Of a stretch of 64,000 nt of DNA, positions 1 to 64,000 are shown piece after piece (the first letter of the stretch is position 1; each line of letters starts with the position of its first letter). Position numbers and translations under genes: made by a program. This DNA comes from Bacteroidota bacterium (GTDB taxonomy: Bacteria > Bacteroidota > Bacteroidia > Chitinophagales > Chitinophagaceae). The DNA is taken from positions 1-64,000 of the forward strand of contig JAGWUV010000014.1 in the NCBI GenBank assembly GCA_028875875.1, read 5' to 3'. A model generated the notes under the pieces. That model did no database searches. It was not told the DNA's origin and worked only from the letters and a program-made list of their open reading frames with translations.

Positions 1-719
1 TATTCATTCTGGTAATCAAACCAACGAAAAGCTATATACCGTAAAACTAATTCCCTATCTTTCATTCTTTTGTCACTAACACCCCAATCAATAGCTTCCT
101 TAAAATATTCTTCCTCGGACAATTCTTTAAGCAGTTGTGTAGATTTTCCTATGAAAATGCAATTACGAACTTCTTGTCTGTTAAGTTGTGTTCCTCCAGT
201 ATTGATACGATTAAATAAATCATATATTACAACCATCGGAGTTGATGGTTTAAGAATAAAAACAGTGAGTTTTTTACTTTCGAATTTTGACTGTAAAACC
301 TCAGGTAAATCTTTAAATTTTGAACCGTTATATTTTGGAAGAGCTTCAATACCTGTCAATGCAAAAGCACCTTTATAAAATTGTTGCAATGCTGTAGTTC
401 GCTGTAATCCGTCTATAACAATATATTTCGATTCAGTATTTTCGTTTAAATAAATTGGTGGTAGAGGGAAATTGAGAATTATTGATTCAATAAACTTACT
501 TTTTTGAACGGGATTCCAAACTTGATTTCTTTGGAAGTCGGGTTGTATTGTGATTTTCCCTTTTTCAAGTTGTCTTAAGTATTCAAAAATTGAGTAGGGG
601 TCGTCGCTAATTTCAATACTCTCATACGCTGGGTCATACGGGTAAAGTCCACCGTCATTTTTATCCTCTATCGCTGTGTCCTCGTCCCGTTCAATTACTT
701 TTTGTTCTAAATCTGTCAT
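1..719 (-). CDS. DUF262 domain protein (GmrSD-like N-terminal domain), truncated by window edge
   Basis: The reading frame opens with ATG at 719-717 and stays open to the window edge, giving 239 N-terminal residues. It shows the signature motifs of the DUF262/GmrS N-terminal (ParB-like nuclease fold) family: DFQRNQVW near residue 60, IDGLQRTTAL near residue 104, and FNRINTGGTQLNRQEVRNC near residue 175. The family is known from type IV restriction (GmrSD) and related defence proteins, where the DGQQR-type motif is thought to take part in nucleotide hydrolysis; here the motif reads DGLQR. The C-terminal half, which would show whether a DUF1524 HNH nuclease domain is attached, lies outside the window, so whether this is a full restriction enzyme or the short stand-alone type cannot be told. 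A TATATTTG box lies about 25 nt upstream. Confidence 0.85.
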   Translation of the reverse strand, partial: MTDLEQKVIERDEDTAIEDKNDGGLYPYDPAYESIEISDDPYSIFEYLRQLEKGKITIQPDFQRNQVWNPVQKSKFIESIILNFPLPPIYLNENTESKYIVIDGLQRTTALQQFYKGAFALTGIEALPKYNGSKFKDLPEVLQSKFESKKLTVFILKPSTPMVVIYDLFNRINTGGTQLNRQEVRNCIFIGKSTQLLKELSEEEYFKEAIDWGVSDKRMKDRELVLRYIAFRWFDYQNE

Positions 720-742
720 TTACATTGCTGATTTTCAAGGTT

Positions 743-750
743 CAAATATA
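743..750 (-). promoter_or_regulatory. Possible -7 box of the DUF262 gene
   Basis: Read on the minus strand the sequence is TATATTTG, an exact match to the Bacteroidota -7 consensus TAnnTTTG, 24 nt ahead of the DUF262 start codon. No TTG at the right spacing was found for a -33 element, so support is partial. Confidence 0.4.
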
Positions 751-1195
751 CTTTATTATTCGAGGTTTAGTACCTAAGCAATCGCCTCTTGGGGGATGGT
801 GGTTTGGACCGGATTAAGCAGAGATTTATTGCTGAAGTGTCAACAAATGCTGATTGATATTCGTCAGCCGGGGTGGGTGGGAAGTGTGTTGGCATTTTTT
901 AGCTCTTATCAAGGTTGGCTTTTGTGCATCGGCTTTGTGAGCCTTGCAATGTGCTAAAAATAACGTAAGGTCGGGTGGCAAAGGCATGTTAATTCGAATT
1001 TTAGTAGGATGTTCGTTTAGGGTGACATACAACGCAATCATTTATATCTACAGCGCAGCCTCTTGCATTCATCATATCAAATATATTTCATTATCGTTCA
1101 AAAACAAATATTTGAATGATTTCTAATCTTATTTTCATTACACCTGCCTTAACCGTTCCGTATCTGAATAGTCTTGGTAGTTATCCATTTTTATG
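751..1195. other. Intergenic stretch without a recognisable gene
   Basis: About 445 bp between the DUF262 gene and the small HTH gene (both minus strand). Short open frames occur on both strands but none has a recognisable domain, plausible composition or start context. The segment near 840-960 is G-rich on the plus strand and unlike the genic sequence further on. I see no tRNA-like fold. It may be a remnant of a mobile or accessory region, given its neighbours. Confidence 0.4.
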
Positions 1196-1423
1196 CTATC
1201 CACCTCCCCCACCCTGCTTATGCCGGTGGAGTAGTTCGTGCAGATCACTTTCTTTGTAAAATATCTTACCGGATATACGGTAAAAGGGCAATAAACCTTT
1301 GCTGCGCCAATTTTGCAGGGTGCGCTCACTAATGTGGAGCAATTGGAACAGATCCTGTTTGTCCATCCAACGGATAGGTACAGCGTTTTCTTCCGCAGGG
1401 CGTTGCTTTTTTTTGCGTGGCAT
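1196..1423 (-). CDS. Small helix-turn-helix (excisionase/MerR-like) DNA-binding protein
   Basis: This 75-residue protein has a basic N-terminus (MPRKKKQRP) and one winged-HTH core of the helix_turn_helix_17/excisionase type: the stretch WMDKQDLFQLLHISERTLQNW forms the HTH, followed by the typical strand RSKGLLPFYRISGKIFY and a closing helix KESDLHELL. In Bacteroidota such proteins are common next to integrated elements and act as excisionase-like or recruitment factors; the exact role here is not visible. It ends in five consecutive Gly residues. A longer overlapping frame (1138-1527) in another register has no domain and was rejected. No integrase is within the window. Confidence 0.75.
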   Translation of the reverse strand: MPRKKKQRPAEENAVPIRWMDKQDLFQLLHISERTLQNWRSKGLLPFYRISGKIFYKESDLHELLHRHKQGGGGG

Positions 1424-1680
1424 GAGTAGCTTTTAAATTTAGCAATGTTGGGGGTTGCTATTAAATGCGCTACGTTTTCTCTTACTGAAATAAAAGTTAA
1501 ATTAATAATATCTTTTATTCCCTCCAAACTTTTTATACATATTTTTTAATATTTTTTTAATTCAGCATACTTGTCCTACCCTGTCCTACGCCTTTTGCAC
1601 CGTTCTAAACCCACCCACCCGGGTATCCAGTTTTCCAACGCCCATCAAAGCAGCCCGCTACACCCTCACAGGGGTTTTAC

Positions 1681-1799
1681 TCGTGTTTCCCTATTACCTT
1701 GTTCGTACCAAACAGATATCTTGTTCGGGTCATGTTCGGCAAGTCCCGAACGTGTCCCCTATGAAACACGAACAAAACCCGAACAAATCCCGAACAAAT
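1681..1799. repeat. Cluster of GTTCG/CGAAC repeats in inverted arrangement
   Basis: Seven GTTCG-type units fall within 120 bp: GTTCG at 1701, 1723 and 1734 on the plus strand, then the inverted form CGAAC at about 1748, 1769, 1780 and 1791, several extended to CCCGAACAAA or its complement TTGTTCGGG. An outer pair, CGTGTTTC (1682-1689) and GAAACACG (1763-1770), flanks part of the block. The arrangement could fold as a long stem or serve as an array of binding sites (iteron-like or recombinase accessory sites). It lies behind the promoter side of the excisionase-like gene. Function unknown. Confidence 0.6.
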
Positions 1800-1922
1800 G
1801 GTCTTTTTGCTGTCGTTGGGTAAGGCCCCGGGGGGCCACTTCAAAAAGGAGTTATGTACCGGCGTAGAGGGTTATTGATGGTGCCAATTTGCCCGGGTAA
1901 GCCCCTAACGCATTCGCTTTAC
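1800..1922. other. Intergenic sequence with GC-rich palindrome
   Basis: Contains the palindromic GGCCCCGGGGGGCC (1824-1837), flanked by CTTTTTG and CAAAAAG, and an imperfect hairpin GGGTAAGC / GCTTTACCC near 1894-1923. No coding sequence is convincing here. Confidence 0.35.
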
Positions 1923-1964
1923 CCAAAAATAAATCCGCAAATGATCTTACTTCATTTGCGGATT
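1923..1964 (-). terminator. Intrinsic terminator of the 86-residue secreted protein gene
   Basis: A perfect 13-bp stem (AATCCGCAAATGA at 1932-1944 with TCATTTGCGGATT at 1952-1964, 7-nt loop) is followed on the minus strand by TATTTTT. It lies about 80 nt beyond the stop codon at 2044. Confidence 0.7.
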
Positions 1965-2043
1965 GGATCCCCGTTTAGGGGGTATTGCACGTATAGGTTA
2001 GGCTATGTCAGCCTGTATCTTCTTTTTCTAACTATGCCGGCCC

Positions 2044-2304
2044 TTACTCATCACACTGAATATTACAGCCTGTGGTGGGCAAACCCAGGGGTTCTACCGT
2101 ATAACCGGCATCTGTTGTTACCCAAAACACCTTCTTTTCATAATAATGATGGATATATAACTGGTTGCCTTTGCAGCAGGTAAAATCTTTATCGGTATTA
2201 AAATGTTTACCAAACATGGCTGAAGAGGGATTCAATACAGTAAAACTTACCAGTACCAGGGCAACAAATACCAGTGCAATGGTGGTTTTGATTCGGGAAA
2301 ACAT
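2044..2304 (-). CDS. Small exported cysteine-containing protein, function unknown
   Basis: The 86-residue product starts with an N-terminal hydrophobic segment (residues 8-24, ALVFVALVLVSF) that looks like a signal peptide or membrane anchor, after a short basic start (MFSRIK). The remaining ~60 residues carry four cysteines in two pairs, TCCKGN and GCNIQCDE, which suggests disulfide bonding or metal binding outside the cytoplasm. No domain is recognised. An 11-bp inverted repeat lies immediately upstream of the start codon, and a strong terminator lies downstream, so it appears to be a one-gene transcript. Confidence 0.6.
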   Translation of the reverse strand: MFSRIKTTIALVFVALVLVSFTVLNPSSAMFGKHFNTDKDFTCCKGNQLYIHHYYEKKVFWVTTDAGYTVEPLGLPTTGCNIQCDE

Positions 2305-2308
2305 AGAC

Positions 2309-2350
2309 GAGAATTTTGTTTTTAAAATATCCTTACGTCACAAAATTCTC
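2309..2350. repeat. 11-bp inverted repeat upstream of small secreted protein gene
   Basis: GAGAATTTTGT (2309-2319) and ACAAAATTCTC (2340-2350) form a perfect inverted repeat with a 20-nt spacer, starting 5 nt before the start codon at 2304. The spacer contains TATTTT on the minus strand, so the repeat may be an operator around the promoter or a hairpin in the 5' leader. Confidence 0.5.
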
Positions 2351-2391
2351 TACAAAACACCCCCTGTGCAATCCCTTAAGTAAGGGGTAGA

Positions 2392-2862
2392 TTAGTGGTG
2401 GTGCCCTCTATGCTTCTTTTTATGTGTTTTATGTGCATGCTGTGCAGCCGTATCTGCATGCACAACAGTATGTGCCGGCTGCTTGCGCAACATATTACCC
2501 AGGAAGAGCAATGCCAGTGCGATGAAGAAAAACAAGATGGCCACAAAATTAAACTGGCTAATTACAAACAACTGTACTAATAACCACAACCATAGTACGA
2601 TACCCATGCCCATAAACCATTTGGGAGCGGCGTGATTTTTAAGATACCCTAATAAAAAAGCAATGATAGAACCGCCACCCACCAGGCCTGCCAGTATCCA
2701 ACCCGGAATAAGATAATCCGAAAAAGGAGTTCCTTTCAGATCTTCCGTACTGGCACCTGCATTATGGCCGGAAGGATCGGTAATAAAATAAAATCCCATC
2801 ACTATGCTTAGTAGGGCGGAGAAGACCAAAAGGGCCAGACAAAGGTTTTTGGCAGCTTTCAT
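2392..2862 (-). CDS. Four-helix membrane protein with His-rich C-terminal tail
   Basis: The 156-residue protein has hydrophobic segments near residues 8-28, 52-70, 82-101 and 104-121, consistent with four membrane helices. The C-terminal 27 residues are His/Lys-rich (VVHADTAAQHAHKT followed by HKKKHRGHHH), giving a cytoplasmic or periplasmic tail that could bind a transition metal; that is inference only. No family is recognised. It is separated from the adjacent thioredoxin-fold gene by 73 bp and may share its transcript. The short hairpin CCCTTA-AG-TAAGGG lies just past its stop. Confidence 0.6.
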   Translation of the reverse strand: MKAAKNLCLALLVFSALLSIVMGFYFITDPSGHNAGASTEDLKGTPFSDYLIPGWILAGLVGGGSIIAFLLGYLKNHAAPKWFMGMGIVLWLWLLVQLFVISQFNFVAILFFFIALALLFLGNMLRKQPAHTVVHADTAAQHAHKTHKKKHRGHHH

Positions 2863-2935
2863 ATGGAGGTTTTACTGCAATTAAAGATACAACTTGCAGC
2901 ACAACAATCACCAAAAGCAGGATATAAATACGGCT

Positions 2936-4153
2936 TTATTCTTTCAGCAACCGGTTGATGGTTTCCTCGAATTCTTTTTTATATTGAATATAGTGCACAC
3001 CCGTACCCGGGCCGTTAAAACCGGTATCTATCTTCCTGATACGCCCTTGTTTATCGAGAATAATGGAAGAAGGAAAAGATTTGATGGGTGTTACCTGGGG
3101 TAATGTTTTTTCGGTACGCAACGAATCACCTACAGCTACCCCCGTAAACAAAACGGGATATTGTACCTGAAAACGGTTTACAAATCGCAGTAAACTGGCT
3201 TTAGACCTGTTGAAATCGCTGCTGTATTCGTACGCCAGGGCTACCACTTCCACCCCTTTGTTGCGGTGCGTACGGTAGTAGTCGCTCAGGAAAGCTGTTT
3301 CATCCATACAATTCGGGCACCAGGATCCCATTAACTGTACAATGACCACTTTGTTCTTAAAACGGGCATCCTGTATACCCACCATTTTCTTATTCAGGTC
3401 AGGAAAACGAAAGTTCAGCTTTTCTTCCCCATCTTTTACATACATCGCCGATTCATCCGGCAGGGTGGCCGTATCATTACGAACAGCCGTCCATTGTTCA
3501 AAGGAATGTGCACCGGATATAAATTTCCCTTCGGTAATGCTGCTATCTGAATGAATGGTGGCAAGGAAATGAAAAAGATGACTACCATCGAATGCCGATA
3601 GTTCTAATGCAGCTCCATTTACAAAACCCGTTAAATAACGATAATCGCCCCAGGGTGTAAGGAACGAACCGTACAACTGGTTACCGTGCTGTTCCAATTC
3701 GGCAATAGCGGGGCTTTGGCTTCCATCGGTTTCTGTAAAACGCACTGCCCAACGGCCACTAATATCAGCCAGTGGTTTAAGCTTCATGGCGTTTTGTGCA
3801 GTTTGTACTGTTGCCTCAAAGGGTAGAACGATATCATCACCGCTGGTTCCTTTGATCCATTCCCCCTGCCAGTGTTGGGTACCGGTAACAGCAGCCCTGA
3901 ACCTGGATTCAAAGAAGGGCATTTGAATGAAAACAGAGTCTTTGGTAAAGCGGATACTGTCTACTTTCAGTTTTTCCTTCCCATTTAGAATATAAATTAT
4001 TTTTTTGGAGGCGTTGCTGTGCAGTTCGAACGTAAAATGTATCACGTTACCATCCTCTCTTGTAATACCCGCCTGCCAGATAGTTACAGCGGTTTGCGCC
4101 ATTCCAATACTTACTGCCCATACTGTAACTGCCAATACCAATACTTTTTTCAT
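2936..4153 (-). CDS. TlpA-like thioredoxin-fold exported protein
   Basis: The 405-residue product begins with a cleavable-looking signal peptide (MKKVLVLAVTVWAVSIGMAQ). Residues ~125-230 form a beta-rich region of the DUF4369/lipid-binding kind often found in front of such domains. Residues ~240-400 are an AhpC/TSA-TlpA thioredoxin-like domain: the active-site motif WCPNC places the redox cysteines at 279 and 282, followed by FLSDYYRTHRNKGVEVVALAYE and the cis-Pro region TPIKSFPSSIILDKQGRI. Members of this family act in the periplasm or on the outer face of the membrane as thiol-disulfide oxidoreductases, for example in cytochrome maturation. The substrate here is not evident. Confidence 0.85.
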   Translation of the reverse strand: MKKVLVLAVTVWAVSIGMAQTAVTIWQAGITREDGNVIHFTFELHSNASKKIIYILNGKEKLKVDSIRFTKDSVFIQMPFFESRFRAAVTGTQHWQGEWIKGTSGDDIVLPFEATVQTAQNAMKLKPLADISGRWAVRFTETDGSQSPAIAELEQHGNQLYGSFLTPWGDYRYLTGFVNGAALELSAFDGSHLFHFLATIHSDSSITEGKFISGAHSFEQWTAVRNDTATLPDESAMYVKDGEEKLNFRFPDLNKKMVGIQDARFKNKVVIVQLMGSWCPNCMDETAFLSDYYRTHRNKGVEVVALAYEYSSDFNRSKASLLRFVNRFQVQYPVLFTGVAVGDSLRTEKTLPQVTPIKSFPSSIILDKQGRIRKIDTGFNGPGTGVHYIQYKKEFEETINRLLKE

Positions 4154-4343
4154 GTATAATCAATTCTTAATTGCAAAGCAATGGTAAATACAGCATTTGA
4201 TTAGAGGTTTACGAAAAACAAAAAACTACAGCAATGGCTTGGGAGCGATGGGATGTTGATTAATTATGACTATATCTTACCTGCGTGTAGGAATCGTAGC
4301 TCATAGTTGATACTTCACAAAATATATAAGACTACTTATTCCC
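4154..4343. other. Upstream region of the TlpA-like gene
   Basis: AT-rich non-coding sequence that must hold the promoter of the minus-strand TlpA-like gene; no consensus box was identified with confidence. Confidence 0.3.
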
Positions 4344-4478
4344 TCAAGGCCGGGAGGCCGTCACATTGAAAACACGGCCTGCACCGGCTTCTTTGAAAAA
4401 ATAAGCTTCGCATTTTTTCAATTCCAACAAGTTGGAACCAAACCCGCTGATGCCCGGTTTTCAATGTGGTTATCAGCG
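4344..4478. repeat. Nested inverted-repeat element with competing stems
   Basis: Five complementary pairs lie in 135 bp. GGCC-GGGA-GGCC stands at the left end. CACATTGAAAAC (4362-4373) pairs perfectly with GTTTTCAATGTG (4457-4468). Inside this, TTGAAAAAAT (4393-4402) pairs with ATTTTTTCAA (4412-4421), and TTCCAAC (4422-4428) with GTTGGAA (4431-4437). CGCTGAT (4444-4450) pairs with ATCAGCG (4472-4478), which overlaps the right arm of the outer stem, so the two cannot form together. No U-tract follows, so it does not look like a simple terminator of the GH1 gene. It could be a palindromic mobile remnant or a structured RNA. Confidence 0.6.
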
Positions 4479-4578
4479 TAACTAATAGCAAAAGGTTGCT
4501 TATGTCAGATACGAAATCTTATATGTGTATGCTACTTCAACTTGTATAGTATTTGCAGCAAACTTGTTAACCACTGCC

Positions 4579-5928
4579 TTACTGTTTTAAAAAATCCCTC
4601 CACCAATAGCCGGAGTTTTTAATGGTACGGAGCTGCGTTTTAAAATCTATATGTACCAATCCAAACCTCGCCTTATAGCCTTCGGCCCATTCAAAATTAT
4701 CGGTGAGTGTCCAGGTAAAATAGCCTTTTATGTTTGCCCCTTCCTGTTTGGCCTTGTACATGGCAGCGAGATACTGTTGAAAATAATCGATACGCTGTAC
4801 ATCATTCACCACACCATTCTTGAGTTCGTCTTTAAAATACGCTCCATTCTCACTTACAATAATTTCCTTCACGCTGCCATACATCCAGAATCGTTTCAGC
4901 ATACGATAAAAACTATCCGCATTGATCTCCCAACCCATAGCAGTATGCGGCACTTTACGACTAGCAGCTTTTATTTCTGAAGCTTGTACGTAAGGAATAA
5001 GGGGATTGTGTTTTACCGTGAGGGCAAAATAGTTTTGAATACCTATAAAGTCGAAATTAAACTGCATACGTTCGGTGTACTTCCAGGCCTTGGTATGCAG
5101 GTAGAGTTTATCCATCAAAGGAAAATCGTTATGCGGGTAACCCCTTCCCAGTGCAGGTTCTACAAATAAACGGTTCAGTAATATATCCATACGCTGCGCC
5201 GCTTTTATATCATCCTCCTTATCCGTATAAGGCATTACTTCACTACAGGAAAAAGTAGTACCGATATAGGCATCTTTCACATAATGGCGAAGAAGACGGC
5301 CACCTTCCGCCTGCGCCAGTACAGCATTGTGAATGGCGGGAAAGAAATTGTTCAATCCTGTTCTGCCCGGTGCATGCCTGCCCAGCATATAGCCCAACGA
5401 AGTAAAACCCATGGGTTCGTTCAATACGATCCAGTGTTTCACCTTATCGCCATATTCTTCCGCACAAAGGGTTACAAAACGGGTAAACCAGCGCAGCAGG
5501 GAATGAGAGGTCCAACCACCTTCTTTTTCCAAAGCCTGGGGCAGATCCCAATGGTATAAGGTTACAAAAGGCGTAAGGCCAAGGGCCAGACATTCATCTA
5601 TAAGGCGATGATAAAAAGCAATGCCTTCCTTATTCACCCTGCCCATGCCATCGGGAAGAATGCGGCTCCAGGAAATGGAAAAACGGAAAACAGAGAAGCC
5701 TAAGGCCTTAACCAGCATCAGGTCGTCTTTGTAGCGATGGTAAAAATCACAGGCCTCGTAAGGTTTCGCCCCGCCTTGTATCTTCCCTTTCCTACGCGAA
5801 AAGCTGTCCCATATAGAAAGCCCTCTCCCGTCTATATTATAGGCGCCCTCATTTTGAGCCGCCGCTGTAGCAACGCCCCACAGAAAATCTTTCCCAAAAG
5901 AAGAAGCCGGTAATACAGGAAGTTTCAT
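4579..5928 (-). CDS. Glycoside hydrolase family 1 beta-glucosidase
   Basis: The 449-residue protein is a full-length single-domain GH1 TIM barrel, the usual size for bacterial beta-glucosidases. The N-terminal GH1 signature FLWGVATAAAQNEGAYNIDGRG is present around residues 15-35. The acid/base glutamate is E171 in VLNEP, and the nucleophile is E360 in IIVSENG. Substrate-binding residues of subsite -1 are recognisable (FRFSISWSRI, YHWDLP, and WAEGYKARFGLVHID near the C-terminus). It should hydrolyse beta-linked glucosides or related disaccharides by the retaining mechanism. There is no signal peptide, so it is probably cytoplasmic and acts on imported sugars. It stands alone without a transporter or regulator beside it. 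Confidence 0.95.
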   Translation of the reverse strand: MKLPVLPASSFGKDFLWGVATAAAQNEGAYNIDGRGLSIWDSFSRRKGKIQGGAKPYEACDFYHRYKDDLMLVKALGFSVFRFSISWSRILPDGMGRVNKEGIAFYHRLIDECLALGLTPFVTLYHWDLPQALEKEGGWTSHSLLRWFTRFVTLCAEEYGDKVKHWIVLNEPMGFTSLGYMLGRHAPGRTGLNNFFPAIHNAVLAQAEGGRLLRHYVKDAYIGTTFSCSEVMPYTDKEDDIKAAQRMDILLNRLFVEPALGRGYPHNDFPLMDKLYLHTKAWKYTERMQFNFDFIGIQNYFALTVKHNPLIPYVQASEIKAASRKVPHTAMGWEINADSFYRMLKRFWMYGSVKEIIVSENGAYFKDELKNGVVNDVQRIDYFQQYLAAMYKAKQEGANIKGYFTWTLTDNFEWAEGYKARFGLVHIDFKTQLRTIKNSGYWWRDFLKQ

Positions 5929-5997
5929 GTGACTATTTAGAACAAAAGTGAGAAGCGAATGTTACGTGTACATTAATTTTTCCTGAAATAGTTAATT

Positions 5998-6034
5998 AAA
6001 CGTTTGTTTAATTCAAACATTTGTTTAAACTTTG
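5998..6034 (+). promoter_or_regulatory. Promoter and tandem operator of the TetR-efflux operon
   Basis: Two copies of the near-palindrome AAACRTTTGTTTAA stand 17 bp apart (5998-6011 and 6015-6028). They overlap a plausible promoter: TTG at 6004-6006, 20 nt, then AAACTTTG at 6027-6034 (one mismatch to TAnnTTTG). The first gene downstream encodes a TetR-type repressor, so autorepression by binding here is the simplest reading. Confidence 0.6.
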
Positions 6035-6055
6035 CACCTGAATACAACATCACCC

Positions 6056-6676
6056 ATGTCAGTAGATAAGAAAGACCATATCATTAATGCAGCAATGGAA
6101 CTCTTTGCAGAAAAGGGTTTTGAAGGCACGAGCATACGTGATATTGCAGCAAAAGCCGATGTGAACCTTGCCATGGTTAACTACTATTTCGGCTCTAAAG
6201 AGAAATTATTCGAGGCAATGGTGGAACAAAAAGCCACTTTTATGAGAGGACAACTCGAGGCACTGGAAAGCGATAAAGAGCTAACGGAGCTGGAAAAAGT
6301 TGACCGTATTATTGAAGCGTATGTGGACAGGTTCTTATCCAACCCCGGATTTCATAAAGTGATACAACAGGAAATGCTCAAATCGCAAAGAGAAGAAATG
6401 CACCAGAAAGCGATCAACATCTTTATAAAAAACACCCAAAACTTTAACAGCATCATTGAAAAGGGGATCAAGAAAAAAGTATTTAAGAAAGTAGATCCGC
6501 CACTGGTATTTGCTTCCATCATTGGCACCATCAACCAGGTACTGGTTTCGAAAAAGGTGTGCAATGTTTTTGCAGGCAAAGATCCCTGCTATGATCCTTA
6601 TACAGACGAACATTTCAAGAAGCGCCTGTTAACACATATCAAACAAATGATCCATTCACATTTATTGAATCAATAA
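6056..6676 (+). CDS. TetR/AcrR family transcriptional regulator
   Basis: The 206-residue protein starts at ATG 6056; an in-frame TTG at 6032 lies inside the promoter box and was rejected. The N-terminal ~50 residues are a typical TetR HTH: HIINAAMELFAEKGFEGTSIRDIAAKADV followed by the recognition segment NLAMVNYYFGSKEKLF. The C-terminal ~150 residues are the helical ligand-binding and dimerisation domain. It is the first gene of an operon with a membrane fusion protein, an MFS pump and an outer membrane channel, so it most likely represses that efflux system until a toxic substrate binds. A tandem palindromic operator overlaps the promoter. Confidence 0.93.
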   Translation: MSVDKKDHIINAAMELFAEKGFEGTSIRDIAAKADVNLAMVNYYFGSKEKLFEAMVEQKATFMRGQLEALESDKELTELEKVDRIIEAYVDRFLSNPGFHKVIQQEMLKSQREEMHQKAINIFIKNTQNFNSIIEKGIKKKVFKKVDPPLVFASIIGTINQVLVSKKVCNVFAGKDPCYDPYTDEHFKKRLLTHIKQMIHSHLLNQ

Positions 6677-6688
6677 TCATACATCCTT

Positions 6689-7729
6689 ATGGCTACAGCA
6701 ACAGAACAACCTAAAAAATCACCGGTACGTTTTATCATCTTAGGTATCGTACTTCTGGTAGGCGGTTATTTCGGATTTCAAAAGATCAGGTTTGCATTTA
6801 CGCATGAAACAACGGATAATGCACAAATTGAAACACAGATCACGCCTGTATTACCTCGTGTTGCAGGTTATGTAAAAACTATATCTGTTAATGATTATGA
6901 CAGTGTAAAAGCAGGCCAGCTACTGGTAGAGATTGATGATGCAGAACTGCAAACCCAGTTAGAGGAAATGCAGGCAGACTATACTCAAACTGAAGTAGAT
7001 ATCGTAAATGCTAAAGCTGCATTAAACAATGCATTGGTTTCTTTAAAAGTAAATAAGGGCAATATCGATATCAATAAGGTAAGACTGGCCAAAGCCCAGG
7101 AAGACCTGAAAAGAGACCAGGCCCTGTTTGCCGGGGAAGCCATTACCAAAAAACAGTTAGACGATTCAAAGTTTACACTGGAAACGGCACAAAAGCAAGT
7201 GGATAACAGCACCAACGATTTAAGTGCTGCGCAGAGCCGTATTGCTGTATTGCAGGCCGCCGTAAAAAAAGCAGAAGCTGCTATGGCTGTTAAACAGGCT
7301 AAGATCGATCAGCAAAAATTAAAGCTTTCTTACACAAAAGTATATGCACCCTGTGCCGGTAAAATTGGTAAGAAGAATGTAAGCGAAGGGCAATTTGTAC
7401 AAGCAGGTACGCCCCTTTTCTCCATTGTGAACGATACCACTTACTGGGTGGTAGCCAACTTTAAAGAGAATCAATTACATGCTTTAACACCCGGTAAAAT
7501 TGTAGATATCCGTGTGGATGCTTATCCGGACCTGAAACTTACAGGTACTGTAGCCAGCCTGAGCGAGGCTACCGGTGCTAAGTTTGCTTTACTGCCTCCC
7601 GATAATGCCAGTGGCAACTTCGTAAAAGTAACACAACGTTTACCTGTGAAGATATGGATCAACGATGTAAACAAATACAAGTCGCTCTTACGTGCCGGCC
7701 TGAGTGTTTACATAGAAGCTGCCAATTAA
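6689..7729 (+). CDS. HlyD/EmrA-type membrane fusion protein
   Basis: The 346-residue protein is a periplasmic adaptor. A single N-terminal membrane helix (residues ~14-30, FIILGIVLLVGGYFGF) is followed by a biotinyl-lipoyl half domain (TTDNAQIETQITPVLPRVAGYV), a long alpha-helical hairpin (residues ~95-205, heptad-like LQTQLEEMQADY and AKAQEDLKRDQALF), the second lipoyl half (YAPCAGKIGKKNVSEGQFV) and beta-barrel segments (YWVVANFKENQL). This is the EmrA/HlyD architecture that links an inner membrane MFS pump to a TolC channel. It starts 12 bp after the TetR stop and 24 bp before the MFS gene. Confidence 0.93.
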   Translation: MATATEQPKKSPVRFIILGIVLLVGGYFGFQKIRFAFTHETTDNAQIETQITPVLPRVAGYVKTISVNDYDSVKAGQLLVEIDDAELQTQLEEMQADYTQTEVDIVNAKAALNNALVSLKVNKGNIDINKVRLAKAQEDLKRDQALFAGEAITKKQLDDSKFTLETAQKQVDNSTNDLSAAQSRIAVLQAAVKKAEAAMAVKQAKIDQQKLKLSYTKVYAPCAGKIGKKNVSEGQFVQAGTPLFSIVNDTTYWVVANFKENQLHALTPGKIVDIRVDAYPDLKLTGTVASLSEATGAKFALLPPDNASGNFVKVTQRLPVKIWINDVNKYKSLLRAGLSVYIEAAN

Positions 7730-7753
7730 GCTCACTCATAAACTAACGTATTC

Positions 7754-9337
7754 ATGGCAACACCTAAAGGATTTGCAAGAGCAATTATTGTACTTACCAC
7801 TGTATCGGCTGCGGTAATGGAGTTGATCGACACCTCCATTGTGAATGTGGCATTGAGCGATATGAGCGGAAGCCTGGGTGTGAACATTGAAGATATAAGT
7901 TGGGTAATTACTTCTTATGCCATCGCTAACGTAATCATTATACCGTTAACCGGCTTTTTGGCGGAATACTTTGGCAGGAAGAATTATTACATCGTTTCAA
8001 TGATCATTTTTACCCTGGCCTCGTATATGTGTGCCCAGTCAACCACCCTGGTAGAGATCATTATCTGGCGGTTTGTGCAGGGCGTGGGCGGCGGTGCATT
8101 GCTATCTACCTCTCAGGCTATCTTATTTGATGCTTTTGAACCGAAAGACAGGCCTATGGCTTCGGGCTTATTTGGTATGGGGCTTGTACTGGGCCCTACC
8201 CTTGGTCCTACCTTAGGCGGTTATATTATAGACCACGCATCATGGCCACTGATATTCATGATCAATATTCCTATTGGTATCATCGCTACCTTACTTTCTT
8301 ACACATTTATTGAGAAGAAGGAAAATGAAGGCAATACCAAAAAGTCGATGCACATAGATTATAACGGCATCATTATGTTGGCCGCCGGCATCGGTTGCCT
8401 GCAATATGTGCTGGAAAGAGGTGAATCGGAAGACTGGTTCAACAGCGAAGCAATACGCATCTGTTCTGTGATTGCCGTAGTAGGGCTTACTGCTTTTATC
8501 ATCTATGAGTTAAGCATCAAGCAACCGGCGGTAAACTTAAGGGTATTGGGCAACAGGAATCTTGCCTTCACCACCATATTCACCTTTGTGGCAGGCTTTG
8601 GTTTGTTCACTTCAGTATTCGTATATCCTGTACTGGCGCAGCGTGTACTCGGCTTTACTGCCTATGAAACAGGCTCCTCTTTACTACTGCCCACTATGGC
8701 AGCCGTAATTATGATGCCCATCATCGGGCGGGCCATGAGTAAAGGCGTAACCCCTATACCGTTTGTGGTAATCGGATTTACATTATTTGCTGTGTATTCC
8801 GTACTCAGCGCCAGTGTTAGCCCGGATGTAGGCAAATGGGATTTCTTTCTGCCACTCGTCATTCGTGCCGTAGGTATCTCCTTGTGCCAGTTGCCTTTGA
8901 TCAACCAGGCTGTGGCCGGATTAGAGCCCAAGGATTATGCAGCCGGTATCTCACTAAACAATATGATACGACAGTTAGGAGGTGCTTTTGGTATTGCGAT
9001 GGCCAACAACTATGTAGCCAACCGTTATGCACAACACCGCTCCGACCTGGTTAGTGCCATGCCCAATGGTTCTGCAGCCTTGACTGAAAGAATACATACT
9101 ATTTCACAAGGGCTCATCAGTAAAACAGGTGATGCAGCCACTGCAACTCAAAAAGCCTATGGTTTACTGAGTGCATCGGTAGACAGGCAGGCTTATTACC
9201 TATCGTACTTAGATACCTTCCGTTTAATTGCCATCTTTTTTGTATTGGTAATTCCATTGGTAGGTTTCTTACGTGTGAAAAAGAAAACAGCAGCAGAAGC
9301 AGCAGCAGCCATGAAAGCAGCAGCAGAAGCGCATTAA
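7754..9337 (+). CDS. DHA2-family MFS multidrug efflux transporter (EmrB/QacA type)
   Basis: The 527-residue protein has about 14 predicted membrane helices and the DHA2 hallmarks: VMELIDTSIVNVAL in helix 1 (motif D1-like), LAEYFGRKNYY in loop 2-3 (motif A), WRFVQGVGGGALLSTSQAIL in helix 4 (motif B), and GLVLGPTLGPTLGGYI in helix 5 (antiporter motif C). It is expected to export hydrophobic compounds in exchange for protons. With the preceding adaptor and the following TolC-like channel it makes a complete tripartite pump across both membranes. The C-terminus is a low-complexity Ala/Glu/Lys tail (AAEAAAAMKAAAEAH) encoded by gca/gcag repeats. Confidence 0.94.
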   Translation: MATPKGFARAIIVLTTVSAAVMELIDTSIVNVALSDMSGSLGVNIEDISWVITSYAIANVIIIPLTGFLAEYFGRKNYYIVSMIIFTLASYMCAQSTTLVEIIIWRFVQGVGGGALLSTSQAILFDAFEPKDRPMASGLFGMGLVLGPTLGPTLGGYIIDHASWPLIFMINIPIGIIATLLSYTFIEKKENEGNTKKSMHIDYNGIIMLAAGIGCLQYVLERGESEDWFNSEAIRICSVIAVVGLTAFIIYELSIKQPAVNLRVLGNRNLAFTTIFTFVAGFGLFTSVFVYPVLAQRVLGFTAYETGSSLLLPTMAAVIMMPIIGRAMSKGVTPIPFVVIGFTLFAVYSVLSASVSPDVGKWDFFLPLVIRAVGISLCQLPLINQAVAGLEPKDYAAGISLNNMIRQLGGAFGIAMANNYVANRYAQHRSDLVSAMPNGSAALTERIHTISQGLISKTGDAATATQKAYGLLSASVDRQAYYLSYLDTFRLIAIFFVLVIPLVGFLRVKKKTAAEAAAAMKAAAEAH

Positions 9338-9378
9338 ATAAATAATGTACCCGGCAGTAACAACACTGTGCAACAACC

Positions 9379-9402
9379 GTTGCGTCGCACTCTTGTACTG
9401 CA
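9379..9402 (-). repeat. Dispersed intergenic repeat, copy 1 (core GTGCGACGCAAC)
   Basis: On the minus strand it reads TGCAGTACAAGAGTGCGACGCAAC, with one change from the other copies in the middle. It lies 42 nt behind the MFS stop codon and in front of the TolC gene. Confidence 0.7.
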
Positions 9403-9421
9403 GGTTCAACGGGCAACAAAT

Positions 9422-10747
9422 ATGAACATGAAAAATATTTATATGATGAAGACAAGAATCCTTTTCGTAATATTTGCTGTAAGTGCCGGCGCCTCGGTTC
9501 AGGCACAGGTAACGGCAAACAGCGAACTGAAACAACTGATCAACCAGTCTTTTACCTATTTCCCTAAAGTAAAAGAAGTAGAAAATACGGTGGTGACCGC
9601 CCAGGATAAAGTAAACTTAACAGGGTTAAACAAAATGCCTGAGGTAACGGGTACAGCTACGTATGCTTATGTAAAACCGAAAATTGTTCTCCCCTTTCCC
9701 ATCGGCCCCGGCGGAGCTATAGAGAACTTCCAGTTTGCACCTGTGCATAATGGTAATGCCTCTGTTAATGCTACTTATACCTTATTAGATTTTGGAAGGT
9801 TAAAAGCCAATGTAGAAAAATCGAAGGATGAATTACAATATGCACAACACAATGTTGCTGCCGTAAAAAACCAATTGGCCAACCAGGTTGCTAATATTTA
9901 TTACAACATCATTTACATTAAAGAAGCTATTGGTATACAAGACAGTGTTTTACAATTTTTAAAAGAGAATAAGGCTGTTGTAGAAGCTAAATACAAAAAT
10001 GGCGATGCACTGAAGTTCGATGTAGTAAACTTACAGGCCAATATAGATGCAGAACAAAACAGAAAAGTAGATCTTGAGAACGCATTGCAAAAACAATACA
10101 CATTATTGGATTATACAACCGGTGTACAAAAAAATAATGGCAACGGATTTGACTTTGATATTGCCTTAGCTGATGTTGAAGCTGCACTGGCAACAGCACA
10201 GGCCACCAATTTAGATTTCCTCTTAGCAAAAGATAAGATCAAACAAGCACAATCAGATGTAGCCATTGCCAAACTTGGCGATAAACCTATCGTAGGCATG
10301 CTAGCTGCAGCAGGTGTAAAAAATGGGTATGTACCTGATGTAAATAATTTCAAATTTAATTACAATGCAGGCATCGGTATTTCCATCCCTATTTATAATG
10401 CAGGTAAAACCAAACAACAGGTTAAGATCGCTCAGAACATAGTACACCAACAAGAGCTGGCAGAACAAACATTAACCAGCACTTACAGAAAAGATATTGA
10501 GCAGGCTTACACAGATATACGCAGTAACCTGGAAAGAATTAAGAACACAGAGGGACAAATAGAACAGGCGAAATACGCAGAGCAACTGGCTTCTGTACGT
10601 TTTAAAAACGGCGTGGGCACAAATATAGAATTGGTTAATGCAAGCACCAACGTACAAAGAGCCGAATTAACAAGATTACAATACCAGTATCAATTATGTA
10701 TTGCTAAAGTAGAACTGGCAAGATTAATGGGCTATCAATACTGGTAA
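9422..10747 (+). CDS. TolC-family outer membrane efflux protein
   Basis: The product (441 residues from ATG 9422) has a signal peptide (MMKTRILFVIFAVSAGASVQAQ) and two outer-membrane-efflux-protein repeats of long helices, e.g. the LANQVANIYYNIIYIKEA segment and, in the second half, QAYTDIRSNLERIKNTEGQIE and RFKNGVGTNIELVNASTNV. It should form the trimeric channel-tunnel that takes substrates from the HlyD-MFS pair to the outside. Alternative starts at 9428, 9443 and 9446 are equally possible; an upstream GTG (9368) was rejected because the extension would translate the dispersed repeat at 9379-9402. The gene is last in its operon and is followed by a strong terminator. Confidence 0.92.
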   Translation: MNMKNIYMMKTRILFVIFAVSAGASVQAQVTANSELKQLINQSFTYFPKVKEVENTVVTAQDKVNLTGLNKMPEVTGTATYAYVKPKIVLPFPIGPGGAIENFQFAPVHNGNASVNATYTLLDFGRLKANVEKSKDELQYAQHNVAAVKNQLANQVANIYYNIIYIKEAIGIQDSVLQFLKENKAVVEAKYKNGDALKFDVVNLQANIDAEQNRKVDLENALQKQYTLLDYTTGVQKNNGNGFDFDIALADVEAALATAQATNLDFLLAKDKIKQAQSDVAIAKLGDKPIVGMLAAAGVKNGYVPDVNNFKFNYNAGIGISIPIYNAGKTKQQVKIAQNIVHQQELAEQTLTSTYRKDIEQAYTDIRSNLERIKNTEGQIEQAKYAEQLASVRFKNGVGTNIELVNASTNVQRAELTRLQYQYQLCIAKVELARLMGYQYW

Positions 10748-10777
10748 TAAACATATTACAGTTAGGTTTTGGTGAAT

Positions 10778-10814
10778 AAAAAAAGGGCTGTATTCTTACA
10801 GCCTTTTTAATTTT
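10778..10814. terminator. Bidirectional intrinsic terminator
   Basis: AAAAAGGGCTGTA, a short loop and TACAGCCTTTTT make a stem flanked by A and T tracts on both sides. It can end the efflux operon on the plus strand and the convergent SET-domain gene on the minus strand. Confidence 0.85.
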
Positions 10815-10903
10815 TTCTACCACCTCTATCATCAATCAGTATTCGTTATTCATCCTGAGCATTAGGTTTTACACTTTCAGCTTAACCTACTTTGCTTCTT
10901 CCA

Positions 10904-11287
10904 CTAAACCGCATTAAACCAAAGCGGCGTAGCATCATCAGGAGTTGCATTGTAATTGATAAAGAGTTCTTCTCCTTTCTTCACATCCCGAACTGTTTTG
11001 ATGGTCATTGTATTATTATCAAAATCCATTTCGTATTCGCAGCTGGCGTTATAATCATGATTATACATGGAAATGTAGCCTAATGCTAATGCACCGAGCC
11101 GATGGGTTTTCCCCCACTCGAAAATGTAATGAAAGAGCTTGGTTTCTTCGATTGCCTTTCTTTCCTTGGCAGAGAACACCAATACAGGCGATATTTCAAT
11201 TACAGTGCCTGCTTTAATGTTTTTAGAAGTAAATACACCACGTCCGCCTTTGGGAGAAGGTGCAATGAATAAAATGGGTAGTATCAT
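10904..11287 (-). CDS. SET domain-containing protein
   Basis: The 127-residue protein is essentially only a SET domain. Visible motifs: GGRGVFTSKNIKAGTVIE at the N-terminus (the SET I beta-turn that binds S-adenosylmethionine), the central NH motif in GYISMYNHDYNASCEY, and the C-terminal GEELFINYN (ELx(F/L)DY-type motif). Proteins of this size occur in many bacteria and are presumed lysine methyltransferases, but bacterial substrates are mostly unknown. The start ATG at 11287 is preferred to an in-frame TTG two codons upstream. It is convergent with the efflux operon and divergent from mgtE. Confidence 0.88.
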   Translation of the reverse strand: MILPILFIAPSPKGGRGVFTSKNIKAGTVIEISPVLVFSAKERKAIEETKLFHYIFEWGKTHRLGALALGYISMYNHDYNASCEYEMDFDNNTMTIKTVRDVKKGEELFINYNATPDDATPLWFNAV

Positions 11288-11369
11288 AATCAATTTTAGT
11301 GTGGCGAAGATAAGATAAACATCATCTTCATTTTTTTATTCAACAGCCGCAAATCACTAAATTGCGCCC

Positions 11370-12776
11370 ATGAGTTTGGAACTGGAAAAACTAAGCCTGG
11401 AAGAACAGTTTGAGCAACTGATTCAAACGGAGGATAAACTGGCCATCAGAGATTTTCTGAATGACCAGAATATCAGTGATGTGGCTGAACTCATCAATAA
11501 ATACCCGGAATATGAAGGGCAGATCATAGGTAACATGTCGGTACACCGTGCTGCCAGTGTATTTAAGATATTAGATATTGCCCAACAGAAGGATATCATC
11601 AAAGTATTGCCCAACTCAAAAACAGCTGAACTGCTGAATGAGTTGCCCGCAGATGATCGTACCGACTTTTTAGAAGAACTTCCTAAAAGTGTGATCAGGG
11701 ACCTTATTAAACTGCTTGACCCTGAGGAAAGAAAGATCACTCTATCCCTATTAGGTTATCCTGAAGATTCCGTTGGTCGTTTGATGACACCGGATTACGT
11801 GTACGTGTATGCCTATAATACCATTGAAGAAGTACTAGCCACCATTCGAAAGTTTGCCAAGAACAGTGAAACAGTAGATGTGATCTATGTGATCAATGAG
11901 AGAGGAGAACTGGTAGATGATATCCGGATTCGTGATGTAATTCTTGCCTTACCCGAAAAGAAACTGGAGGATGTACTGGATGGCCGCGTGGTGGCATTGA
12001 ATGTAAACGACGATCAGGAACATGCCAGCCAGGTGTTTAAAATGAATAACCGGGTAGCGTTACCGGTAGTAGATGATTACAACATACTATTAGGCATCGT
12101 AACGATTGATGATATGTTGTGGGTAGCCAATGAAGAGTTCAGTGAAGACATTCAGAAGATCGGTGGTACAGAAGCATTAGACGAGCCCTATCTTGATATT
12201 CCTTTCTTCAAACTCATTCAGAAAAGAGCCGGATGGCTGATCGTTCTGTTTTTAAGTGAAATGCTTACTGCTACTGCTATGGCTTTCTTTGCCGATGAAA
12301 TTGCCAAAGCAGTGGTACTTTCTATTTTCGTTCCACTCATCATGAGTAGCGGTGGGAACAGCGGTTCGCAGGCTTCTACGCTTATCATACAGGCTATGGC
12401 GGTGGGAGATGTTACCCTTCGAGATTGGTGGCGTGTGATGCGGCGGGAGGTATTGAGCGGCTTAACGCTGGGCAGTATATTAGGCGTGATTGGTTTCTTC
12501 CGCATCTTCATCTGGCATGAGCTGATGAACCATGGAGTAATAGACGACCTCTACGGCCCACACTGGATGCTGATTGCCTTTACCGTTGGTTTTAGTTTAA
12601 TTGGTGTTGTATTATGGGGTACACTTAGTGGATCCATGTTACCCATTGTATTAAAACGTGCAGGTGCCGATCCTGCCGTATCTTCCGCACCCTTTGTGGC
12701 TACTTTGGTAGACGTAACCGGTTTAGTGATTTATTTCAGCGTAGCATTCTTATTCCTCAAGGGAATTTTATTGTAG
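11370..12776 (+). CDS. mgtE: MgtE-family magnesium transporter
   Basis: The 468-residue protein has the complete MgtE layout: an N-terminal superhelical domain (to ~residue 145, with LNELPADDRTDFLEELP), a pair of CBS domains (~150-270, e.g. VGRLMTPDYVYVYAYNTIEEVL and NRVALPVVDDYNILLGIVTIDDML), a connecting helix, and five C-terminal membrane helices. The pore-lining motif around PLIMSSGGNSGSQASTLIIQ is intact. MgtE is a homodimeric Mg2+ channel gated by cytoplasmic Mg2+ through the CBS/N domains. TAAATTGC ends about 6 nt before the ATG, so the transcript may be nearly leaderless. Confidence 0.96.
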   Translation: MSLELEKLSLEEQFEQLIQTEDKLAIRDFLNDQNISDVAELINKYPEYEGQIIGNMSVHRAASVFKILDIAQQKDIIKVLPNSKTAELLNELPADDRTDFLEELPKSVIRDLIKLLDPEERKITLSLLGYPEDSVGRLMTPDYVYVYAYNTIEEVLATIRKFAKNSETVDVIYVINERGELVDDIRIRDVILALPEKKLEDVLDGRVVALNVNDDQEHASQVFKMNNRVALPVVDDYNILLGIVTIDDMLWVANEEFSEDIQKIGGTEALDEPYLDIPFFKLIQKRAGWLIVLFLSEMLTATAMAFFADEIAKAVVLSIFVPLIMSSGGNSGSQASTLIIQAMAVGDVTLRDWWRVMRREVLSGLTLGSILGVIGFFRIFIWHELMNHGVIDDLYGPHWMLIAFTVGFSLIGVVLWGTLSGSMLPIVLKRAGADPAVSSAPFVATLVDVTGLVIYFSVAFLFLKGILL

Positions 12777-12804
12777 CCGGCAGCAGTATTTCAGAGCATC
12801 GCCT

Positions 12805-12834
12805 GTTGCGTCGCACACTTGTGCCTTTTGTTCT
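12805..12834 (-). repeat. Dispersed intergenic repeat, copy 2
   Basis: Reads GAACAAAAGGCACAAGTGTG and then CGACGCAAC on the minus strand, 29 nt behind the mgtE stop. The flanking GAACAAAA is shared with the copy at 45 kb. Confidence 0.7.
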
Positions 12835-12992
12835 TTTATGATGCATGCCAAAAAACTCACACCCATAACTCATCATTCATTACTCATCTCACCTTCTCTG
12901 CTGTTATTCCGTTAATAATTTCCACATCTTCACACAAACATCATTTTCCCTTCTTTGAATATCTATCTTTACCCGATAAAATTTGAATCCGT
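12835..12992. other. Low-complexity CTCATCATTCAT-type leader region
   Basis: Repeated short ACTCATCATTCATTACTCATC units resembling the sequence ahead of thrC (58.12-58.17 kb). It precedes the Gfo/Idh gene; TATCTTTA at 12961-12970 is a weak candidate -7 box. Confidence 0.35.
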
Positions 12993-13970
12993 ATGTTGAA
13001 AGTTGGTGTATTTGGTGTGGGACATTTAGGTAAGTTCCATTTGAACAACTGGAAAGAAATAGAAGGCGTAAAACTGGTTGGTTTTTTTGATCCTGATAAT
13101 GAAAATGCCAGGCAGGTAACTAACGATTATGGATTGAAACGTTTTATGGATGAAGATAAACTGATGGATGCCTGTGATATCATTGACGTTGTTGTTCCCA
13201 CAGATAAACACTACGAAATATGTACAGCCGCTGTTAGAAAAGGAAAACATGTTTTTGTTGAGAAACCACTTACACATACTATACAGGAAGCTAAAAACCT
13301 GGTAGACATGGTGAGGGAAGCCAATATAAAAATGCAGGTAGGCCATGTAGAGCGCTTTAATCCCGCTTACCTGGCAGTAAAAGACCTTGGCCTTAACCCC
13401 ATGTTTATTGAAGTGCACAGATTGGCACAATTCAACCCAAGAGGCACAGAAGTGAGTGTGATCCTCGACCTGATGATACATGATATTGATATCGTACTTA
13501 GTCTTGTTAAGAGTGATGTAAAAAATATTTCAGCAAGCGGTGTAGCTGTAATGACCGATACACCTGATATAGCCAATGTACGTATCGAGTTCAATAATGG
13601 TTGTGTGGCCAATTTAACAAGTAGCCGCATCAGCATGAAGAAAATGAGAAAGATTCGGTTATTTCAGAAAGATGCATATATCGGTATTGATTTTCTTCAG
13701 AAAAAAACAGAGATCATCAAACTCAAACAACCGGAGGATGAGAATGTGTTCTCTTTTGATCTCGAAACTCCTAATGGCATTAAAACAATAGCTGTATCCA
13801 ATCCTGAGATACCACAAACCAATGCTATTAAAGCAGAGCTGGAAAGTTTTGTAGATGCTATTCTCAATAATAAACCAACAGCAGTAAGTGAAATAGACGG
13901 GTTACTGGCAATGGAAGTTGCACACCAGATCCTTGCCAAGATCAACAATGCGAATATTCCCGTGAAGTAA
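12993..13970 (+). CDS. Gfo/Idh/MocA-family NAD(P)-dependent oxidoreductase
   Basis: The 325-residue protein has an N-terminal Rossmann fold (VGVFGVGHLGKFHL, GxGxxG type), the family motif HVFVEKPLTH with the conserved EKP near residue 93, and an alpha/beta C-terminal domain (VGHVERFNPAYLAV, ILDLMIHDIDIVLSLV). Such enzymes oxidise or reduce sugars and sugar nucleotides. Its stop overlaps the start of a sugar transferase gene by one base (TAATG), so the two are translationally coupled, and a role in surface-glycan precursor synthesis is a reasonable inference. The particular substrate cannot be read from sequence. Confidence 0.9.
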   Translation: MLKVGVFGVGHLGKFHLNNWKEIEGVKLVGFFDPDNENARQVTNDYGLKRFMDEDKLMDACDIIDVVVPTDKHYEICTAAVRKGKHVFVEKPLTHTIQEAKNLVDMVREANIKMQVGHVERFNPAYLAVKDLGLNPMFIEVHRLAQFNPRGTEVSVILDLMIHDIDIVLSLVKSDVKNISASGVAVMTDTPDIANVRIEFNNGCVANLTSSRISMKKMRKIRLFQKDAYIGIDFLQKKTEIIKLKQPEDENVFSFDLETPNGIKTIAVSNPEIPQTNAIKAELESFVDAILNNKPTAVSEIDGLLAMEVAHQILAKINNANIPVK

Positions 13971-14557
13971 TGCATAGCATGTATCGTTCTGTAAAACGTA
14001 TCATCGATCCTGCAGCAGCGCTGTTTTTACTGCTGTTGTTAAGTCCGTTTTTGCTCCTGCTTGCCTGCATTACACTACTCACCTCCAAAGGCAGTATCAT
14101 TTATAAACAGGAAAGAATTGGTTATAACGGCATACCGTTTATGATTTATAAGTTCAGGAGTATGTACGTCAATGCCGAGCTGAACGGGCCTTCCCTATCT
14201 TATGAAAAAGATCCTCGCATTACCAGTTGGGGAAGGATCATGAGAAAATGGAAACTCGATGAACTGCCCCAACTGTGGAATATTTTAAAAGGTGATATGA
14301 GCTTTGTAGGACCAAGGCCGGAAAGGAAATTCTATATAGACCAGCTTACCAAAAATACTGCTTATTATCGTTTACTAACCATGCGGCCCGGCCTCAGTTC
14401 CTGGGGAATGGTGCAATTTGGTTATGCCTCATCGGTAGAAGCGATGAAAGAAAGAATGCAATACGACCTCCTGTATGTAGAAAAAGCTTCCTTCTTCTTT
14501 GATGCCAAAGTTTTATGGTATACTTTACTGATCATTCTTTCAGGAAAAAGTAAATAA
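13970..14557 (+). CDS. Bacterial sugar transferase (initiating glycosyl-1-phosphate transferase, PglC/WcaJ C-terminal type)
   Basis: The 195-residue protein is the minimal catalytic form of the polyprenyl-phosphate hexose-1-phosphate transferases. It has one N-terminal hydrophobic helix-hairpin (residues ~10-33), then the typical motifs KQERIGYNGIPFMIYKFRSM, WKLDELPQLWNILKGDMSFVGPRPE (catalytic Asp-Glu pair in LDELPQ) and a C-terminal RPGLSSWGMVQFGYA segment. It would attach the first sugar of a glycan to undecaprenyl phosphate at the cytoplasmic membrane. It is coupled to the Gfo/Idh gene upstream and followed after 7 bp by an acyltransferase-like gene. Confidence 0.92.
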   Translation: MHSMYRSVKRIIDPAAALFLLLLLSPFLLLLACITLLTSKGSIIYKQERIGYNGIPFMIYKFRSMYVNAELNGPSLSYEKDPRITSWGRIMRKWKLDELPQLWNILKGDMSFVGPRPERKFYIDQLTKNTAYYRLLTMRPGLSSWGMVQFGYASSVEAMKERMQYDLLYVEKASFFFDAKVLWYTLLIILSGKSK

Positions 14558-14564
14558 AGAATAT

Positions 14565-15473
14565 ATGGCCGATGTTCAGCTCATACCATCTGCAGCCATA
14601 GATCAAAACAAATGGAACAAATGCATTCTTGCCCACGAGGAAGGCATGATCTATCATCATTGCTTTTACCTTGATGCATTATGTGACCATTGGATTGGGC
14701 TGGTTGTAGATGATTACAATGCTGTAATGCCCTTACCCTGGAGAAAGAAATTGGGTATACGTTATTTATATACACCCCCCTTCCTGCAACAAACAGGACT
14801 TATTGGAGAAACGAATGAAGTAACCCGGGAGAAGATTAAAGAAACAATTTTTCGTTCGTTCACATACGGGGATATGTATTTGAACTGGAAGAACCGATCA
14901 TTTGATACAACTACAAAAGAAAAAACAAATCTTATTATTGATCTGAATGTTGCTTACGATCAACTTTCATCCAACTATAAAAAAGATCTTATCTATAATC
15001 TTACCAAGGCTGGCAAAGCACAACTGCTTTATGAAAAAGACAAAGATTTCTCTTTCGTGATACAACATTACAAACACTACTACGGCAACAGAATACCACA
15101 TGTACGTAATAAGGATTATGAAAAATTAGAAAGGCTTTGTAATGATTTACAAGAGCGAAATAAGCTGGAAATTAGAATAGTAAGAAAGAACAATAAAGAA
15201 ATAGTTGCGGCTGCTTTACTTATGAAAGACCAAAGAAGATTATATAATATCATCAACATAACTACAGCACAAGGAAGGGATATAGAAGCTAATCATTTTT
15301 TATATGACCGTATTATGCATGAATTCGCAGAAAGCGCTCTACTGTTTGATTTTGAAGGTTCAGAGCTACCCGGCGTAAAGCAATTTTATGAAAAATTCAG
15401 CCCCATTTATCAGCCCTATTATCACTGGCATTTTAATCAACTACCCTGGCCTATTAGATTATTAAAGAGATGA
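14565..15473 (+). CDS. GNAT/FemAB-like acetyltransferase-fold protein
   Basis: The 302-residue protein resembles the Bacteroidota proteins with a FemAB/GNAT-type fold: N-terminal beta-rich part with MPLPWRKKLGIRYLYTPPFLQQTG, and a C-terminal half with IRIVRKNNKEIVAAALLMKDQRRLYNIIN and FLYDRIMHEFAESALLFDFEGSELPGVKQFYEKF, which matches the end of the GNAT fold. Clear acetyl-CoA-binding residues are not obvious. Position behind a sugar transferase suggests an acyl or aminoacyl transfer step in glycan or cell wall modification, but this is inference. Its last 12 bp overlap the convergent ispD gene. Confidence 0.7.
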   Translation: MADVQLIPSAAIDQNKWNKCILAHEEGMIYHHCFYLDALCDHWIGLVVDDYNAVMPLPWRKKLGIRYLYTPPFLQQTGLIGETNEVTREKIKETIFRSFTYGDMYLNWKNRSFDTTTKEKTNLIIDLNVAYDQLSSNYKKDLIYNLTKAGKAQLLYEKDKDFSFVIQHYKHYYGNRIPHVRNKDYEKLERLCNDLQERNKLEIRIVRKNNKEIVAAALLMKDQRRLYNIINITTAQGRDIEANHFLYDRIMHEFAESALLFDFEGSELPGVKQFYEKFSPIYQPYYHWHFNQLPWPIRLLKR

Positions 15474-16145
15474 TTTTCTTTCTTCCAATATTTTCTCCGC
15501 AATCAGCAGGTCTATAGGTCTAGTAACTTTTATATTCTGATAATCTCCTTCAATTAAAAAAACAGGTGTGCCTGTGGCTTCAACAACAGTTGCTTCATCG
15601 GTAAAACTCTCTTTATATCCTTGCTGAAAAGCCGGCAAAAGAATGTTTCCTTTAAATGTTTGAGGAGTTTGAATTAAGCGAACATTATTTCTGTCTGCCA
15701 CATGATTCTTATCTCCATCAATGATGCGTATGCTATCAGTGGCCGCAACGGCAGGTATCGCACTTCCTTTCAGCAAAGCCTGTTCGAAGCAGGAACGTAT
15801 AAGTTGTGGCGTTATCAAACAACGTACACCATCGTGCACAAAAATTACTGCATCTTCGGAAGCGAGCTTCAACCCATTCTGCACCGATTGAAAACGGGAT
15901 AATCCGCCAACAGTAAACTTTATACGTTCATTCCCTATTAATTCTGCTGCAATTGCTTGTCCTGTCTGCATATGTTCTTCAGGCAGCACAAGAACAATGA
16001 TCAAATCGTTGAAAGCTTGTAAAAAAGCTTGTAAAGTGTAATACAGTAAAGGTTTTCCGTGCAAACGCAAAAATTGCTTCGGTGTAGTAACACCCATTCT
16101 TTGTCCGGAACCACCGGCAACGATTACTGCTATTTTATTAACCAT
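15462..16145 (-). CDS. ispD: 2-C-methyl-D-erythritol 4-phosphate cytidylyltransferase
   Basis: The 227-residue enzyme transfers CMP to methylerythritol phosphate in the non-mevalonate isoprenoid pathway. It has the nucleotidyltransferase signature AVIVAGGSGQRMG near the N-terminus, followed by PKQFLRLHGKPLLYYTL, the VFVHDGVRCLI segment (IspD family motif with the conserved Asp-Arg), TPQTFKG and TDEATVVEATG. Length and motifs fit a monofunctional IspD without an IspF fusion. The start codon directly follows the U-tract of a terminator hairpin (see 16148-16176). The gene overlaps the convergent GNAT-like gene by 12 bp. Confidence 0.95.
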   Translation of the reverse strand: MVNKIAVIVAGGSGQRMGVTTPKQFLRLHGKPLLYYTLQAFLQAFNDLIIVLVLPEEHMQTGQAIAAELIGNERIKFTVGGLSRFQSVQNGLKLASEDAVIFVHDGVRCLITPQLIRSCFEQALLKGSAIPAVAATDSIRIIDGDKNHVADRNNVRLIQTPQTFKGNILLPAFQQGYKESFTDEATVVEATGTPVFLIEGDYQNIKVTRPIDLLIAEKILEERKSSL

Positions 16146-16146
16146 A

Positions 16147-16176
16147 AAAATAAAGAGGTTACAAAAGTAACCTCTT
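16147..16176 (-). terminator. Terminator of the asparaginase gene, abutting the ispD start codon
   Basis: On the minus strand AAGAGGTTAC-TTTT-GTAACCTCTT (10-bp perfect stem) is followed by TATTTTT and immediately by the ATG of ispD. It stands 30 nt behind the asparaginase stop codon. Confidence 0.75.
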
Positions 16177-16205
16177 CTTTCTTCTCATGTGCATACACAA
16201 ACAAA

Positions 16206-17153
16206 CTACTTATAAATCAAAACTTCCTGATTACCCAGGCTGTTCTTAGCCGCACGATACATTCCTGCACTATTTAATACCATGGCATAATTACCTTTAG
16301 CATCTACGCCGATCATGCCACCTTCCCCGCCTAATTTCACTAACTTATCATTGACAACAACATTCATAGCTTCCTGCAAGCTAAGACCCTTGTATTCCAT
16401 CAGGCAACTAACATCATACGCCGCAACCGCCCTGATAAACATTTCACCATGTCCGGTACAACTGATCGCACAGGTTGTATCATTAGCATATGTTCCGCCA
16501 CCTATTACAGGACTATCGCCTATTCTTCCATACTTTTTATTCGTCATGCCACCTGTACTTGTTGCCGCCGCAAGGTTACCATTACTATCACAGGCAACGG
16601 CACCTACTGTTCCGAATTTCTTATCTCTCATCAATTCTTCGAGATGAGTATTCGTATGGTCAAGGGAATAATTATCAGAATCCCGTATTGCTTTCCACTG
16701 ATCGTACCTGAATTGCGAAAAGAAGTATTCATCAGGTTCTAATTTCACTCCCTGCTTTATGGCAAAATCATTCGCCCCTTTCCCACTCAGAAAAACGTGA
16801 TTGCTATTATGCATCACTTCGGTAGCTAGTTCTATGGGATTACGTACATTTCTCACACCGGCAATAGCTCCAGCACTTAAGTCTTTACCACTCATTATAG
16901 CCGCATCCATTTCCTGCACTCCCTTTTTAGTAAAGACCGCCCCCCTGCCCGCATTGAACAAAACATTATCTTCCAGAACAACAATGGCCGCCTTTACAGC
17001 ATTTACCGAAGTACCGCCCTTTTCCAATACCCCATAACCCGCATCCAGGGCCGCTTGTAAGCCGGCCATATAAGCTTCCTCGAGTTCAGGACTCATATCT
17101 TCTTTTAAAATAGTTCCCGCCCCTCCGTGAATTGCAATCGTAAATTTCGACAT
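16206..17153 (-). CDS. iaaA: Isoaspartyl peptidase / L-asparaginase (plant-type, Ntn hydrolase)
   Basis: The 315-residue precursor belongs to the type III asparaginase family that self-cleaves to expose a catalytic threonine. The autoprocessing site is the conserved GTVGAVACD, with T182 as the new N-terminus of the beta subunit; the substrate-binding segment YGRIGDSPVIGGGTYAND and GHGEMF are also present, as is the N-terminal IHGGAGT. No signal peptide is seen, so the enzyme is cytoplasmic. It degrades isoaspartyl dipeptides from damaged proteins and asparagine. It is a single gene with its own terminator. Confidence 0.94.
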   Translation of the reverse strand: MSKFTIAIHGGAGTILKEDMSPELEEAYMAGLQAALDAGYGVLEKGGTSVNAVKAAIVVLEDNVLFNAGRGAVFTKKGVQEMDAAIMSGKDLSAGAIAGVRNVRNPIELATEVMHNSNHVFLSGKGANDFAIKQGVKLEPDEYFFSQFRYDQWKAIRDSDNYSLDHTNTHLEELMRDKKFGTVGAVACDSNGNLAAATSTGGMTNKKYGRIGDSPVIGGGTYANDTTCAISCTGHGEMFIRAVAAYDVSCLMEYKGLSLQEAMNVVVNDKLVKLGGEGGMIGVDAKGNYAMVLNSAGMYRAAKNSLGNQEVLIYK

Positions 17154-17270
17154 TGACTAATTGATTCTTTGCAATGCCGAAATTAGAAAAAACTATAGCT
17201 GAGAATTTTGAATTTAATTCAATCCTTGATGAACAACATCAAAGCAAATAATGAATTTATTAGATGGTGG

Positions 17271-18257
17271 TTAAGCAAGCAACAACTTACATTCATCTAA
17301 AAGCTTTTGTTTGTTGATCGCCGCTGTCCCCACTTCTTCGCAAACCAATCCACCGGCTATATTGGCCATCTCAGCCGCCAGTTCTATATTCTGCGTAGCT
17401 GCATATACCAATGAAGCAACGGCAATAACCGTATCACCGGCACCGCTTACATCAGCAATGTTGCGGATATGGGTTGGAATAATATTTGAAATGGAAGGCG
17501 ATTGATAAAAAACTCCCTTTTCAGAAAGCGTGATCAGTGATATGTGATGTGCTAAAAGAGATTGAAGTTGCTGATGAATAGATTGCAGCGTATGCAAGTT
17601 CACATCCTCTATTAAAAGGTTGAGGCCTTCTTTTACTTCTTTAAGATTTGGTTTGAAAATATCAACACCCTTAAAAGAAAAAAAGTTCTTCCTCTTCGGA
17701 TCAACAGTAGTAATTACCTGGTATTGCTTACATAAAGCCACCACCTGTTGGATCAACCGTTCAGTGAGTACACCTTTGTTATAGTCTTCAAATATTAATA
17801 CATGAGGTTTGTTGTGTATAAACTCATCCTTCAATCTTTCTAATAGTTTTACTTCCAATGCAACATGGATATCTGTAGTTATTTCCGTATCCAATCGCAT
17901 CATTTGCTGGTTGCGGCTAATAATGCGTGTTTTGTTGGTGGTGATCCTTTCATCTGATACCATCAATAAAGACGTATCAATGCCATTCTGCCTGAACAAA
18001 TGGGTTAAGGCAATACCATCTTCGTCGTTACCAATAACAGAAACAATAGCTGTTTGAGCCCCCAAAGCAACAGTGTTCAGAGCCACATTACCCGCACCAC
18101 CTATTCTCAATTCTTTCTTATCCAGGGTTACTACAGGTACTGGAGCTTCGGGAGAAATTCTTTCCACATGCCCCCACCAATAAGAATCCAGCATCACATC
18201 GCCCAAAACAATCACCTTAAGATTTGAAAAATCAAGAAATAGTTGATCGAAATTCAT
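17271..18257 (-). CDS. rfaE1: PfkB-family kinase, D-glycero-beta-D-manno-heptose-7-phosphate kinase type
   Basis: The 328-residue protein matches the kinase half of HldE (RfaE domain I): VIVLGDVMLDSYWWGHVERISPEAPVPVV at the N-terminus, IGGAGNVALN, TTNKTRIISRNQQMMRLD, VLIFEDYNKGVL, and the ribokinase-family anion-hole motif DVSGAGDTVIAV near the C-terminus. It lacks the cytidylyltransferase half, as is usual in Bacteroidota where HldA- and HldC-type proteins are separate. It would phosphorylate heptose-7-phosphate at C1 for lipopolysaccharide core or other heptosylated glycans. Its ATG shares one base with the stop of the upstream permease (TAATG). Confidence 0.88.
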   Translation of the reverse strand: MNFDQLFLDFSNLKVIVLGDVMLDSYWWGHVERISPEAPVPVVTLDKKELRIGGAGNVALNTVALGAQTAIVSVIGNDEDGIALTHLFRQNGIDTSLLMVSDERITTNKTRIISRNQQMMRLDTEITTDIHVALEVKLLERLKDEFIHNKPHVLIFEDYNKGVLTERLIQQVVALCKQYQVITTVDPKRKNFFSFKGVDIFKPNLKEVKEGLNLLIEDVNLHTLQSIHQQLQSLLAHHISLITLSEKGVFYQSPSISNIIPTHIRNIADVSGAGDTVIAVASLVYAATQNIELAAEMANIAGGLVCEEVGTAAINKQKLLDECKLLLA

Positions 18258-19666
18258 TATACTTTTTTTGATTGATTTGCGACCGCAAGATAATACAAAG
18301 GAATGCCAATTAGTGCAATGATGAGACCAGGCCAGGTAAATTCAGGCTTATAAATAATGAGTAATACACAGAATGAAATACCCATGATGATATAAATAAC
18401 AGGTAATACCGGGTATCCAAATGCTTTATAAGGCCTTTCTGCTTCAGGCATTCTTTTACGCAGGATAAAAATACCAACAATAGTAAGTACATAGAAGATC
18501 ACTACAATAAAGGAAACCATATCCAGCAGATCGCCATACTTACCACTTAAACACAATACTGATGCCACTACGCATTGTATCCATAAAGCGAATTCGGGTA
18601 CAGCTCTTTTATTCAGTTCCGCAGTTCTTTTAAAGAACAATCCGTCCTTTGCCATGGTATAATATACCCTGGCGCCGGCTAAGATCAAACCGTTATTGCA
18701 ACCGAATGTAGAGATCATAATCATTACAGCAATCACGTAAGTACCGATATTACCGAAGATTACCTGTGATGCCGTAACAGCCACCCTATCCTTTTCTGCC
18801 GATGCGATCTCCTGTAATGGCAACACCCCTGTGTATACGATGTTTGCAGAAACATAGATGATCGTTACGATCAAGGTTCCCAAAAACAAACTTAATCCTA
18901 TATTCTTTTTAGGGTTCTTTATTTCACCTGCGATAAAGGTTACATTATTCCAGGCATCACTGCTGAAGATAGATCCCACCATTGCAGCAGCAATTGCACC
19001 TAAAGCTGCTGTAGTTGTGTATGATTGAATTGTTCCATCTTTAGCCATATGTTGAAGATTCCATGCATTACTCCAGTTGTGATGCCATACTCCACCTTTT
19101 ATGGCTATAAGGCCGAAAATAATTAAGCCGAATAAACTAAGCAGCTTGGTTAGAGTGAATGTAGTTTGAATTATTTTTCCACTCTTCACTCCTTTGGTGT
19201 TGATATAGGTAAGCAAAACGATCACCGCAATGGATAAGAGCTGTGCAGGAGATATCTTCACCGAACCGATACTTAACAACACTATGTCCTCGCTTACCTG
19301 TGGTATCAGATAAGCGGTAAATTTAGAGAAGGCAACGCCTACTGCTGCGATTGTTCCTGTTTGTATCACCGCAAAAAAACTCCATCCATATAAAAAACCT
19401 ACCAAAGGATTATAAGCTTCCTTCAAATACACATATTGCCCGCCGGCTTTAGGGAACATTCCACTTAACTCACCATAACTCAATGCTGCGGTGAGCGTCA
19501 TAAAACCTGTAAGAAGCCAAACAACAATCAACCATCCAGAAGCACCAACATTCCTTGTGATATCTGCACTCACTATAAAAATTCCGGAACCAATCATACT
19601 TCCTGCAACAATCATGGTTGCATCCAATAAACTCAATGTGGGTTTAAAAGCAGTAGTTGTATTCAT
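18257..19666 (-). CDS. APC-superfamily amino acid permease
   Basis: The 469-residue protein shows about 12 membrane helices and the amino acid-polyamine-organocation family features: the helix 1 substrate-binding loop IVAGSMIGSGIFIV, the GELSGMFPKAGGQYVYLKEAYNP segment after helix 2, and FGCNNGLILAGARVYYTMAKDGLFF in the middle loop. It probably imports or exchanges an amino acid across the cytoplasmic membrane; the substrate is not predictable. It overlaps the kinase gene downstream by one base. Its start codon directly follows the U-tract of a terminator (19667-19698). Confidence 0.92.
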   Translation of the reverse strand: MNTTTAFKPTLSLLDATMIVAGSMIGSGIFIVSADITRNVGASGWLIVVWLLTGFMTLTAALSYGELSGMFPKAGGQYVYLKEAYNPLVGFLYGWSFFAVIQTGTIAAVGVAFSKFTAYLIPQVSEDIVLLSIGSVKISPAQLLSIAVIVLLTYINTKGVKSGKIIQTTFTLTKLLSLFGLIIFGLIAIKGGVWHHNWSNAWNLQHMAKDGTIQSYTTTAALGAIAAAMVGSIFSSDAWNNVTFIAGEIKNPKKNIGLSLFLGTLIVTIIYVSANIVYTGVLPLQEIASAEKDRVAVTASQVIFGNIGTYVIAVMIMISTFGCNNGLILAGARVYYTMAKDGLFFKRTAELNKRAVPEFALWIQCVVASVLCLSGKYGDLLDMVSFIVVIFYVLTIVGIFILRKRMPEAERPYKAFGYPVLPVIYIIMGISFCVLLIIYKPEFTWPGLIIALIGIPLYYLAVANQSKKV

Positions 19667-19698
19667 AAAAAATCCCGCTTCTTTTTCAGCAGCGGGAT
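19667..19698 (-). terminator. Terminator of the OmpH-like gene, abutting the permease start codon
   Basis: On the minus strand ATCCCGCT, an 11-nt loop and AGCGGGAT are followed by TTTTT and then directly by the permease ATG at 19666. It lies 26 nt behind the stop of the OmpH-like gene. Confidence 0.75.
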
Positions 19699-19723
19699 GG
19701 AAGATAATAAAATCTTAATGAGT

Positions 19724-20299
19724 TTATTTCTTTTTATACATTTCATTTAACCCTTTCACAAGATCATTCGTAATGTTATAAATAGTGTCTTTGTAATAAA
19801 TCATATCAGGTACGTTAGAGAAGATATAAGCAAATCCTTTATCCTTGTTATATTCTTTAAGGTAGTCTTCGATCTTCTTTTTCGCATCTAATAATTTTTT
19901 TGAACTCTCCTCCTGCATTTCCTGTTCCATCATTTGCTTTCTGTTCTTAAGGTTTTTATCCATATCCATGATCTCCTGTTGCCTGTTAGCTAATTCTGCC
20001 TGGCTTAGTGAGGAACCCGCTTTCTGGAGATCCTGGTATTTATCTCTTAACTTATTTTCCAGTTGCGACAGTTCGCGGCCCATATCCTGATCTTTGGAGA
20101 AAAGTGAGTTACGGATATCTTTCAAATACTCAAACTGATTTTGAATAGAGTCCATTTCAAAATATGCGATCTTAAATCCCGTTTTGGGAACAGCTGCCGT
20201 AACACGATCTAATTTTTTGTTTGAAGAAAAATGTAAGTAAAACAAGAACCCAACCGCTACAACCAATAACACATTCAGCGCCAATGTAAAATTTTTCAT
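19724..20299 (-). CDS. OmpH/Skp-like periplasmic chaperone
   Basis: The 191-residue product from ATG 20299 has an N-terminal membrane/signal segment (MKNFTLALNVLLVVAVGFLFYLHF) and then the Skp layout: a short beta strand (KIAYFEMDSIQNQFEYLKDIRNS), a long charged coiled coil (residues ~60-150, with QLENKLRDKYQDLQK and EIMDMDKNLKNRKQMMEQEMQEE) and a closing segment (KDKGFAYIFSNVPDMIYYKDTIYNIT). Skp-type trimers hold unfolded outer membrane proteins in the periplasm. The uncleaved-looking anchor suggests a membrane-tethered form. An in-frame start 22 codons upstream was rejected because it puts extra hydrophilic residues ahead of the signal. Confidence 0.85.
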   Translation of the reverse strand: MKNFTLALNVLLVVAVGFLFYLHFSSNKKLDRVTAAVPKTGFKIAYFEMDSIQNQFEYLKDIRNSLFSKDQDMGRELSQLENKLRDKYQDLQKAGSSLSQAELANRQQEIMDMDKNLKNRKQMMEQEMQEESSKKLLDAKKKIEDYLKEYNKDKGFAYIFSNVPDMIYYKDTIYNITNDLVKGLNEMYKKK

Positions 20300-20440
20300 G
20301 TGGGGAATTAATTTGAATAACGAATATAAAGTTATCAGTGCTTTTAATTTGTTAAAAACAAGCACAATAAACAGACATTATTACAACGGGTAGATGAATT
20401 GTAGAAAGCAAAGGACCAGCTTACGTAGCTATCTTAAAAC

Positions 20441-20472
20441 AATAAGGGCAGCAGGTGTATCCTGCTGCCCCT
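20441..20472 (-). terminator. Intrinsic terminator of rpoC
   Basis: GGGCAGCAGG (20446-20455) and CCTGCTGCCC (20461-20470) form a perfect 10-bp stem with a 5-nt loop; the minus strand continues CTTATTGTTTT. It lies about 40 nt behind the rpoC stop. Confidence 0.85.
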
Positions 20473-20511
20473 TTGTTGTGTAAATAATTCTTGATCTATT
20501 AACAATAAAGC

Positions 20512-23500
20512 TTATTCTTCATCATCAAAGCTCATGGCTTCACGTGTTGTAGCCAATACTTCATATTCTTCTTTGCTACCAACGATCATATTTTCAAAAT
20601 CACGTAATCCTGTACCAGCTGGGATCAGATGGCCTGTAATAACGTTCTCTTTTAATCCGAGCATTGCATCAGCTTTACCCTGGATTGCAGCCTGGCTTAA
20701 TACTTTCGTTGTTTCCTGGAATGAAGCCGCAGATATCCAGCTTTGTACACCTAATGAAGCCTTAGTAATACCTAACAGTACAGGCTGTGCCGTTGCAGGC
20801 TTAGCATCACGTACTTCTACCAGTTTTTTATCACTTCTACGTAAGATAGAATTCTCTTCTCTTAATTCACGAAGTGTAACAATCTGACCAGCTCTCATCT
20901 TGGTGCTTTCTCCAGAATCGGTAACAACTTTTTTATCAAAGATCCTGTCATTTTCTTCGATAAAGTCGAACCTGTCTTCCAGGTCTTCTTCTAGGAATTT
21001 AGTATCGCCAGCATCGATAATTTCTACTTTCTTCATCATTTGGCGAACGATCACTTCAATGTGCTTATCGTTGATCTTCACACCCTGTAAACGATATACT
21101 TCCTGTATCTCATTCACAACATACTCTTGTACTGCAAACGGACCTTTGATAGTAAGGATATCAGCAGGAGCAATCTGGCCATCAGATAATGCTGCACCGG
21201 CTTTCACGAAGTCGCCATCCTGAACAAGAATCTGGCGTGTTAATGGTACAAGGTATTTTTTCACCATACCATCTCTTGCTTCCACAATGATCTCTCTGTT
21301 ACCACGCTTCACATTACCAAATGCTACCACACCATCAATTTCGCACACCACAGCTGGGTTACCCGGATTACGAGCTTCGAACAACTCGGTTACACGTGGC
21401 AAACCACCCGTAATATCTCTTAACTTACCTAATACACGTGGTATTTTCACCAACACCTGACCAGCTTTCACTTCTTCACCTTCTTCTACAGCAATGTGGC
21501 TACCTACAGGCAAGTTATATAGTTTAACATCTTTGCCTTCGATCTTAATGGTTGGGATCTTGGTTTTATCTTTTGTTTCGATAACCACCTTCTCGCGGTG
21601 ACCTGTTTGTTCATCGGCCTCATCACGATAAGTAATACCATCTATCACATTTTCAAATGCAACGGTACCATTTTGCTCTGCAACGATTACGTTGTTGAAT
21701 GGATCCCATGTACAGATCACATCTCCTTTCTTCACTTGCTGGCCATCTTTCACAACCAGTGTAGATCCGTAAGGAACGTTGTTTGTAATTAATAAACGAT
21801 CGTTCTTCACGTCCATAATCCTTACCTCACCTGTACGACCAATAACGATCTGAGCTTTTTCACCATCATTATTTGTACCTGTTACAGTACGCAATCCATC
21901 GAACTGTATCGTTCCATCGAACTTAGCATTCAAGGAAGACTCAACCGAAGCAGAACCGGCAACACCACCTACGTGGAAGGTACGCAATGTTAACTGGGTA
22001 CCAGGCTCACCGATTGACTGCGCTGCGATGATACCTACTGCATCACCACGTTGAGCAATATATCCTGTAGCCAGATTTTTACCATAACACTTCACACAAA
22101 CACCACGCTTAGCTTCGCAGGTTAATACAGAACGGATCTCAACTGTTTCAATCCCACTCTCTTCAATATGTTTAGCAACATCGGAAGTGATCTCTTCACC
22201 AGCTTTGATGATGAGCTCTTCTGTTACAGGATGGAATACATCATGTAAAGAAGTACGTCCTTCAATTCTATCAGCTAAAGGTTCAATAATGTCTTCATTA
22301 TCCTTCAATGCACTGGTTGCAATACCGCGTAATGTGCCACAATCTTCATCAGCAATCACCACATCTTGAGCAACGTCAACCAGCCTACGTGTTAAGTAAC
22401 CAGCATCAGCTGTTTTCAAGGCTGTATCGGCCAAACCTTTACGGGCACCGTGCGTAGAAATGAAGTAATCCAATACGTTCAAGCCACCTTTAAAGTTTGA
22501 CAGGATCGGGTTTTCAATTACCTCAGAACCAGTACTTCCGCTCTTTCTTGGTTTAGCCATCAATCCACGAATACCTACCAGCTGCTTAACCTGTGTTTTA
22601 GAACCACGGGCTCCGGAATCAAGCATCATGTAAACAGAGTTGAAACCTTGCTTATCTGTTGCCATTTCGCGTATCAGGGTTTCAGTGATCTTCATATCCA
22701 CCCTACCCCAGATATCAATTACCTGGTTATAACGTTCGTTGTTGGTAATCAATCCCATGTTGTAGCTTTCCCAAACCTCATCAACTTCACTCTTCGCATT
22801 TTCCAGCATTTCATTCCTAATTTCAGGAACAATCAGGTCGTTCACACTGAAACTCAAACCACCACGGAAGGCCATACGGAAACCGAGTTGTTTGATATCA
22901 TCGAGGAATTTAGCTGTTTTAGGAACATTGGTAATTTTGATGATATCACCAATGATTTCACGAAGATTCTTCTTCGTAAGCAATGCATTCACATAACCTA
23001 CTTCTTCAGGAACAAATTGGTTAAATAAAACCCTACCAACTGTTGTATCAATAAGTTTCTTCAACAACTGGCCGTTTTCACGAACGTTGGTTTTTACTTT
23101 AATGTGAGCATGTAAATCTACTCTTCCTTCGTTGTAAGCGATGATCACTTCATCCAAGCTGTAGAAAGCTTTTCCTTCGCCTTTAACTATTTCGGTAGCT
23201 GTAGATTTTTTTCCTTTAGTAATATAGTACAAGCCCAATACCATGTCCTGAGAAGGCAGGGTGATAGGTGTACCGTTCTGCGGGTTGAGGATGTTATGAG
23301 AAGACAACATCAGCAACTGTGCTTCGAGAATTGCAGCACTGCTTAAAGGAACGTGTACGGCCATCTGGTCACCATCGAAATCGGCGTTGAACGCTGAGGT
23401 TACCAATGGGTGCAATTGAATGGCTTTACCTTCTACCAATCTAGGTTGGAAGGCCTGGATAGATAAACGGTGCAATGTTGGGGCACGGTTTAACATTACA

Positions 23501-24795
23501 GGGTGGCCTTTCAAAATATTTTCAAGGATATCCCAAACAACAGCTTCTTTTCTATCCACTAATTTTTTGGCAGATTTTACTGTTTTTACGATACCTCTTT
23601 CAATTAATTTTCTGATGATAAACGGCTTGAATAATTCGGCAGCCATATCTTTTGGTAAGCCGCACTCATGCATTTTCAGTTCGGGACCTACCACGATCAC
23701 AGAACGGCCGGAATAGTCAACACGTTTACCTAATAAGTTCTGACGGAAACGACCTTGCTTACCTTTCAACACATCGCTCAATGATTTTAAAGCACGTCCG
23801 CCTTCTGCTTTAACAGCATTTGATTTACGGCTATTATCGAACAGTGAATCGATGGCTTCCTGCAACATACGTTTTTCGTTGCGTAAGATTACTTCGGGAG
23901 CTTTGATCTCCAGCAATCTTTTCAAACGGTTGTTACGGATAATCACACGACGGTATAAATCGTTCAGGTCTGATGATGCAAAACGTCCTCCATCCAAAGG
24001 AACCAATGGCCTTAATTCCGGTGGAATAACGGGTATATATTGCATTACCATCCACTCGGGGCGGTTGGTAATTCTTGTGCTGGCATCACGGAAAGCTTCC
24101 ACAACGCTCAAACGTTTCAAAGCATCTGCTTTACGTTGCTGAGAAGTTTCGTTCGCAGCCGCATTTCTTAATGTATAGCTTAATTCATCCAGATCTAGTC
24201 TTGCCAACAGATCATGAACAGCCTCGGCACCCATTTTAGCAATGAATTTCTGAGGATCATCATCAGGCAGGTATTGATTGTCTTTTGGTAAAGTATCCAA
24301 AAGATCCAAATATTCTTCTTCTGTTAAAAGATCGCCTGTTGCCAGGTTATCTTTTACGCCACCCTGTATTACCACATATCTTTCATAATACACGATGCTC
24401 TCTAATTTCTTAGAGCTCATTCCCAACAGATAGCCGATTTTGTTAGGTAATGATTTGAAATACCAGATATGTACCACGGGAACAACCAGTTTAATGTGCC
24501 CCATACGCTCACGACGCACTTTCTTTTCTGTAACTTCTACACCGCAACGATCACATACAATGCCTTTATAACGGATACGCTTATATTTTCCGCAGGCACA
24601 CTCATAATCTTTCACAGGGCCGAAAATTCTTTCGCAGAACAAACCATCACGTTCTGGTTTGTACGTACGATAGTTAATAGTTTCAGGCTTCAATACTTCA
24701 CCGAAACTTCTTTCCAAGATTGAATCCGGAGAAGCAAGACTGATGGTGATTTTAGAGAAAGTTGATTTTGGACGGTTGTCTCTTTTGATGGCCAT
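20512..24795 (-). CDS. rpoC: DNA-directed RNA polymerase subunit beta'
   Basis: The 1427-residue protein starts at ATG 24795 ([15 protein letters not shown]), as Bacteroidota RpoC does; a frame extension to 24891 was rejected. The N-terminal zinc site is C66, C68, C81, C84 (CACGKYK ... CDRCG). The catalytic [12 protein letters not shown] motif that binds the active-site Mg2+ is intact, as are the bridge-helix/trigger-loop region ([16 protein letters not shown]) and the second zinc site ([13 protein letters not shown]). Expected partner rpoB is not the upstream neighbour: it lies 37.4 kb away. Its own consensus promoter lies 170 nt upstream and a terminator follows, so it is a single-gene transcript. 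Confidence 0.98.
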
Positions 24796-24961
24796 ATTAC
24801 AAATTGCAATTTTAATCTGGTGACTGAAATATCCTTCATTACTGAAGACACAAAAACACCAACAGAACCCATGTAGTTTACATAAAAACACACTCCATGC
24901 TCTGCCGGTATTTAACGGTCTGCTCTAAAATGGATAGAATACTTCAAAATCATTAAGGCGG
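24796..24961 (-). other. Long 5' leader of rpoC
   Basis: Non-coding transcript segment between the promoter and the rpoC start. It contains a short frame that overlaps the rpoC start in another register but no recognised domain or terminator. Confidence 0.4.
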
Positions 24962-24991
24962 CAAAGGTAAGGATAGAGATTTTAAATACAA
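24962..24991 (-). promoter_or_regulatory. Consensus Bacteroidota promoter of rpoC
   Basis: On the minus strand TTG (24991-24989), 19 nt, then TACCTTTG (24969-24962) matches the TTG-N19-TAnnTTTG pattern of the primary sigma factor exactly. It would leave a 5' leader of about 160 nt before the rpoC start. Confidence 0.8.
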
Positions 24992-25104
24992 AAAGTAAAG
25001 TTTTTAAGCTGGTTTTAAAAACAAGGTTAATTATCCCCAAAAAACTTATTCAGAGTTTGTACTCAGTGACATATCTCAACCTGAAATATGACAAATCTCA
25101 GTTT

Positions 25105-25131
25105 TTGCCTGCACCTGTACCAATAGTTTTG
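25105..25131 (+). promoter_or_regulatory. Candidate promoter of the 124-residue protein gene
   Basis: TAGTTTTG at 25124-25131 matches TAnnTTTG; a TTG at 25105-25107 is 16 nt ahead, slightly shorter than usual. The start codon is 22 nt downstream. Confidence 0.5.
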
Positions 25132-25152
25132 TTTCGTCAGGAAAAGTAATTC

Positions 25153-25527
25153 ATGCACATAACTATTAACGATACAAATAAAATTCTGGAAATTCAGGAA
25201 AAATTCACTGAGATGTTTCCTTACCTGCGGCTGGAGTTTTTCAGAAAAACCAACCACAGGGATGGCAATATTCCTAAAAATGCGTTGGCCAATTTGCGAA
25301 CATTGGGCGAATGCAGAACCGTTTTTAATACCCAATCATCCGTAACCATATCTCCGCAAATGACAGTTAGTGAACTGGATAAGTTGTTTAACGACGTGTA
25401 TGGCTTATCTACCCAAATATTCCGCAAATCCGGGAATATATGGTTAGTTACCACTGTTACCGATAAATGGACCCTGGAGGAGCAGAATAAGCAGGGAGAA
25501 ATTATTACCAGTCAAATGAAAAAATAA
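25153..25527 (+). CDS. Conserved hypothetical protein, 124 residues
   Basis: A small soluble protein without signal peptide or membrane helix. Its C-terminal part has a strongly patterned segment (VYGLSTQIFRKSGNIWLVTTVTDKWTLEEQN), of the sort seen in conserved uncharacterised Bacteroidota proteins that lie near signalling genes. The N-terminal half begins with alternating beta-like residues (MHITINDTNKILEIQEKF). I do not recognise a function. It runs convergently into the response regulator gene with 11 bp between the stops, so a role in the same signalling circuit is possible but unproven. A good promoter precedes it. Confidence 0.75.
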   Translation: MHITINDTNKILEIQEKFTEMFPYLRLEFFRKTNHRDGNIPKNALANLRTLGECRTVFNTQSSVTISPQMTVSELDKLFNDVYGLSTQIFRKSGNIWLVTTVTDKWTLEEQNKQGEIITSQMKK

Positions 25528-25538
25528 CCCCGAATGCT

Positions 25539-26600
25539 TTAGTTATGCATACGGGCTAATTTTTCGTAGTTGAGAATTGTTATTTTACTTACGTGAATAT
25601 CAATCAGTTTTTCATCCTTCAGATCGCTTAAAGTTCGGATGGTACTTTCGGTAGCTATACCGGCGAGGTTGGCGAGGTCTTCCCGCGAAATACTGATAGA
25701 AAAGACTTTTTCATCGTCTTTCTTGTAGCGATTATACAAGGTGATCAGCGCATCGGCTACTTTTTTTCTTACAGAATTATAAGCCAGTTTTACCAGTTGT
25801 TCCTCTTTTTCACGGAGATTATTGGACAACATTTTGATGAATTTTCTCGATACCTCAGAATTCTTATAAACCAGGGCATGAAAATCATCCTTGGGAATTA
25901 AACATACTTCGGCATCTTCCATTGCTGTTGCCGAATCGGAATACTTGCCATCATCCAATAATGCCAGGTAACCGAAGAAATCACCTTCTTTATACAAACC
26001 TGTAATCAGCTCTTTTCCCTGGTCATTCAGTTTATGAGTTTTAATCTTACCGCTGCTCAGAAAATAAATACCTTTAGGATAGTTATTCTCTTTATAAATC
26101 TCTTCCTTCTTCTTAAAAACCCGCACTTCACTTTCTTCAGATAGTTTCTTCAATACATCAATCCCTTTTACTTCATTGAAGAATTCGTTAAGCCCCTGCA
26201 AACTTTTGGAAAAATCTTTTTTCAGTATTTCAGATTTTTTTAGCCTGCTTTCAATAGCATTCAATAATTCAATATCATCGAAAGGTTTGGTTAAATAATC
26301 ATCGGCGCCCATTTCCATCCCCTTTCTCAGGTCACTCCTTTCGGCTTTGGCTGTTAAATAAATAAAGGGAATACCTGCGGTGGATTCATTTTTTGAAAGC
26401 AGGTGCAATACTCCGTACCCATCTAATACGGGCATCATAATATCACAAATGATCAGGTCCGGTTTTTCTTTTTCCGCCAATTCAACGCCTTCCCTTCCAT
26501 TAACAGCGGTAATAACATTATAATTAGCCAACTGCAATATCTCCGCAGTATTTTCACGCATATCAATATTATCTTCTATCAGCAGTATCTTTTTATTCAT
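25539..26600 (-). CDS. Response regulator with receiver, cyclic-nucleotide-binding-like and Crp-type HTH domains
   Basis: The 353-residue protein starts at ATG 26600 (MNKKILLIEDN). Residues 1-120 are a CheY-like receiver with phospho-acceptor D53 (IICDIMMP), T/K pair in YLTAKAE and DDYLTKPF. After a linker, residues ~155-265 form a cNMP-binding-type beta-roll (VFKKKEEIYKENNYPKGIYFLSSGKI, EGDFFGYLALLDDGKYSDSATAMEDAEVCLI). The C-terminus is a Crp/Fnr winged HTH (ISISREDLANLAGIATESTIRTLSDLKDEKLI). It thus joins phosphorelay input and a Crp output in one chain. The start overlaps the end of the histidine kinase gene by 8 bp, so the kinase is its probable partner. Confidence 0.93.
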   Translation of the reverse strand: MNKKILLIEDNIDMRENTAEILQLANYNVITAVNGREGVELAEKEKPDLIICDIMMPVLDGYGVLHLLSKNESTAGIPFIYLTAKAERSDLRKGMEMGADDYLTKPFDDIELLNAIESRLKKSEILKKDFSKSLQGLNEFFNEVKGIDVLKKLSEESEVRVFKKKEEIYKENNYPKGIYFLSSGKIKTHKLNDQGKELITGLYKEGDFFGYLALLDDGKYSDSATAMEDAEVCLIPKDDFHALVYKNSEVSRKFIKMLSNNLREKEEQLVKLAYNSVRKKVADALITLYNRYKKDDEKVFSISISREDLANLAGIATESTIRTLSDLKDEKLIDIHVSKITILNYEKLARMHN

Positions 26601-27804
26601 TTCTAAAAGTGCTTGGTATGTTGATGATAAAACTTGTGCCCTGGTTAATTTTGCTTTCAAAAGTAATATTACCATTCATTAACTCCACATATTTCGCAAC
26701 AATATTCAATCCAAGGCCGGTACCTTGTATGTTGGTTACATTTACAGCCCTGTAAAATCTTTCAAACAAATGCTCCTGGTCTTCTTCCGGGATGCCTATG
26801 CCGTGATCGCTCACACGAAGCTCAAGCTGGCCGTCAAGAATAGAGGTATTTATTTCAATGGGTTTATCTTCTGGAGAAAATTTAATTGCATTAGAACCCA
26901 GGTTAAAAAGTATGTTTTTTAAAATCTTAGTGTCTAAAAAAGCACCCGAATCGCCACTGTGCCTGTACACTATATGCTGGTTAGGTTTGGCGACCGCCTG
27001 CAACTCCTGAACTACCTGGGAAATAAAATCGGGAAGGAGTATACTTTCCGGCGTAACTACAATTTTGCCCTCTTCCAGCTTAGAGATAGAGAGCATATCA
27101 TTGAGAATATCGGTCATGTGGGTGGCAGAAGATTTTATACGGTTCATGTGCCGCATTTGATTGGTAATATCCCCTGCCTCACCATATTTTTTTACCAACG
27201 ATAAGGAAGATAATATCGTTGCCAATGGTGTTCTGAATTCATGCGAGGCCATAGAAACAAACCTTGTCTTTAATTCATTCAGTTCCTTTTCTTTTTCCAG
27301 TGAGGCACTCAGTTCTTCCCTCGATTTTTCCAGCTCATGCAATGCTTCCTCAAGAATCATTGTTCTGTCTTTAACCCTTTTCTCCAACTCATTCGTTAAA
27401 TGCTCCAGCTCTTCTTTTTGCTTTTTTAAAATAGCCTCATCCCTTTTACGGAGTGTTGTATCAATAACAAATGCAATAACAAATTCGCCTTCTACGGTTT
27501 CAAAAGGACTCAAACTTACTTCCACATTAAACTCCGAATTATCTTTTCTTTTCCCAAAAAGGTCCATACCGATACCCATTGAACGAGGATGCGGGTTACG
27601 GTGATACTTGGTTCTATATTGTTCATGATGCCTGGTGTACCTGGAAGGAATCAGCAATTCAATTTTTTTCCCGATCAACTCCCCTTCCTCATATCCAAAT
27701 AAATTTTCACTGGAAGGATTTGCCATGATGATTGTTCCGGACTGATCAATTACCAGTATCCCCTCCGTGGCATATTTAAAAAGAGCTTTAAATCTTTCTG
27801 GCAT
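26593..27804 (-). CDS. PAS-domain sensor histidine kinase
   Basis: The 403-residue protein begins directly with a PAS domain (residues ~5-120, YATEGILVIDQSGTIIMANPSSENLFGYEEGELIGK), then a charged coiled coil (~122-180), a HisKA domain with phospho-acceptor H188 (ASHEFRTPL), and a HATPase_c domain with the N box (NLGSNAIKFSPE), G1 (DHGIGIP), F (LFERFYRA) and G2 (GTGLGLNIV) boxes. No membrane helix is present, so it senses a cytoplasmic signal, perhaps redox or a ligand in the PAS pocket. It precedes and overlaps the receiver-Crp regulator. Expression is probably coupled. Confidence 0.95.
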   Translation of the reverse strand: MPERFKALFKYATEGILVIDQSGTIIMANPSSENLFGYEEGELIGKKIELLIPSRYTRHHEQYRTKYHRNPHPRSMGIGMDLFGKRKDNSEFNVEVSLSPFETVEGEFVIAFVIDTTLRKRDEAILKKQKEELEHLTNELEKRVKDRTMILEEALHELEKSREELSASLEKEKELNELKTRFVSMASHEFRTPLATILSSLSLVKKYGEAGDITNQMRHMNRIKSSATHMTDILNDMLSISKLEEGKIVVTPESILLPDFISQVVQELQAVAKPNQHIVYRHSGDSGAFLDTKILKNILFNLGSNAIKFSPEDKPIEINTSILDGQLELRVSDHGIGIPEEDQEHLFERFYRAVNVTNIQGTGLGLNIVAKYVELMNGNITFESKINQGTSFIINIPSTFRNE

Positions 27805-27896
27805 AACGGGCTAAATAATTGTTTTAAAAATAACAACTTTGTTACTAATGCAAATCTTTTCTCATGCAGAATTATTCATTTTATAACAACCGCTAC

Positions 27897-29444
27897 TCAC
27901 TTTCTTTTATTTTCTAAAAATTTCCTTCTTATTATTTCCTGCACCGGCACTTTATCAATTTTACTTTGCAGCCAACCAATAATATCAAGGTACATAAAAG
28001 ATCTGCTTTCGAGCGGATTACCTTCCATGGATTCTAATTTTTCTTTTAGCGATTTAAAAGCTGGAATGAGTTTTTGAGAGGAAAGAGAAAAGGATTTACG
28101 CAGGAACTTCAACACTTCTTCTTCAGCAGTACTCAGGTTCTTCATCTTAGCCATGAACCTGTATACCGATTTAATAAGGTATTCGAGCAACTGATAATTA
28201 CCAAGTTCGAAGTGGGCGATAAGATGCAACAGCCTAGCGTAACATTGCAGATCTGTACGCAAATTCATTTTCCAGTTGATGATCTTATTAAGGTAATCAA
28301 TTGCTTTCTCTGGCTGACCGGCTCCAAAATACAAGCAGGCAATTTTGTAATAAAATACCAATACTCTGTGGCGGTCTAAATGCAGCTTATACTCTTCAAG
28401 CTTTTCATCTATGTAAGGAACCAGTGCAAGGCCTTCTGTAAATGAACCTTCAAGAAAATGACGGTTGATCTTGGCTATATTAAGATATACGAAAGTTTGT
28501 ATCCGCACATTGGCATTCATCTGGCCTTCCGCAGAGACTGAAAACGCTTCGAACAACTTGATCGCCTCATTGAACTTCTCGTAATTATTCAAGTTGAAAT
28601 GAGCGCCCAGTAAATTATGCATTCCTCTGATGTACTGTACCGCCTCAATATTTTTCATAACAGGCATCTCTTCAAAAAGGTCTACCCATTTTTGTGTATT
28701 GCGGTAATACATAAGCAGGTCCTGTAGTATAAAACCATACCAACAATAAGATTGGTAGAGGTAGAGTTTTTCATAAAACGACATTTGCTTGAGCTCGTAT
28801 GCAGGCAAATTAGTTGTAAAAAAAGCTTTAACGGCATGTACATCTTTGTCATCCCGGGCATGCCCATGTTTTATGTACCAACCATATAACTCCAACGCAA
28901 GGCTGGATAATTTACTGGTAAGCGTTAAGTGAGTATTAATATCGTTTGACTCAACAGTCAACTCTTCCGCCCTGTTTTCCATGCTTCGTGTAATATGCAT
29001 GGCTTCAATCTTTTTCTCAAAAATTACCGCCTGCAACTGATATGTGATCAGCTCGTATTTCTTTGCGATTTCTTTCAGCTTATCCAGTATCTTAAGGCTT
29101 TGGAGGTATAGTCCCTTATTGTACAATATCCTTGCATAATCGAGTTGTTCATGCAACTGCATATCAATATTCGCAGCATCCTCAATTATCCGTAAACTAC
29201 TCAGCAGCTGTTTGTACAAATGGGCTTTTATGTTGGAGAGTTGTTGTTTTTTAAGGCTCCTGTTCTTTTTCAGCAGCAGTACTTCATCATATTCATCCAT
29301 TTTGTCCATAGCATCGAACAATTGAACAATTTTAAGTTCTTCTCCCCCTGAATGTCGCTTCACATAGAGCTTAAAATTTCTTTTTTCTCCTTTATCGAGA
29401 GATTTGATGAGCTGAAAAACAATATCCGTACTCCTGTTAGGCAT
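27897..29444 (-). CDS. Large helical-repeat (TPR-like) protein, function unknown
   Basis: The 515-residue protein is almost entirely alpha-helical by composition, with repeated ~35-40-residue helix pairs of TPR-like character, e.g. QLDYARILYNKGLYLQSLKILDKLKEIAKKYE and KIACLYFGAGQPEKAIDYLNKIINWK. The N-terminal 60 residues (IVFQLIKSLDKGEKRNFKLYVKRHSGGEELKIVQLFDAMD) are typical of a conserved Bacteroidota family that I recognise only as uncharacterised. No signal peptide or membrane segment is seen, so it is cytoplasmic, possibly a scaffold. It is divergent from leuA with a 199-bp gap that holds no clear promoter boxes. Confidence 0.75.
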   Translation of the reverse strand: MPNRSTDIVFQLIKSLDKGEKRNFKLYVKRHSGGEELKIVQLFDAMDKMDEYDEVLLLKKNRSLKKQQLSNIKAHLYKQLLSSLRIIEDAANIDMQLHEQLDYARILYNKGLYLQSLKILDKLKEIAKKYELITYQLQAVIFEKKIEAMHITRSMENRAEELTVESNDINTHLTLTSKLSSLALELYGWYIKHGHARDDKDVHAVKAFFTTNLPAYELKQMSFYEKLYLYQSYCWYGFILQDLLMYYRNTQKWVDLFEEMPVMKNIEAVQYIRGMHNLLGAHFNLNNYEKFNEAIKLFEAFSVSAEGQMNANVRIQTFVYLNIAKINRHFLEGSFTEGLALVPYIDEKLEEYKLHLDRHRVLVFYYKIACLYFGAGQPEKAIDYLNKIINWKMNLRTDLQCYARLLHLIAHFELGNYQLLEYLIKSVYRFMAKMKNLSTAEEEVLKFLRKSFSLSSQKLIPAFKSLKEKLESMEGNPLESRSFMYLDIIGWLQSKIDKVPVQEIIRRKFLENKRK

Positions 29445-29643
29445 CGTAATAATTTTATCTTAAAAACCTTTCCTGCAAAGCGTTTCAGGAAACTGAACCG
29501 AGCTTATGCTACGTAAAATAGCCTCTATTTTGACTCATTTCCCGAAAATCATATCAATAAATTCGCCTGATATGGTGATACTGCATTACCGCAGTCGTTT
29601 TCAAAAATAACTAACCCACCATTTAAAAGTTCAACTTTTTGCT

Positions 29644-30810
29644 ATGGCAGATAACAAAGTATACATTTTTGATACCACGCTCCGTGATGGCGAGCAGGTG
29701 CCCGGTTGTAAATTAAATACAAAGGAAAAAATTGAATTGGCATTAGCGCTGGAAGAATTGGGCGTTGATATCCTGGAAGCCGGTTTCCCAATTTCTTCTC
29801 CCGGTGATTTTACTTCAGTAGAAGAAATTTCAAAAATCATTAAAAATGCGAGTGTCTGCGGCTTATCCCGTGCAGTGCAAAAAGATATTGAAGTTGCCGC
29901 GGCAGCATTGAAGCATGCCAAACGTCCACGTATCCATACAGGGATCGGCACCTCAGATTATCATATCAAAGGCAAATTCAACTCTACCCGTGAAGAAATC
30001 CTGGAACGTGCCGTTCAATGCGTGAAATGGGCAAAGAATTTTGTAGATGATGTGGAGTTTTATGCTGAAGATGCCGGCCGTACCGATAACGAGTATCTTG
30101 CCAAAGTTGTTGAAGCTGTTATTAAAGCCGGGGCAACAGTAGTAAATATTCCTGATACAACAGGATATTGCCTGCCACACCAGTATGGCGCTAAGATCGC
30201 TTTCCTAAGAAATAATGTTTCTAATATTGATAACGCTATTCTTTCATGCCATTGCCATAACGATTTAGGCCTGGCTACCGCTAACTCCATCGAAGGAGTT
30301 ATCAACGGTGCCCGCCAGATAGAATGTACTATTAACGGTTTGGGAGAAAGGGCAGGCAACACTTCTTTAGAGGAAGTAGTAATGGTATTGAAACAACACC
30401 AGCATGAGCTTGGGTTTCATACCAGCATTAATACTAAACAACTGAACCCAATGAGCCGTTTGGTAAGCGATACAATGCGTATGCCTGTGCAGCCGAACAA
30501 AGCTATCGTGGGTGCCAACGCATTCTCTCATTCCTCAGGTATTCATCAGGATGGATTTTTGAAAAGTGCCATCACTTACGAAATCATAGACCCGGTTGAT
30601 GTGGGTGCCGATACTTCTAAAATAGTATTAACAGCCCGCAGTGGCCGTAGTGCACTGGCATTCCGTTTGAAAAATTTGGGATACGATTTCAACCGCAATG
30701 ATGTGGATGCTTTGTATGAAAAATTTTTACAGGTAGCGGATAGCAAAAAAGAGGTTGGCGATGAAGACCTGCACCAAATGGTGAAGCAATATGAGCCGGT
30801 TACCGCTTAA
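29644..30810 (+). CDS. leuA: 2-isopropylmalate synthase, short form
   Basis: The 388-residue enzyme condenses acetyl-CoA with 2-oxoisovalerate in leucine synthesis. Motifs of the DRE-TIM family are clear: [12 protein letters not shown] at the N-terminus, ETSS-type residues in LEAGFPISS, the metal-binding [13 protein letters not shown], and [15 protein letters not shown]. Length stops at ~390 residues, so the C-terminal LeuA allosteric domain that mediates leucine feedback in the ~500-residue form is absent. The same family includes homocitrate and citramalate synthases; linkage to leuB and the ilv genes favours isopropylmalate. leuB follows after 21 bp. Confidence 0.88.
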
Positions 30811-30831
30811 ACGTTAGCAAGCAATAAGAAA

Positions 30832-31950
30832 ATGAAAAAGAATATTACAGTCATAAATGGAGATGGCATAGGCCCAGAAGTAACGGCTCAGGCTGTACGT
30901 GTGCTGAATGCAGTGGCTGAAAAATTCAATCACCATTTTTCTTATACTTATTGTTTAATGGGGGCCTGTGCCATAGATCAAACAGGCAACCCGCTGCCCG
31001 ATGAAACCATTGAAACCTGTTTAAACAGCGATGCGATTTTATTTGGTGCCATAGGCGATCTGAAATATGATAATGATCCAACCGCCAAAGTAAGACCCGA
31101 ACAAGGTTTATTGAAGCTTAGAAAATCATTACAACTCTTCGCCAATATCCGCCCCATTGTTACCTATTCTTCATTACATCATCTTTCTCCTTTAAAAGAA
31201 TCCAAATTAACAGGAGTTGATTTTGTAATCTTCAGGGAACTCACGGGTGGTATTTATTTTGGAAAGAAAACGCTAAGCGAAGACCAGTTGCAAGCTTCTG
31301 ATGAATGTGTGTACGCTGCTTCTGAAGTAGAACGTATTGCACACATTGCTTTTCAGCATGCAACACTCAGAAAGAAAAAATTAACCCTAGTAGATAAAGC
31401 CAATGTACTGGAAACATCAAGGCTATGGAGAAGAACCATTCAGCAAATAGCTGCTCAATACCCCGGTGTTGCAGTTGATTATATGTTTGTTGACAATGCA
31501 GCGATGCAACTCATCGTAAGTCCTCAACAGTTTGATGTGGTCTTAACAGAGAATATGTTCGGGGATATCATCAGTGATGAAGCAAGTGTTCTCAGCGGAT
31601 CATTAGGTATGTTGCCTTCTGCATCTTACGGCATCTGCACAGCATTGTTCGAACCTATACATGGATCGTATCCGCAAGCAGCAGGAAAAGATATTGCCAA
31701 CCCTATCGGCTCAATCTTATCTGTAGCTATGATGCTGGATTATTTTAACCTGCTTACTGAAGCAAACGTGGTGAGACAAGCGGTAAACTGGACCCTACAA
31801 AATGGTTTTGTTACGAAAGATATCGATCCTATCAATTTTTATTTTACTACAACTGTTGGTGAACTAATCAGCGACTTTGTACTGAACAATATTAAAATTG
31901 ATGAGATCAATCGTGAAAACATTGAATTAAGAAAATCAACTATCATTTAA
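30832..31950 (+). CDS. leuB: 3-isopropylmalate dehydrogenase
   Basis: The 372-residue enzyme oxidises and decarboxylates 3-isopropylmalate with NAD+. It shows the isocitrate/isopropylmalate dehydrogenase fold: ITVINGDGIGPEVTAQAVRVL at the N-terminus, the adenine-side loop FGAIGDLKYDND, the substrate arginines in PEQGLLKLRKSLQLFANIRP, the catalytic VIFRELTGGIYFGKK, LVDKANVLETSRLWRR, the metal-binding aspartates in TENMFGDIISDEASVL, and the nucleotide site EPIHGSYPQAAGKDIANP. It is 21 bp behind leuA. The isomerase genes leuC and leuD that should act between the two are not in this window. A promoter and attenuator separate it from ilvE. Confidence 0.96.
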   Translation: MKKNITVINGDGIGPEVTAQAVRVLNAVAEKFNHHFSYTYCLMGACAIDQTGNPLPDETIETCLNSDAILFGAIGDLKYDNDPTAKVRPEQGLLKLRKSLQLFANIRPIVTYSSLHHLSPLKESKLTGVDFVIFRELTGGIYFGKKTLSEDQLQASDECVYAASEVERIAHIAFQHATLRKKKLTLVDKANVLETSRLWRRTIQQIAAQYPGVAVDYMFVDNAAMQLIVSPQQFDVVLTENMFGDIISDEASVLSGSLGMLPSASYGICTALFEPIHGSYPQAAGKDIANPIGSILSVAMMLDYFNLLTEANVVRQAVNWTLQNGFVTKDIDPINFYFTTTVGELISDFVLNNIKIDEINRENIELRKSTII

Positions 31951-32004
31951 AAATGATAGAATCTTATGAATATTGTTCATAACACTTAATTCTAAAAAAG
32001 TTCT

Positions 32005-32035
32005 TTGTTTATTATGATGAGGTGAGCTATATTTG
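32005..32035 (+). promoter_or_regulatory. Consensus promoter of the ilv leader and operon
   Basis: TTG (32005-32007), 20 nt, TATATTTG (32028-32035): full match to the Bacteroidota promoter pattern. The leader peptide start is 20 nt downstream, so the transcript would begin only about 13 nt before it. Confidence 0.75.
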
Positions 32036-32054
32036 TTTATCACAAATCACTTCT

Positions 32055-32162
32055 ATGTTGTTAAACAGAATGAATAATACAATCAATGCAATCAGTGCAC
32101 TAGTGGTGCTGGTGGTTGTCATTATTATTCCTGCGCTGCATGGAGGTGAATGTTGCATGTAA
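32055..32162 (+). CDS. ilv operon leader peptide (branched-chain amino acid attenuator)
   Basis: A 35-residue frame opens 20 nt behind a consensus promoter. Residues 15-28 read ALVVLVVVIIIPAL: ten consecutive Leu/Val/Ile codons, the composition expected for a leader that senses charging of exactly the three tRNAs supplied by the downstream operon. It resembles enterobacterial IlvL in its VVVIII-P core. A second in-frame ATG at 32070 (residue 6) may be the true start. The coding sequence overlaps the proximal arm of an antiterminator (32141-32148), and an intrinsic terminator (32189-32215) follows before ilvE. Translation stalling at residues 16-25 would free the arm; finishing translation would cover it. 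Confidence 0.85.
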   Translation: MLLNRMNNTINAISALVVLVVVIIIPALHGGECCM

Positions 32163-32198
32163 CAAAAGTTAAGTAAACATAACAACAGCCCGCCTCCA
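32141..32198 (+). promoter_or_regulatory. Predicted antiterminator pairing of the ilv attenuator
   Basis: TGGAGGTG (32141-32148) can pair over 8 bp, with one G-U, with CGCCTCCA (32191-32198). That second arm is the 5' half of the terminator stem, so the two structures exclude each other. This is deduced from complementarity only. Confidence 0.6.
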
Positions 32199-32215
32199 AC
32201 AGAGGCGGGTTTTTT
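32189..32215 (+). terminator. Attenuator terminator upstream of ilvE
   Basis: CCCGCCTC (32189-32196), loop CAACA, GAGGCGGG (32202-32209), then TTTTTT. It lies 26 nt behind the leader peptide stop and 55 nt ahead of the ilvE start, within the operon leader. Confidence 0.9.
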
Positions 32216-32270
32216 ATTTGCTATGTGCATCCGCCAAGAATAATAAACCAAGAATAAAAACTATCAGAAC

Positions 32271-33176
32271 ATGTACTATAACGAACATACTATTATTTAC
32301 CTCAATGGAGAATTTGTAAAAGCTTCCGAAGCAAAAACAGACTTCTTTGGCCAAACCTTACATTATGGTTATGGTGTATTTGAAGGTATTCGTTCTTATA
32401 GAACTGTTTCCGGTGAAACGAGCATCTTTAAAGCAACGGAACATTTTGTTAGATTGAAAAATTCTGCACTGGCTTTAAACATGCCATACAAATACACCGC
32501 AGAAGAGTTGATCGCCGCGACCTCTACTTTGCTTGCTATGAATCAGTTGCAGGATGCATACATCCGTCCGTTGGTGTATGCCCCTGCCAACATGAGCTTC
32601 AATCCAAACAACGAATCGTTCATTGTAATCGAAGCCTGGCAGATGGCCCCTTTTTTGGGAGAAAAATTATTACGTGTAAAAACTTCCTCCTTTCAAAGGC
32701 CGAATCCCAAAGCCTTTAAAATTCAGGCAAAAGCAACCGGGCATTATGTAAACTCGATACTGGCCAGCCAAGAAGCAAAAGCAGCGGGATATGATGAGGC
32801 ATTGTTGTTAGATATGAATGATCATGTTGCTGAAGCACCCGGCGCTAACGTATTTTATGAGAAAGACGGTAAATTATTTACACCATCGACAGGTAATATT
32901 TTACCGGGCATTACAAGGGCTACTGTTTTACAAATTTGTAATAAGCTCAACATACCTGTTGAAGAAAAGAAGATTGACATTACGGAACTCTACGGTGCAG
33001 ATGCCGCCTTTTTTTGTGGCACTGCCGCAGAAGTGATAGGCATGCACTCACTGGATGATATGCCATTTAAAAAAGAATGGAACAATACAGTAAGCAGGCT
33101 CGTGCAAAAGACCTATAAAAATATGGTCGTCAATAACCAGGAAGTGATATTGAATGAAGTACTGGGTGTTGAATAG
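32271..33176 (+). CDS. ilvE: Branched-chain amino acid aminotransferase
   Basis: The 301-residue enzyme is a fold type IV PLP aminotransferase that makes Leu, Ile and Val from their keto acids with glutamate as donor. Class IV landmarks are present: FGQTLHYGYGVFEGIRSYR near residue 30, the PLP lysine in IQAKATGHYVNSIL, YDEALLLDMNDHVAEAPGANVF, and the C-terminal FFCGTAAEVIG (phosphate-binding region). Length matches the short bacterial form. It is the first structural gene behind the attenuator; ilvD follows after 80 bp that contain a dispersed repeat. Confidence 0.96.
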   Translation: MYYNEHTIIYLNGEFVKASEAKTDFFGQTLHYGYGVFEGIRSYRTVSGETSIFKATEHFVRLKNSALALNMPYKYTAEELIAATSTLLAMNQLQDAYIRPLVYAPANMSFNPNNESFIVIEAWQMAPFLGEKLLRVKTSSFQRPNPKAFKIQAKATGHYVNSILASQEAKAAGYDEALLLDMNDHVAEAPGANVFYEKDGKLFTPSTGNILPGITRATVLQICNKLNIPVEEKKIDITELYGADAAFFCGTAAEVIGMHSLDDMPFKKEWNNTVSRLVQKTYKNMVVNNQEVILNEVLGVE

Positions 33177-33186
33177 TATTGTTGCA

Positions 33187-33239
33187 GTACAAGTGTGCGA
33201 CGCAACAACAGTTGATTAAAGAACTAAAAGTTGATAACA
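33187..33239 (+). repeat. Dispersed intergenic repeat, copy 3 (within ilv operon)
   Basis: GTACAAGTGTGCGACGCAAC (33187-33206) continues with two GTTGAT units 20 bp apart. The full 53 bp aligns with the copy at 45459-45510. It fills most of the ilvE-ilvD spacer and so is transcribed with the operon. Confidence 0.8.
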
Positions 33240-33256
33240 TAAAAATATAAAATAGA

Positions 33257-34942
33257 ATGGCTACAGAATTGAACAAGTATTCGAAAACATTAACACAGGA
33301 TGAAACACAACCGGCAGCACAAGCAATGCTTTATGCCATTGGATTTCAGGAAGATGATTTTAAGAAAGCACAGGTAGGTATTGCGAGTATGGGTTATGAT
33401 GGTAATCCCTGTAATATGCATTTAAATGATTTGGCCAGATTGGTAAAAGAGGGTGTTAATAATAATGAGCTTGTTGGACTTATATTCAATACCATTGGTG
33501 TGAGTGATGGTATGAGTAATGGTACAGACGGTATGCGCTATTCACTCGTAAGCCGCGACGTTATTGCAGATTCTATAGAAGCTGTTTGTGGTGCTCAATA
33601 TTATGATGGTTTGATCGCTCTTCCAGGTTGTGACAAAAATATGCCCGGCTCCATCATTGCAATGGGCCGTTTAAACCGTCCGTCTATCATGGTATATGGC
33701 GGTACAATTGCACCGGGACATTATAAAGGACAAGACTTAAACATCGTATCTGCTTTTGAAGCATTAGGGCAAAAAATTGCAGGTAACCTTGATGAAGCAG
33801 ATTTTAAAGGCATAGTGCAACACGCCTGCCCCGGCGCCGGTGCCTGCGGTGGCATGTATACAGCCAACACCATGGCTTCTGCTATTGAAGCATTAGGAAT
33901 GAGCTTGCCTTTTTCTTCTTCCAACCCTGCATTAAGCGAAGAGAAGAAACAGGAATGTATTGCAGCAGGAAAAGCCATTCGTGTGCTGTTGGAAAAAGAT
34001 ATCAAACCATCAGATATCATGACACGCAAGGCATTTGAAAATGCCATCACTGTGATCATGGTGCTGGGAGGAAGCACCAACGCCGTACTGCACATGATTG
34101 CTATGGCCAAAAGCGTTGGCTTAGACGTAACGCAAGATGATTTCCAGGCGATCAGCGACAGGGTGCCCGTACTGGCAGATTTCAAACCCAGCGGTAAATA
34201 CCTGATGCAGGATCTGCATAATCATGGTGGTGTTCCCGCAGTGATGAAATACTTGTTGCGCAAAGGTTTATTGCATGGTGATTGTTTAACCGTTACCGGC
34301 AAAACACTTGCTGAAAACCTTGCTGAAGTTGAAGAAATCAATTTTGAAACACAAGATATTTTCTATCCGCTTGAAAAACCATTGAAAGCTACTGGCCATT
34401 TACAAATATTATACGGCAATCTTGCTGAAGGTGGCAGTGTTGCAAAGATCAGCGGTAAAGAAGGAGAACGTTTTGAAGGCCCTGCACGTGTATTTGATGG
34501 AGAGTTTGAACTGATCGCAGGTATCCGAAGCGGCCGCGTAAAATCTGGTGATGTGGTAGTAATCCGCAATGTGGGACCAAAAGGAGCTCCGGGCATGCCG
34601 GAGATGCTAAAACCCACATCTGCTATCATCGGTGCAGGTTTAGGTAAAAGCGTTGCCCTAATTACTGATGGAAGATTTAGTGGTGGAACACATGGATTCG
34701 TCGTCGGTCATATCACTCCTGAAGCCTATACGGGCGGATTGATCGGACTGGTAGAAGATAATGATATCATTGAAATTGATGCAGTTGATAATAAACTCAT
34801 TCTGAAAGTAGATGATGCAACCATTGCAAAACGTAAAGCAGCATGGAAACAGCCCGCGTTAAAAGCAACAAAAGGCCTATTGTTAAAGTATGCCAAGAGT
34901 GTAAAAACAGCTGCTGAAGGTTGCGTTACAGATGAAGAGTAA
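33257..34942 (+). CDS. ilvD: Dihydroxy-acid dehydratase
   Basis: The 561-residue Fe-S enzyme dehydrates 2,3-dihydroxy acids to the keto acids of Val and Ile. Cluster-binding and family motifs are visible: [11 protein letters not shown] near residue 123, [16 protein letters not shown] near residue 192, and the C-terminal [11 protein letters not shown] and [22 protein letters not shown], with the catalytic Ser-region SGG. Length is standard for the IlvD/Edd family. Genomic place between ilvE and ilvB argues against the sugar-acid dehydratase relatives. ilvB follows after 39 bp. Confidence 0.97.
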
Positions 34943-34981
34943 CGACGAACACATTAACAAACATTCATTAAAAAATGAATT

Positions 34982-36721
34982 ATGCAAACTTTAGAAATCA
35001 CTAAAGAAAATACATCAGCCTCCAAAGAGCCTGTTACTATTACAGGTTCCCAGGCTGTGCTGGAAGCATTTATTGCCGAAGGTGTTAAAACAGTTTTTGG
35101 ATATCCCGGCGGTGCCATCATGCCTATTTATGATGCATTGTACGACTATACAGATAAATTAGATCATATCCTCGTTCGCCATGAACAAGGCGCCATTCAT
35201 GCAGCTCAGGGCTTTGCCCGCAGCAGTGGCAAAACAGGTATCGTGTTTGCAACCAGTGGCCCCGGTGCTACTAATCTTGTTACAGGATTGGCTGATGCAA
35301 TGATCGATTCAACACCATTGGTGTGTATTACCGGCCAGGTGTTTGCTCATTTATTGGGAACAGATGCTTTCCAGGAAACAGATGTGATCAATATTACCAC
35401 TCCAGTTACCAAGTGGAATTATCAAATTACTGATGCTAATGAAATTCCACATGTTCTGGCAAAAGCGTTCTACATTGCTAAAACAGGAAGGCCCGGACCC
35501 GTATTGATCGATATTACCAAAAATGCACAGCTTCAAAAAATAGAATATACAGGTTACGAAAAATGTAACCACATCAGAAGTTATCGTCCTAAACCCATTG
35601 TACGTAAGGAATATATTGAGCAAGCTGCTCAGCTGATCAATGAAGCCCAAAAACCTTTTGTCATTTTTGGCCAGGGGGTAATTCTGGGAAGAGCAGAAAA
35701 AGAATTCAAAGCCTTTATTGAGAAAGGTGGATTTCCTGCTGCATGGACTATTTTAGGTATGAGTGCGATTGATACTGATCATCCACTGGCAGTTGGTATG
35801 CTCGGTATGCATGGAAATTATGCTCCCAATGTACTAACTAACGAATGCGATGTGTTGATCGCTGTTGGTATGCGATTCGATGATCGTGTAACGGGGCGCC
35901 TCGACAAATATGCCAAACAAGCTAAAATTATTCATTTAGATATTGATCCTTCTGAAATTGACAAGAACGTTAAGACCACTGTTCCGGTTTGGGGAGATTG
36001 CAAAGAAACCTTACCTCAATTAATGCAACTGATTCAACCCAAAGATCACAGTGCCTGGTTACAGGAATTCAGGGCATTGGAAGCCAAAGAAGTGGAAGCC
36101 GTAATTCAGGAGGAGCTGAACCCTATCTCTGAAGTGATGACTATGGGTGAAGTGATCAAAACACTGAATGATTTAACCAACGGCGAAGCCATCATCGTTA
36201 CCGATGTTGGTCAGCACCAGATGGTGGCTTGCCGTTATGCCAAATTCAATCAATCAAAAAGCAACATCACATCGGGAGGTTTGGGAACGATGGGCTTTGC
36301 TTTACCGGCAGCGATCGGCGCTAAATATGGTGCCCCCAACCGAACTGTTGTTGCGGTAATTGGTGATGGTGGTTTTCAGATGACCTTACAGGAATTAGGA
36401 ACCATTATGCAGTTCGATGTTCCGGTGAAGATCATCATCCTGAATAACCAGTTCCTTGGAATGGTACGCCAATGGCAGCAATTATTCCACGACAAAAGAT
36501 ATTCTTTCGTGAATATTACAAGCCCCGATTTTGTACAAGTAGCCAAAGGTTATCACATCGATGGACAAAGTATTTCAAAAAGAGAACAACTGAAAGATGC
36601 ATTGCAAACTATGCTTAACCATGCAGGTTCTTACCTCTTGGAAGTGATGGTAGGCAAAGAGAATAACGTGTTCCCGATGGTACCGCAAGGTTGCAGTGTA
36701 AGTGAAATAAGGCTGAAATAA
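34982..36721 (+). CDS. ilvB: Acetolactate synthase, large (catalytic) subunit
   Basis: The 579-residue ThDP enzyme joins pyruvate to pyruvate or 2-oxobutyrate. It has the three-domain layout: N-terminal PYR domain with YPGGAIMPIYDAL and the catalytic glutamate in VRHEQGAIHAAQGFAR; central FAD-binding domain (GRPGPVLIDITKNAQ, GMLGMHG, GMRFDDRVTGRL); and C-terminal PP domain with the ThDP/Mg site GDGGFQMTLQEL and NNQFLGMVRQWQQLF. It works with the regulatory subunit encoded next. The FAD region and RQWQ identify a biosynthetic rather than a catabolic enzyme. Confidence 0.97.
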   Translation: MQTLEITKENTSASKEPVTITGSQAVLEAFIAEGVKTVFGYPGGAIMPIYDALYDYTDKLDHILVRHEQGAIHAAQGFARSSGKTGIVFATSGPGATNLVTGLADAMIDSTPLVCITGQVFAHLLGTDAFQETDVINITTPVTKWNYQITDANEIPHVLAKAFYIAKTGRPGPVLIDITKNAQLQKIEYTGYEKCNHIRSYRPKPIVRKEYIEQAAQLINEAQKPFVIFGQGVILGRAEKEFKAFIEKGGFPAAWTILGMSAIDTDHPLAVGMLGMHGNYAPNVLTNECDVLIAVGMRFDDRVTGRLDKYAKQAKIIHLDIDPSEIDKNVKTTVPVWGDCKETLPQLMQLIQPKDHSAWLQEFRALEAKEVEAVIQEELNPISEVMTMGEVIKTLNDLTNGEAIIVTDVGQHQMVACRYAKFNQSKSNITSGGLGTMGFALPAAIGAKYGAPNRTVVAVIGDGGFQMTLQELGTIMQFDVPVKIIILNNQFLGMVRQWQQLFHDKRYSFVNITSPDFVQVAKGYHIDGQSISKREQLKDALQTMLNHAGSYLLEVMVGKENNVFPMVPQGCSVSEIRLK

Positions 36722-36794
36722 ACACAATTCAAAAGTTAAAATAAACAGGCACAAGCCACTCGTTTTTAACTGCTCACTTTTGAAATCGTTACGT

Positions 36795-37382
36795 ATGAAA
36801 CAGGAATTTACCATAACAGTATATACAGAGAACCAGGTAGGTTTACTTAATCGTATTGCCATCATGTTCTCCAGAAGAAAGATCAACATCGAAAGCCTGA
36901 ATGTTTCGCCGTCAGAAGCAGAAGGCATTCATCGCTTCACCATCGTTATCAACGAATTTGAAGATGTGGTTCGTAAACTTTGCCGGCAGATTGAAAAACA
37001 GGTAGAAGTACTAAAAGCTTATTACAACACCAACGAAGAAATCGTTTGGCAGGAACTAGCTTTATACAAAGTGCCTACCGATCAGATTGCTGAGAAAGTA
37101 AAAGTAGAAAGGTTATTACGCAAGTATGGTGCACGGGCCGTTGTGATTCGTAAAGACTATACCGTTTTTGAAACTACAGGGCAGCGTGAAGAAACAGAAG
37201 CATTGATCAATGCATTGGCCCCATATGGTTTGATTGAATTTGTAAGAAGCGCCAGGGTAGCCATTATTAAATCAAGCAATGGTTTCCATGAAAAATTAAA
37301 AGAGTTTGAAGAAAGGGAGCCTGGTGAAGAAGTAATTGAAAACGAATTTTTAGACAAACAGCAAGAGGTGTTCTCCATGTAA
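36795..37382 (+). CDS. ilvN: Acetolactate synthase, small (regulatory) subunit
   Basis: The 195-residue protein starts at ATG 36795 (a TTG five codons earlier was rejected). The N-terminal ACT domain (residues ~3-80) contains FTITVYTENQVGLLNRIAIMFSRRKINIESLNV, the Val-binding region that gives feedback inhibition of the catalytic subunit. The C-terminal half (YGARAVVIRKDYTVFETTGQREETEALINAL) is the second ALS small-subunit domain. It is somewhat longer than the ~160-residue enterobacterial IlvH because of an extended charged tail. It follows ilvB by 73 bp. Confidence 0.95.
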   Translation: MKQEFTITVYTENQVGLLNRIAIMFSRRKINIESLNVSPSEAEGIHRFTIVINEFEDVVRKLCRQIEKQVEVLKAYYNTNEEIVWQELALYKVPTDQIAEKVKVERLLRKYGARAVVIRKDYTVFETTGQREETEALINALAPYGLIEFVRSARVAIIKSSNGFHEKLKEFEEREPGEEVIENEFLDKQQEVFSM

Positions 37383-37407
37383 TAGGGAAACACTAAGAAA
37401 GAATACC

Positions 37408-37875
37408 ATGCAAAACACATTAGCATATATTAAGAGAACAAGAGAGCAGTTCATCAAATTGGTAAACGAGTTAAGCGAAGAGCAGCTAAACAAAATTCCG
37501 GCAGGCTTTAGCAATAACATCGCCTGGAATTTTGGTCATATCATAGTCACTGTGCCTGTTCTTGCTTACCAGCGCTCTGGAGTGAATAAAGAAATCGTAG
37601 TTCCATTCCAGGAAAAATACCAGAAAGGAACCAGGCCGGAAAGCTTTATTTCAAAACAAGAAATAGCAACCTTACAGCAACAGTTAACAGATTCTATTGC
37701 TAGCATTGAGCTGGATATTTCTACAGGTAAGTTCAACACAATGGAAACATTTACTACGGCTACTTTCGGGTTACCTATCTCTTCCATTGAAGAAACATTG
37801 AACTGTATACTCGCACATGATGCCATGCATTATGGTTATGCACTAGCCATACGAAAAGCTGTACTCAACCAATAA
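37408..37875 (+). CDS. DinB-family (four-helix metal-binding) protein
   Basis: The 155-residue protein has the DinB/YfiT-like fold: helix 1 FIKLVNELSEEQLNKIPAG, the first metal histidine in IAWNFGHIIV, and the paired histidines in ILAHDAMHYGYALA near residue 140. These three His usually bind a divalent metal. Members include thiol transferases and stress-induced proteins, but most are uncharacterised. It sits between ilvN and ilvC on the same strand with gaps of only 25 and 51 bp, so it is co-transcribed with the branched-chain pathway; a role there is unknown. Confidence 0.88.
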   Translation: MQNTLAYIKRTREQFIKLVNELSEEQLNKIPAGFSNNIAWNFGHIIVTVPVLAYQRSGVNKEIVVPFQEKYQKGTRPESFISKQEIATLQQQLTDSIASIELDISTGKFNTMETFTTATFGLPISSIEETLNCILAHDAMHYGYALAIRKAVLNQ

Positions 37876-37926
37876 CAGAAACTAATAAAAAGTAAAACGT
37901 TAAACCAAATATCAAACAAGAACAAA

Positions 37927-39411
37927 ATGGCAAATTATTTTAACACGTTATCTCTTAGAGAAAAATTGAACCAGCTGGGCGTATGTGAGTTCATGGATAT
38001 CAGCCAGTTTAGCAATGGAGTAAATGCATTAAAGGGCAAAAAAATTGTAATAGTAGGATGCGGCGCACAGGGTTTAAACCAAGGTTTGAATTTAAGAGAT
38101 TCCGGTTTGGATGTTTCTTATGCTTTGCGTCAAGAAGCTATTGATGCAAAACGCCAGTCATGGAAGAATGCAACTGAAAATGGTTTTACCGTAGGAACTT
38201 ATGAAGCGTTGATACCTTCTGCAGATCTAGTAATCAACCTTACTCCCGATAAACAACATACTGCTGTTATCAATGCAGTAATGCCTTTGATGAAAAAAGG
38301 CGCTACCCTCGCCTATTCTCATGGTTTTAATATTGTAGAAGAAGGCATGCAGATTCGTAAAGACATTACCGTTATCATGGTAGCTCCTAAATGCCCCGGT
38401 TCCGAAGTACGTGCTGAATATGTAAGAGGCTTTGGCGTTCCTACCTTAATTGCCGTACACCCTGAGAATGATCCCGAAGGAAAAGGGTGGGAATTAGCAA
38501 AAGCTTATGCAGCAGGTACAGGCGGGCACAGAGCCGGTGTATTAAAATCTTCTTTTGTTGCAGAAGTAAAATCAGATTTGATGGGCGAACAAACCATCTT
38601 ATGTGGTTTGTTGCAAACTGGTTCTATCCTTTGTTTTGATAAAATGATTGAAAAAGGAATTGAATCAGGTTATGCTTCTAAATTAATTCAATACGGTTGG
38701 GAAGTGATCACAGAGGCCTTGAAACAAGGTGGCATCACTGCCATGATGGACAGGTTATCTAACCCTGCTAAGATCAAAGCTTTTGAAGTAGCAGAAGAAC
38801 TGAAAGCTATCATGCGTCCTTTATTCCAGAAACACCAGGATGATATTATGAGCGGTGAGTTTTCTAAAACAATGATGGAAGACTGGGCCAACGATGATAA
38901 GAACCTCTTAACATGGAGAGCGGCCACAGCAGAGACAGCTTTTGAAAAATCAACAGCAACTTCTGCAAAAATCGCTGAACAAGAATTCTTCGATAATGGT
39001 TTATTAATGGTGGCTATGGTTAAAGCAGGTGTGGAACTGGCTTTTGAAACAATGGTTGAATCTGGTATCAAAGCTGAATCTGCTTACTACGAATCATTAC
39101 ATGAAACGCCATTGATCGCTAACACTATCGCCCGTAAGAAATTATATGAGATGAACCGTGTGATCTCTGATACGGCTGAATATGGTTGCTATCTTTTCGA
39201 TCATGCATGTAAACCATTATTAGGCGATTTCATGAAGAAAGTAGAAACCAGCATCATTGGTAAAAACTTCAACGAAGGGAAAGACAACGGTGTTGATAAT
39301 AAGAAACTCATTGCAGTGAACAAAGCTATCCGTTCTCACCATATTGAAGTGGTGGGTGACACATTAAGACAGGCAATGACTGCCATGAAATCGATCAGCA
39401 ATATCGACTAA
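37927..39411 (+). CDS. ilvC: Ketol-acid reductoisomerase, class II (long form)
   Basis: The 494-residue enzyme isomerises and reduces acetolactate or acetohydroxybutyrate with NADPH and Mg2+. The N-terminal Rossmann domain shows [21 protein letters not shown] and ALRQEA (NADPH loop), followed by [10 protein letters not shown] and the metal-binding [16 protein letters not shown]. The length and the duplicated C-terminal knotted domain (DLMGEQ-type region plus [20 protein letters not shown]) place it in the class II form typical of E. coli (about 490 residues) rather than the ~330-residue class I form. Confidence 0.97.
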
Positions 39412-39452
39412 TTAAAAAGCGTGACTGCTTTTTAAAGCCTCATTAAAAAACC

Positions 39453-40745
39453 ATGATAACTGAAACAAGGGATATAAAAAATATAGTAAAATCAGGCTCT
39501 TCCTTCGAGGCAGGGAGGCTTGATTTTATTGCTGCATCCCTGCGGCTGAATAAGGTAATTACCAAAACGCCGCTTCAGTTCAATCATAACTTATCAGCCC
39601 GGTTCCAATGTAATGTCTACCTGAAAAGAGAAGACTTACAAATTGTTCGCTCGTATAAACTTCGCGGCGCTTACAATATGATGAGCAGCTTAACTAAAGA
39701 GCAATTACAACGAGGCGTTGTTTGCGCTAGTGCAGGAAACCATGCTCAGGGTTTTGCCTACAGTTGTAAAAAGCTCAACACCCGTGGAGTGGTGTTTATG
39801 CCCATCATAACGCCCAGGCAAAAAGTAAATCAAACCAAAATGTTTGGTGGAGAAAATATTGAAATCAAACTGGTGGGAGATACTTTTGACGACTGTGCCA
39901 ACGCTGCTAAAGCATATACCGAAGAGAACAATATGGTATTTGTACCACCTTTTGATGATTACCGCATCATCGAAGGCCAGGGAACCGTTGGTAAAGAAAT
40001 ACTGGAAGAATTAACAGGTATCGATTATGTTTTTATTCCGGTAGGTGGTGGCGGGTTAAGTGCAGGTGTGGGCGCTTATTTCAAAACCTATTCACCACAA
40101 ACAAAAATGATTGGTACAGAGCCGGAAGGTGCACCATCTATGTACCAGGCGCTGCAAGCAGGCCATCCCGTTACATTAGAACACATTGACCGTTTTGTGG
40201 ATGGTGCCGCTGTAAAACGTGTGGGAGATATTCCTTTCTCCATTTGCAGCGAAGTGCTCGATGATATGCACTTAGTACCGGAAGGAAAAATTTGTTCCAC
40301 CATTTTGCAATTGTACAATGAAGATGCCATAGTGGTAGAACCTGCAGGTGCTTTAAGCATTGCTGCTTTAAGCTACTATGCGGAAGCTATCAAAGGCAAA
40401 ACAATAGTATGCATTGTAAGTGGCAGCAACAATGATATAGACAGGATGCCAGAGATAAAAGAGCGTTCTTTGCAATACGAAGGATTAAAGCATTACTTTT
40501 TAATTCGTTTTGCACAAAGGCCGGGTGCCCTCAAAGAATTCGTGAATAATGTGCTGGGACCAACAGATGATATTACCCGATTTGAATATATGCAGAAAAC
40601 CAATAAAGAAGCCGGCCCTGCATTGGTAGGAATAGAATTACAGGATTCAGCTGATTATGAACAGCTGATTACCAAGATGAAATGGTTTGGGATAGATTTT
40701 TCAGAGATCAATAAGAATGATACTCTTTTTGGTTATCTGATATGA
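39453..40745 (+). CDS. ilvA: Threonine dehydratase (biosynthetic)
   Basis: The 430-residue PLP enzyme converts threonine to 2-oxobutyrate, the entry step to isoleucine. It shows the fold type II core: PLP lysine in IVRSYKLRGAYNMM, substrate loop CASAGNHAQGFAYSC, the phosphate-binding glycine loop VGGGGLSAGVGAYF, and the serine-type site in VSGSNNDIDRM. Residues ~345-430 form a single C-terminal ACT-like regulatory domain (YFLIRFAQRPGALKEFV) expected to bind isoleucine. It closes the ilv operon; gltB follows after 117 bp. Confidence 0.95.
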   Translation: MITETRDIKNIVKSGSSFEAGRLDFIAASLRLNKVITKTPLQFNHNLSARFQCNVYLKREDLQIVRSYKLRGAYNMMSSLTKEQLQRGVVCASAGNHAQGFAYSCKKLNTRGVVFMPIITPRQKVNQTKMFGGENIEIKLVGDTFDDCANAAKAYTEENNMVFVPPFDDYRIIEGQGTVGKEILEELTGIDYVFIPVGGGGLSAGVGAYFKTYSPQTKMIGTEPEGAPSMYQALQAGHPVTLEHIDRFVDGAAVKRVGDIPFSICSEVLDDMHLVPEGKICSTILQLYNEDAIVVEPAGALSIAALSYYAEAIKGKTIVCIVSGSNNDIDRMPEIKERSLQYEGLKHYFLIRFAQRPGALKEFVNNVLGPTDDITRFEYMQKTNKEAGPALVGIELQDSADYEQLITKMKWFGIDFSEINKNDTLFGYLI

Positions 40746-40862
40746 ACATAGAAAATATATAATTAAACAAGCAAGGCAAATAATAACAATTTCGTAATTT
40801 TCCGCCCTTGCTTGCCGGGCTGCAAAGCCCTATTGATAACGTATTTTAACCAACATAGCGAT
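40746..40862 (+). promoter_or_regulatory. gltB upstream region with inverted repeat and GNRA hairpin
   Basis: CAAGCAAGG (40768-40776) and CCTTGCTTG (40806-40814) form a perfect 9-bp inverted repeat around TAATTTTC (40795-40802), a near match to the -7 consensus. GGGCT-GCAA-AGCCC (40817-40830) follows as a tight stem with a GNRA-type loop. The repeat could be an operator around the gltB promoter; no recognised regulator site was matched. Confidence 0.5.
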
Positions 40863-43800
40863 ATGGCAAGTAAAACAGGTTTATACCATCCTTCTTTCGA
40901 ACACGATGCATGTGGTATTGGTTTCGTGGCCAATATTAAAGGGAACAAATCTCACCAGAACATTTCAGATGCGTTAACCATCTTGGAAAATATGGAACAC
41001 CGTGGCGCCTGCGGATGCGAGGCTAACACCGGTGATGGTGCTGGTATTATGATCCAGGTTCCGCATGAATTCTTTTTTGATGAGTGTGTAAAACTCGGCG
41101 TGCACCTGCCTGCCTTTGGCAAGTATGGTGTAGGTGTTATCTTCTTCCCCAAAGACATTCGCTTAAAGGAAGAATGCAGAGACACTTTTAACCGTTGTGC
41201 AGAAACATTAGGCCTTGAAGTACTTGCTTACAGAAAGGTACCCGTAAACCCTACCGACATTGGGCCTACAGCCTTATCTGTAGAACCGGAAATGGAACAC
41301 GTGTTCATTGCATGTCCTGACCACATTTCTAACCCCGAAGATTTTGAAAGAAAGTTATTTGTTCTCCGCAATTATGCAAGCCATACGATTAACAACACAG
41401 TTAAAAAAGATAGTATTGGCTTCTACATGGCTTCTCTTTCCTACAAAACAATCGTTTATAAAGGCCAGTTAACCAGTCACCAGGTAAGAAATTATTTCCC
41501 TGATCTGAGCAATAAGCATGTAGTAAGTGCTTTTGGTTTGGTACACTCCCGTTTCGCTACCAATACATTTCCTTCGTGGAAACTGGCGCAACCATTCCGT
41601 TATATCGCTCACAATGGTGAAATCAACACTTTACAGGGTAACCTGAACTGGTTGAAGACAAACGAAAAAGGTTTCACTTCTCCATACTTCACAAGAGAAG
41701 AAATGGAAATGCTATTACCTGTTGTAACAGAGGGCCAGTCAGACTCTGCCTGTTTGGATAACATGATAGAACTGTTAACCATGTGCGGCAGAAGTTTACC
41801 ACATGTAATGATGATGCTCATCCCTGAAGCATGGGATGGCAACGATCAAATGGATCCGGTGAAAAAAGCCTTCTATGAATTCCACTCTGCATTTATGGAA
41901 CCTTGGGATGGCCCCGCTTCTATTTCATTCACCGATGGTAAGATCATAGGTGCTACATTGGATAGAAATGGCTTACGTCCTTCCCGTTATTGCGTAACTA
42001 CTGACGACAGGGTGATCATGGCTTCTGAAACCGGCGCATTACCTATTGATCAAAAATTAGTAAAAGAAAAAGGAAGGCTGCAACCTGGTAAGATGTTCGT
42101 GGTAGATATGGAGCAGGGAAGAATTATCAGTGATGATGAATTGAAAGAAACCATCTGCTCACAAAAACCTTATGGCGAGTGGCTGAATAAATATAAAATC
42201 CGTTTAGAAGAATTGCCTGAACCAAGGGTACAATTCTCTCACCTGGAACATGAGCAGATCTTCAAATACCAAAAAGCTTTTGGTTATTCTTCAGAAGACC
42301 TGGAGACTATCATTTCTCCAATGGCATTGGATGGTAAAGAACCGATCGGTTCAATGGGTACAGATACACCATTGGCAGTATTGAGCGATCAGCCCCAGCA
42401 CCTGAGTGCCTATTTCAAACAATTATTTGCACAGGTAACCAATCCGCCCATCGATCCTATCCGCGAAAGATTGGTGATGAGCCTTGCAACCTTTGCAGGT
42501 AATAACGGCAACCTGTTGATTGAAGATCCGCTGGATTGCCATAGCGTAGCATTAAAACATCCTGTATTAACCAACCATGAACTGGAAAAGATCAGGAGTA
42601 TTGATACAGGTATCTTCCAGGCTAAAACATTACAAACCTATTTCCGTGCCGATGGCAAACCGGGCTCTTTACAAAAAGGCCTTGACCGTTTGTGCCGTTA
42701 TGCGGTAGATGCAGTGGAAGATGGATTTGAAGTATTGATCTTATCAGATCGTGCGATTGATAGCGACCATGCTCCTATCCCATCATTATTAGCTTGTGCT
42801 GCGGTACATCATCATTTGATCCGTAAAGGCTATCGCGGACAAGTAGGTATTATTGTTGAAGCAGGCGATGTGTGGGAAGTGCACCATTTTGCATGCCTGA
42901 TCGGCTTCGGTGCCACTGCAATCAATCCATACCTGGCTGTCTCTACCATCCGCGATATGAAACTGGATGGCAGATTGAAAACAGATTTGGATCCTGAGCA
43001 ACTGAAGAAAAATTATGTAAAAGCTGTTTGTGATGGCTTGTTGAAAGTATTCAGTAAAATGGGGATTTCAACACTGCAATCTTACCAGGGTGCTCAGATT
43101 TTCGAGATCGTTGGTTTGAATAAACAAGTAGTTGATAAATACTTCACAGGTACCACTTCACGTATTGAAGGAATGGGCCTTGATGAAATTGCCAAAGAAG
43201 TGCTGGCGAAACACTTCCTAGCCTTCAGCAATAAAGAAATACCTGTACAACGCTTACCTGTTGGTGGTTTATACCAATGGAAACGTAAAGGTGAGTTTCA
43301 CCTGTTCAATCCGCAAACCATTCACTTGTTGCAATATTCAACTAAGATGAATGATTACAATACTTTCAAAAAGTATTCTAAACTGGTAAACGATCAGAGC
43401 GAAAAAGCCTGCACTTTAAGAAGCTTACTGCAATTCAAACGTACTCGTCCTTCTATTTCTATTGATGAAGTAGAACCTGCTGAGAATATTTATAAACGCT
43501 TCGCCACCGGTGCCATGAGCTTTGGTTCAATTTCTCACGAAGCACACAGCACGCTGGCTATTGCCATGAACCGCTTAGGTGGTAAGAGCAATACCGGTGA
43601 AGGTGGTGAAGATGAAATCCGTTACGAAAAATTACCTAACGGTGATAGCATGAGAAGTGCTATCAAACAGGTAGCCTCTGCACGTTTTGGTGTAACAAGC
43701 TTGTACTTAACTGAAGCTGATGAGTTACAGATTAAAATGGCACAAGGTGCTAAGCCGGGTGAAGGCGGACAATTACCCGGACATAAAGTAGATGAGTGGA

Positions 43801-45380
43801 TCGGTAAGGTTCGTCACTCTACACCAGGTGTAGGTTTGATCTCTCCTCCTCCGCACCATGATATTTATTCCATTGAAGATCTGGCTCAGTTGATCTTCGA
43901 CCTGAAGAATGCAAACCGTGCTGCACGTATCAACGTTAAGCTGGTATCTAAGGCCGGTGTGGGTACTATTGCTGCAGGTGTTGCCAAAGCAAAAGCTGAT
44001 GTGATATTGATTGCTGGTCACGATGGTGGTACAGGTGCCTCTCCGATCAGTTCTATTAAACATACTGGTTTGCCATGGGAATTAGGCTTAGCCGAAACAC
44101 ATCAAACCCTTGTTAGAAACAAACTCAGAAGCCGTGTGACGGTGCAGGCCGATGGACAAATGAAAACAGGCCGAGACATTGCCATTGCTGCATTATTAGG
44201 TGCGGAAGAATGGGGCGTAGCTACTGCGGCTCTTGTTGTGGAAGGTTGTATCATGATGCGTAAGTGCCATTTGAATACTTGTCCTGTTGGTGTGGCTACC
44301 CAAGATCCTGAATTGAGAAAGAGATTTACGGGCAATGCAGATCATGTGGTGAACTTCTTCCACTTCATTGTACAGGAATTAAGAGAGATCATGGCTGAAT
44401 TAGGTTTCAAAACAGTGAACGAAATGATCGGTCAGGTTGAGAACCTCGCAGTAAGAGATAATATTGCACACTGGAAATATGCGAAGCTCGACCTGTCTCC
44501 TATCTTATACCGCGAACCTGCTTCTCCTTATGTTGGTTTATACAAACAAGAAGAACAAGATCATGGATTAACTAATGTGTTAGACTGGCAATTGCTTGAA
44601 GCAGCTAAGCCTGCTATCGAAACCGGAAAAGCGATCAAAGCAGCCTTCAATATTAAGAATACCGATAGAACCGTTGGTGCCATTGTATCGAACGAAATCA
44701 CTAAAGTATACCGTTCCAATGGATTACCTACCGATACCGTACACTTTAAACTTACAGGAACTGCAGGTCAAAGCTTTGGTGCCTTCAACACAAAGGGTAT
44801 CACGTTAGAACTGGAAGGTGATGCGAACGACTACTTCGGTAAAGGGTTAAGCGGTGCCAGGTTAATTGTATATCCTGCTAAGGAAGCAACTTTCACTCCT
44901 GAAGATAATATCATCATTGGTAATGTAGCTTTCTATGGCGCTACTGATGGTGAGGCCTTTATCCGCGGCAAGGCTGGAGAACGTTTCGCTGTTCGTAACT
45001 CAGGTGCTACTGCGGTGGTAGAAGGTGTAGGCGACCATGGTTGCGAATACATGACAGGCGGCCGTGTAGTGATACTCGGTGATACCGGAAGAAACTTTGC
45101 CGCTGGTATGAGTGGTGGTATTGCTTATGTGTACGATGTGAAAAACATATTCGCTACCAATTGCAATACTGAGATGGTTGACCTTGATCCTGTTGGGGAA
45201 GATGATATTGATGAACTGAAATCAATGATCCAAAAACACTTTGACAATACCGGAAGTACTGTAGCCAAGTTTATCTTAAAAGACTTCGACAACCAGTTAC
45301 AACACTTTATCAAAGTATTCCCAAGAGATTACAAAAAGGTTTTAATAGAAAAGAAAACCAAGGTAAAGGTGAGCAAATAG
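40863..45380 (+). CDS. gltB: Glutamate synthase, large (alpha) subunit
   Basis: The 1505-residue enzyme transfers the amide nitrogen of glutamine to 2-oxoglutarate. The start at ATG 40863 gives [16 protein letters not shown] before the catalytic cysteine of CGIGFVANI, so a 16-residue propeptide is removed to expose the class II glutaminase Cys. Domains in order: glutamine amidotransferase (to ~residue 430, with [10 protein letters not shown]), central linker domain, FMN-binding synthase domain with the 3Fe-4S cysteines in [13 protein letters not shown], and the C-terminal GXGXG beta-helix ([22 protein letters not shown]). The upstream in-frame start at 40812 lies in the leader and was rejected. 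Confidence 0.97.
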
Positions 45381-45458
45381 TTCGCTGATCAGCTGCGGTT
45401 GTGTCACTCACTGCAACGTTCTGAACTTTACCCAGCAAGGCTGAACAAGGAACAAAAA

Positions 45459-45510
45459 GTACAAGTGTGCGACGCAACGGCAGCCGATAAAAGCACTAAT
45501 GCCGATAACA
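45459..45510 (+). repeat. Dispersed intergenic repeat, copy 4 (within gltBD)
   Basis: GTACAAGTGTGCGACGCAAC (45459-45478) followed by two GCCGAT units 19 bp apart, in alignment with the ilvE-ilvD copy where the same two places read GTTGAT. The preceding bases (GAACAAAAA) match the copy behind mgtE. Confidence 0.8.
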
Positions 45511-45547
45511 AAAACAAACAACGTAAAACTTAAAACATACAACGTAA

Positions 45548-47050
45548 ATGGGCAAGCCAACCGGATTTACAGAGTTTACAAGAGAACTTCCAGCTAAACG
45601 CAGCGTGGAAGAACGTTTGAAAGATTATAAAGAATTTGTATTACCCTATACTGAGCAAAAACTAAATCAGCAGGCTGCACGCTGCATGAACTGCGGTGTA
45701 CCTTTCTGCCATAGCGGTTGCCCTTTGGGTAATGTGATTCCCGAATTCAATGATGCCGTATACGATGGCAATTGGGAAGAAGCTTACAGCATTCTTACTT
45801 CTACCAATAATTTTCCTGAGTTTACCGGAAGAATTTGTCCGGCCCCTTGTGAAAGTGCCTGTGTATTGGGTATCAACCAGCCAGCGATCACCATTGAAGA
45901 AATTGAGAAACATATCATAGAAATAGCATTCGATAAGGGTTTTGTAAAACCACGCAAACCGAATGTTCGTACCGGTAAAAAGGTTGCAGTTGTAGGCAGC
46001 GGGCCTGCAGGTTTGGCTGCTGCTGCACAATTAAATTATGCCGGCCACAGTGTTACTGTGTTTGAAAGAGATGATGCACCGGGCGGTTTGTTGCGTTATG
46101 GCATTCCCGATTTTAAATTGGAAAAATGGGTAATCGACAGAAGGATTGCCATCATGGAAGAAGAAGGCATCATTTTTAAATGCAACTCTAATGTAGGTGT
46201 GAATGTTAGTATCAATGATCTACTGAGAGAATTTAATGCCATTGTTCTGGCAGGCGGTTCTACTGTTCCCAGGGATTTGAAAGTACCAGGACGTGAACTG
46301 AACGGCGTTTATTATGCCATGCAGTTCCTTAAACAGCAGAACAAACGCGTTGCAGGAAAAGACCCTTTAGCCAATGCTGCAATAGAAAGTAATATTTATA
46401 AAGAAGAATTATCAGCCAAAGGAAAGCATGTAGTAGTAATTGGTGGTGGCGATACCGGTAGCGACTGTGTGGGTACCAGCAACAGGCATGGTGCTAAATC
46501 TGTAACCCAGTTTGAATTACTGCCTAAGCCTCCGGCTACCCGTACCGATTATATGCCGTGGCCGAACTATCCTATGCTTCTAAAAACCACTTCTTCACAT
46601 GAAGAAGGTTGTGACAGGAAATGGGCTGTGGCTACCAAAGAATTCCTTGCTGACGAGAAAGGCAATTTAAAAGCCCTGAAGATTGTTGACCTTGAATGGA
46701 AAATTACAGAAGATGGAAAACCTGCCAATTTTGTGGAAGTTCCCGGCAGTGAAAGAGAATTACCCTGCGAACTGGCATTGTTAGCAATGGGCTTCTTACA
46801 TCCGCAACATGAAGGATTATTAAATGAACTAAATGTTGAGTTTGATGAGAGAGGTAATGTAAAAGCAACCGAAAAGGACTATAAAACAAATATATCAAAA
46901 ATATTTACTGCAGGAGATATGAGAAGAGGTCAGTCGTTAGTAGTTTGGGCCATCAGTGAAGGTCGGGAATGCGCTAGGAAGGTGGATGAGTTCCTTGTAG
47001 AGACTTCTGTACTGGAAAGAAAAGATGCCAGATTATTGCTGCATCACTAA
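45548..47050 (+). CDS. gltD: Glutamate synthase, small (beta) subunit
   Basis: The 500-residue FAD protein passes electrons from NADPH to the large subunit. The N-terminal region has the Cys motifs for 4Fe-4S clusters (CMNCGVPFCHSGCPLGNVIPE, CPAPCESACVLG). Then come the FAD-binding VAVVGSGPAGLAAAAQL, GGLLRYGIPDFKLEK, and the NADPH-binding VVVIGGGDTGSDCVGTSNRHGA. The C-terminal FTAGDMRRGQSLVVWAISEGR is the family closing motif. It is separated from gltB by 167 bp that contain the dispersed repeat, so it may be read through from gltB. A strong terminator follows. Confidence 0.97.
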   Translation: MGKPTGFTEFTRELPAKRSVEERLKDYKEFVLPYTEQKLNQQAARCMNCGVPFCHSGCPLGNVIPEFNDAVYDGNWEEAYSILTSTNNFPEFTGRICPAPCESACVLGINQPAITIEEIEKHIIEIAFDKGFVKPRKPNVRTGKKVAVVGSGPAGLAAAAQLNYAGHSVTVFERDDAPGGLLRYGIPDFKLEKWVIDRRIAIMEEEGIIFKCNSNVGVNVSINDLLREFNAIVLAGGSTVPRDLKVPGRELNGVYYAMQFLKQQNKRVAGKDPLANAAIESNIYKEELSAKGKHVVVIGGGDTGSDCVGTSNRHGAKSVTQFELLPKPPATRTDYMPWPNYPMLLKTTSSHEEGCDRKWAVATKEFLADEKGNLKALKIVDLEWKITEDGKPANFVEVPGSERELPCELALLAMGFLHPQHEGLLNELNVEFDERGNVKATEKDYKTNISKIFTAGDMRRGQSLVVWAISEGRECARKVDEFLVETSVLERKDARLLLHH

Positions 47051-47078
47051 TTCTTTAATCTTATTTTAATTTTTGTAT

Positions 47079-47106
47079 AAGCTGCCAGTTTTGGCAGCTT
47101 TTTTTA
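47079..47106 (+). terminator. Terminator of the ilv/glt region
   Basis: AAGCTGCCA (47079-47087), loop GTTT, TGGCAGCTT (47092-47100), then a run of T. It lies 28 nt behind the gltD stop. Confidence 0.9.
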
Positions 47107-47291
47107 TGCTTTTTTTTGATTTTTTTAAGAATTGAGCCTGTTTTTATTGTTTTTCATGATTTTTTGCCTTTAAATATAAAAAATCACATTATAATTAATT
47201 CTATGTTTATTTTTTCTTGGATTTTTATCTTTTTATGACATATTTTAGCTGTAAGAAATTAAATAGTAAAAAAATTTAATTATTACCTCAA

Positions 47292-48704
47292 ATGAAAAAG
47301 ATTACCCTCAAAGAACTTGCTCCATTTTTGATTTTAGTGATCGTGGCAATAGGAAGCCTATTTGTTCCTTCCTTACCTGCCTTTAATGATGGCGGCAAGT
47401 ACAATTCGGCTGATATAGCCTGGATGTTAGTGGCAACCGCCCTTGTGTTTTTAATGACCCCTGCATTAGCATTCTTTTACGGGGGAATGGTACACAGAAA
47501 GAACATTTTGTCTACCATGATAAAAAGTGTTGTGGCGGCAGGTGTGGTTAGTATTTTATGGGTTGTGGTTGGCTATAGTCTTTGTTTTGGAGATTCGATA
47601 GGCGGTTTTATCGGTAATCCTGCAACACACTTCTTTTTTAAAGGAGTTGCATCAGGTGCCCCCTGGAGCCTGTCACCTACAATTCCTTTGATGCTCTTTG
47701 CTCTTTTCCAGTTAATGTTCGCGGTAATTACGCCGGGCCTGGTAGTGGGTGCAGTGGCCGAAAGGATTCGTTTCACCTCTTATATCCTGTTCATTGCCTT
47801 ATTCAGTTTATTGGTGTACGCTCCTATTGCACACTGGACCTGGCATCCCGATGGTTTTCTCGCTAAAATGGGAGCCCTCGATTTCGCAGGAGGTACCGTA
47901 GTACATATTTCAGCGGGCTGTGCCGCTTTGGCGGGGGCTTTGGTTTTAAAACAAAGACAATCCCACATAGAACAAAGAGAAATTCCGCCTGCTAATATTC
48001 CTTATGTATTAATTGGAACAGGCTTGTTATGGTTCGGTTGGTTTGGTTTCAACGCAGGTTCTGCAACAGCAGCAAACGGCTTAGCAGTTTCTGCCTTTGC
48101 AACAACAAATACAGCAGCAGCAGCAGCGGGTTGCGCCTGGATGTTCTTTGATGTTATTCGTGGTAAAAAACCTTCTGTATTAGGCTTTTGCATAGGTGCG
48201 GTTGTAGGCTTAGTGGCCATCACACCTGCATCAGGATTTGTAGCAGTTCCGCAAAGTATTTTCATAGGTGTGATCGCAGCGATCATTTCAAATATTGCTG
48301 TACACATTAAAGCAAAATCAAAGCTTGACGATACTTTAGATGTTTTCCCTTGTCATGGCTTGGGTGGTATCGTGGGGATGATCTTAACTGGTGTACTTGC
48401 TACCAAAACAGTTAACAGTGCCGGTAATGACGGATTATTGTATGGCAATCCATCATTTTTCTTTATCCAGTTAAAAGCACTTGCCATAGTAGTTTCTTAC
48501 AGCTTTATAATGTCTTACCTGATATTCAAGTTCATCAACTTCATCCTGCCATTACGTGTATCTGTTGAAGAAGAAGAATTAGGATTGGATGCTACTCAGC
48601 ATAACGAGAAATATATTCAGGGAACATTACTGGTAGAGAACTTTTCTGTTGATGAAAACGGCTCTGTAAAACAAGATGTACTGATAGAGAGCGACGGATT
48701 CTAA
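47292..48704 (+). CDS. amt: Ammonium transporter (Amt family), first copy
   Basis: The 470-residue protein has an N-terminal hydrophobic leader, then about 11 membrane helices. Amt landmarks: FFYGGMVHRKNILSTMIKS in helix 1, DFAGGTVVHISAGCAAL with the first pore histidine of the twin-His pair, NAGSATAANGLAVSAFATTNTAAAA, and DVFPCHGLGGIVGM with the second pore histidine. It conducts ammonium/ammonia across the cytoplasmic membrane. The C-terminal cytosolic tail (VEEEELGLDATQHNEKY) is normal for the family. No glnK/PII gene is nearby. The 240 bp ahead of it is AT-rich; TATTTTAG near 47241 is a weak -7 candidate. Confidence 0.96.
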   Translation: MKKITLKELAPFLILVIVAIGSLFVPSLPAFNDGGKYNSADIAWMLVATALVFLMTPALAFFYGGMVHRKNILSTMIKSVVAAGVVSILWVVVGYSLCFGDSIGGFIGNPATHFFFKGVASGAPWSLSPTIPLMLFALFQLMFAVITPGLVVGAVAERIRFTSYILFIALFSLLVYAPIAHWTWHPDGFLAKMGALDFAGGTVVHISAGCAALAGALVLKQRQSHIEQREIPPANIPYVLIGTGLLWFGWFGFNAGSATAANGLAVSAFATTNTAAAAAGCAWMFFDVIRGKKPSVLGFCIGAVVGLVAITPASGFVAVPQSIFIGVIAAIISNIAVHIKAKSKLDDTLDVFPCHGLGGIVGMILTGVLATKTVNSAGNDGLLYGNPSFFFIQLKALAIVVSYSFIMSYLIFKFINFILPLRVSVEEEELGLDATQHNEKYIQGTLLVENFSVDENGSVKQDVLIESDGF

Positions 48705-48742
48705 ATAGATTTCACTAACGATTGTGAGGGTACTTTTTCAAG

Positions 48743-48802
48743 AAAAAAGGTACAGCATGTATAAAGCTTCTGGAACAAGCTTTATGCTGTACCCATTTTT
48801 TA
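48743..48802 (+). terminator. Terminator between amt and the porin gene
   Basis: GGTACAGCAT (48749-48758) plus ATAAAGCTT pair with AAGCTTTAT plus GCTGTACC (48777-48793), with a 2-nt bulge, then CATTTTTT. It may only partly stop transcription into the porin. Confidence 0.75.
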
Positions 48803-48814
48803 ATAATAAAACCA

Positions 48815-49891
48815 ATGGCAATGTTAAAGAAAAAATTGAAAGCAACCATCACATTCGCCTGTTTAGGCGCAGTTTGTGCAAAGGCGCAAACAGATTCAAC
48901 CAAAAAACCTGCTCCGGCAACCACTTTTACGTATTCGGTAGATGCGTATTACAGGTCTGACTTTGCAGGCAAAGAAACCAATAACAAAACAAGCTTCACC
49001 AATTCGAACAACTCTTTCGAATTAGGTATGGCTTCTGTGAGGGTTGATCACAGTTTTGGAAAAATTGCTGCTACTGCCGATCTCGGCTTTGGCAGAAGGG
49101 CCGCAGAATTTTCTTATAATGACGGTTCAGGCTATCCAACAGGCGGCGGTAATTCGTACAGCACTTTAGCCGCTGTAAAACAAGCATTCATCAGCTATGC
49201 ACCATCCAGTAAAATAAAGTTTACAGTTGGTAAATGGGCTACACATGTTGGCTATGAAGTAGTAGATGCTTATGCTAACAGAAACTATAGCATGAGCTAT
49301 GGTTTTTCGTACGGACCATTCTTTCATACCGGCGTTAGAGCAGATATCTCATTGGGGGGCAAATCTGCCTTTATGATCGGTATTGCTAACCCTACGGATT
49401 ACTCCACCACAGTAAGTAATCGAAAAGTGGCCATAGCACAATTCAGTACCGGCAGTAAAGACGACAAGCTGAAAGCTTTTTTAAACTTTCAAGGCGGAAC
49501 AGGCTTCAGCCAGTTTGATTTAGTACTGAATGGTACCATTACCAGCAAATTTGCCATCAATTACGATGGAACCGTTCAAAGTAACAAAAACACAGGAAGC
49601 ACACAAAGTTGGTCCAGCAATGCTTTGTACTTCAACTACGATCCTACCAGCAAATTCGGATTAACCCTTCGTGGTGAATATTTTGATGACATGAAAGCAA
49701 CCAGCTCCGGTGCTTTTGGAGCAAGTGTATTCGCAGCTACATTATCTGGAAATATCCATTTAGATAATCTAACCATCATACCTGAAATCAGATTGGATAA
49801 TGCAAGCACCAACACCTTGTTTACCAAAACTTCCGGAGATCCTACTAAAAGCGCCGGCAATTTCTTAATTGCTGCAGTTTACAAATTCTAA
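48815..49891 (+). CDS. Outer membrane beta-barrel porin
   Basis: The 358-residue protein has a signal peptide (MAMLKKKLKATITFACLGAVCAKAQ) and then a series of amphipathic beta strands with alternating aromatic/glycine residues, ending with a C-terminal aromatic residue (IAAVYKF), as needed for BAM assembly. Segments such as YSVDAYYRSDFAG, ASVRVDHSFGKIAATADLGFGRRA and LTLRGEYFDD look like a BBP2-type porin barrel. Lying between two ammonium transporters, it may admit nitrogenous solutes through the outer membrane; that is inference from context. A start two codons later (48821) is also possible. Confidence 0.85.
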   Translation: MAMLKKKLKATITFACLGAVCAKAQTDSTKKPAPATTFTYSVDAYYRSDFAGKETNNKTSFTNSNNSFELGMASVRVDHSFGKIAATADLGFGRRAAEFSYNDGSGYPTGGGNSYSTLAAVKQAFISYAPSSKIKFTVGKWATHVGYEVVDAYANRNYSMSYGFSYGPFFHTGVRADISLGGKSAFMIGIANPTDYSTTVSNRKVAIAQFSTGSKDDKLKAFLNFQGGTGFSQFDLVLNGTITSKFAINYDGTVQSNKNTGSTQSWSSNALYFNYDPTSKFGLTLRGEYFDDMKATSSGAFGASVFAATLSGNIHLDNLTIIPEIRLDNASTNTLFTKTSGDPTKSAGNFLIAAVYKF

Positions 49892-49946
49892 CTACGCTTA
49901 TCATATAACACGGTCTTTTTTTTCCTCATCAAAAACACCACTACTT

Positions 49947-51494
49947 ATGAGATTAAAAAATTTATTAACCTCAGGTAAAGCGGGCTGCATACAACTTGCT
50001 GAACGCATCGATAACTTAACAACCAGGGAAAAATGGAAACTTGGTATTACCGTTTTCTCCGGTAAAGTACTTGGACTTCTACTCGTTGTAGTAGCCATGA
50101 ACTTTCTCCCCGGCTTATTGGGCACACCTGCTCATGCAGCAGAAACTTATACTGCGCATGAAACATCATTGATTAACTCTGTAAATACAGTATGGACACT
50201 TGTTGCTGCCTTTCTTGTATTTGGAATGCAAGCGGGTTTCGTTATGCTGGAAGCGGGTTTTGCAAGAACCAAAGAAACAGTAAACGTTTTACTGGAATGT
50301 ATTTTCGATACAGCGATATGCGGTATCTTATTCTGGGCCATCGGTTATGCATTTATGTTTAGCCATGGTAACGGTTTTATTGGTAAAAACTGGTTTTTCC
50401 TTTCGGGAGCACCTGCAACCTACGAAGCAACAGGCGTGCCTATCCTGGCACACTGGATATTCCAGTTCGCTTTTGCTGATACCACTTCTACCATTACTTC
50501 CGGTGCGATGATTGGTCGTACTTCTTTCAGAGGAGATATCTTATATAGCATCGGTGTAACAGGATTTATCTATCCAATCATCGGTCACTGGGCTTGGGGA
50601 CCAGATGGCTGGTTAGCTTTAATGGGTAGCCAAGGTAACTTCCTTCCTTCATTAGGACAAGGTTTCCGTGACTTTGCAGGATCTACAGTAGTGCATACTA
50701 TTGGGGGTGTGATTTCTTTAGCAGGAGCTTTGGTATTAGGACCACGCATTGGTAGGGTATTTACCCGTGACGATAAAGAAAAAGGCGGATTACCACCTGC
50801 CCATAATTTCCCATTGGCGGCCGTAGGTGCCTTTATCCTTTGGTTTGGCTGGTATGGCTTTAACCCGGGAAGTACACTTTCTGCTATGGATGCAGATGGT
50901 ATTGGCCGTATCGCCGCTAATACAACTTTAGCAGCTTGCGCAGGTTCATTAACCGCCATGATACTACCACTTTGGTTTGGCCCTAATAAAGGAAAATACG
51001 ATTTAGGTTTTACCATCAACGGTTTATTAGGCGGACTTGTAGCTATTACATGCCCTTGCTATTGGGTTACGCCGGGTGGAGCCATTTTAATCGGATTAGT
51101 AGCCGGTATAGTTATCTATTATGGAACATTATTATTAGAATATTTAAGAATCGATGATCCTGTTGGTGCAGTACCTGTACATGGTTTGGCTGGTATTTGG
51201 GGCACTATCTCATTAGGATTTTTCGCTTGTGGCCAATATGGTGCGACAGGACCTAACGGTGCTGACAATTCAGCTCCAGTGAAAGGTTTATTCTATGGTG
51301 GCGGAACAGATGTTTTAAAAGCACAGATCATAGGAAGTGCTGTGATAACGATTTCAACATTAGCAATTGCACTGGTTCTGATGTATGTTGTTAATAAGCT
51401 TCCTTATCCATGGAAACTACGTGTGGAGCCAGAAGCTGAAACAGGACCTGGCCTTGATATATTCGAGCATGGCGCTTCTGCTTACAACGAATAA
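49947..51494 (+). CDS. amt: Ammonium transporter (Amt family), second copy
   Basis: The 515-residue protein (ATG 49947, MRLKNLLTSGKAG) carries an extended N-terminus with a hydrophobic segment ending in AHA-A (GLLLVVVAMNFLPGLLGTPAHAAE), probably a signal peptide, then the Amt core: MQAGFVMLEAGFARTKE, DFAGSTVVHTIGGVISLAG (first pore His), FNPGSTLSAMD and AVPVHGLAGIWGTISLGFFA (second pore His). It differs from the first copy in the pore-entry segment and in the C-terminal tail, and seems to belong to a different Amt subgroup. It starts 55 bp after the porin, so the two are probably co-transcribed. Confidence 0.96.
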   Translation: MRLKNLLTSGKAGCIQLAERIDNLTTREKWKLGITVFSGKVLGLLLVVVAMNFLPGLLGTPAHAAETYTAHETSLINSVNTVWTLVAAFLVFGMQAGFVMLEAGFARTKETVNVLLECIFDTAICGILFWAIGYAFMFSHGNGFIGKNWFFLSGAPATYEATGVPILAHWIFQFAFADTTSTITSGAMIGRTSFRGDILYSIGVTGFIYPIIGHWAWGPDGWLALMGSQGNFLPSLGQGFRDFAGSTVVHTIGGVISLAGALVLGPRIGRVFTRDDKEKGGLPPAHNFPLAAVGAFILWFGWYGFNPGSTLSAMDADGIGRIAANTTLAACAGSLTAMILPLWFGPNKGKYDLGFTINGLLGGLVAITCPCYWVTPGGAILIGLVAGIVIYYGTLLLEYLRIDDPVGAVPVHGLAGIWGTISLGFFACGQYGATGPNGADNSAPVKGLFYGGGTDVLKAQIIGSAVITISTLAIALVLMYVVNKLPYPWKLRVEPEAETGPGLDIFEHGASAYNE

Positions 51495-51742
51495 TTCATG
51501 GCGTTACTCAACTAACTATTATTCTTACTAACCAACCATCACTAACTGCAAAAAAGTACTGTAGTGAAATGCCGGCGGTCAAACGGTATGCTAACTACAG
51601 TACTTTACCTCAAAAAAAGTGAAATTACTTGCAACCAAAACTAACATGATGAACATCTATCTTGCCTTTTAAAGATTTTCTTTGAGGTAAGGTTGCTTTG
51701 AGCAAAGTAACCTGGAGAGCCATTTCTATGGCTCTTTTTTTA
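51495..51742 (+). ncRNA. Highly structured 3' region behind the second amt: candidate regulatory RNA
   Basis: Beyond the stop codon stand, in order: AAAGTACTGTAGT (51553-51565) with ACTACAGTACTTT (51594-51606), a 13-bp perfect stem; TTACCTCAAA (51605-51614) with TTTGAGGTAA (51681-51690); GCAACC (51631-51636) with GGTTGC (51691-51696), which would form a pseudoknot with the previous pair; CTTTG-AG-CAAAG; and the terminator at 51716-51741. No coding sequence is seen. A processed 3' UTR RNA or a stand-alone small RNA is possible; nothing shows transcription. Confidence 0.45.
51716..51741 (+). terminator. Terminator of the amt-porin-amt unit
   Basis: AGAGCCAT (51716-51723), loop TTCT, ATGGCTCT (51728-51735), then six T. 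Confidence 0.9.
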
Positions 51743-51854
51743 TGCTTACGTACATCAAACTCAAAAGCTCAATACAGTTATAACCATATTGAGCTTTTAT
51801 ATCAATCATCCATAAAATTTATCGGCCAAAACCAGCAGTAAGCTGGAATGATCG

Positions 51855-54428
51855 CTACGCTGAATTTCTTCCGGCATTGATAATACCGAATGAGCAACGC
51901 ATCGCTAATTTTTCAAGTGTTTTCTTAATTGGAGAACCTACCACATTCTCTTCCAGTTCTCTTGCTTTTGTAATCGCATACTGTTGAATACTAACCAAAG
52001 GCAATACTATTCTTTCCCTCATTTGTATTGACAACTGATCAATAGGATAATCAGCCATCAACTCTGTTTTACCGGAAAGCTTGAAAATATATTTTCTGGT
52101 TAACTCATACTCTGCATATACTTTATTCCAGAGATCACCGTATACTTTATGTTCTGATAAGAAAGCTGTTAATGGGAAGAAACATTTTTGCATGGCCATC
52201 TCACAGTTATCTATTAATGTTTTGAAGAAAAGAGAACTTTGATATAAAGCCTGCAACTGGCTCCATTTACCGGCTTCTTCCATTTGCTGTAAAGCAGTTC
52301 CTACACCATAATAGCCGGTTACATTTTGTTTCAGCTGGCTCCACGCTCCTACAAACGGGATGGCTCTCAGGTCTTTCAATTCCATTTTTTTAGAAGCACC
52401 ACGCTTAGCAGGTCGGCTACCAATGTTTGTTTCGGAATAGAAACGAAGCGGACTGGCATGCATTAAATATTCCAGGAAATAAGGATGTTCTTTCAGTTCT
52501 GTGTAAGCTTCGTAACCCTTTTCTGCTAAAGACTGTAAAAGTGTTTCTTCTTCCTTCGTTAAGGTAGATTTATTAGCAGAGAAAAGATCATTATAAATAC
52601 CCGCATGAATCAATTGTTCAATGTTGAACTGAGCCGAATCGATCGTACCGAAATTGGAACTTACTGTTTGTCCCTGTATCGTTAATTGAATTTCTTTATT
52701 TGAAATATTCTTACCCATTGAAGCGTAGAACTGATGTGTTTTTCCACCGCCCCTTGCCGGAGGGCCGCCACGTCCATCGAAGAACACAGCATCAACATCA
52801 TATTGTTTTGAAATAAGTGTTAATGCCTCCTTGGCTTTATAAATGCTCCAGTTAGCCATCAGGTAACCACCATCTTTTGTTCCATCAGAAAAACCAAGCA
52901 TTATGGTTTGCCTGTTACCTCTGCGTTTCAAGTGAGCATTATAATCTTTATTCTCATACAACTGCTTCATTACATCGGCAGCGTTGATAAGGTCATCTAT
53001 AGTTTCAAACAACGGAACAATATCTACAGCTAATTCTTCTTTCTTCCATCCGCTCAACAACAGCAAACCAAAAACTTCAAATGCATTCAAAGCACTGTTA
53101 CACTGGCTAATGATATAACGGTTACAACCCCCTTCCCCGTTCGATTGCTGAATAGTTCTGATGGCCTTCATTGAATCAATAGTGTCTCTCTGAACATCAT
53201 CAGCTAAAATACTGCTCTCTACCACTCCTGATAAAGAAGTAAGCACTTTGATTTTTTCCTCCGCAGAAAGGGATGCATAATCCTTTGGCAGCACATCAGC
53301 ATTTGCTGCAATAGTATCCAACACCTTTCCGTGAATACTACTGTCTTGCCTGATATCAAGTGATGCAAAGTGTAAACCAAAAACTTCCACTTTATTGATC
53401 AGTGATTCAACCTGGCTTACAAATAAATTATTATGATCGTAGATCAGCTGATGACGAATACTATTCAGTGCATCTAATATTTCCCGCTTTGAAATATCAA
53501 GCTGATGACCAGGAATGAAGAGGTTGTCGTATAACTTTTTCTCAAGTACGGTTAATGCCGTATCCACTCCTTTGAAAGTTAATCTACGCTTCAGTTTACG
53601 AATATCCAGGTAATAGGATTTAAGGATACTTCCTCTCAATGCATCCGCAACCTGTATGGTAGTATCCGCCTTCACAAATGGGTTGCCATCCCTGTCTCCT
53701 CCCGGCCAAAAACCCATCCTGATAATCGGATTCTTATCATTTACCGCATCTGCAAAACGGCTCTTGATAAACGATAAGATTCTGCCTGTGGCAGGATAAA
53801 AAATATTTTCCAAATACCATATCAATGAAACAGCCTCATCGTAAGGAGTAGGTTTCTGCTGTTGAAAGAATGGCGTTCTTCCCAATTGCTGCAAGTATGT
53901 GTAAATCTGGTTCTCGTTATTGGTATTGATGGCAGAAGATAGATCATGAATAATTCCTAACACCGCACCCCGATAAAATTGCGTGGGATGTGCCGTTAAT
54001 ACAAGCTGTATGTTGAAATCTTCCAGTTTCTTTTTCAGTGCAGCCTGTTTCTGTTGATGCTCTACTTCTAAAGCCAGGTGCTTCAAAGTTCCCTTCCCGC
54101 TCATATCATTCACTTGTTTGAATGCTGCATCCTCCAGTGCATCAAACAGTACTACCTGCCTTTCAATGTATTGCACAAAACGGAAAAGCAGATCTAGCTT
54201 TTCCTGTTCAGTTTTAATAGAAGTTTGTTTGGCAAAGAAATCTTCCAGAATATCTACCGGGCTTAATTTCTTCTTGTACCCTTCTTCACAATTCACCAGT
54301 AACAGGGAAACGAGTATCCCCGTTTTTTCTATGCGATGGAAGGGCAAAGAAGTAAACAAACTGTTATACAATTGAAACTTAATGCCTACAAGGTTTCTAA
54401 ACGTTTGCAGGTTTACTGAATTGGACAT
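51855..54428 (-). CDS. ppc: Phosphoenolpyruvate carboxylase
   Basis: The 857-residue enzyme carboxylates phosphoenolpyruvate to oxaloacetate, supplying aspartate-family amino acids. The catalytic histidine H147 is in VLTAHPTQ; other family motifs are FWPGGDRDGNPFV, MLGFSDGTKDGGYLMANW, and the mobile loop FFDGRGGPPARGGGKTH. The C-terminal signature SFGIINAGRNSA agrees with the usual RN-T-G end. Length is near the ~880 residues of other bacterial forms. It is divergent from thrA, and the shared upstream region holds a TACCTTTG box for ppc on its own strand. Confidence 0.97.
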   Translation of the reverse strand: MSNSVNLQTFRNLVGIKFQLYNSLFTSLPFHRIEKTGILVSLLLVNCEEGYKKKLSPVDILEDFFAKQTSIKTEQEKLDLLFRFVQYIERQVVLFDALEDAAFKQVNDMSGKGTLKHLALEVEHQQKQAALKKKLEDFNIQLVLTAHPTQFYRGAVLGIIHDLSSAINTNNENQIYTYLQQLGRTPFFQQQKPTPYDEAVSLIWYLENIFYPATGRILSFIKSRFADAVNDKNPIIRMGFWPGGDRDGNPFVKADTTIQVADALRGSILKSYYLDIRKLKRRLTFKGVDTALTVLEKKLYDNLFIPGHQLDISKREILDALNSIRHQLIYDHNNLFVSQVESLINKVEVFGLHFASLDIRQDSSIHGKVLDTIAANADVLPKDYASLSAEEKIKVLTSLSGVVESSILADDVQRDTIDSMKAIRTIQQSNGEGGCNRYIISQCNSALNAFEVFGLLLLSGWKKEELAVDIVPLFETIDDLINAADVMKQLYENKDYNAHLKRRGNRQTIMLGFSDGTKDGGYLMANWSIYKAKEALTLISKQYDVDAVFFDGRGGPPARGGGKTHQFYASMGKNISNKEIQLTIQGQTVSSNFGTIDSAQFNIEQLIHAGIYNDLFSANKSTLTKEEETLLQSLAEKGYEAYTELKEHPYFLEYLMHASPLRFYSETNIGSRPAKRGASKKMELKDLRAIPFVGAWSQLKQNVTGYYGVGTALQQMEEAGKWSQLQALYQSSLFFKTLIDNCEMAMQKCFFPLTAFLSEHKVYGDLWNKVYAEYELTRKYIFKLSGKTELMADYPIDQLSIQMRERIVLPLVSIQQYAITKARELEENVVGSPIKKTLEKLAMRCSFGIINAGRNSA

Positions 54429-54454
54429 ATTTTTAACTTTTACCTAAAGGTGCT

Positions 54455-54462
54455 CAAAGGTA
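54455..54462 (-). promoter_or_regulatory. Likely -7 box of ppc
   Basis: TACCTTTG on the minus strand, 26 nt ahead of the ppc start codon, identical to the rpoC -7 box. The -33 element is less clear. Confidence 0.55.
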
Positions 54463-54540
54463 AGCAATCATTACAAGCTTGAAAAATTAGTAAAAAAATA
54501 TCGAAATAGTTAGAATTCCTTTATCTTAGCGTCGAAATAG

Positions 54541-54636
54541 ATGAAAAAACAGCAAAACATATTTTCTTTCATTAAATCAACATCAACCCTTCTGATTGTT
54601 GATGGCACTATCAATACAACCACCACAACCCTGTAA
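54541..54636 (+). CDS. thr operon leader peptide
   Basis: A 31-residue frame beginning MKKQQNIFSF lies 96 bp ahead of thrA. Eight of its last 18 residues are Thr, ending TINTTTTTL with five consecutive Thr codons; several Ile/Leu/Val also occur. The composition parallels the enterobacterial ThrL peptide, so it should sense Thr-tRNA charging. The last codons and stop lie in a 7-bp hairpin (CAACCCT at 54626-54632 with AGGGTTG at 54637-54643, loop containing TAA). AACAGCAAA in its 5' end (54548-54556) is fully complementary to TTTGCTGTT (54671-54679). I found no stem followed by a U-tract, so the control step (termination, Rho, or translation) is unclear. Confidence 0.72.
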   Translation: MKKQQNIFSFIKSTSTLLIVDGTINTTTTTL

Positions 54637-54732
54637 AGGGTTGCGTTCATTCATATTACCACCTGGGCTATTTGCTGTTATAGATTACAATTACTTTTTA
54701 CTGCATTCAGTATCATACATAAAAAAAATTTC

Positions 54733-57165
54733 ATGAAAGTTTTAAAGTTCGGCGGTTCTTCTGTTGCCAATGCCGATAATATAAAAAAAGTTGTTTCCAT
54801 TGTTCAGGAATATAAAGATGCGATTGTTGTGGTGTCTGCATTGGGTGGCGTTACCGATTTACTGATCCAAACCGGAATTGCTGCTGCACACGGAAAAGAG
54901 ACATATAAAGAAACTTTACTCCAACTGGAAAAGAGGCATATTGAAACCATAAAAAACCTGCTCCCCGTTACTTCGCAAAGTAGTTGCCTAAGTAATATTA
55001 AAACACAATTTAACGAGCTGGAAGATATTTGTGAAGGTGTGTTTCGCCTAGGCGAACTTTCTAAACGCACACAGGACAGAATCATCAGTTTCGGAGAGCT
55101 TTTATCATCCACCATCATTTCTTATTTCCTAAAATCTATCGCCGTAAACATTGTTTGGATCGATAGCAGGAAAGTGATCAGAACCAACAGCCATTTTGGT
55201 TTCGGCTCTGTTCAATTTGATACTACCAATCAATTGATCAAAGATTTTCTACAGGAGAATCCTGCATCCCTATACATTGCTCCTGGTTTTATTGCCAGTG
55301 ATGCAGATGGACATACCACAACATTAGGCCGGGGCGGATCTGATTATACCGCCGCTATTTTTGCCGCTGCTGTGGATGCGAATAATTTAGAAATATGGAC
55401 TGATGTTACAGGCATGATGACTGCCGACCCAAGATGGGTACCTAATGCTAAAACCATCCCTTTCACATCTTACCGTGAAGCGATGGAATTATCACACTTC
55501 GGAGCAAAAGTGATCTATCCTCCTACCATCCAGCCTGCTATGCAGAAACTGATCCCTATTTGGGTGAAGAACACATTTGCACCTGCTGAACACGGTACTT
55601 TGATACAATCAAGTTCTTCGGATGGAGAAGAAATTATTACCGGTATTTCAAGCATTAACCATGTTACATTACTGAGCCTGGAAGGAGGCGGAATGGTAGG
55701 TATACCCGGGTTCTCTAAAAGGTTATTCGAGGCATTGGCCACTGAAAAAGTAAACGTAATACTGATTACACAAAGCTCATCAGAACATTCTATTTGTGTG
55801 GCAGTGAACACTGTTGATGCTGAAAAAGCCAAACGTGCCGTGGATACTGCGTTTGATTACGAGATCAAAACAGGCCAGGTTGATCCTTTGAAAGTAGAAC
55901 ACGATCTTTCTATCATTGCATTGGTGGGTGATAAAATGAAAAGCCATCCCGGCATTGCAGGTCGCATGTTTGCTGCATTAGGACGAAATGGTGTTAACAT
56001 CAGGGCTATTGCACAAGGTTCTTCTGAAAGAAACATCTCTGCTGTTGTTGCCTATGCAGATGTGAAGAAAGCAGTAAACGTTTTACATGAAGCGTTCTTC
56101 GAATCTTCTTACAAACAACTGAATATTTACATTGTTGGTGCGGGTAATGTTGGCAGTAAACTGATTGATCAGTTAAAGCAGCAACAGGAATATTTATTGC
56201 ATAACCTGAATGTACAGGCAAGAGTAACAGGTATTGCCAACAGCAAAAAAATGTTGCTGAATGAAGAGGGCATCAACCTCAATACATGGAAAGCAGACCT
56301 GCAGACTGCTGAGGTGATGGATTTGCAACAGTTTGCCAATAACATCATCAATAGAAACTTGCGCAACAGCGTGTTTGTAGATGTTACAGCTAATCATGAA
56401 GTAGCAGCGTTGTATAACCAGCTTTTGGCAAAAAGCATTTCCGTTGTGGCATGTAATAAAATTGCCGCTTCCTCTGCTTATAAAAATTACCTGCAACTGA
56501 AATCTTTATCAAGAGAATTTAATGCACCGTATTTATTCGAAACCAATGTGGGTGCAGGTTTACCGGTGATTGGCACATTGAATGACCTATTGAGAAGTGG
56601 TGATAAGGTGAATAAAATACAAGCTGTTTTATCAGGCACTTTAAACTTTGTATTCAATAATTACGATGGAACAAGAACTTTTGCTGAAGTAGTAAAACAG
56701 GCACAAGACGAAGGTTATACTGAACCCGATCCACGCCTTGACCTTGGCGGTACTGATGTAATGCGTAAGATCATGATCCTTGCACGTGAGGCAGGAGAAA
56801 AGATTGAGATGGATGATATCAGCAATGAATCTTTCTTACCTGCATCATGCTTCAATGGCAGTGTTGCTGATTTTTATGAAGAGATGAAAAAGCATGAAAA
56901 ACATTTCAAAGCATTGTACGAAGCAGCAGCTAAGAAAAACTGCAAGCTGAAGTTTGTTGCCAGCTTCGAGAATGGCAAAGCATCCGTAGGCTTACAGCAT
57001 GTTCCATCTAATTCAGATTTTTATCATCTCTATGGTAAAGATAACATCGTATTATTCTATACACAACGCTATCCTGAACAACCATTAGTGGTGAAAGGTG
57101 CAGGTGCAGGTGCCGATGTTACAGCCAGTGGTGTATTTGCAGATATCATTCGTGTTGCACGTTAA
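54733..57165 (+). CDS. thrA: Bifunctional aspartate kinase / homoserine dehydrogenase
   Basis: The 810-residue protein performs steps 1 and 3 of threonine synthesis. The aspartate kinase domain (to ~290) starts with KVLKFGGSSVANADNIKKV and contains the catalytic GRGGSDYTAAIFAAAV and EIWTDVTGMMTADPR. Two ACT domains follow (~310-460, including LLSLEGGGMVGIPGFSKRLFEAL and GRNGVNIRAIAQGSSERNIS). The homoserine dehydrogenase domain (~465-810) has the NAD-binding IYIVGAGNVGSKLIDQL, the catalytic SGTLNFVFN, and the substrate motif DEGYTEPDPRLDLGGTDVMRK. Organisation equals ThrA of enterobacteria. thrB starts 18 bp after its stop. Confidence 0.97.
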   Translation: MKVLKFGGSSVANADNIKKVVSIVQEYKDAIVVVSALGGVTDLLIQTGIAAAHGKETYKETLLQLEKRHIETIKNLLPVTSQSSCLSNIKTQFNELEDICEGVFRLGELSKRTQDRIISFGELLSSTIISYFLKSIAVNIVWIDSRKVIRTNSHFGFGSVQFDTTNQLIKDFLQENPASLYIAPGFIASDADGHTTTLGRGGSDYTAAIFAAAVDANNLEIWTDVTGMMTADPRWVPNAKTIPFTSYREAMELSHFGAKVIYPPTIQPAMQKLIPIWVKNTFAPAEHGTLIQSSSSDGEEIITGISSINHVTLLSLEGGGMVGIPGFSKRLFEALATEKVNVILITQSSSEHSICVAVNTVDAEKAKRAVDTAFDYEIKTGQVDPLKVEHDLSIIALVGDKMKSHPGIAGRMFAALGRNGVNIRAIAQGSSERNISAVVAYADVKKAVNVLHEAFFESSYKQLNIYIVGAGNVGSKLIDQLKQQQEYLLHNLNVQARVTGIANSKKMLLNEEGINLNTWKADLQTAEVMDLQQFANNIINRNLRNSVFVDVTANHEVAALYNQLLAKSISVVACNKIAASSAYKNYLQLKSLSREFNAPYLFETNVGAGLPVIGTLNDLLRSGDKVNKIQAVLSGTLNFVFNNYDGTRTFAEVVKQAQDEGYTEPDPRLDLGGTDVMRKIMILAREAGEKIEMDDISNESFLPASCFNGSVADFYEEMKKHEKHFKALYEAAAKKNCKLKFVASFENGKASVGLQHVPSNSDFYHLYGKDNIVLFYTQRYPEQPLVVKGAGAGADVTASGVFADIIRVAR

Positions 57166-57183
57166 TTACAGTGATCATTAACA

Positions 57184-58116
57184 ATGAAGAAAGTTACAGT
57201 ACATAGTCCCGCTACCGTTGCCAACGTAGTTTGTGGTTTTGATATTTTGGGTTTTGCTTTGAACAGCCCAATGGATGAACTTAGTATAGCATTTAGTGAT
57301 GAACCCGGTGTTACCATCATCAATGAAGATGATTACAGTTTGCCAACTAAAGCAGAAGACAATGTTAGCGGTGCTGCATTGCTGGCCATGCTGGAAGAAT
57401 TACCCGATGTAAAAGGCTTTACCTTATACAGCAAAAAAAATATCAAACCTGGTAGTGGCATCGGCAGTAGTGCCGCCAGTGCTGCGGGAGCCGTGGTAGC
57501 AGCTAATCACCTTTTAGAGAATCGCTTCACCAATGCAGACCTCGTTAGGTTTGCCATGTTTGGAGAAAAAGTGGCCAGCGGTGTAAAACATGCAGATAAT
57601 ATTGCACCTGCTATCTACGGAGGAGTAACCTTGATCCGTTCGATCTTTCCTTTGGATATCATCAGCCTTGATGCACCCGAATTGCACGTAACGGTAGTAC
57701 ACCCACAAATTGAAGTACGTACTTCTGATGCTAGACAAATTCTCAAACAAAAGGTTTCACTGAAAGATGCGATCAAACAGTGGGGCAATATCGCCGGGCT
57801 TGTTGCAGGGTTCTTGCAACATGATTATGATTTGATCGGAAGAAGCCTGGAAGATGTGATCATAGAACCTGTTCGTAGTATCTTGATTCCCGGGTTTGAT
57901 GAAGTAAAAAGTAATTGTAAAGATGCCGGAGCTTTAGGCGGCGGCATCAGCGGAAGCGGTCCTTCGATCTTCATGTTAAGTAAAGATGCAGCAGCGGCTT
58001 TAGCGGTTGAAACAGCCATGAAAGAAGTGTACAATAAGATCGGACTGGCCTATCATACTCATGTAACAACGATCAACAAACAAGGCGTTAAAATAGTGGC
58101 GAGTGATAACTCTTAA
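57184..58116 (+). CDS. thrB: Homoserine kinase
   Basis: The 310-residue GHMP kinase phosphorylates homoserine. Visible are the N-terminal VHSPATVANVVCGFDILGFAL, the ATP-binding glycine loop KPGSGIGSSAASAAGAVVAAN (about residues 88-108) and the C-terminal GALGGGISGSGPSIFML. Length is typical. It is tightly spaced between thrA (18 bp) and thrC (63 bp), forming the thrABC operon. Confidence 0.97.
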   Translation: MKKVTVHSPATVANVVCGFDILGFALNSPMDELSIAFSDEPGVTIINEDDYSLPTKAEDNVSGAALLAMLEELPDVKGFTLYSKKNIKPGSGIGSSAASAAGAVVAANHLLENRFTNADLVRFAMFGEKVASGVKHADNIAPAIYGGVTLIRSIFPLDIISLDAPELHVTVVHPQIEVRTSDARQILKQKVSLKDAIKQWGNIAGLVAGFLQHDYDLIGRSLEDVIIEPVRSILIPGFDEVKSNCKDAGALGGGISGSGPSIFMLSKDAAAALAVETAMKEVYNKIGLAYHTHVTTINKQGVKIVASDNS

Positions 58117-58179
58117 AAAATATCCACTCATCATTCATCATTTTTAATTCATCCCCATCACTCATCAGTCCATATCACA

Positions 58180-59475
58180 ATGCGTTACTATAGTTTAAAC
58201 CATAATGCCCCAAGGGTAAGTTTTGCAGAAGCTGCCGTTAAAGGTCAGGCACCTGACAAAGGCTTATATTTCCCTGAAAGAATACCTTCACTTCCCCAGG
58301 GGTTTATTGAAAATATCAAACAATACAGCAAAGAAGAGATCGGTCTTACAGTGATGAAACCTTATGTAGGCGGGAGCATTGCCGACAATGAGTTACAGCG
58401 TATTGTCAATGAGACGATCAACTTTGAATTCCCACTCGTTCCCATCACTGATTCAATTGCTTCATTAGAATTGTTTCACGGCCCTACCCTTGCCTTCAAA
58501 GATGTAGGTGCCCGGTTTATGAGCCGTTGTTTGGGGTATTTCAACCGCAACAGCAATGAGCAAGTTACCGTGCTAGTAGCAACATCAGGCGATACAGGTG
58601 GTGCTGTTGCCAATGGCTTTTTAGGTGTTGAAGGAGTAAATGTGGTGATTCTCTATCCTTCCGGCAAAGTAAGTCCCGTTCAAGAACTGCAATTAACTAC
58701 GTTAGGACAAAACATCACTGCCTTAGAAGTACAAGGCACCTTTGATGATTGCCAGGCAATGGTAAAACAAGCTTTTGCAGATGCCGACCTGAACAATAAA
58801 CTATCGCTTACTTCTGCCAACTCTATCAATGTTGCCAGGTGGTTACCACAGCAATTGTACTATTTCTTTGCGTACCAGCAATGGCAACATACATCCGCCC
58901 CAGTTATATGTGTACCAAGTGGCAACTTCGGTAACATTTGTGCCGGTATACTGGCCCATGTTTCAGGACTTCCTGTTACACATTTCATAGCTGCCTGCAA
59001 CGCAAACGATGTTGTTCCGCAATACATACAATCAGGACAATACCAACCGAAACAAGCTGTGGCCACTATCTCCAATGCAATGGATGTGGGTAACCCCAGT
59101 AATTTCATTCGTATACTGGAACTGTTCCATCAGCAATTCAACGAACTGAAAAATAAGATGAGCAGTGTTAGTGTTGATGATGCTACAACTACTAAAACCA
59201 TTAAAGATGTATTTCAGCAACATCATTATACGTTAGACCCGCATGGCGCCGTTGCTTATTATGCACTAGACCAATATTTGCAACAGCATATGGCAGATAA
59301 AGGATTCATCTTAGAAACGGCACACCCTGTAAAATTCCCCGATACTGTAGAAGAAGCTACACAACAAAAGATAGCGATACCCGAATCAGTTCAATACCTG
59401 TTACACCTGCAAAAACAAAGTATAACCATGCCTCCGATATTTGATGCTTTGAAAGAATGGTTAATGAACAGATAA
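58180..59475 (+). CDS. thrC: Threonine synthase
   Basis: The 431-residue PLP enzyme converts O-phosphohomoserine to threonine. The PLP lysine is in the family motif LFHGPTLAFKDVGARFMSRCL; ATSGDTGGAVANGFLG binds the substrate, and VPSGNFGNICAGI the cofactor phosphate. The N-terminal MRYYSLNHNAPRVSFAEAAVKG and length match the class I bacterial form. It ends the thr operon and is followed by a long perfect hairpin. The 60-bp spacer before it contains short CTCATCA repeats. Confidence 0.97.
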   Translation: MRYYSLNHNAPRVSFAEAAVKGQAPDKGLYFPERIPSLPQGFIENIKQYSKEEIGLTVMKPYVGGSIADNELQRIVNETINFEFPLVPITDSIASLELFHGPTLAFKDVGARFMSRCLGYFNRNSNEQVTVLVATSGDTGGAVANGFLGVEGVNVVILYPSGKVSPVQELQLTTLGQNITALEVQGTFDDCQAMVKQAFADADLNNKLSLTSANSINVARWLPQQLYYFFAYQQWQHTSAPVICVPSGNFGNICAGILAHVSGLPVTHFIAACNANDVVPQYIQSGQYQPKQAVATISNAMDVGNPSNFIRILELFHQQFNELKNKMSSVSVDDATTTKTIKDVFQQHHYTLDPHGAVAYYALDQYLQQHMADKGFILETAHPVKFPDTVEEATQQKIAIPESVQYLLHLQKQSITMPPIFDALKEWLMNR

Positions 59476-59493
59476 GACTTTTAACATGAATTG

Positions 59494-59545
59494 AAAATTA
59501 CACGAATGAAAAATTACTGGTTCATTCGTGTAATTTTATTTTAAG
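59494..59545 (+). terminator. Terminator of the thr operon
   Basis: A perfect 17-bp stem: AAAATTACACGAATGAA (59494-59510), loop of 10 nt, TTCATTCGTGTAATTTT (59521-59537), then ATTTT. Confidence 0.9.
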
Positions 59546-59570
59546 GAGTACACTAAAACTTCATCAGGCG

Positions 59571-60815
59571 ATGCAACAAAATCATTGGGCCGTTTTTTTA
59601 TCGAACGATACAGATACAAAGCCTTTTGTAAAAGATATACTGGAGGGTAAAGCTGCACCTCCCTTCAATGCATTCAACCATTTGAAAGGTGCATTATTCT
59701 CTAACATAACGCTCACTGAGCTGATCGAAGAAGAAGCGAGAAGAGATTTTTCTGAAGTAACAAAAAACAGCAACAGGCAATTAAGTTCACTATCGAGTGG
59801 CGAACAGAAAAAAGCACTGCTAGCCTTCTTGTTAGCACAACAGCCCGATTACATCATCCTGGATAATCCCTTCGATAACCTTGATAAAGAATCACAACAA
59901 TCGCTGAAACAGGCATTAACACAGCTGGCAGAACAGGTTTCATTTATTCAACTCATTACAAGAAGAGTAGATCACCTTTCTTTCATCGGCCAGGCAGTTC
60001 AATTGGAGATAAACAATACACTCATCCCCATTGCTAATATCAGCACATATATACAAGAACAGCATCACACTGCTGCGGCTCTTTCGAAAGCCATTCCGCC
60101 TCCCATTCATCCTTATAAAATTTCATCTAAAGAACTCATCAAATTCACGAATGTATCCGTGCATTATGGCGAAAGATGCATCCTGCAAAACATCAACTGG
60201 ACGATAGGTAATAATGAATTCTGGCAATTGATAGGCCCCAACGGATCGGGCAAAACCACCTTGCTCACTATGATCACTGGTGATAATGTTAAAGGCTACG
60301 GACAAAACCTTGAACTGTTCGGCAGAAGAAAGGGAAGCGGTGAAACTGTATGGGAAATAAAAGATAAGATCGGTTATGTAACTCCTGCCATGACCAACCT
60401 CTTCAGCACACGGCATACCTTAGAAGATATGGTCGTTTCAGGTTTTTTTGATTCTATTGGCTTATATGTGCAGGCACCTGAAATGCAATTAAGACTGGCC
60501 AATAAATGGCTCGAATTAATTGAAATGGAACATTTAAAACACATTGCTTTTTGCGAATTATCATTAGGATTACAAAGAAAGGCACTCATCGCAAGGGCCA
60601 TGGTAAAACACCCGCCACTGTTGATTTTAGATGAACCTGCATTTGGTTTGGATGATCATAACACTGCCATGGTGGGATCCCTCATCAACCAAATCGCTGC
60701 AGAAAGTAACACCTCCATTTTATACGTTTCCCACAGAACTGAAGAAGGCATCAACCCTCAGTTTTTCTTCGAATTGGTTCCAACTGAGAACGGGTCTGTT
60801 GGTATTATAAAATAA
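59571..60815 (+). CDS. ABC-type ATPase with two nucleotide-binding domains (ModF-like)
   Basis: The 414-residue protein has two ABC-ATPase domains without membrane helices. The first (to ~residue 165) is degenerate: it keeps a signature (LSSGEQKKALLAFLL) and a Walker B (YIILDNPFDNLD) but lacks a recognisable Walker A. The second (~185-414) is complete: Walker A IGPNGSGKTTLLTM, signature LSLGLQRKALIARAM, Walker B LLILDEPAFGLD and switch His in ILYVSHR. The arrangement resembles ModF-type and other soluble two-domain ABC proteins, whose role is often not in transport. No partner permease is adjacent. The start at 59571 follows AAGGAG at a suitable distance. Confidence 0.85.
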   Translation: MQQNHWAVFLSNDTDTKPFVKDILEGKAAPPFNAFNHLKGALFSNITLTELIEEEARRDFSEVTKNSNRQLSSLSSGEQKKALLAFLLAQQPDYIILDNPFDNLDKESQQSLKQALTQLAEQVSFIQLITRRVDHLSFIGQAVQLEINNTLIPIANISTYIQEQHHTAAALSKAIPPPIHPYKISSKELIKFTNVSVHYGERCILQNINWTIGNNEFWQLIGPNGSGKTTLLTMITGDNVKGYGQNLELFGRRKGSGETVWEIKDKIGYVTPAMTNLFSTRHTLEDMVVSGFFDSIGLYVQAPEMQLRLANKWLELIEMEHLKHIAFCELSLGLQRKALIARAMVKHPPLLILDEPAFGLDDHNTAMVGSLINQIAAESNTSILYVSHRTEEGINPQFFFELVPTENGSVGIIK

Positions 60816-60854
60816 ACGATGATGCCAGCTTTTGTATTCCATGGCATCATCGTT
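60815..60854 (+). repeat. Hairpin at the convergent end of the ABC ATPase gene
   Basis: AACGATGATGCCA (60815-60827) and TGGCATCATCGTT (60842-60854) make a 13-bp perfect stem with a 14-nt loop. The left arm begins in the stop codon; the right arm runs into the dispersed repeat core (60852-60863). It may act as a terminator, though without a clear U-tract. Confidence 0.6.
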
Positions 60855-60881
60855 ACGTCGCACTACTTTCATCTTTTGTAC
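60852..60881 (-). repeat. Dispersed intergenic repeat, copy 5 (variant)
   Basis: On the minus strand it contains GTGCGACGTAAC (one change from the GTGCGACGCAAC core) preceded by GTACAAAAGATGAAAGTA. It lies between the convergent ends of the ABC ATPase and the lactonase gene. Confidence 0.6.
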
Positions 60882-60893
60882 AGGTAGCAACTG

Positions 60894-62006
60894 TTACTGT
60901 ACAGGAGTCATTTTCAGGCAAACCGGTTTATCTACCTGTATCTGCACACCTGTTGGAGACAACAAACCCGTGCTTTTATAAATAGTGAATACAACAATGT
61001 TATTCGTATCCCTATTGGCCACTAACAAAAACTTACCCGTAGGATCGATTGTAAAATTCCTGGGATGCACCCCTAATGTAGATTGATGACCGAGTTCAGT
61101 TAAAGTACCATTTGTTGCGATCCTGTAAATGGTAATATCATTCGCACTGGCACGGTTACTGGTGTACAGGTATTTTCCATCAGGCGTAATATGAATGTCT
61201 GCACTACCTTTATCAGTTTTTGTTTTGGTATTATCAGACGCTATATTTTGTAACTCGGTAAGTTTCCCGTTATTGCATTGATAAGCAATTAACGTACCCG
61301 CCATTTCATTGATCACATAAAAAAACTTCCTGTTGGGATGAAAAGCCATGTGCCTCGGTCCACTTCCATCAGGAACATCAGTGGTGGTTACATTTTCTTC
61401 ATTTAAAGGCTGTGATAAATTACCGGGAGTAAAAGGATAGGTATATATCTTATCGGTGCCCAGGTCATTGGAAAAAACGAATTTCCCATCCGGTGAAAAT
61501 ACAGCACAATGCACATGTGGCTTTTCCTGTCTTGTTACGTTTACACTGTAACCCTGGTGTTGTATAACTTGTACCGGTTGCTGCAAACTCCCATCAGCAT
61601 TGGTTTTTAGCATACCAATACATCCGCTTTGATAATTGCCCGTTGCTACCCAGTCACCGGCTGAATCAACGTCTACAAAGCAAGGCCCATCACCACCACT
61701 CGCTACCCTGTTGATCAGTTTCAATTCTCCTTTCTTTTTATCAAATGAAAAAGCACTGGCTTCTCCTGAACCACCCGGTTTTTCATTAACGGCATAAACG
61801 TACTTACCGTTAGCCGTTATAGCCAAATAAGAAGGATTATCATTTCCCCCAATTTTACTTACGGGAGAAACAGTACCTGTTTGTGTATTGAACTTATACA
61901 CATGAATATCGGAAGTGTACGTTCCTACAAGTAAATACATTTCTTTTCCCTGTGCAATAACATTACCGGAAACGAATAAAGCAAAAGCTAGAATAATGGC
62001 ACGCAT
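60894..62006 (-). CDS. Lactonase-family seven-bladed beta-propeller protein (6-phosphogluconolactonase-like)
   Basis: The 370-residue protein has a signal peptide (MRAIILAFALFVSGNVIAQG) and then YbhE/Pgl-like propeller repeats of the kind YLLVGTYTSDIHVYKFN, NPSYLAITANGKYVYAVNE, VHCAVFSPDGKFVFSNDLG and PRHMAFHPNRKFFYVINE, with the late HPRNFTIDPTGKFLLVANRDTNNIVVF blade. The cytoplasmic YbhE enzymes hydrolyse 6-phosphogluconolactone; an exported member as here may act on other lactones or have a different role. It lies between the rpoB terminator and the convergent ABC gene. Confidence 0.88.
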   Translation of the reverse strand: MRAIILAFALFVSGNVIAQGKEMYLLVGTYTSDIHVYKFNTQTGTVSPVSKIGGNDNPSYLAITANGKYVYAVNEKPGGSGEASAFSFDKKKGELKLINRVASGGDGPCFVDVDSAGDWVATGNYQSGCIGMLKTNADGSLQQPVQVIQHQGYSVNVTRQEKPHVHCAVFSPDGKFVFSNDLGTDKIYTYPFTPGNLSQPLNEENVTTTDVPDGSGPRHMAFHPNRKFFYVINEMAGTLIAYQCNNGKLTELQNIASDNTKTKTDKGSADIHITPDGKYLYTSNRASANDITIYRIATNGTLTELGHQSTLGVHPRNFTIDPTGKFLLVANRDTNNIVVFTIYKSTGLLSPTGVQIQVDKPVCLKMTPVQ

Positions 62007-62131
62007 GTATAAATTATTTTACTGCCAATTTACTTAATTACTGCGTGCAGATAAGTAAACGGAGCATCTTTAACCAGTTTTTGATCTATAACAAATATTT
62101 CAAAGCCCGCTTCTCCTGATCTCCAAAGCCA

Positions 62132-62172
62132 ATTAAAACAAACGAGCCATTCTTTTAAAAGAATGGCTCGTT
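62132..62172 (-). terminator. Intrinsic terminator of rpoB
   Basis: AACGAGCCATTCTTTT and its exact complement AAAAGAATGGCTCGTT form a 16-bp palindrome (62141-62172) followed on the minus strand by TGTTTTAATT. It stands 23 nt behind the rpoB stop, so rpoB is not transcribed into a following rpoC. Confidence 0.88.
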
Positions 62173-62194
62173 ATTATTTGAAAGACTTATTATG

Positions 62195-64000
62195 CTATTC
62201 AAACTTCAGGTCTAAACCTAAACCGCGTAATTCATGTACCAATACATTGAATGACTCAGGTACACCTGCACGTGGGATATTATCACCTTTAACAATGGCT
62301 TCGTACGTTTTGGCACGTCCGATAATATCATCAGATTTAATGGTCAGTAATTCCTGCAAGATGTTAGATGCACCATACGCTTCCAGTGCCCAAACCTCCA
62401 TCTCACCAAAACGCTGTCCACCAAACTGAGCTTTACCACCCAGCGGTTGTTGCGTAATCAGGCTATAAGGCCCAATAGAACGAGCGTGCATCTTATCATC
62501 AACCATGTGGTGGAGTTTGATCATATAGATCACACCAACTGTGGCTTTCTGGTGGAAACGCTCACCGGTTTCACCATCATACAGATAAGTGTGCCCGTTA
62601 ATAGGTAATTCGGCTTTGTTACACAACTCCTCGATCTCAGCAGTGCTGGCACCATCAAAGATCGGTGTTGCGAACTTAACGTTCAGTTTCTTACCTGCCC
62701 ATCCTAAAATGGTTTCGTAGATCTGTCCAAGGTTCATACGGGAAGGTACACCCAATGGGTTCAGTACGATATCAACCGGTGTTCCGTCTTCCAGGAATGG
62801 CATATCTTCAGCACGAACGATCTTTGCAACGATACCTTTGTTTCCGTGACGGCCAGCCATCTTATCACCCACTTTCAGCTTACGCTTAACAGCAAGGTAT
62901 ACTTTCGCTAATTTCAACACACCTGCAGGTAATTCATCACCGATAGATATATTGAATTTTTCTCTCTTATAGCGACCTAACTCTTCATTAAACTTAATGC
63001 TGTAGTTATGTAAAAGGGTGTTGATGAAATCATCAGTTTCTGCTTCACCTGTCCATCCTAATGGATTTACATTTTGGTAATCAATGGCCGCCAGGTTCTT
63101 TGGATTGAATTTAGCGCCTTTACCAATCAGCATTTCTCCGAAGTTGTTACTGATGCCTGCAGAAGATTTATCTTTTAACAGGATCTGCAACTTGCTGATC
63201 AGCTGTTCTTTCAGCTCTTCTACATTTTGCTGATGGATCTTCTCGATCTTTTCCAACTGTGCTTTCTCACGAACTTTAGCATTCTTATCTTTCTTGGCAC
63301 GCTGGAATAATTTTTTATCAATTACCACACCTTCCGTTCCATTAGGTGCTTTCAAAGAAGCATCTTTCGCATCACCGGCCTTATCACCAAAGATAGCTCT
63401 TAACAGCTTTTCTTCAGGTGTAGGATCAGATTCTCCTTTTGGAGTGATTTTACCGATAAGGATATCACCTTCTTTAATGGTAGCTCCGATACGGATAATA
63501 CCATTCTCATCAAGATCCTTAGTCGCTTCTTCAGAAACGTTTGGAATATCCGGTGTTAATTCTTCTTCACCTAATTTAGTATCACGCACTTCCAGTTCAT
63601 ATTCTTCAATGTGAACAGAAGTAAACAAATCTTCACGAACTACTTTCTCATTGATAACGATCGCATCCTCGAAGTTGTAACCTTTCCAGGGCATGAACGC
63701 TACCTGCAGGTTTCTACCTAAGGCCAATTCACCGTCTTTAGTAGCATATCCTTCGGTTAAGAAATCCCCTTTTACTACTTTTTGCCCTTTCTTCACAGCC
63801 GGACGTAAGTTGATGCAGGTTGCCTGGTTGGTTTTGATGAACTTAGTAAGCCTGTATACTTTCAGATCATCTTCAAAACTTACCAAACGGTCTAAATCGT
63901 TCCTATCGTAACGAACATGAATTTCATTGGCATCTACAAATTCAACTACACCTGTTCCTTCAGCATGGATCTGGATCCTTGCATCACGGGCAGCTTTTCC
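62195..64000 (-). CDS. rpoB: DNA-directed RNA polymerase subunit beta, C-terminal part (cut by window edge)
   Basis: The frame is open from the window edge to the stop at 62195 and gives the last 601 residues. Hallmark segments are intact: [114 protein letters not shown] and the C-terminal anchor [17 protein letters not shown], all near the Rif/catalytic and clamp-connector parts of RpoB. It is normally followed directly by rpoC; here a terminator and a lactonase gene come next and rpoC is 37.4 kb further on in the same direction. An internal ATG at 63886 is not the start. Confidence 0.97.

Follow-up and report, generated by a model that had tools for sequence, protein, structure and literature searches.

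Ribosome-mediated attenuators have been described in E. coli and Salmonella for trp, his, leu, thr, ilvGMEDA, ilvBN and pheA (PMC1183508). The leader studied here, which precedes the ilv operon of a member of the Bacteroidota, has in common with them a short ORF with cognate codons upstream of the matching biosynthetic operon, an antiterminator arm near the end of the leader and a terminator that shares one arm with the antiterminator. It differs from them in its apparent Bacteroidota promoter, in a Shine-Dalgarno-like GGAGG arm contained in the leader frame, in a candidate protecting helix formed with the leader's start site, and in the lack of a significant match to any Rfam leader. This candidate helix is comparable to the extra his hairpin that has been proposed to lower basal read-through (PMC1183508).

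The ilvBNC attenuator of C. glutamicum comprises branched-chain amino acid control codons, a terminator, an antiterminator and an anti-antiterminator; its transcription starts close to the leader ATG, and its expression falls when the leader start is lost (PMC11857589). By this description, the leader reported here shares with it the branched-chain amino acid codons, the terminator, the antiterminator and a predicted transcription start near the leader ATG, and the candidate protecting helix is comparable to its third hairpin; the C. glutamicum leader has 15 codons, compared with 35 here (PMC11857589). In the same phylum, "strong clues" of leader-peptide attenuation upstream of amino-acid biosynthesis operons were reported for Flavobacterium psychrophilum, in a passage that gives neither an operon name nor a sequence (PMC9723704), and 5' UTR ORFs "reminiscent of leader peptides" were reported for B. 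thetaiotaomicron (PMC7366714). A survey of 2010 states that leader-peptide systems were known only in Proteobacteria and Actinobacteria, and then adds Firmicutes (PMC2965389). Rfam contains a cis-regulatory RNA of Bacteroidetes, RF01692 or Bacteroid-trp (PMC2864571). It matched none of 24 genomes searched, that of the window included, and in a control search of 14 genomes it was found only in Bacteroides ihuae. We take RF01692 to be a trp attenuator. Among the paper titles listed in literature searches, none concerned ilv attenuation in Bacteroidota; Vitreschak 2004 and Lopatovskaya 2010 may contain Bacteroidota cases.

In this study, we analysed a window of 64,000 nucleotides (the whole stretch of DNA), in which the region between leuB and ilvE is, with a probability of about 0.9, a ribosome-mediated transcription attenuator of the ilv operon. 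The mechanism has long been known, and the ilv leader would represent a well supported new family without an Rfam match. The comparative evidence presented below points to ribosome-mediated attenuation of amino-acid synthesis in a Bacteroidota family, in this case for ilv.

Leader frame, promoter and spread among relatives

All features of the window given here are on the plus strand. The leader peptide ORF (32055-32162, with ATG at 32055 and TAA at 32160-32162) consists of 35 codons and the stop, encodes MLLNRMNNTINAISALVVLVVVIIIPALHGGECCM and is kept in relatives. It contains a control region of ten consecutive Leu/Val/Ile codons (32100-32129). An earlier note, made on this DNA from its letters, had claimed such a leader, located behind leuB and ahead of ilvE, and both the frame and its position were confirmed: the ORF sits between the end of leuB (31950) and the start of ilvE (32271), in the gene order leuA-leuB-leader-ilvE-ilvD-ilvB-ilvN-x-ilvC-ilvA. 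The flanking genes were named with NCBIfam models on the open reading frames of the window. They are ilvE (32271-33176), the first gene of the operon presumed to be controlled, ilvD (33257-34942), ilvB (34982-36721) and ilvN (36780-37382) for the large and small subunits of acetolactate synthase, ilvC (37927-39411) and ilvA (39453-40745). A run of at least ten Leu/Val/Ile codons within ATG-started ORFs of 14-60 amino acids occurred once in the whole window, while 0.025 per window are expected by chance (40 dinucleotide shuffles).

In 59 genomes, among them that of the window, a search with IlvE found 13 loci at E<1e-70, nine of which (L002-L010) carried leader, arm and terminator. No leader was seen at the ilvE loci of L011-L014; upstream of ilvE, the contigs of L012 and L013 extend for just 149 and 118 nt. 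A further IlvE search in named genomes was limited to the best 80 loci, which by title belonged mostly to Chitinophagaceae isolates and MAGs and included the genera Niastella, Puia, Flavihumibacter and Sediminibacterium. A complete leader and terminator preceded ilvE in 67 of these best 80 loci (L087 and L090 being placed by hand), parts of the element were present in two loci cut by the contig end (L065 and L108), and the element was absent from 11, in nine of which an apparent leuB ended within about 70 nt of ilvE. The earlier note had staked its proposal on a conserved frame and conserved stems in relatives, and these were found in the 67 loci. Given how many relatives have retained it, we regard the ilv attenuator as a real and previously uncatalogued case of a known type of switch.

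To the 67 loci were added the window and six relatives, which gave an alignment of 74 leaders (A3). Before the counts, L004 and L007 were dropped, as they lie on the same contigs as L040 and L100, and L011-L014 (no leader seen) and L065 and L108 (contig end) were left out. Counts on 73 leaders exclude L006, which did not match the −7 pattern used. In the alignment, nine codons in a row had a middle T that was at least 90% conserved, while the codon around each T switched between Leu, Val and Ile. The conserved ORF together with this codon run suggests a short leader rich in codons for the products of the operon. ATG was the start codon in 68 of 73 leaders and the length was 29-37 codons in 71 of 73, with a peptide that was variable outside the Leu/Val/Ile run.

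A covariance model built from A3 matched 127 of 195 genomes of the family at E<=0.01 (107 of these at E<1e-5), leaving 68 without a match at this threshold; in the genome of the window the single match was this leader. Across the order, 16 of 149 genomes were matched at E<=0.001, 13 of them in the family and three, weakly, outside. Among 11 strong matches inspected, eight preceded an apparent ilvD (L143-L150) and two ilvE (L158 and L161). The eleventh, L142 in genome G004, is an ilv-type leader before a 425-aa gene resembling the window gene at 27897-29444, which is divergent from leuA; the ilvE of G004 has no leader. Nine weak matches were also inspected. Two of them (L153 and L154) are leaders upstream of pheA and one (L156) is a leader upstream of thrA, L154 and L156 being named by eye; L151, L152, L155, L157, L159 and L160 look spurious.

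With regard to the promoter, the claim of the earlier note that a consensus one precedes the leader held in part. A scan of the plus strand ahead of the leader for sigma-70 type promoters gave none. The sequence does contain TTTG (32004-32007), 20 nt and TATATTTG (32028-32035), which we take to fit the Bacteroidota −33/−7 consensus and which would form a Bacteroidota-type promoter at 32004-32035. With loose patterns, a −7-like element was present in 72 of 74 leaders, a −33-like element in 63 and both, at 22-27 nt from start to start, in 60. In addition, an inverted repeat was observed around the −7 box, extending towards the leader ATG (window 32020-32055; L005, L010, L038, L056 and L076). Perfect inverted repeats of at least 9 bp at this box were found in 5 of 73 leaders, versus 0.08 for shuffled and 0.71 for permuted halves, and their letters vary from species to species. 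The repeat may be either an operator or a hairpin formed only in read-through transcripts coming from leuB.

Terminator, antiterminator and the predicted position of the ribosome

Between the leader and the first gene there is an intrinsic terminator (32187-32219), consisting of a stem (32187-32211) and a U-rich tail, which the earlier note had put at 32189-32215. In the 74 leaders, 97.5% of the cells of this stem were paired and 61 cells were changed on both sides, versus 5.8 in shuffles; the covariation of stems anticipated by the note is thus seen in the terminator. The antiterminator arm UGGAGGUG (32141-32148) lies in the leader frame, ends 11 nt ahead of the leader stop codon and has as its partner the 5' arm of the terminator, CGCCUCCA (32191-32198). 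The 8-bp helix that had been proposed could be verified, TGGAGGTG being able to pair with CGCCTCCA with one U-G among the eight pairs, and by its use of the terminator arm it is mutually exclusive with the terminator. The duplex energy of the arm with the terminator region was −14.3 kcal/mol in the window.

The antiterminator was paired in 86.6% of cells of the 74 leaders, versus 41-56% when the arm was slid, and 13.4% of cells were unpaired. Double-sided changes amounted to 18, versus 7.5 in shuffles, a covariation that is thin because the core hardly varies, being nearly invariant. The duplexes of each arm with its own terminator had a mean energy of −15.6 kcal/mol, versus −15.1 when species were permuted (sd 0.12, with 0 of 200 permutations as low), and shuffled arms gave a mean of −9.8 kcal/mol. 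This preference for the own terminator was equalled in 0 of 2000 permutations with each of the sets of 53, 23 and 10 less related representatives. Two frameshifted leaders, L110 from the isolate Flavihumibacter petaseus and L106 from a MAG, encode EVV and not GG after the run and still retain the arm letters GGAGGTGG, which supports the antiterminator helix. Further support comes from the eight leaders that have lost the upper C-G pair of the terminator: the 5' C persists in them, and it can pair with the arm in all 74 leaders. Among the lowest-energy folds of seven full arm-to-tail stretches, five contained the terminator and two (L008 and L059) the antiterminator. GGAGG was also considered as the Shine-Dalgarno site of a tiny ORF starting at ATG 32150, but this start is not kept in the aligned relatives. 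It must be noted that an A-rich stretch similar to AAAATAC, about 10 nt 5' of the terminator (window 32172-32187), is kept in most of the 74 leaders and has no obvious role.

The main Leu/Val/Ile run ended 12 nt short of the first G of the arm in 66 of the 74 leaders, of which 59 were scored as 12 and seven as 3, owing to a V-L or V-I after the proline; the distance was 9 nt in six leaders and 11 nt in the frameshifted L106 and L110. In all 74, the start of the stop codon follows this G by 6-19 nt. Counted from the first base of its A-site codon, a ribosome reaches forward by about 12-13 nt and backward by about 17-18 nt. With these dimensions, a ribosome stalled on the last Ile would leave the arm just free and one located at the stop codon would cover it, as the earlier note had argued, and the spacing in the 74 leaders fits both predictions. 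The 12 nt kept in most of these leaders may be read as a natural record of the place where the stalled ribosome is required to stop. Such spacing is not universal, since the gap was 13 nt in seven of 11 his leaders (1, 4, 12 and 16 in the others), 13-16 nt in seven of seven trp leaders and 6-11 nt in the seven phe leaders that could be placed.

According to the mechanism that we propose, transcription would start about 10-15 nt ahead of the leader ATG, as judged from the promoter. With an ample supply of charged Val, Ile and Leu tRNAs, the first ribosome would reach the stop codon at 32160 and cover GGAGGUG (32142-32148), the terminator (32187-32211) would form and transcription would end before ilvE. 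When these tRNAs are scarce, the ribosome would stall within 32100-32129 and its front edge would not quite reach the arm. The arm would then be free to pair with 32191-32198 on the 5' side of the terminator, the terminator would not form and the genes from ilvE to ilvA would be transcribed. With less certainty, when no ribosome occupies the control region, 32047-32058 would pair with 32138-32149, closing the leader start and leaving the terminator free.

A candidate third state and rival readings

The last of these states was suggested by the fold of 32043-32218, in which 32047-32058, a segment holding the leader ATG, pairs with 32138-32149 through 12 bp, G-U pairs included. By duplex energy it is the strongest such helix of the 73 leaders. 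The arms preferred the start region of their own species with z values of −6.4 and −5.4 for two segments, compared with −4.0 for the own terminator arm, and nothing elsewhere went beyond −2.3. For both segments, 0 of 2000 permutations were as good with 53 representatives below 80% identity; the signal was weaker with 23 representatives (38 and 2 of 2000) and marginal with 10 (581 and 22 of 2000). Start:arm helices of at least seven contiguous pairs were present in 38 of 73 leaders, versus 27.7 after permutation. From these data, the helix is a probable anti-antiterminator, that is, a protecting state, at roughly even odds. Slightly short of even we place the complete three-state reading, in which the Shine-Dalgarno-like GGAGGUG arm would have three alternative partners, namely the finishing ribosome, the terminator's 5' arm and the leader start region. 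The use of the leader's start site in attenuation is possibly new. In this regard, the "classic enterobacterial" logic invoked by the earlier note was right in its core, while the candidate protecting helix departs from it by using the leader's own start site, and no sign of a pause hairpin over the control codons was noticed.

Attenuation could also proceed with two alternative helices and no protector, the start:arm complementarity being a side effect of a start region that is conserved and rich in pyrimidines, and this has close to one chance in two of being correct. It would explain the marginal result with 10 representatives, the small excess in one fixed register (66.1% versus 64.8%), the 12 of 73 leaders in which the helix is weaker than −6 kcal/mol and its absence from trp and his leaders, where 104 and 411 of 500 permutations were at least as good and no own-species preference was seen (for the phe rows L164 and L166 of this search the arm string was assigned to the terminator). 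It accounts poorly for the fact that, terminator arm aside, only the start region shows a strong own-species preference, for the result with 53 representatives and for the 12-bp helix of the window.

The remaining readings give up ribosome-mediated attenuation itself or make it secondary. A plain terminator insulating leuAB from ilv, with the small ORF and the alternative helix being accidental, is very improbable; the element is located 3' of leuB and would also stop leuAB transcripts, but the Leu/Val/Ile frame, the arm and the spacing are kept together in 74 leaders, the arm letters survive two frameshifts and the element precedes ilvD in L143-L150. Even fainter is the prospect of a trans-acting leader peptide, of the type reported for peTrpL in Sinorhizobium, to which attenuation would be secondary: the length of the leader is well kept, as such a role would suggest, yet the peptide varies outside the run, and L106 and L110 lose its C-terminus and keep the RNA letters. 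Control of the terminator by a ligand-binding riboswitch or a T-box is hardly credible despite the structured 5' region and terminator upstream of a biosynthetic operon, given that no Rfam family reached its gathering score in the window, that a permissive search of 31900-32400 ranked the Phe leader first (Phe_leader, 23.9 bits versus a gathering score of 55), the Thr leader second and the Trp leader sixth, far below threshold, and that what is conserved in the middle part is a pattern of codons.

Returning to the ribosome-mediated attenuator, to our knowledge Bacteroidota ribosomes make little use of Shine-Dalgarno pairing, and for this reason a GGAGG arm may be affordable inside a coding region. 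Elements of this kind could also be a means of studying the coupling of translation and transcription where ribosomes presumably work in this manner.

Leaders of other amino-acid operons

The attenuator that the earlier note assigned to this locus was borne out, and it is not confined to the genome of the window; the same logic appears before pheA, hisG and trpE. Leaders rich in Phe and Tyr and followed by terminators were found before pheA in 12 of 14 loci, His-rich ones (at least four H in eight) before hisG in 13 of 16, and Trp-rich ones before trpE in eight of 11 scanned (of 16 listed). The genome of the window has one of each type: MKKSFANTFFYFFFYFYFNQSSRVVFAKA before pheA (L164), MKNRTVHTHHHHYLP before hisG (L184) and MNKNFQNSSWWWHTNLNRGL before trpE (L211). 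Arms complementary to the terminator were recognised by eye in several phe, his and trp leaders. It is very likely that his, phe and trp are also under ribosome-mediated attenuation in this family, by leader genes and RNA elements without a match among the Rfam families tested. If the three-state reading were true, the ilv leader would belong, along with those of his, phe and trp, to a general regime of attenuation of amino-acid synthesis in Chitinophagaceae.

Leaders rich in Thr and Ile were found before thrA in seven of 11 loci scanned (of 12 listed), and by the rule used no terminator was detected downstream of them; L204 and L216-L220 were left out of the thr and trp scans. In the window, a Thr-rich leader, MKKQQNIFSFIKSTSTLLIVDGTINTTTTTL (54541-54636), lies about 100 nt ahead of thrA (match from 54733). 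Its stop codon is inside a small hairpin, AACCCTGTAAAGGGTT, followed by a stretch like CATATTACC..TGGGC that extends to about 54690. Similar hairpins and stretches, without a U tract, accompany the thrA leaders of L195, L196, L200 and L201, and the thrA leader would thus have a different, unexplained mechanism.

Finally, of the 60 ilvD loci listed across the phylum, 30 were scanned, and in 10 of these the gene was preceded by a leader rich in Leu, Val and Ile and followed by a terminator, all of them in three other families (L226, L227, L230, L233, L235-L239 and L248). Their arms are different, e.g., GGGAAG facing CCTTCCC.
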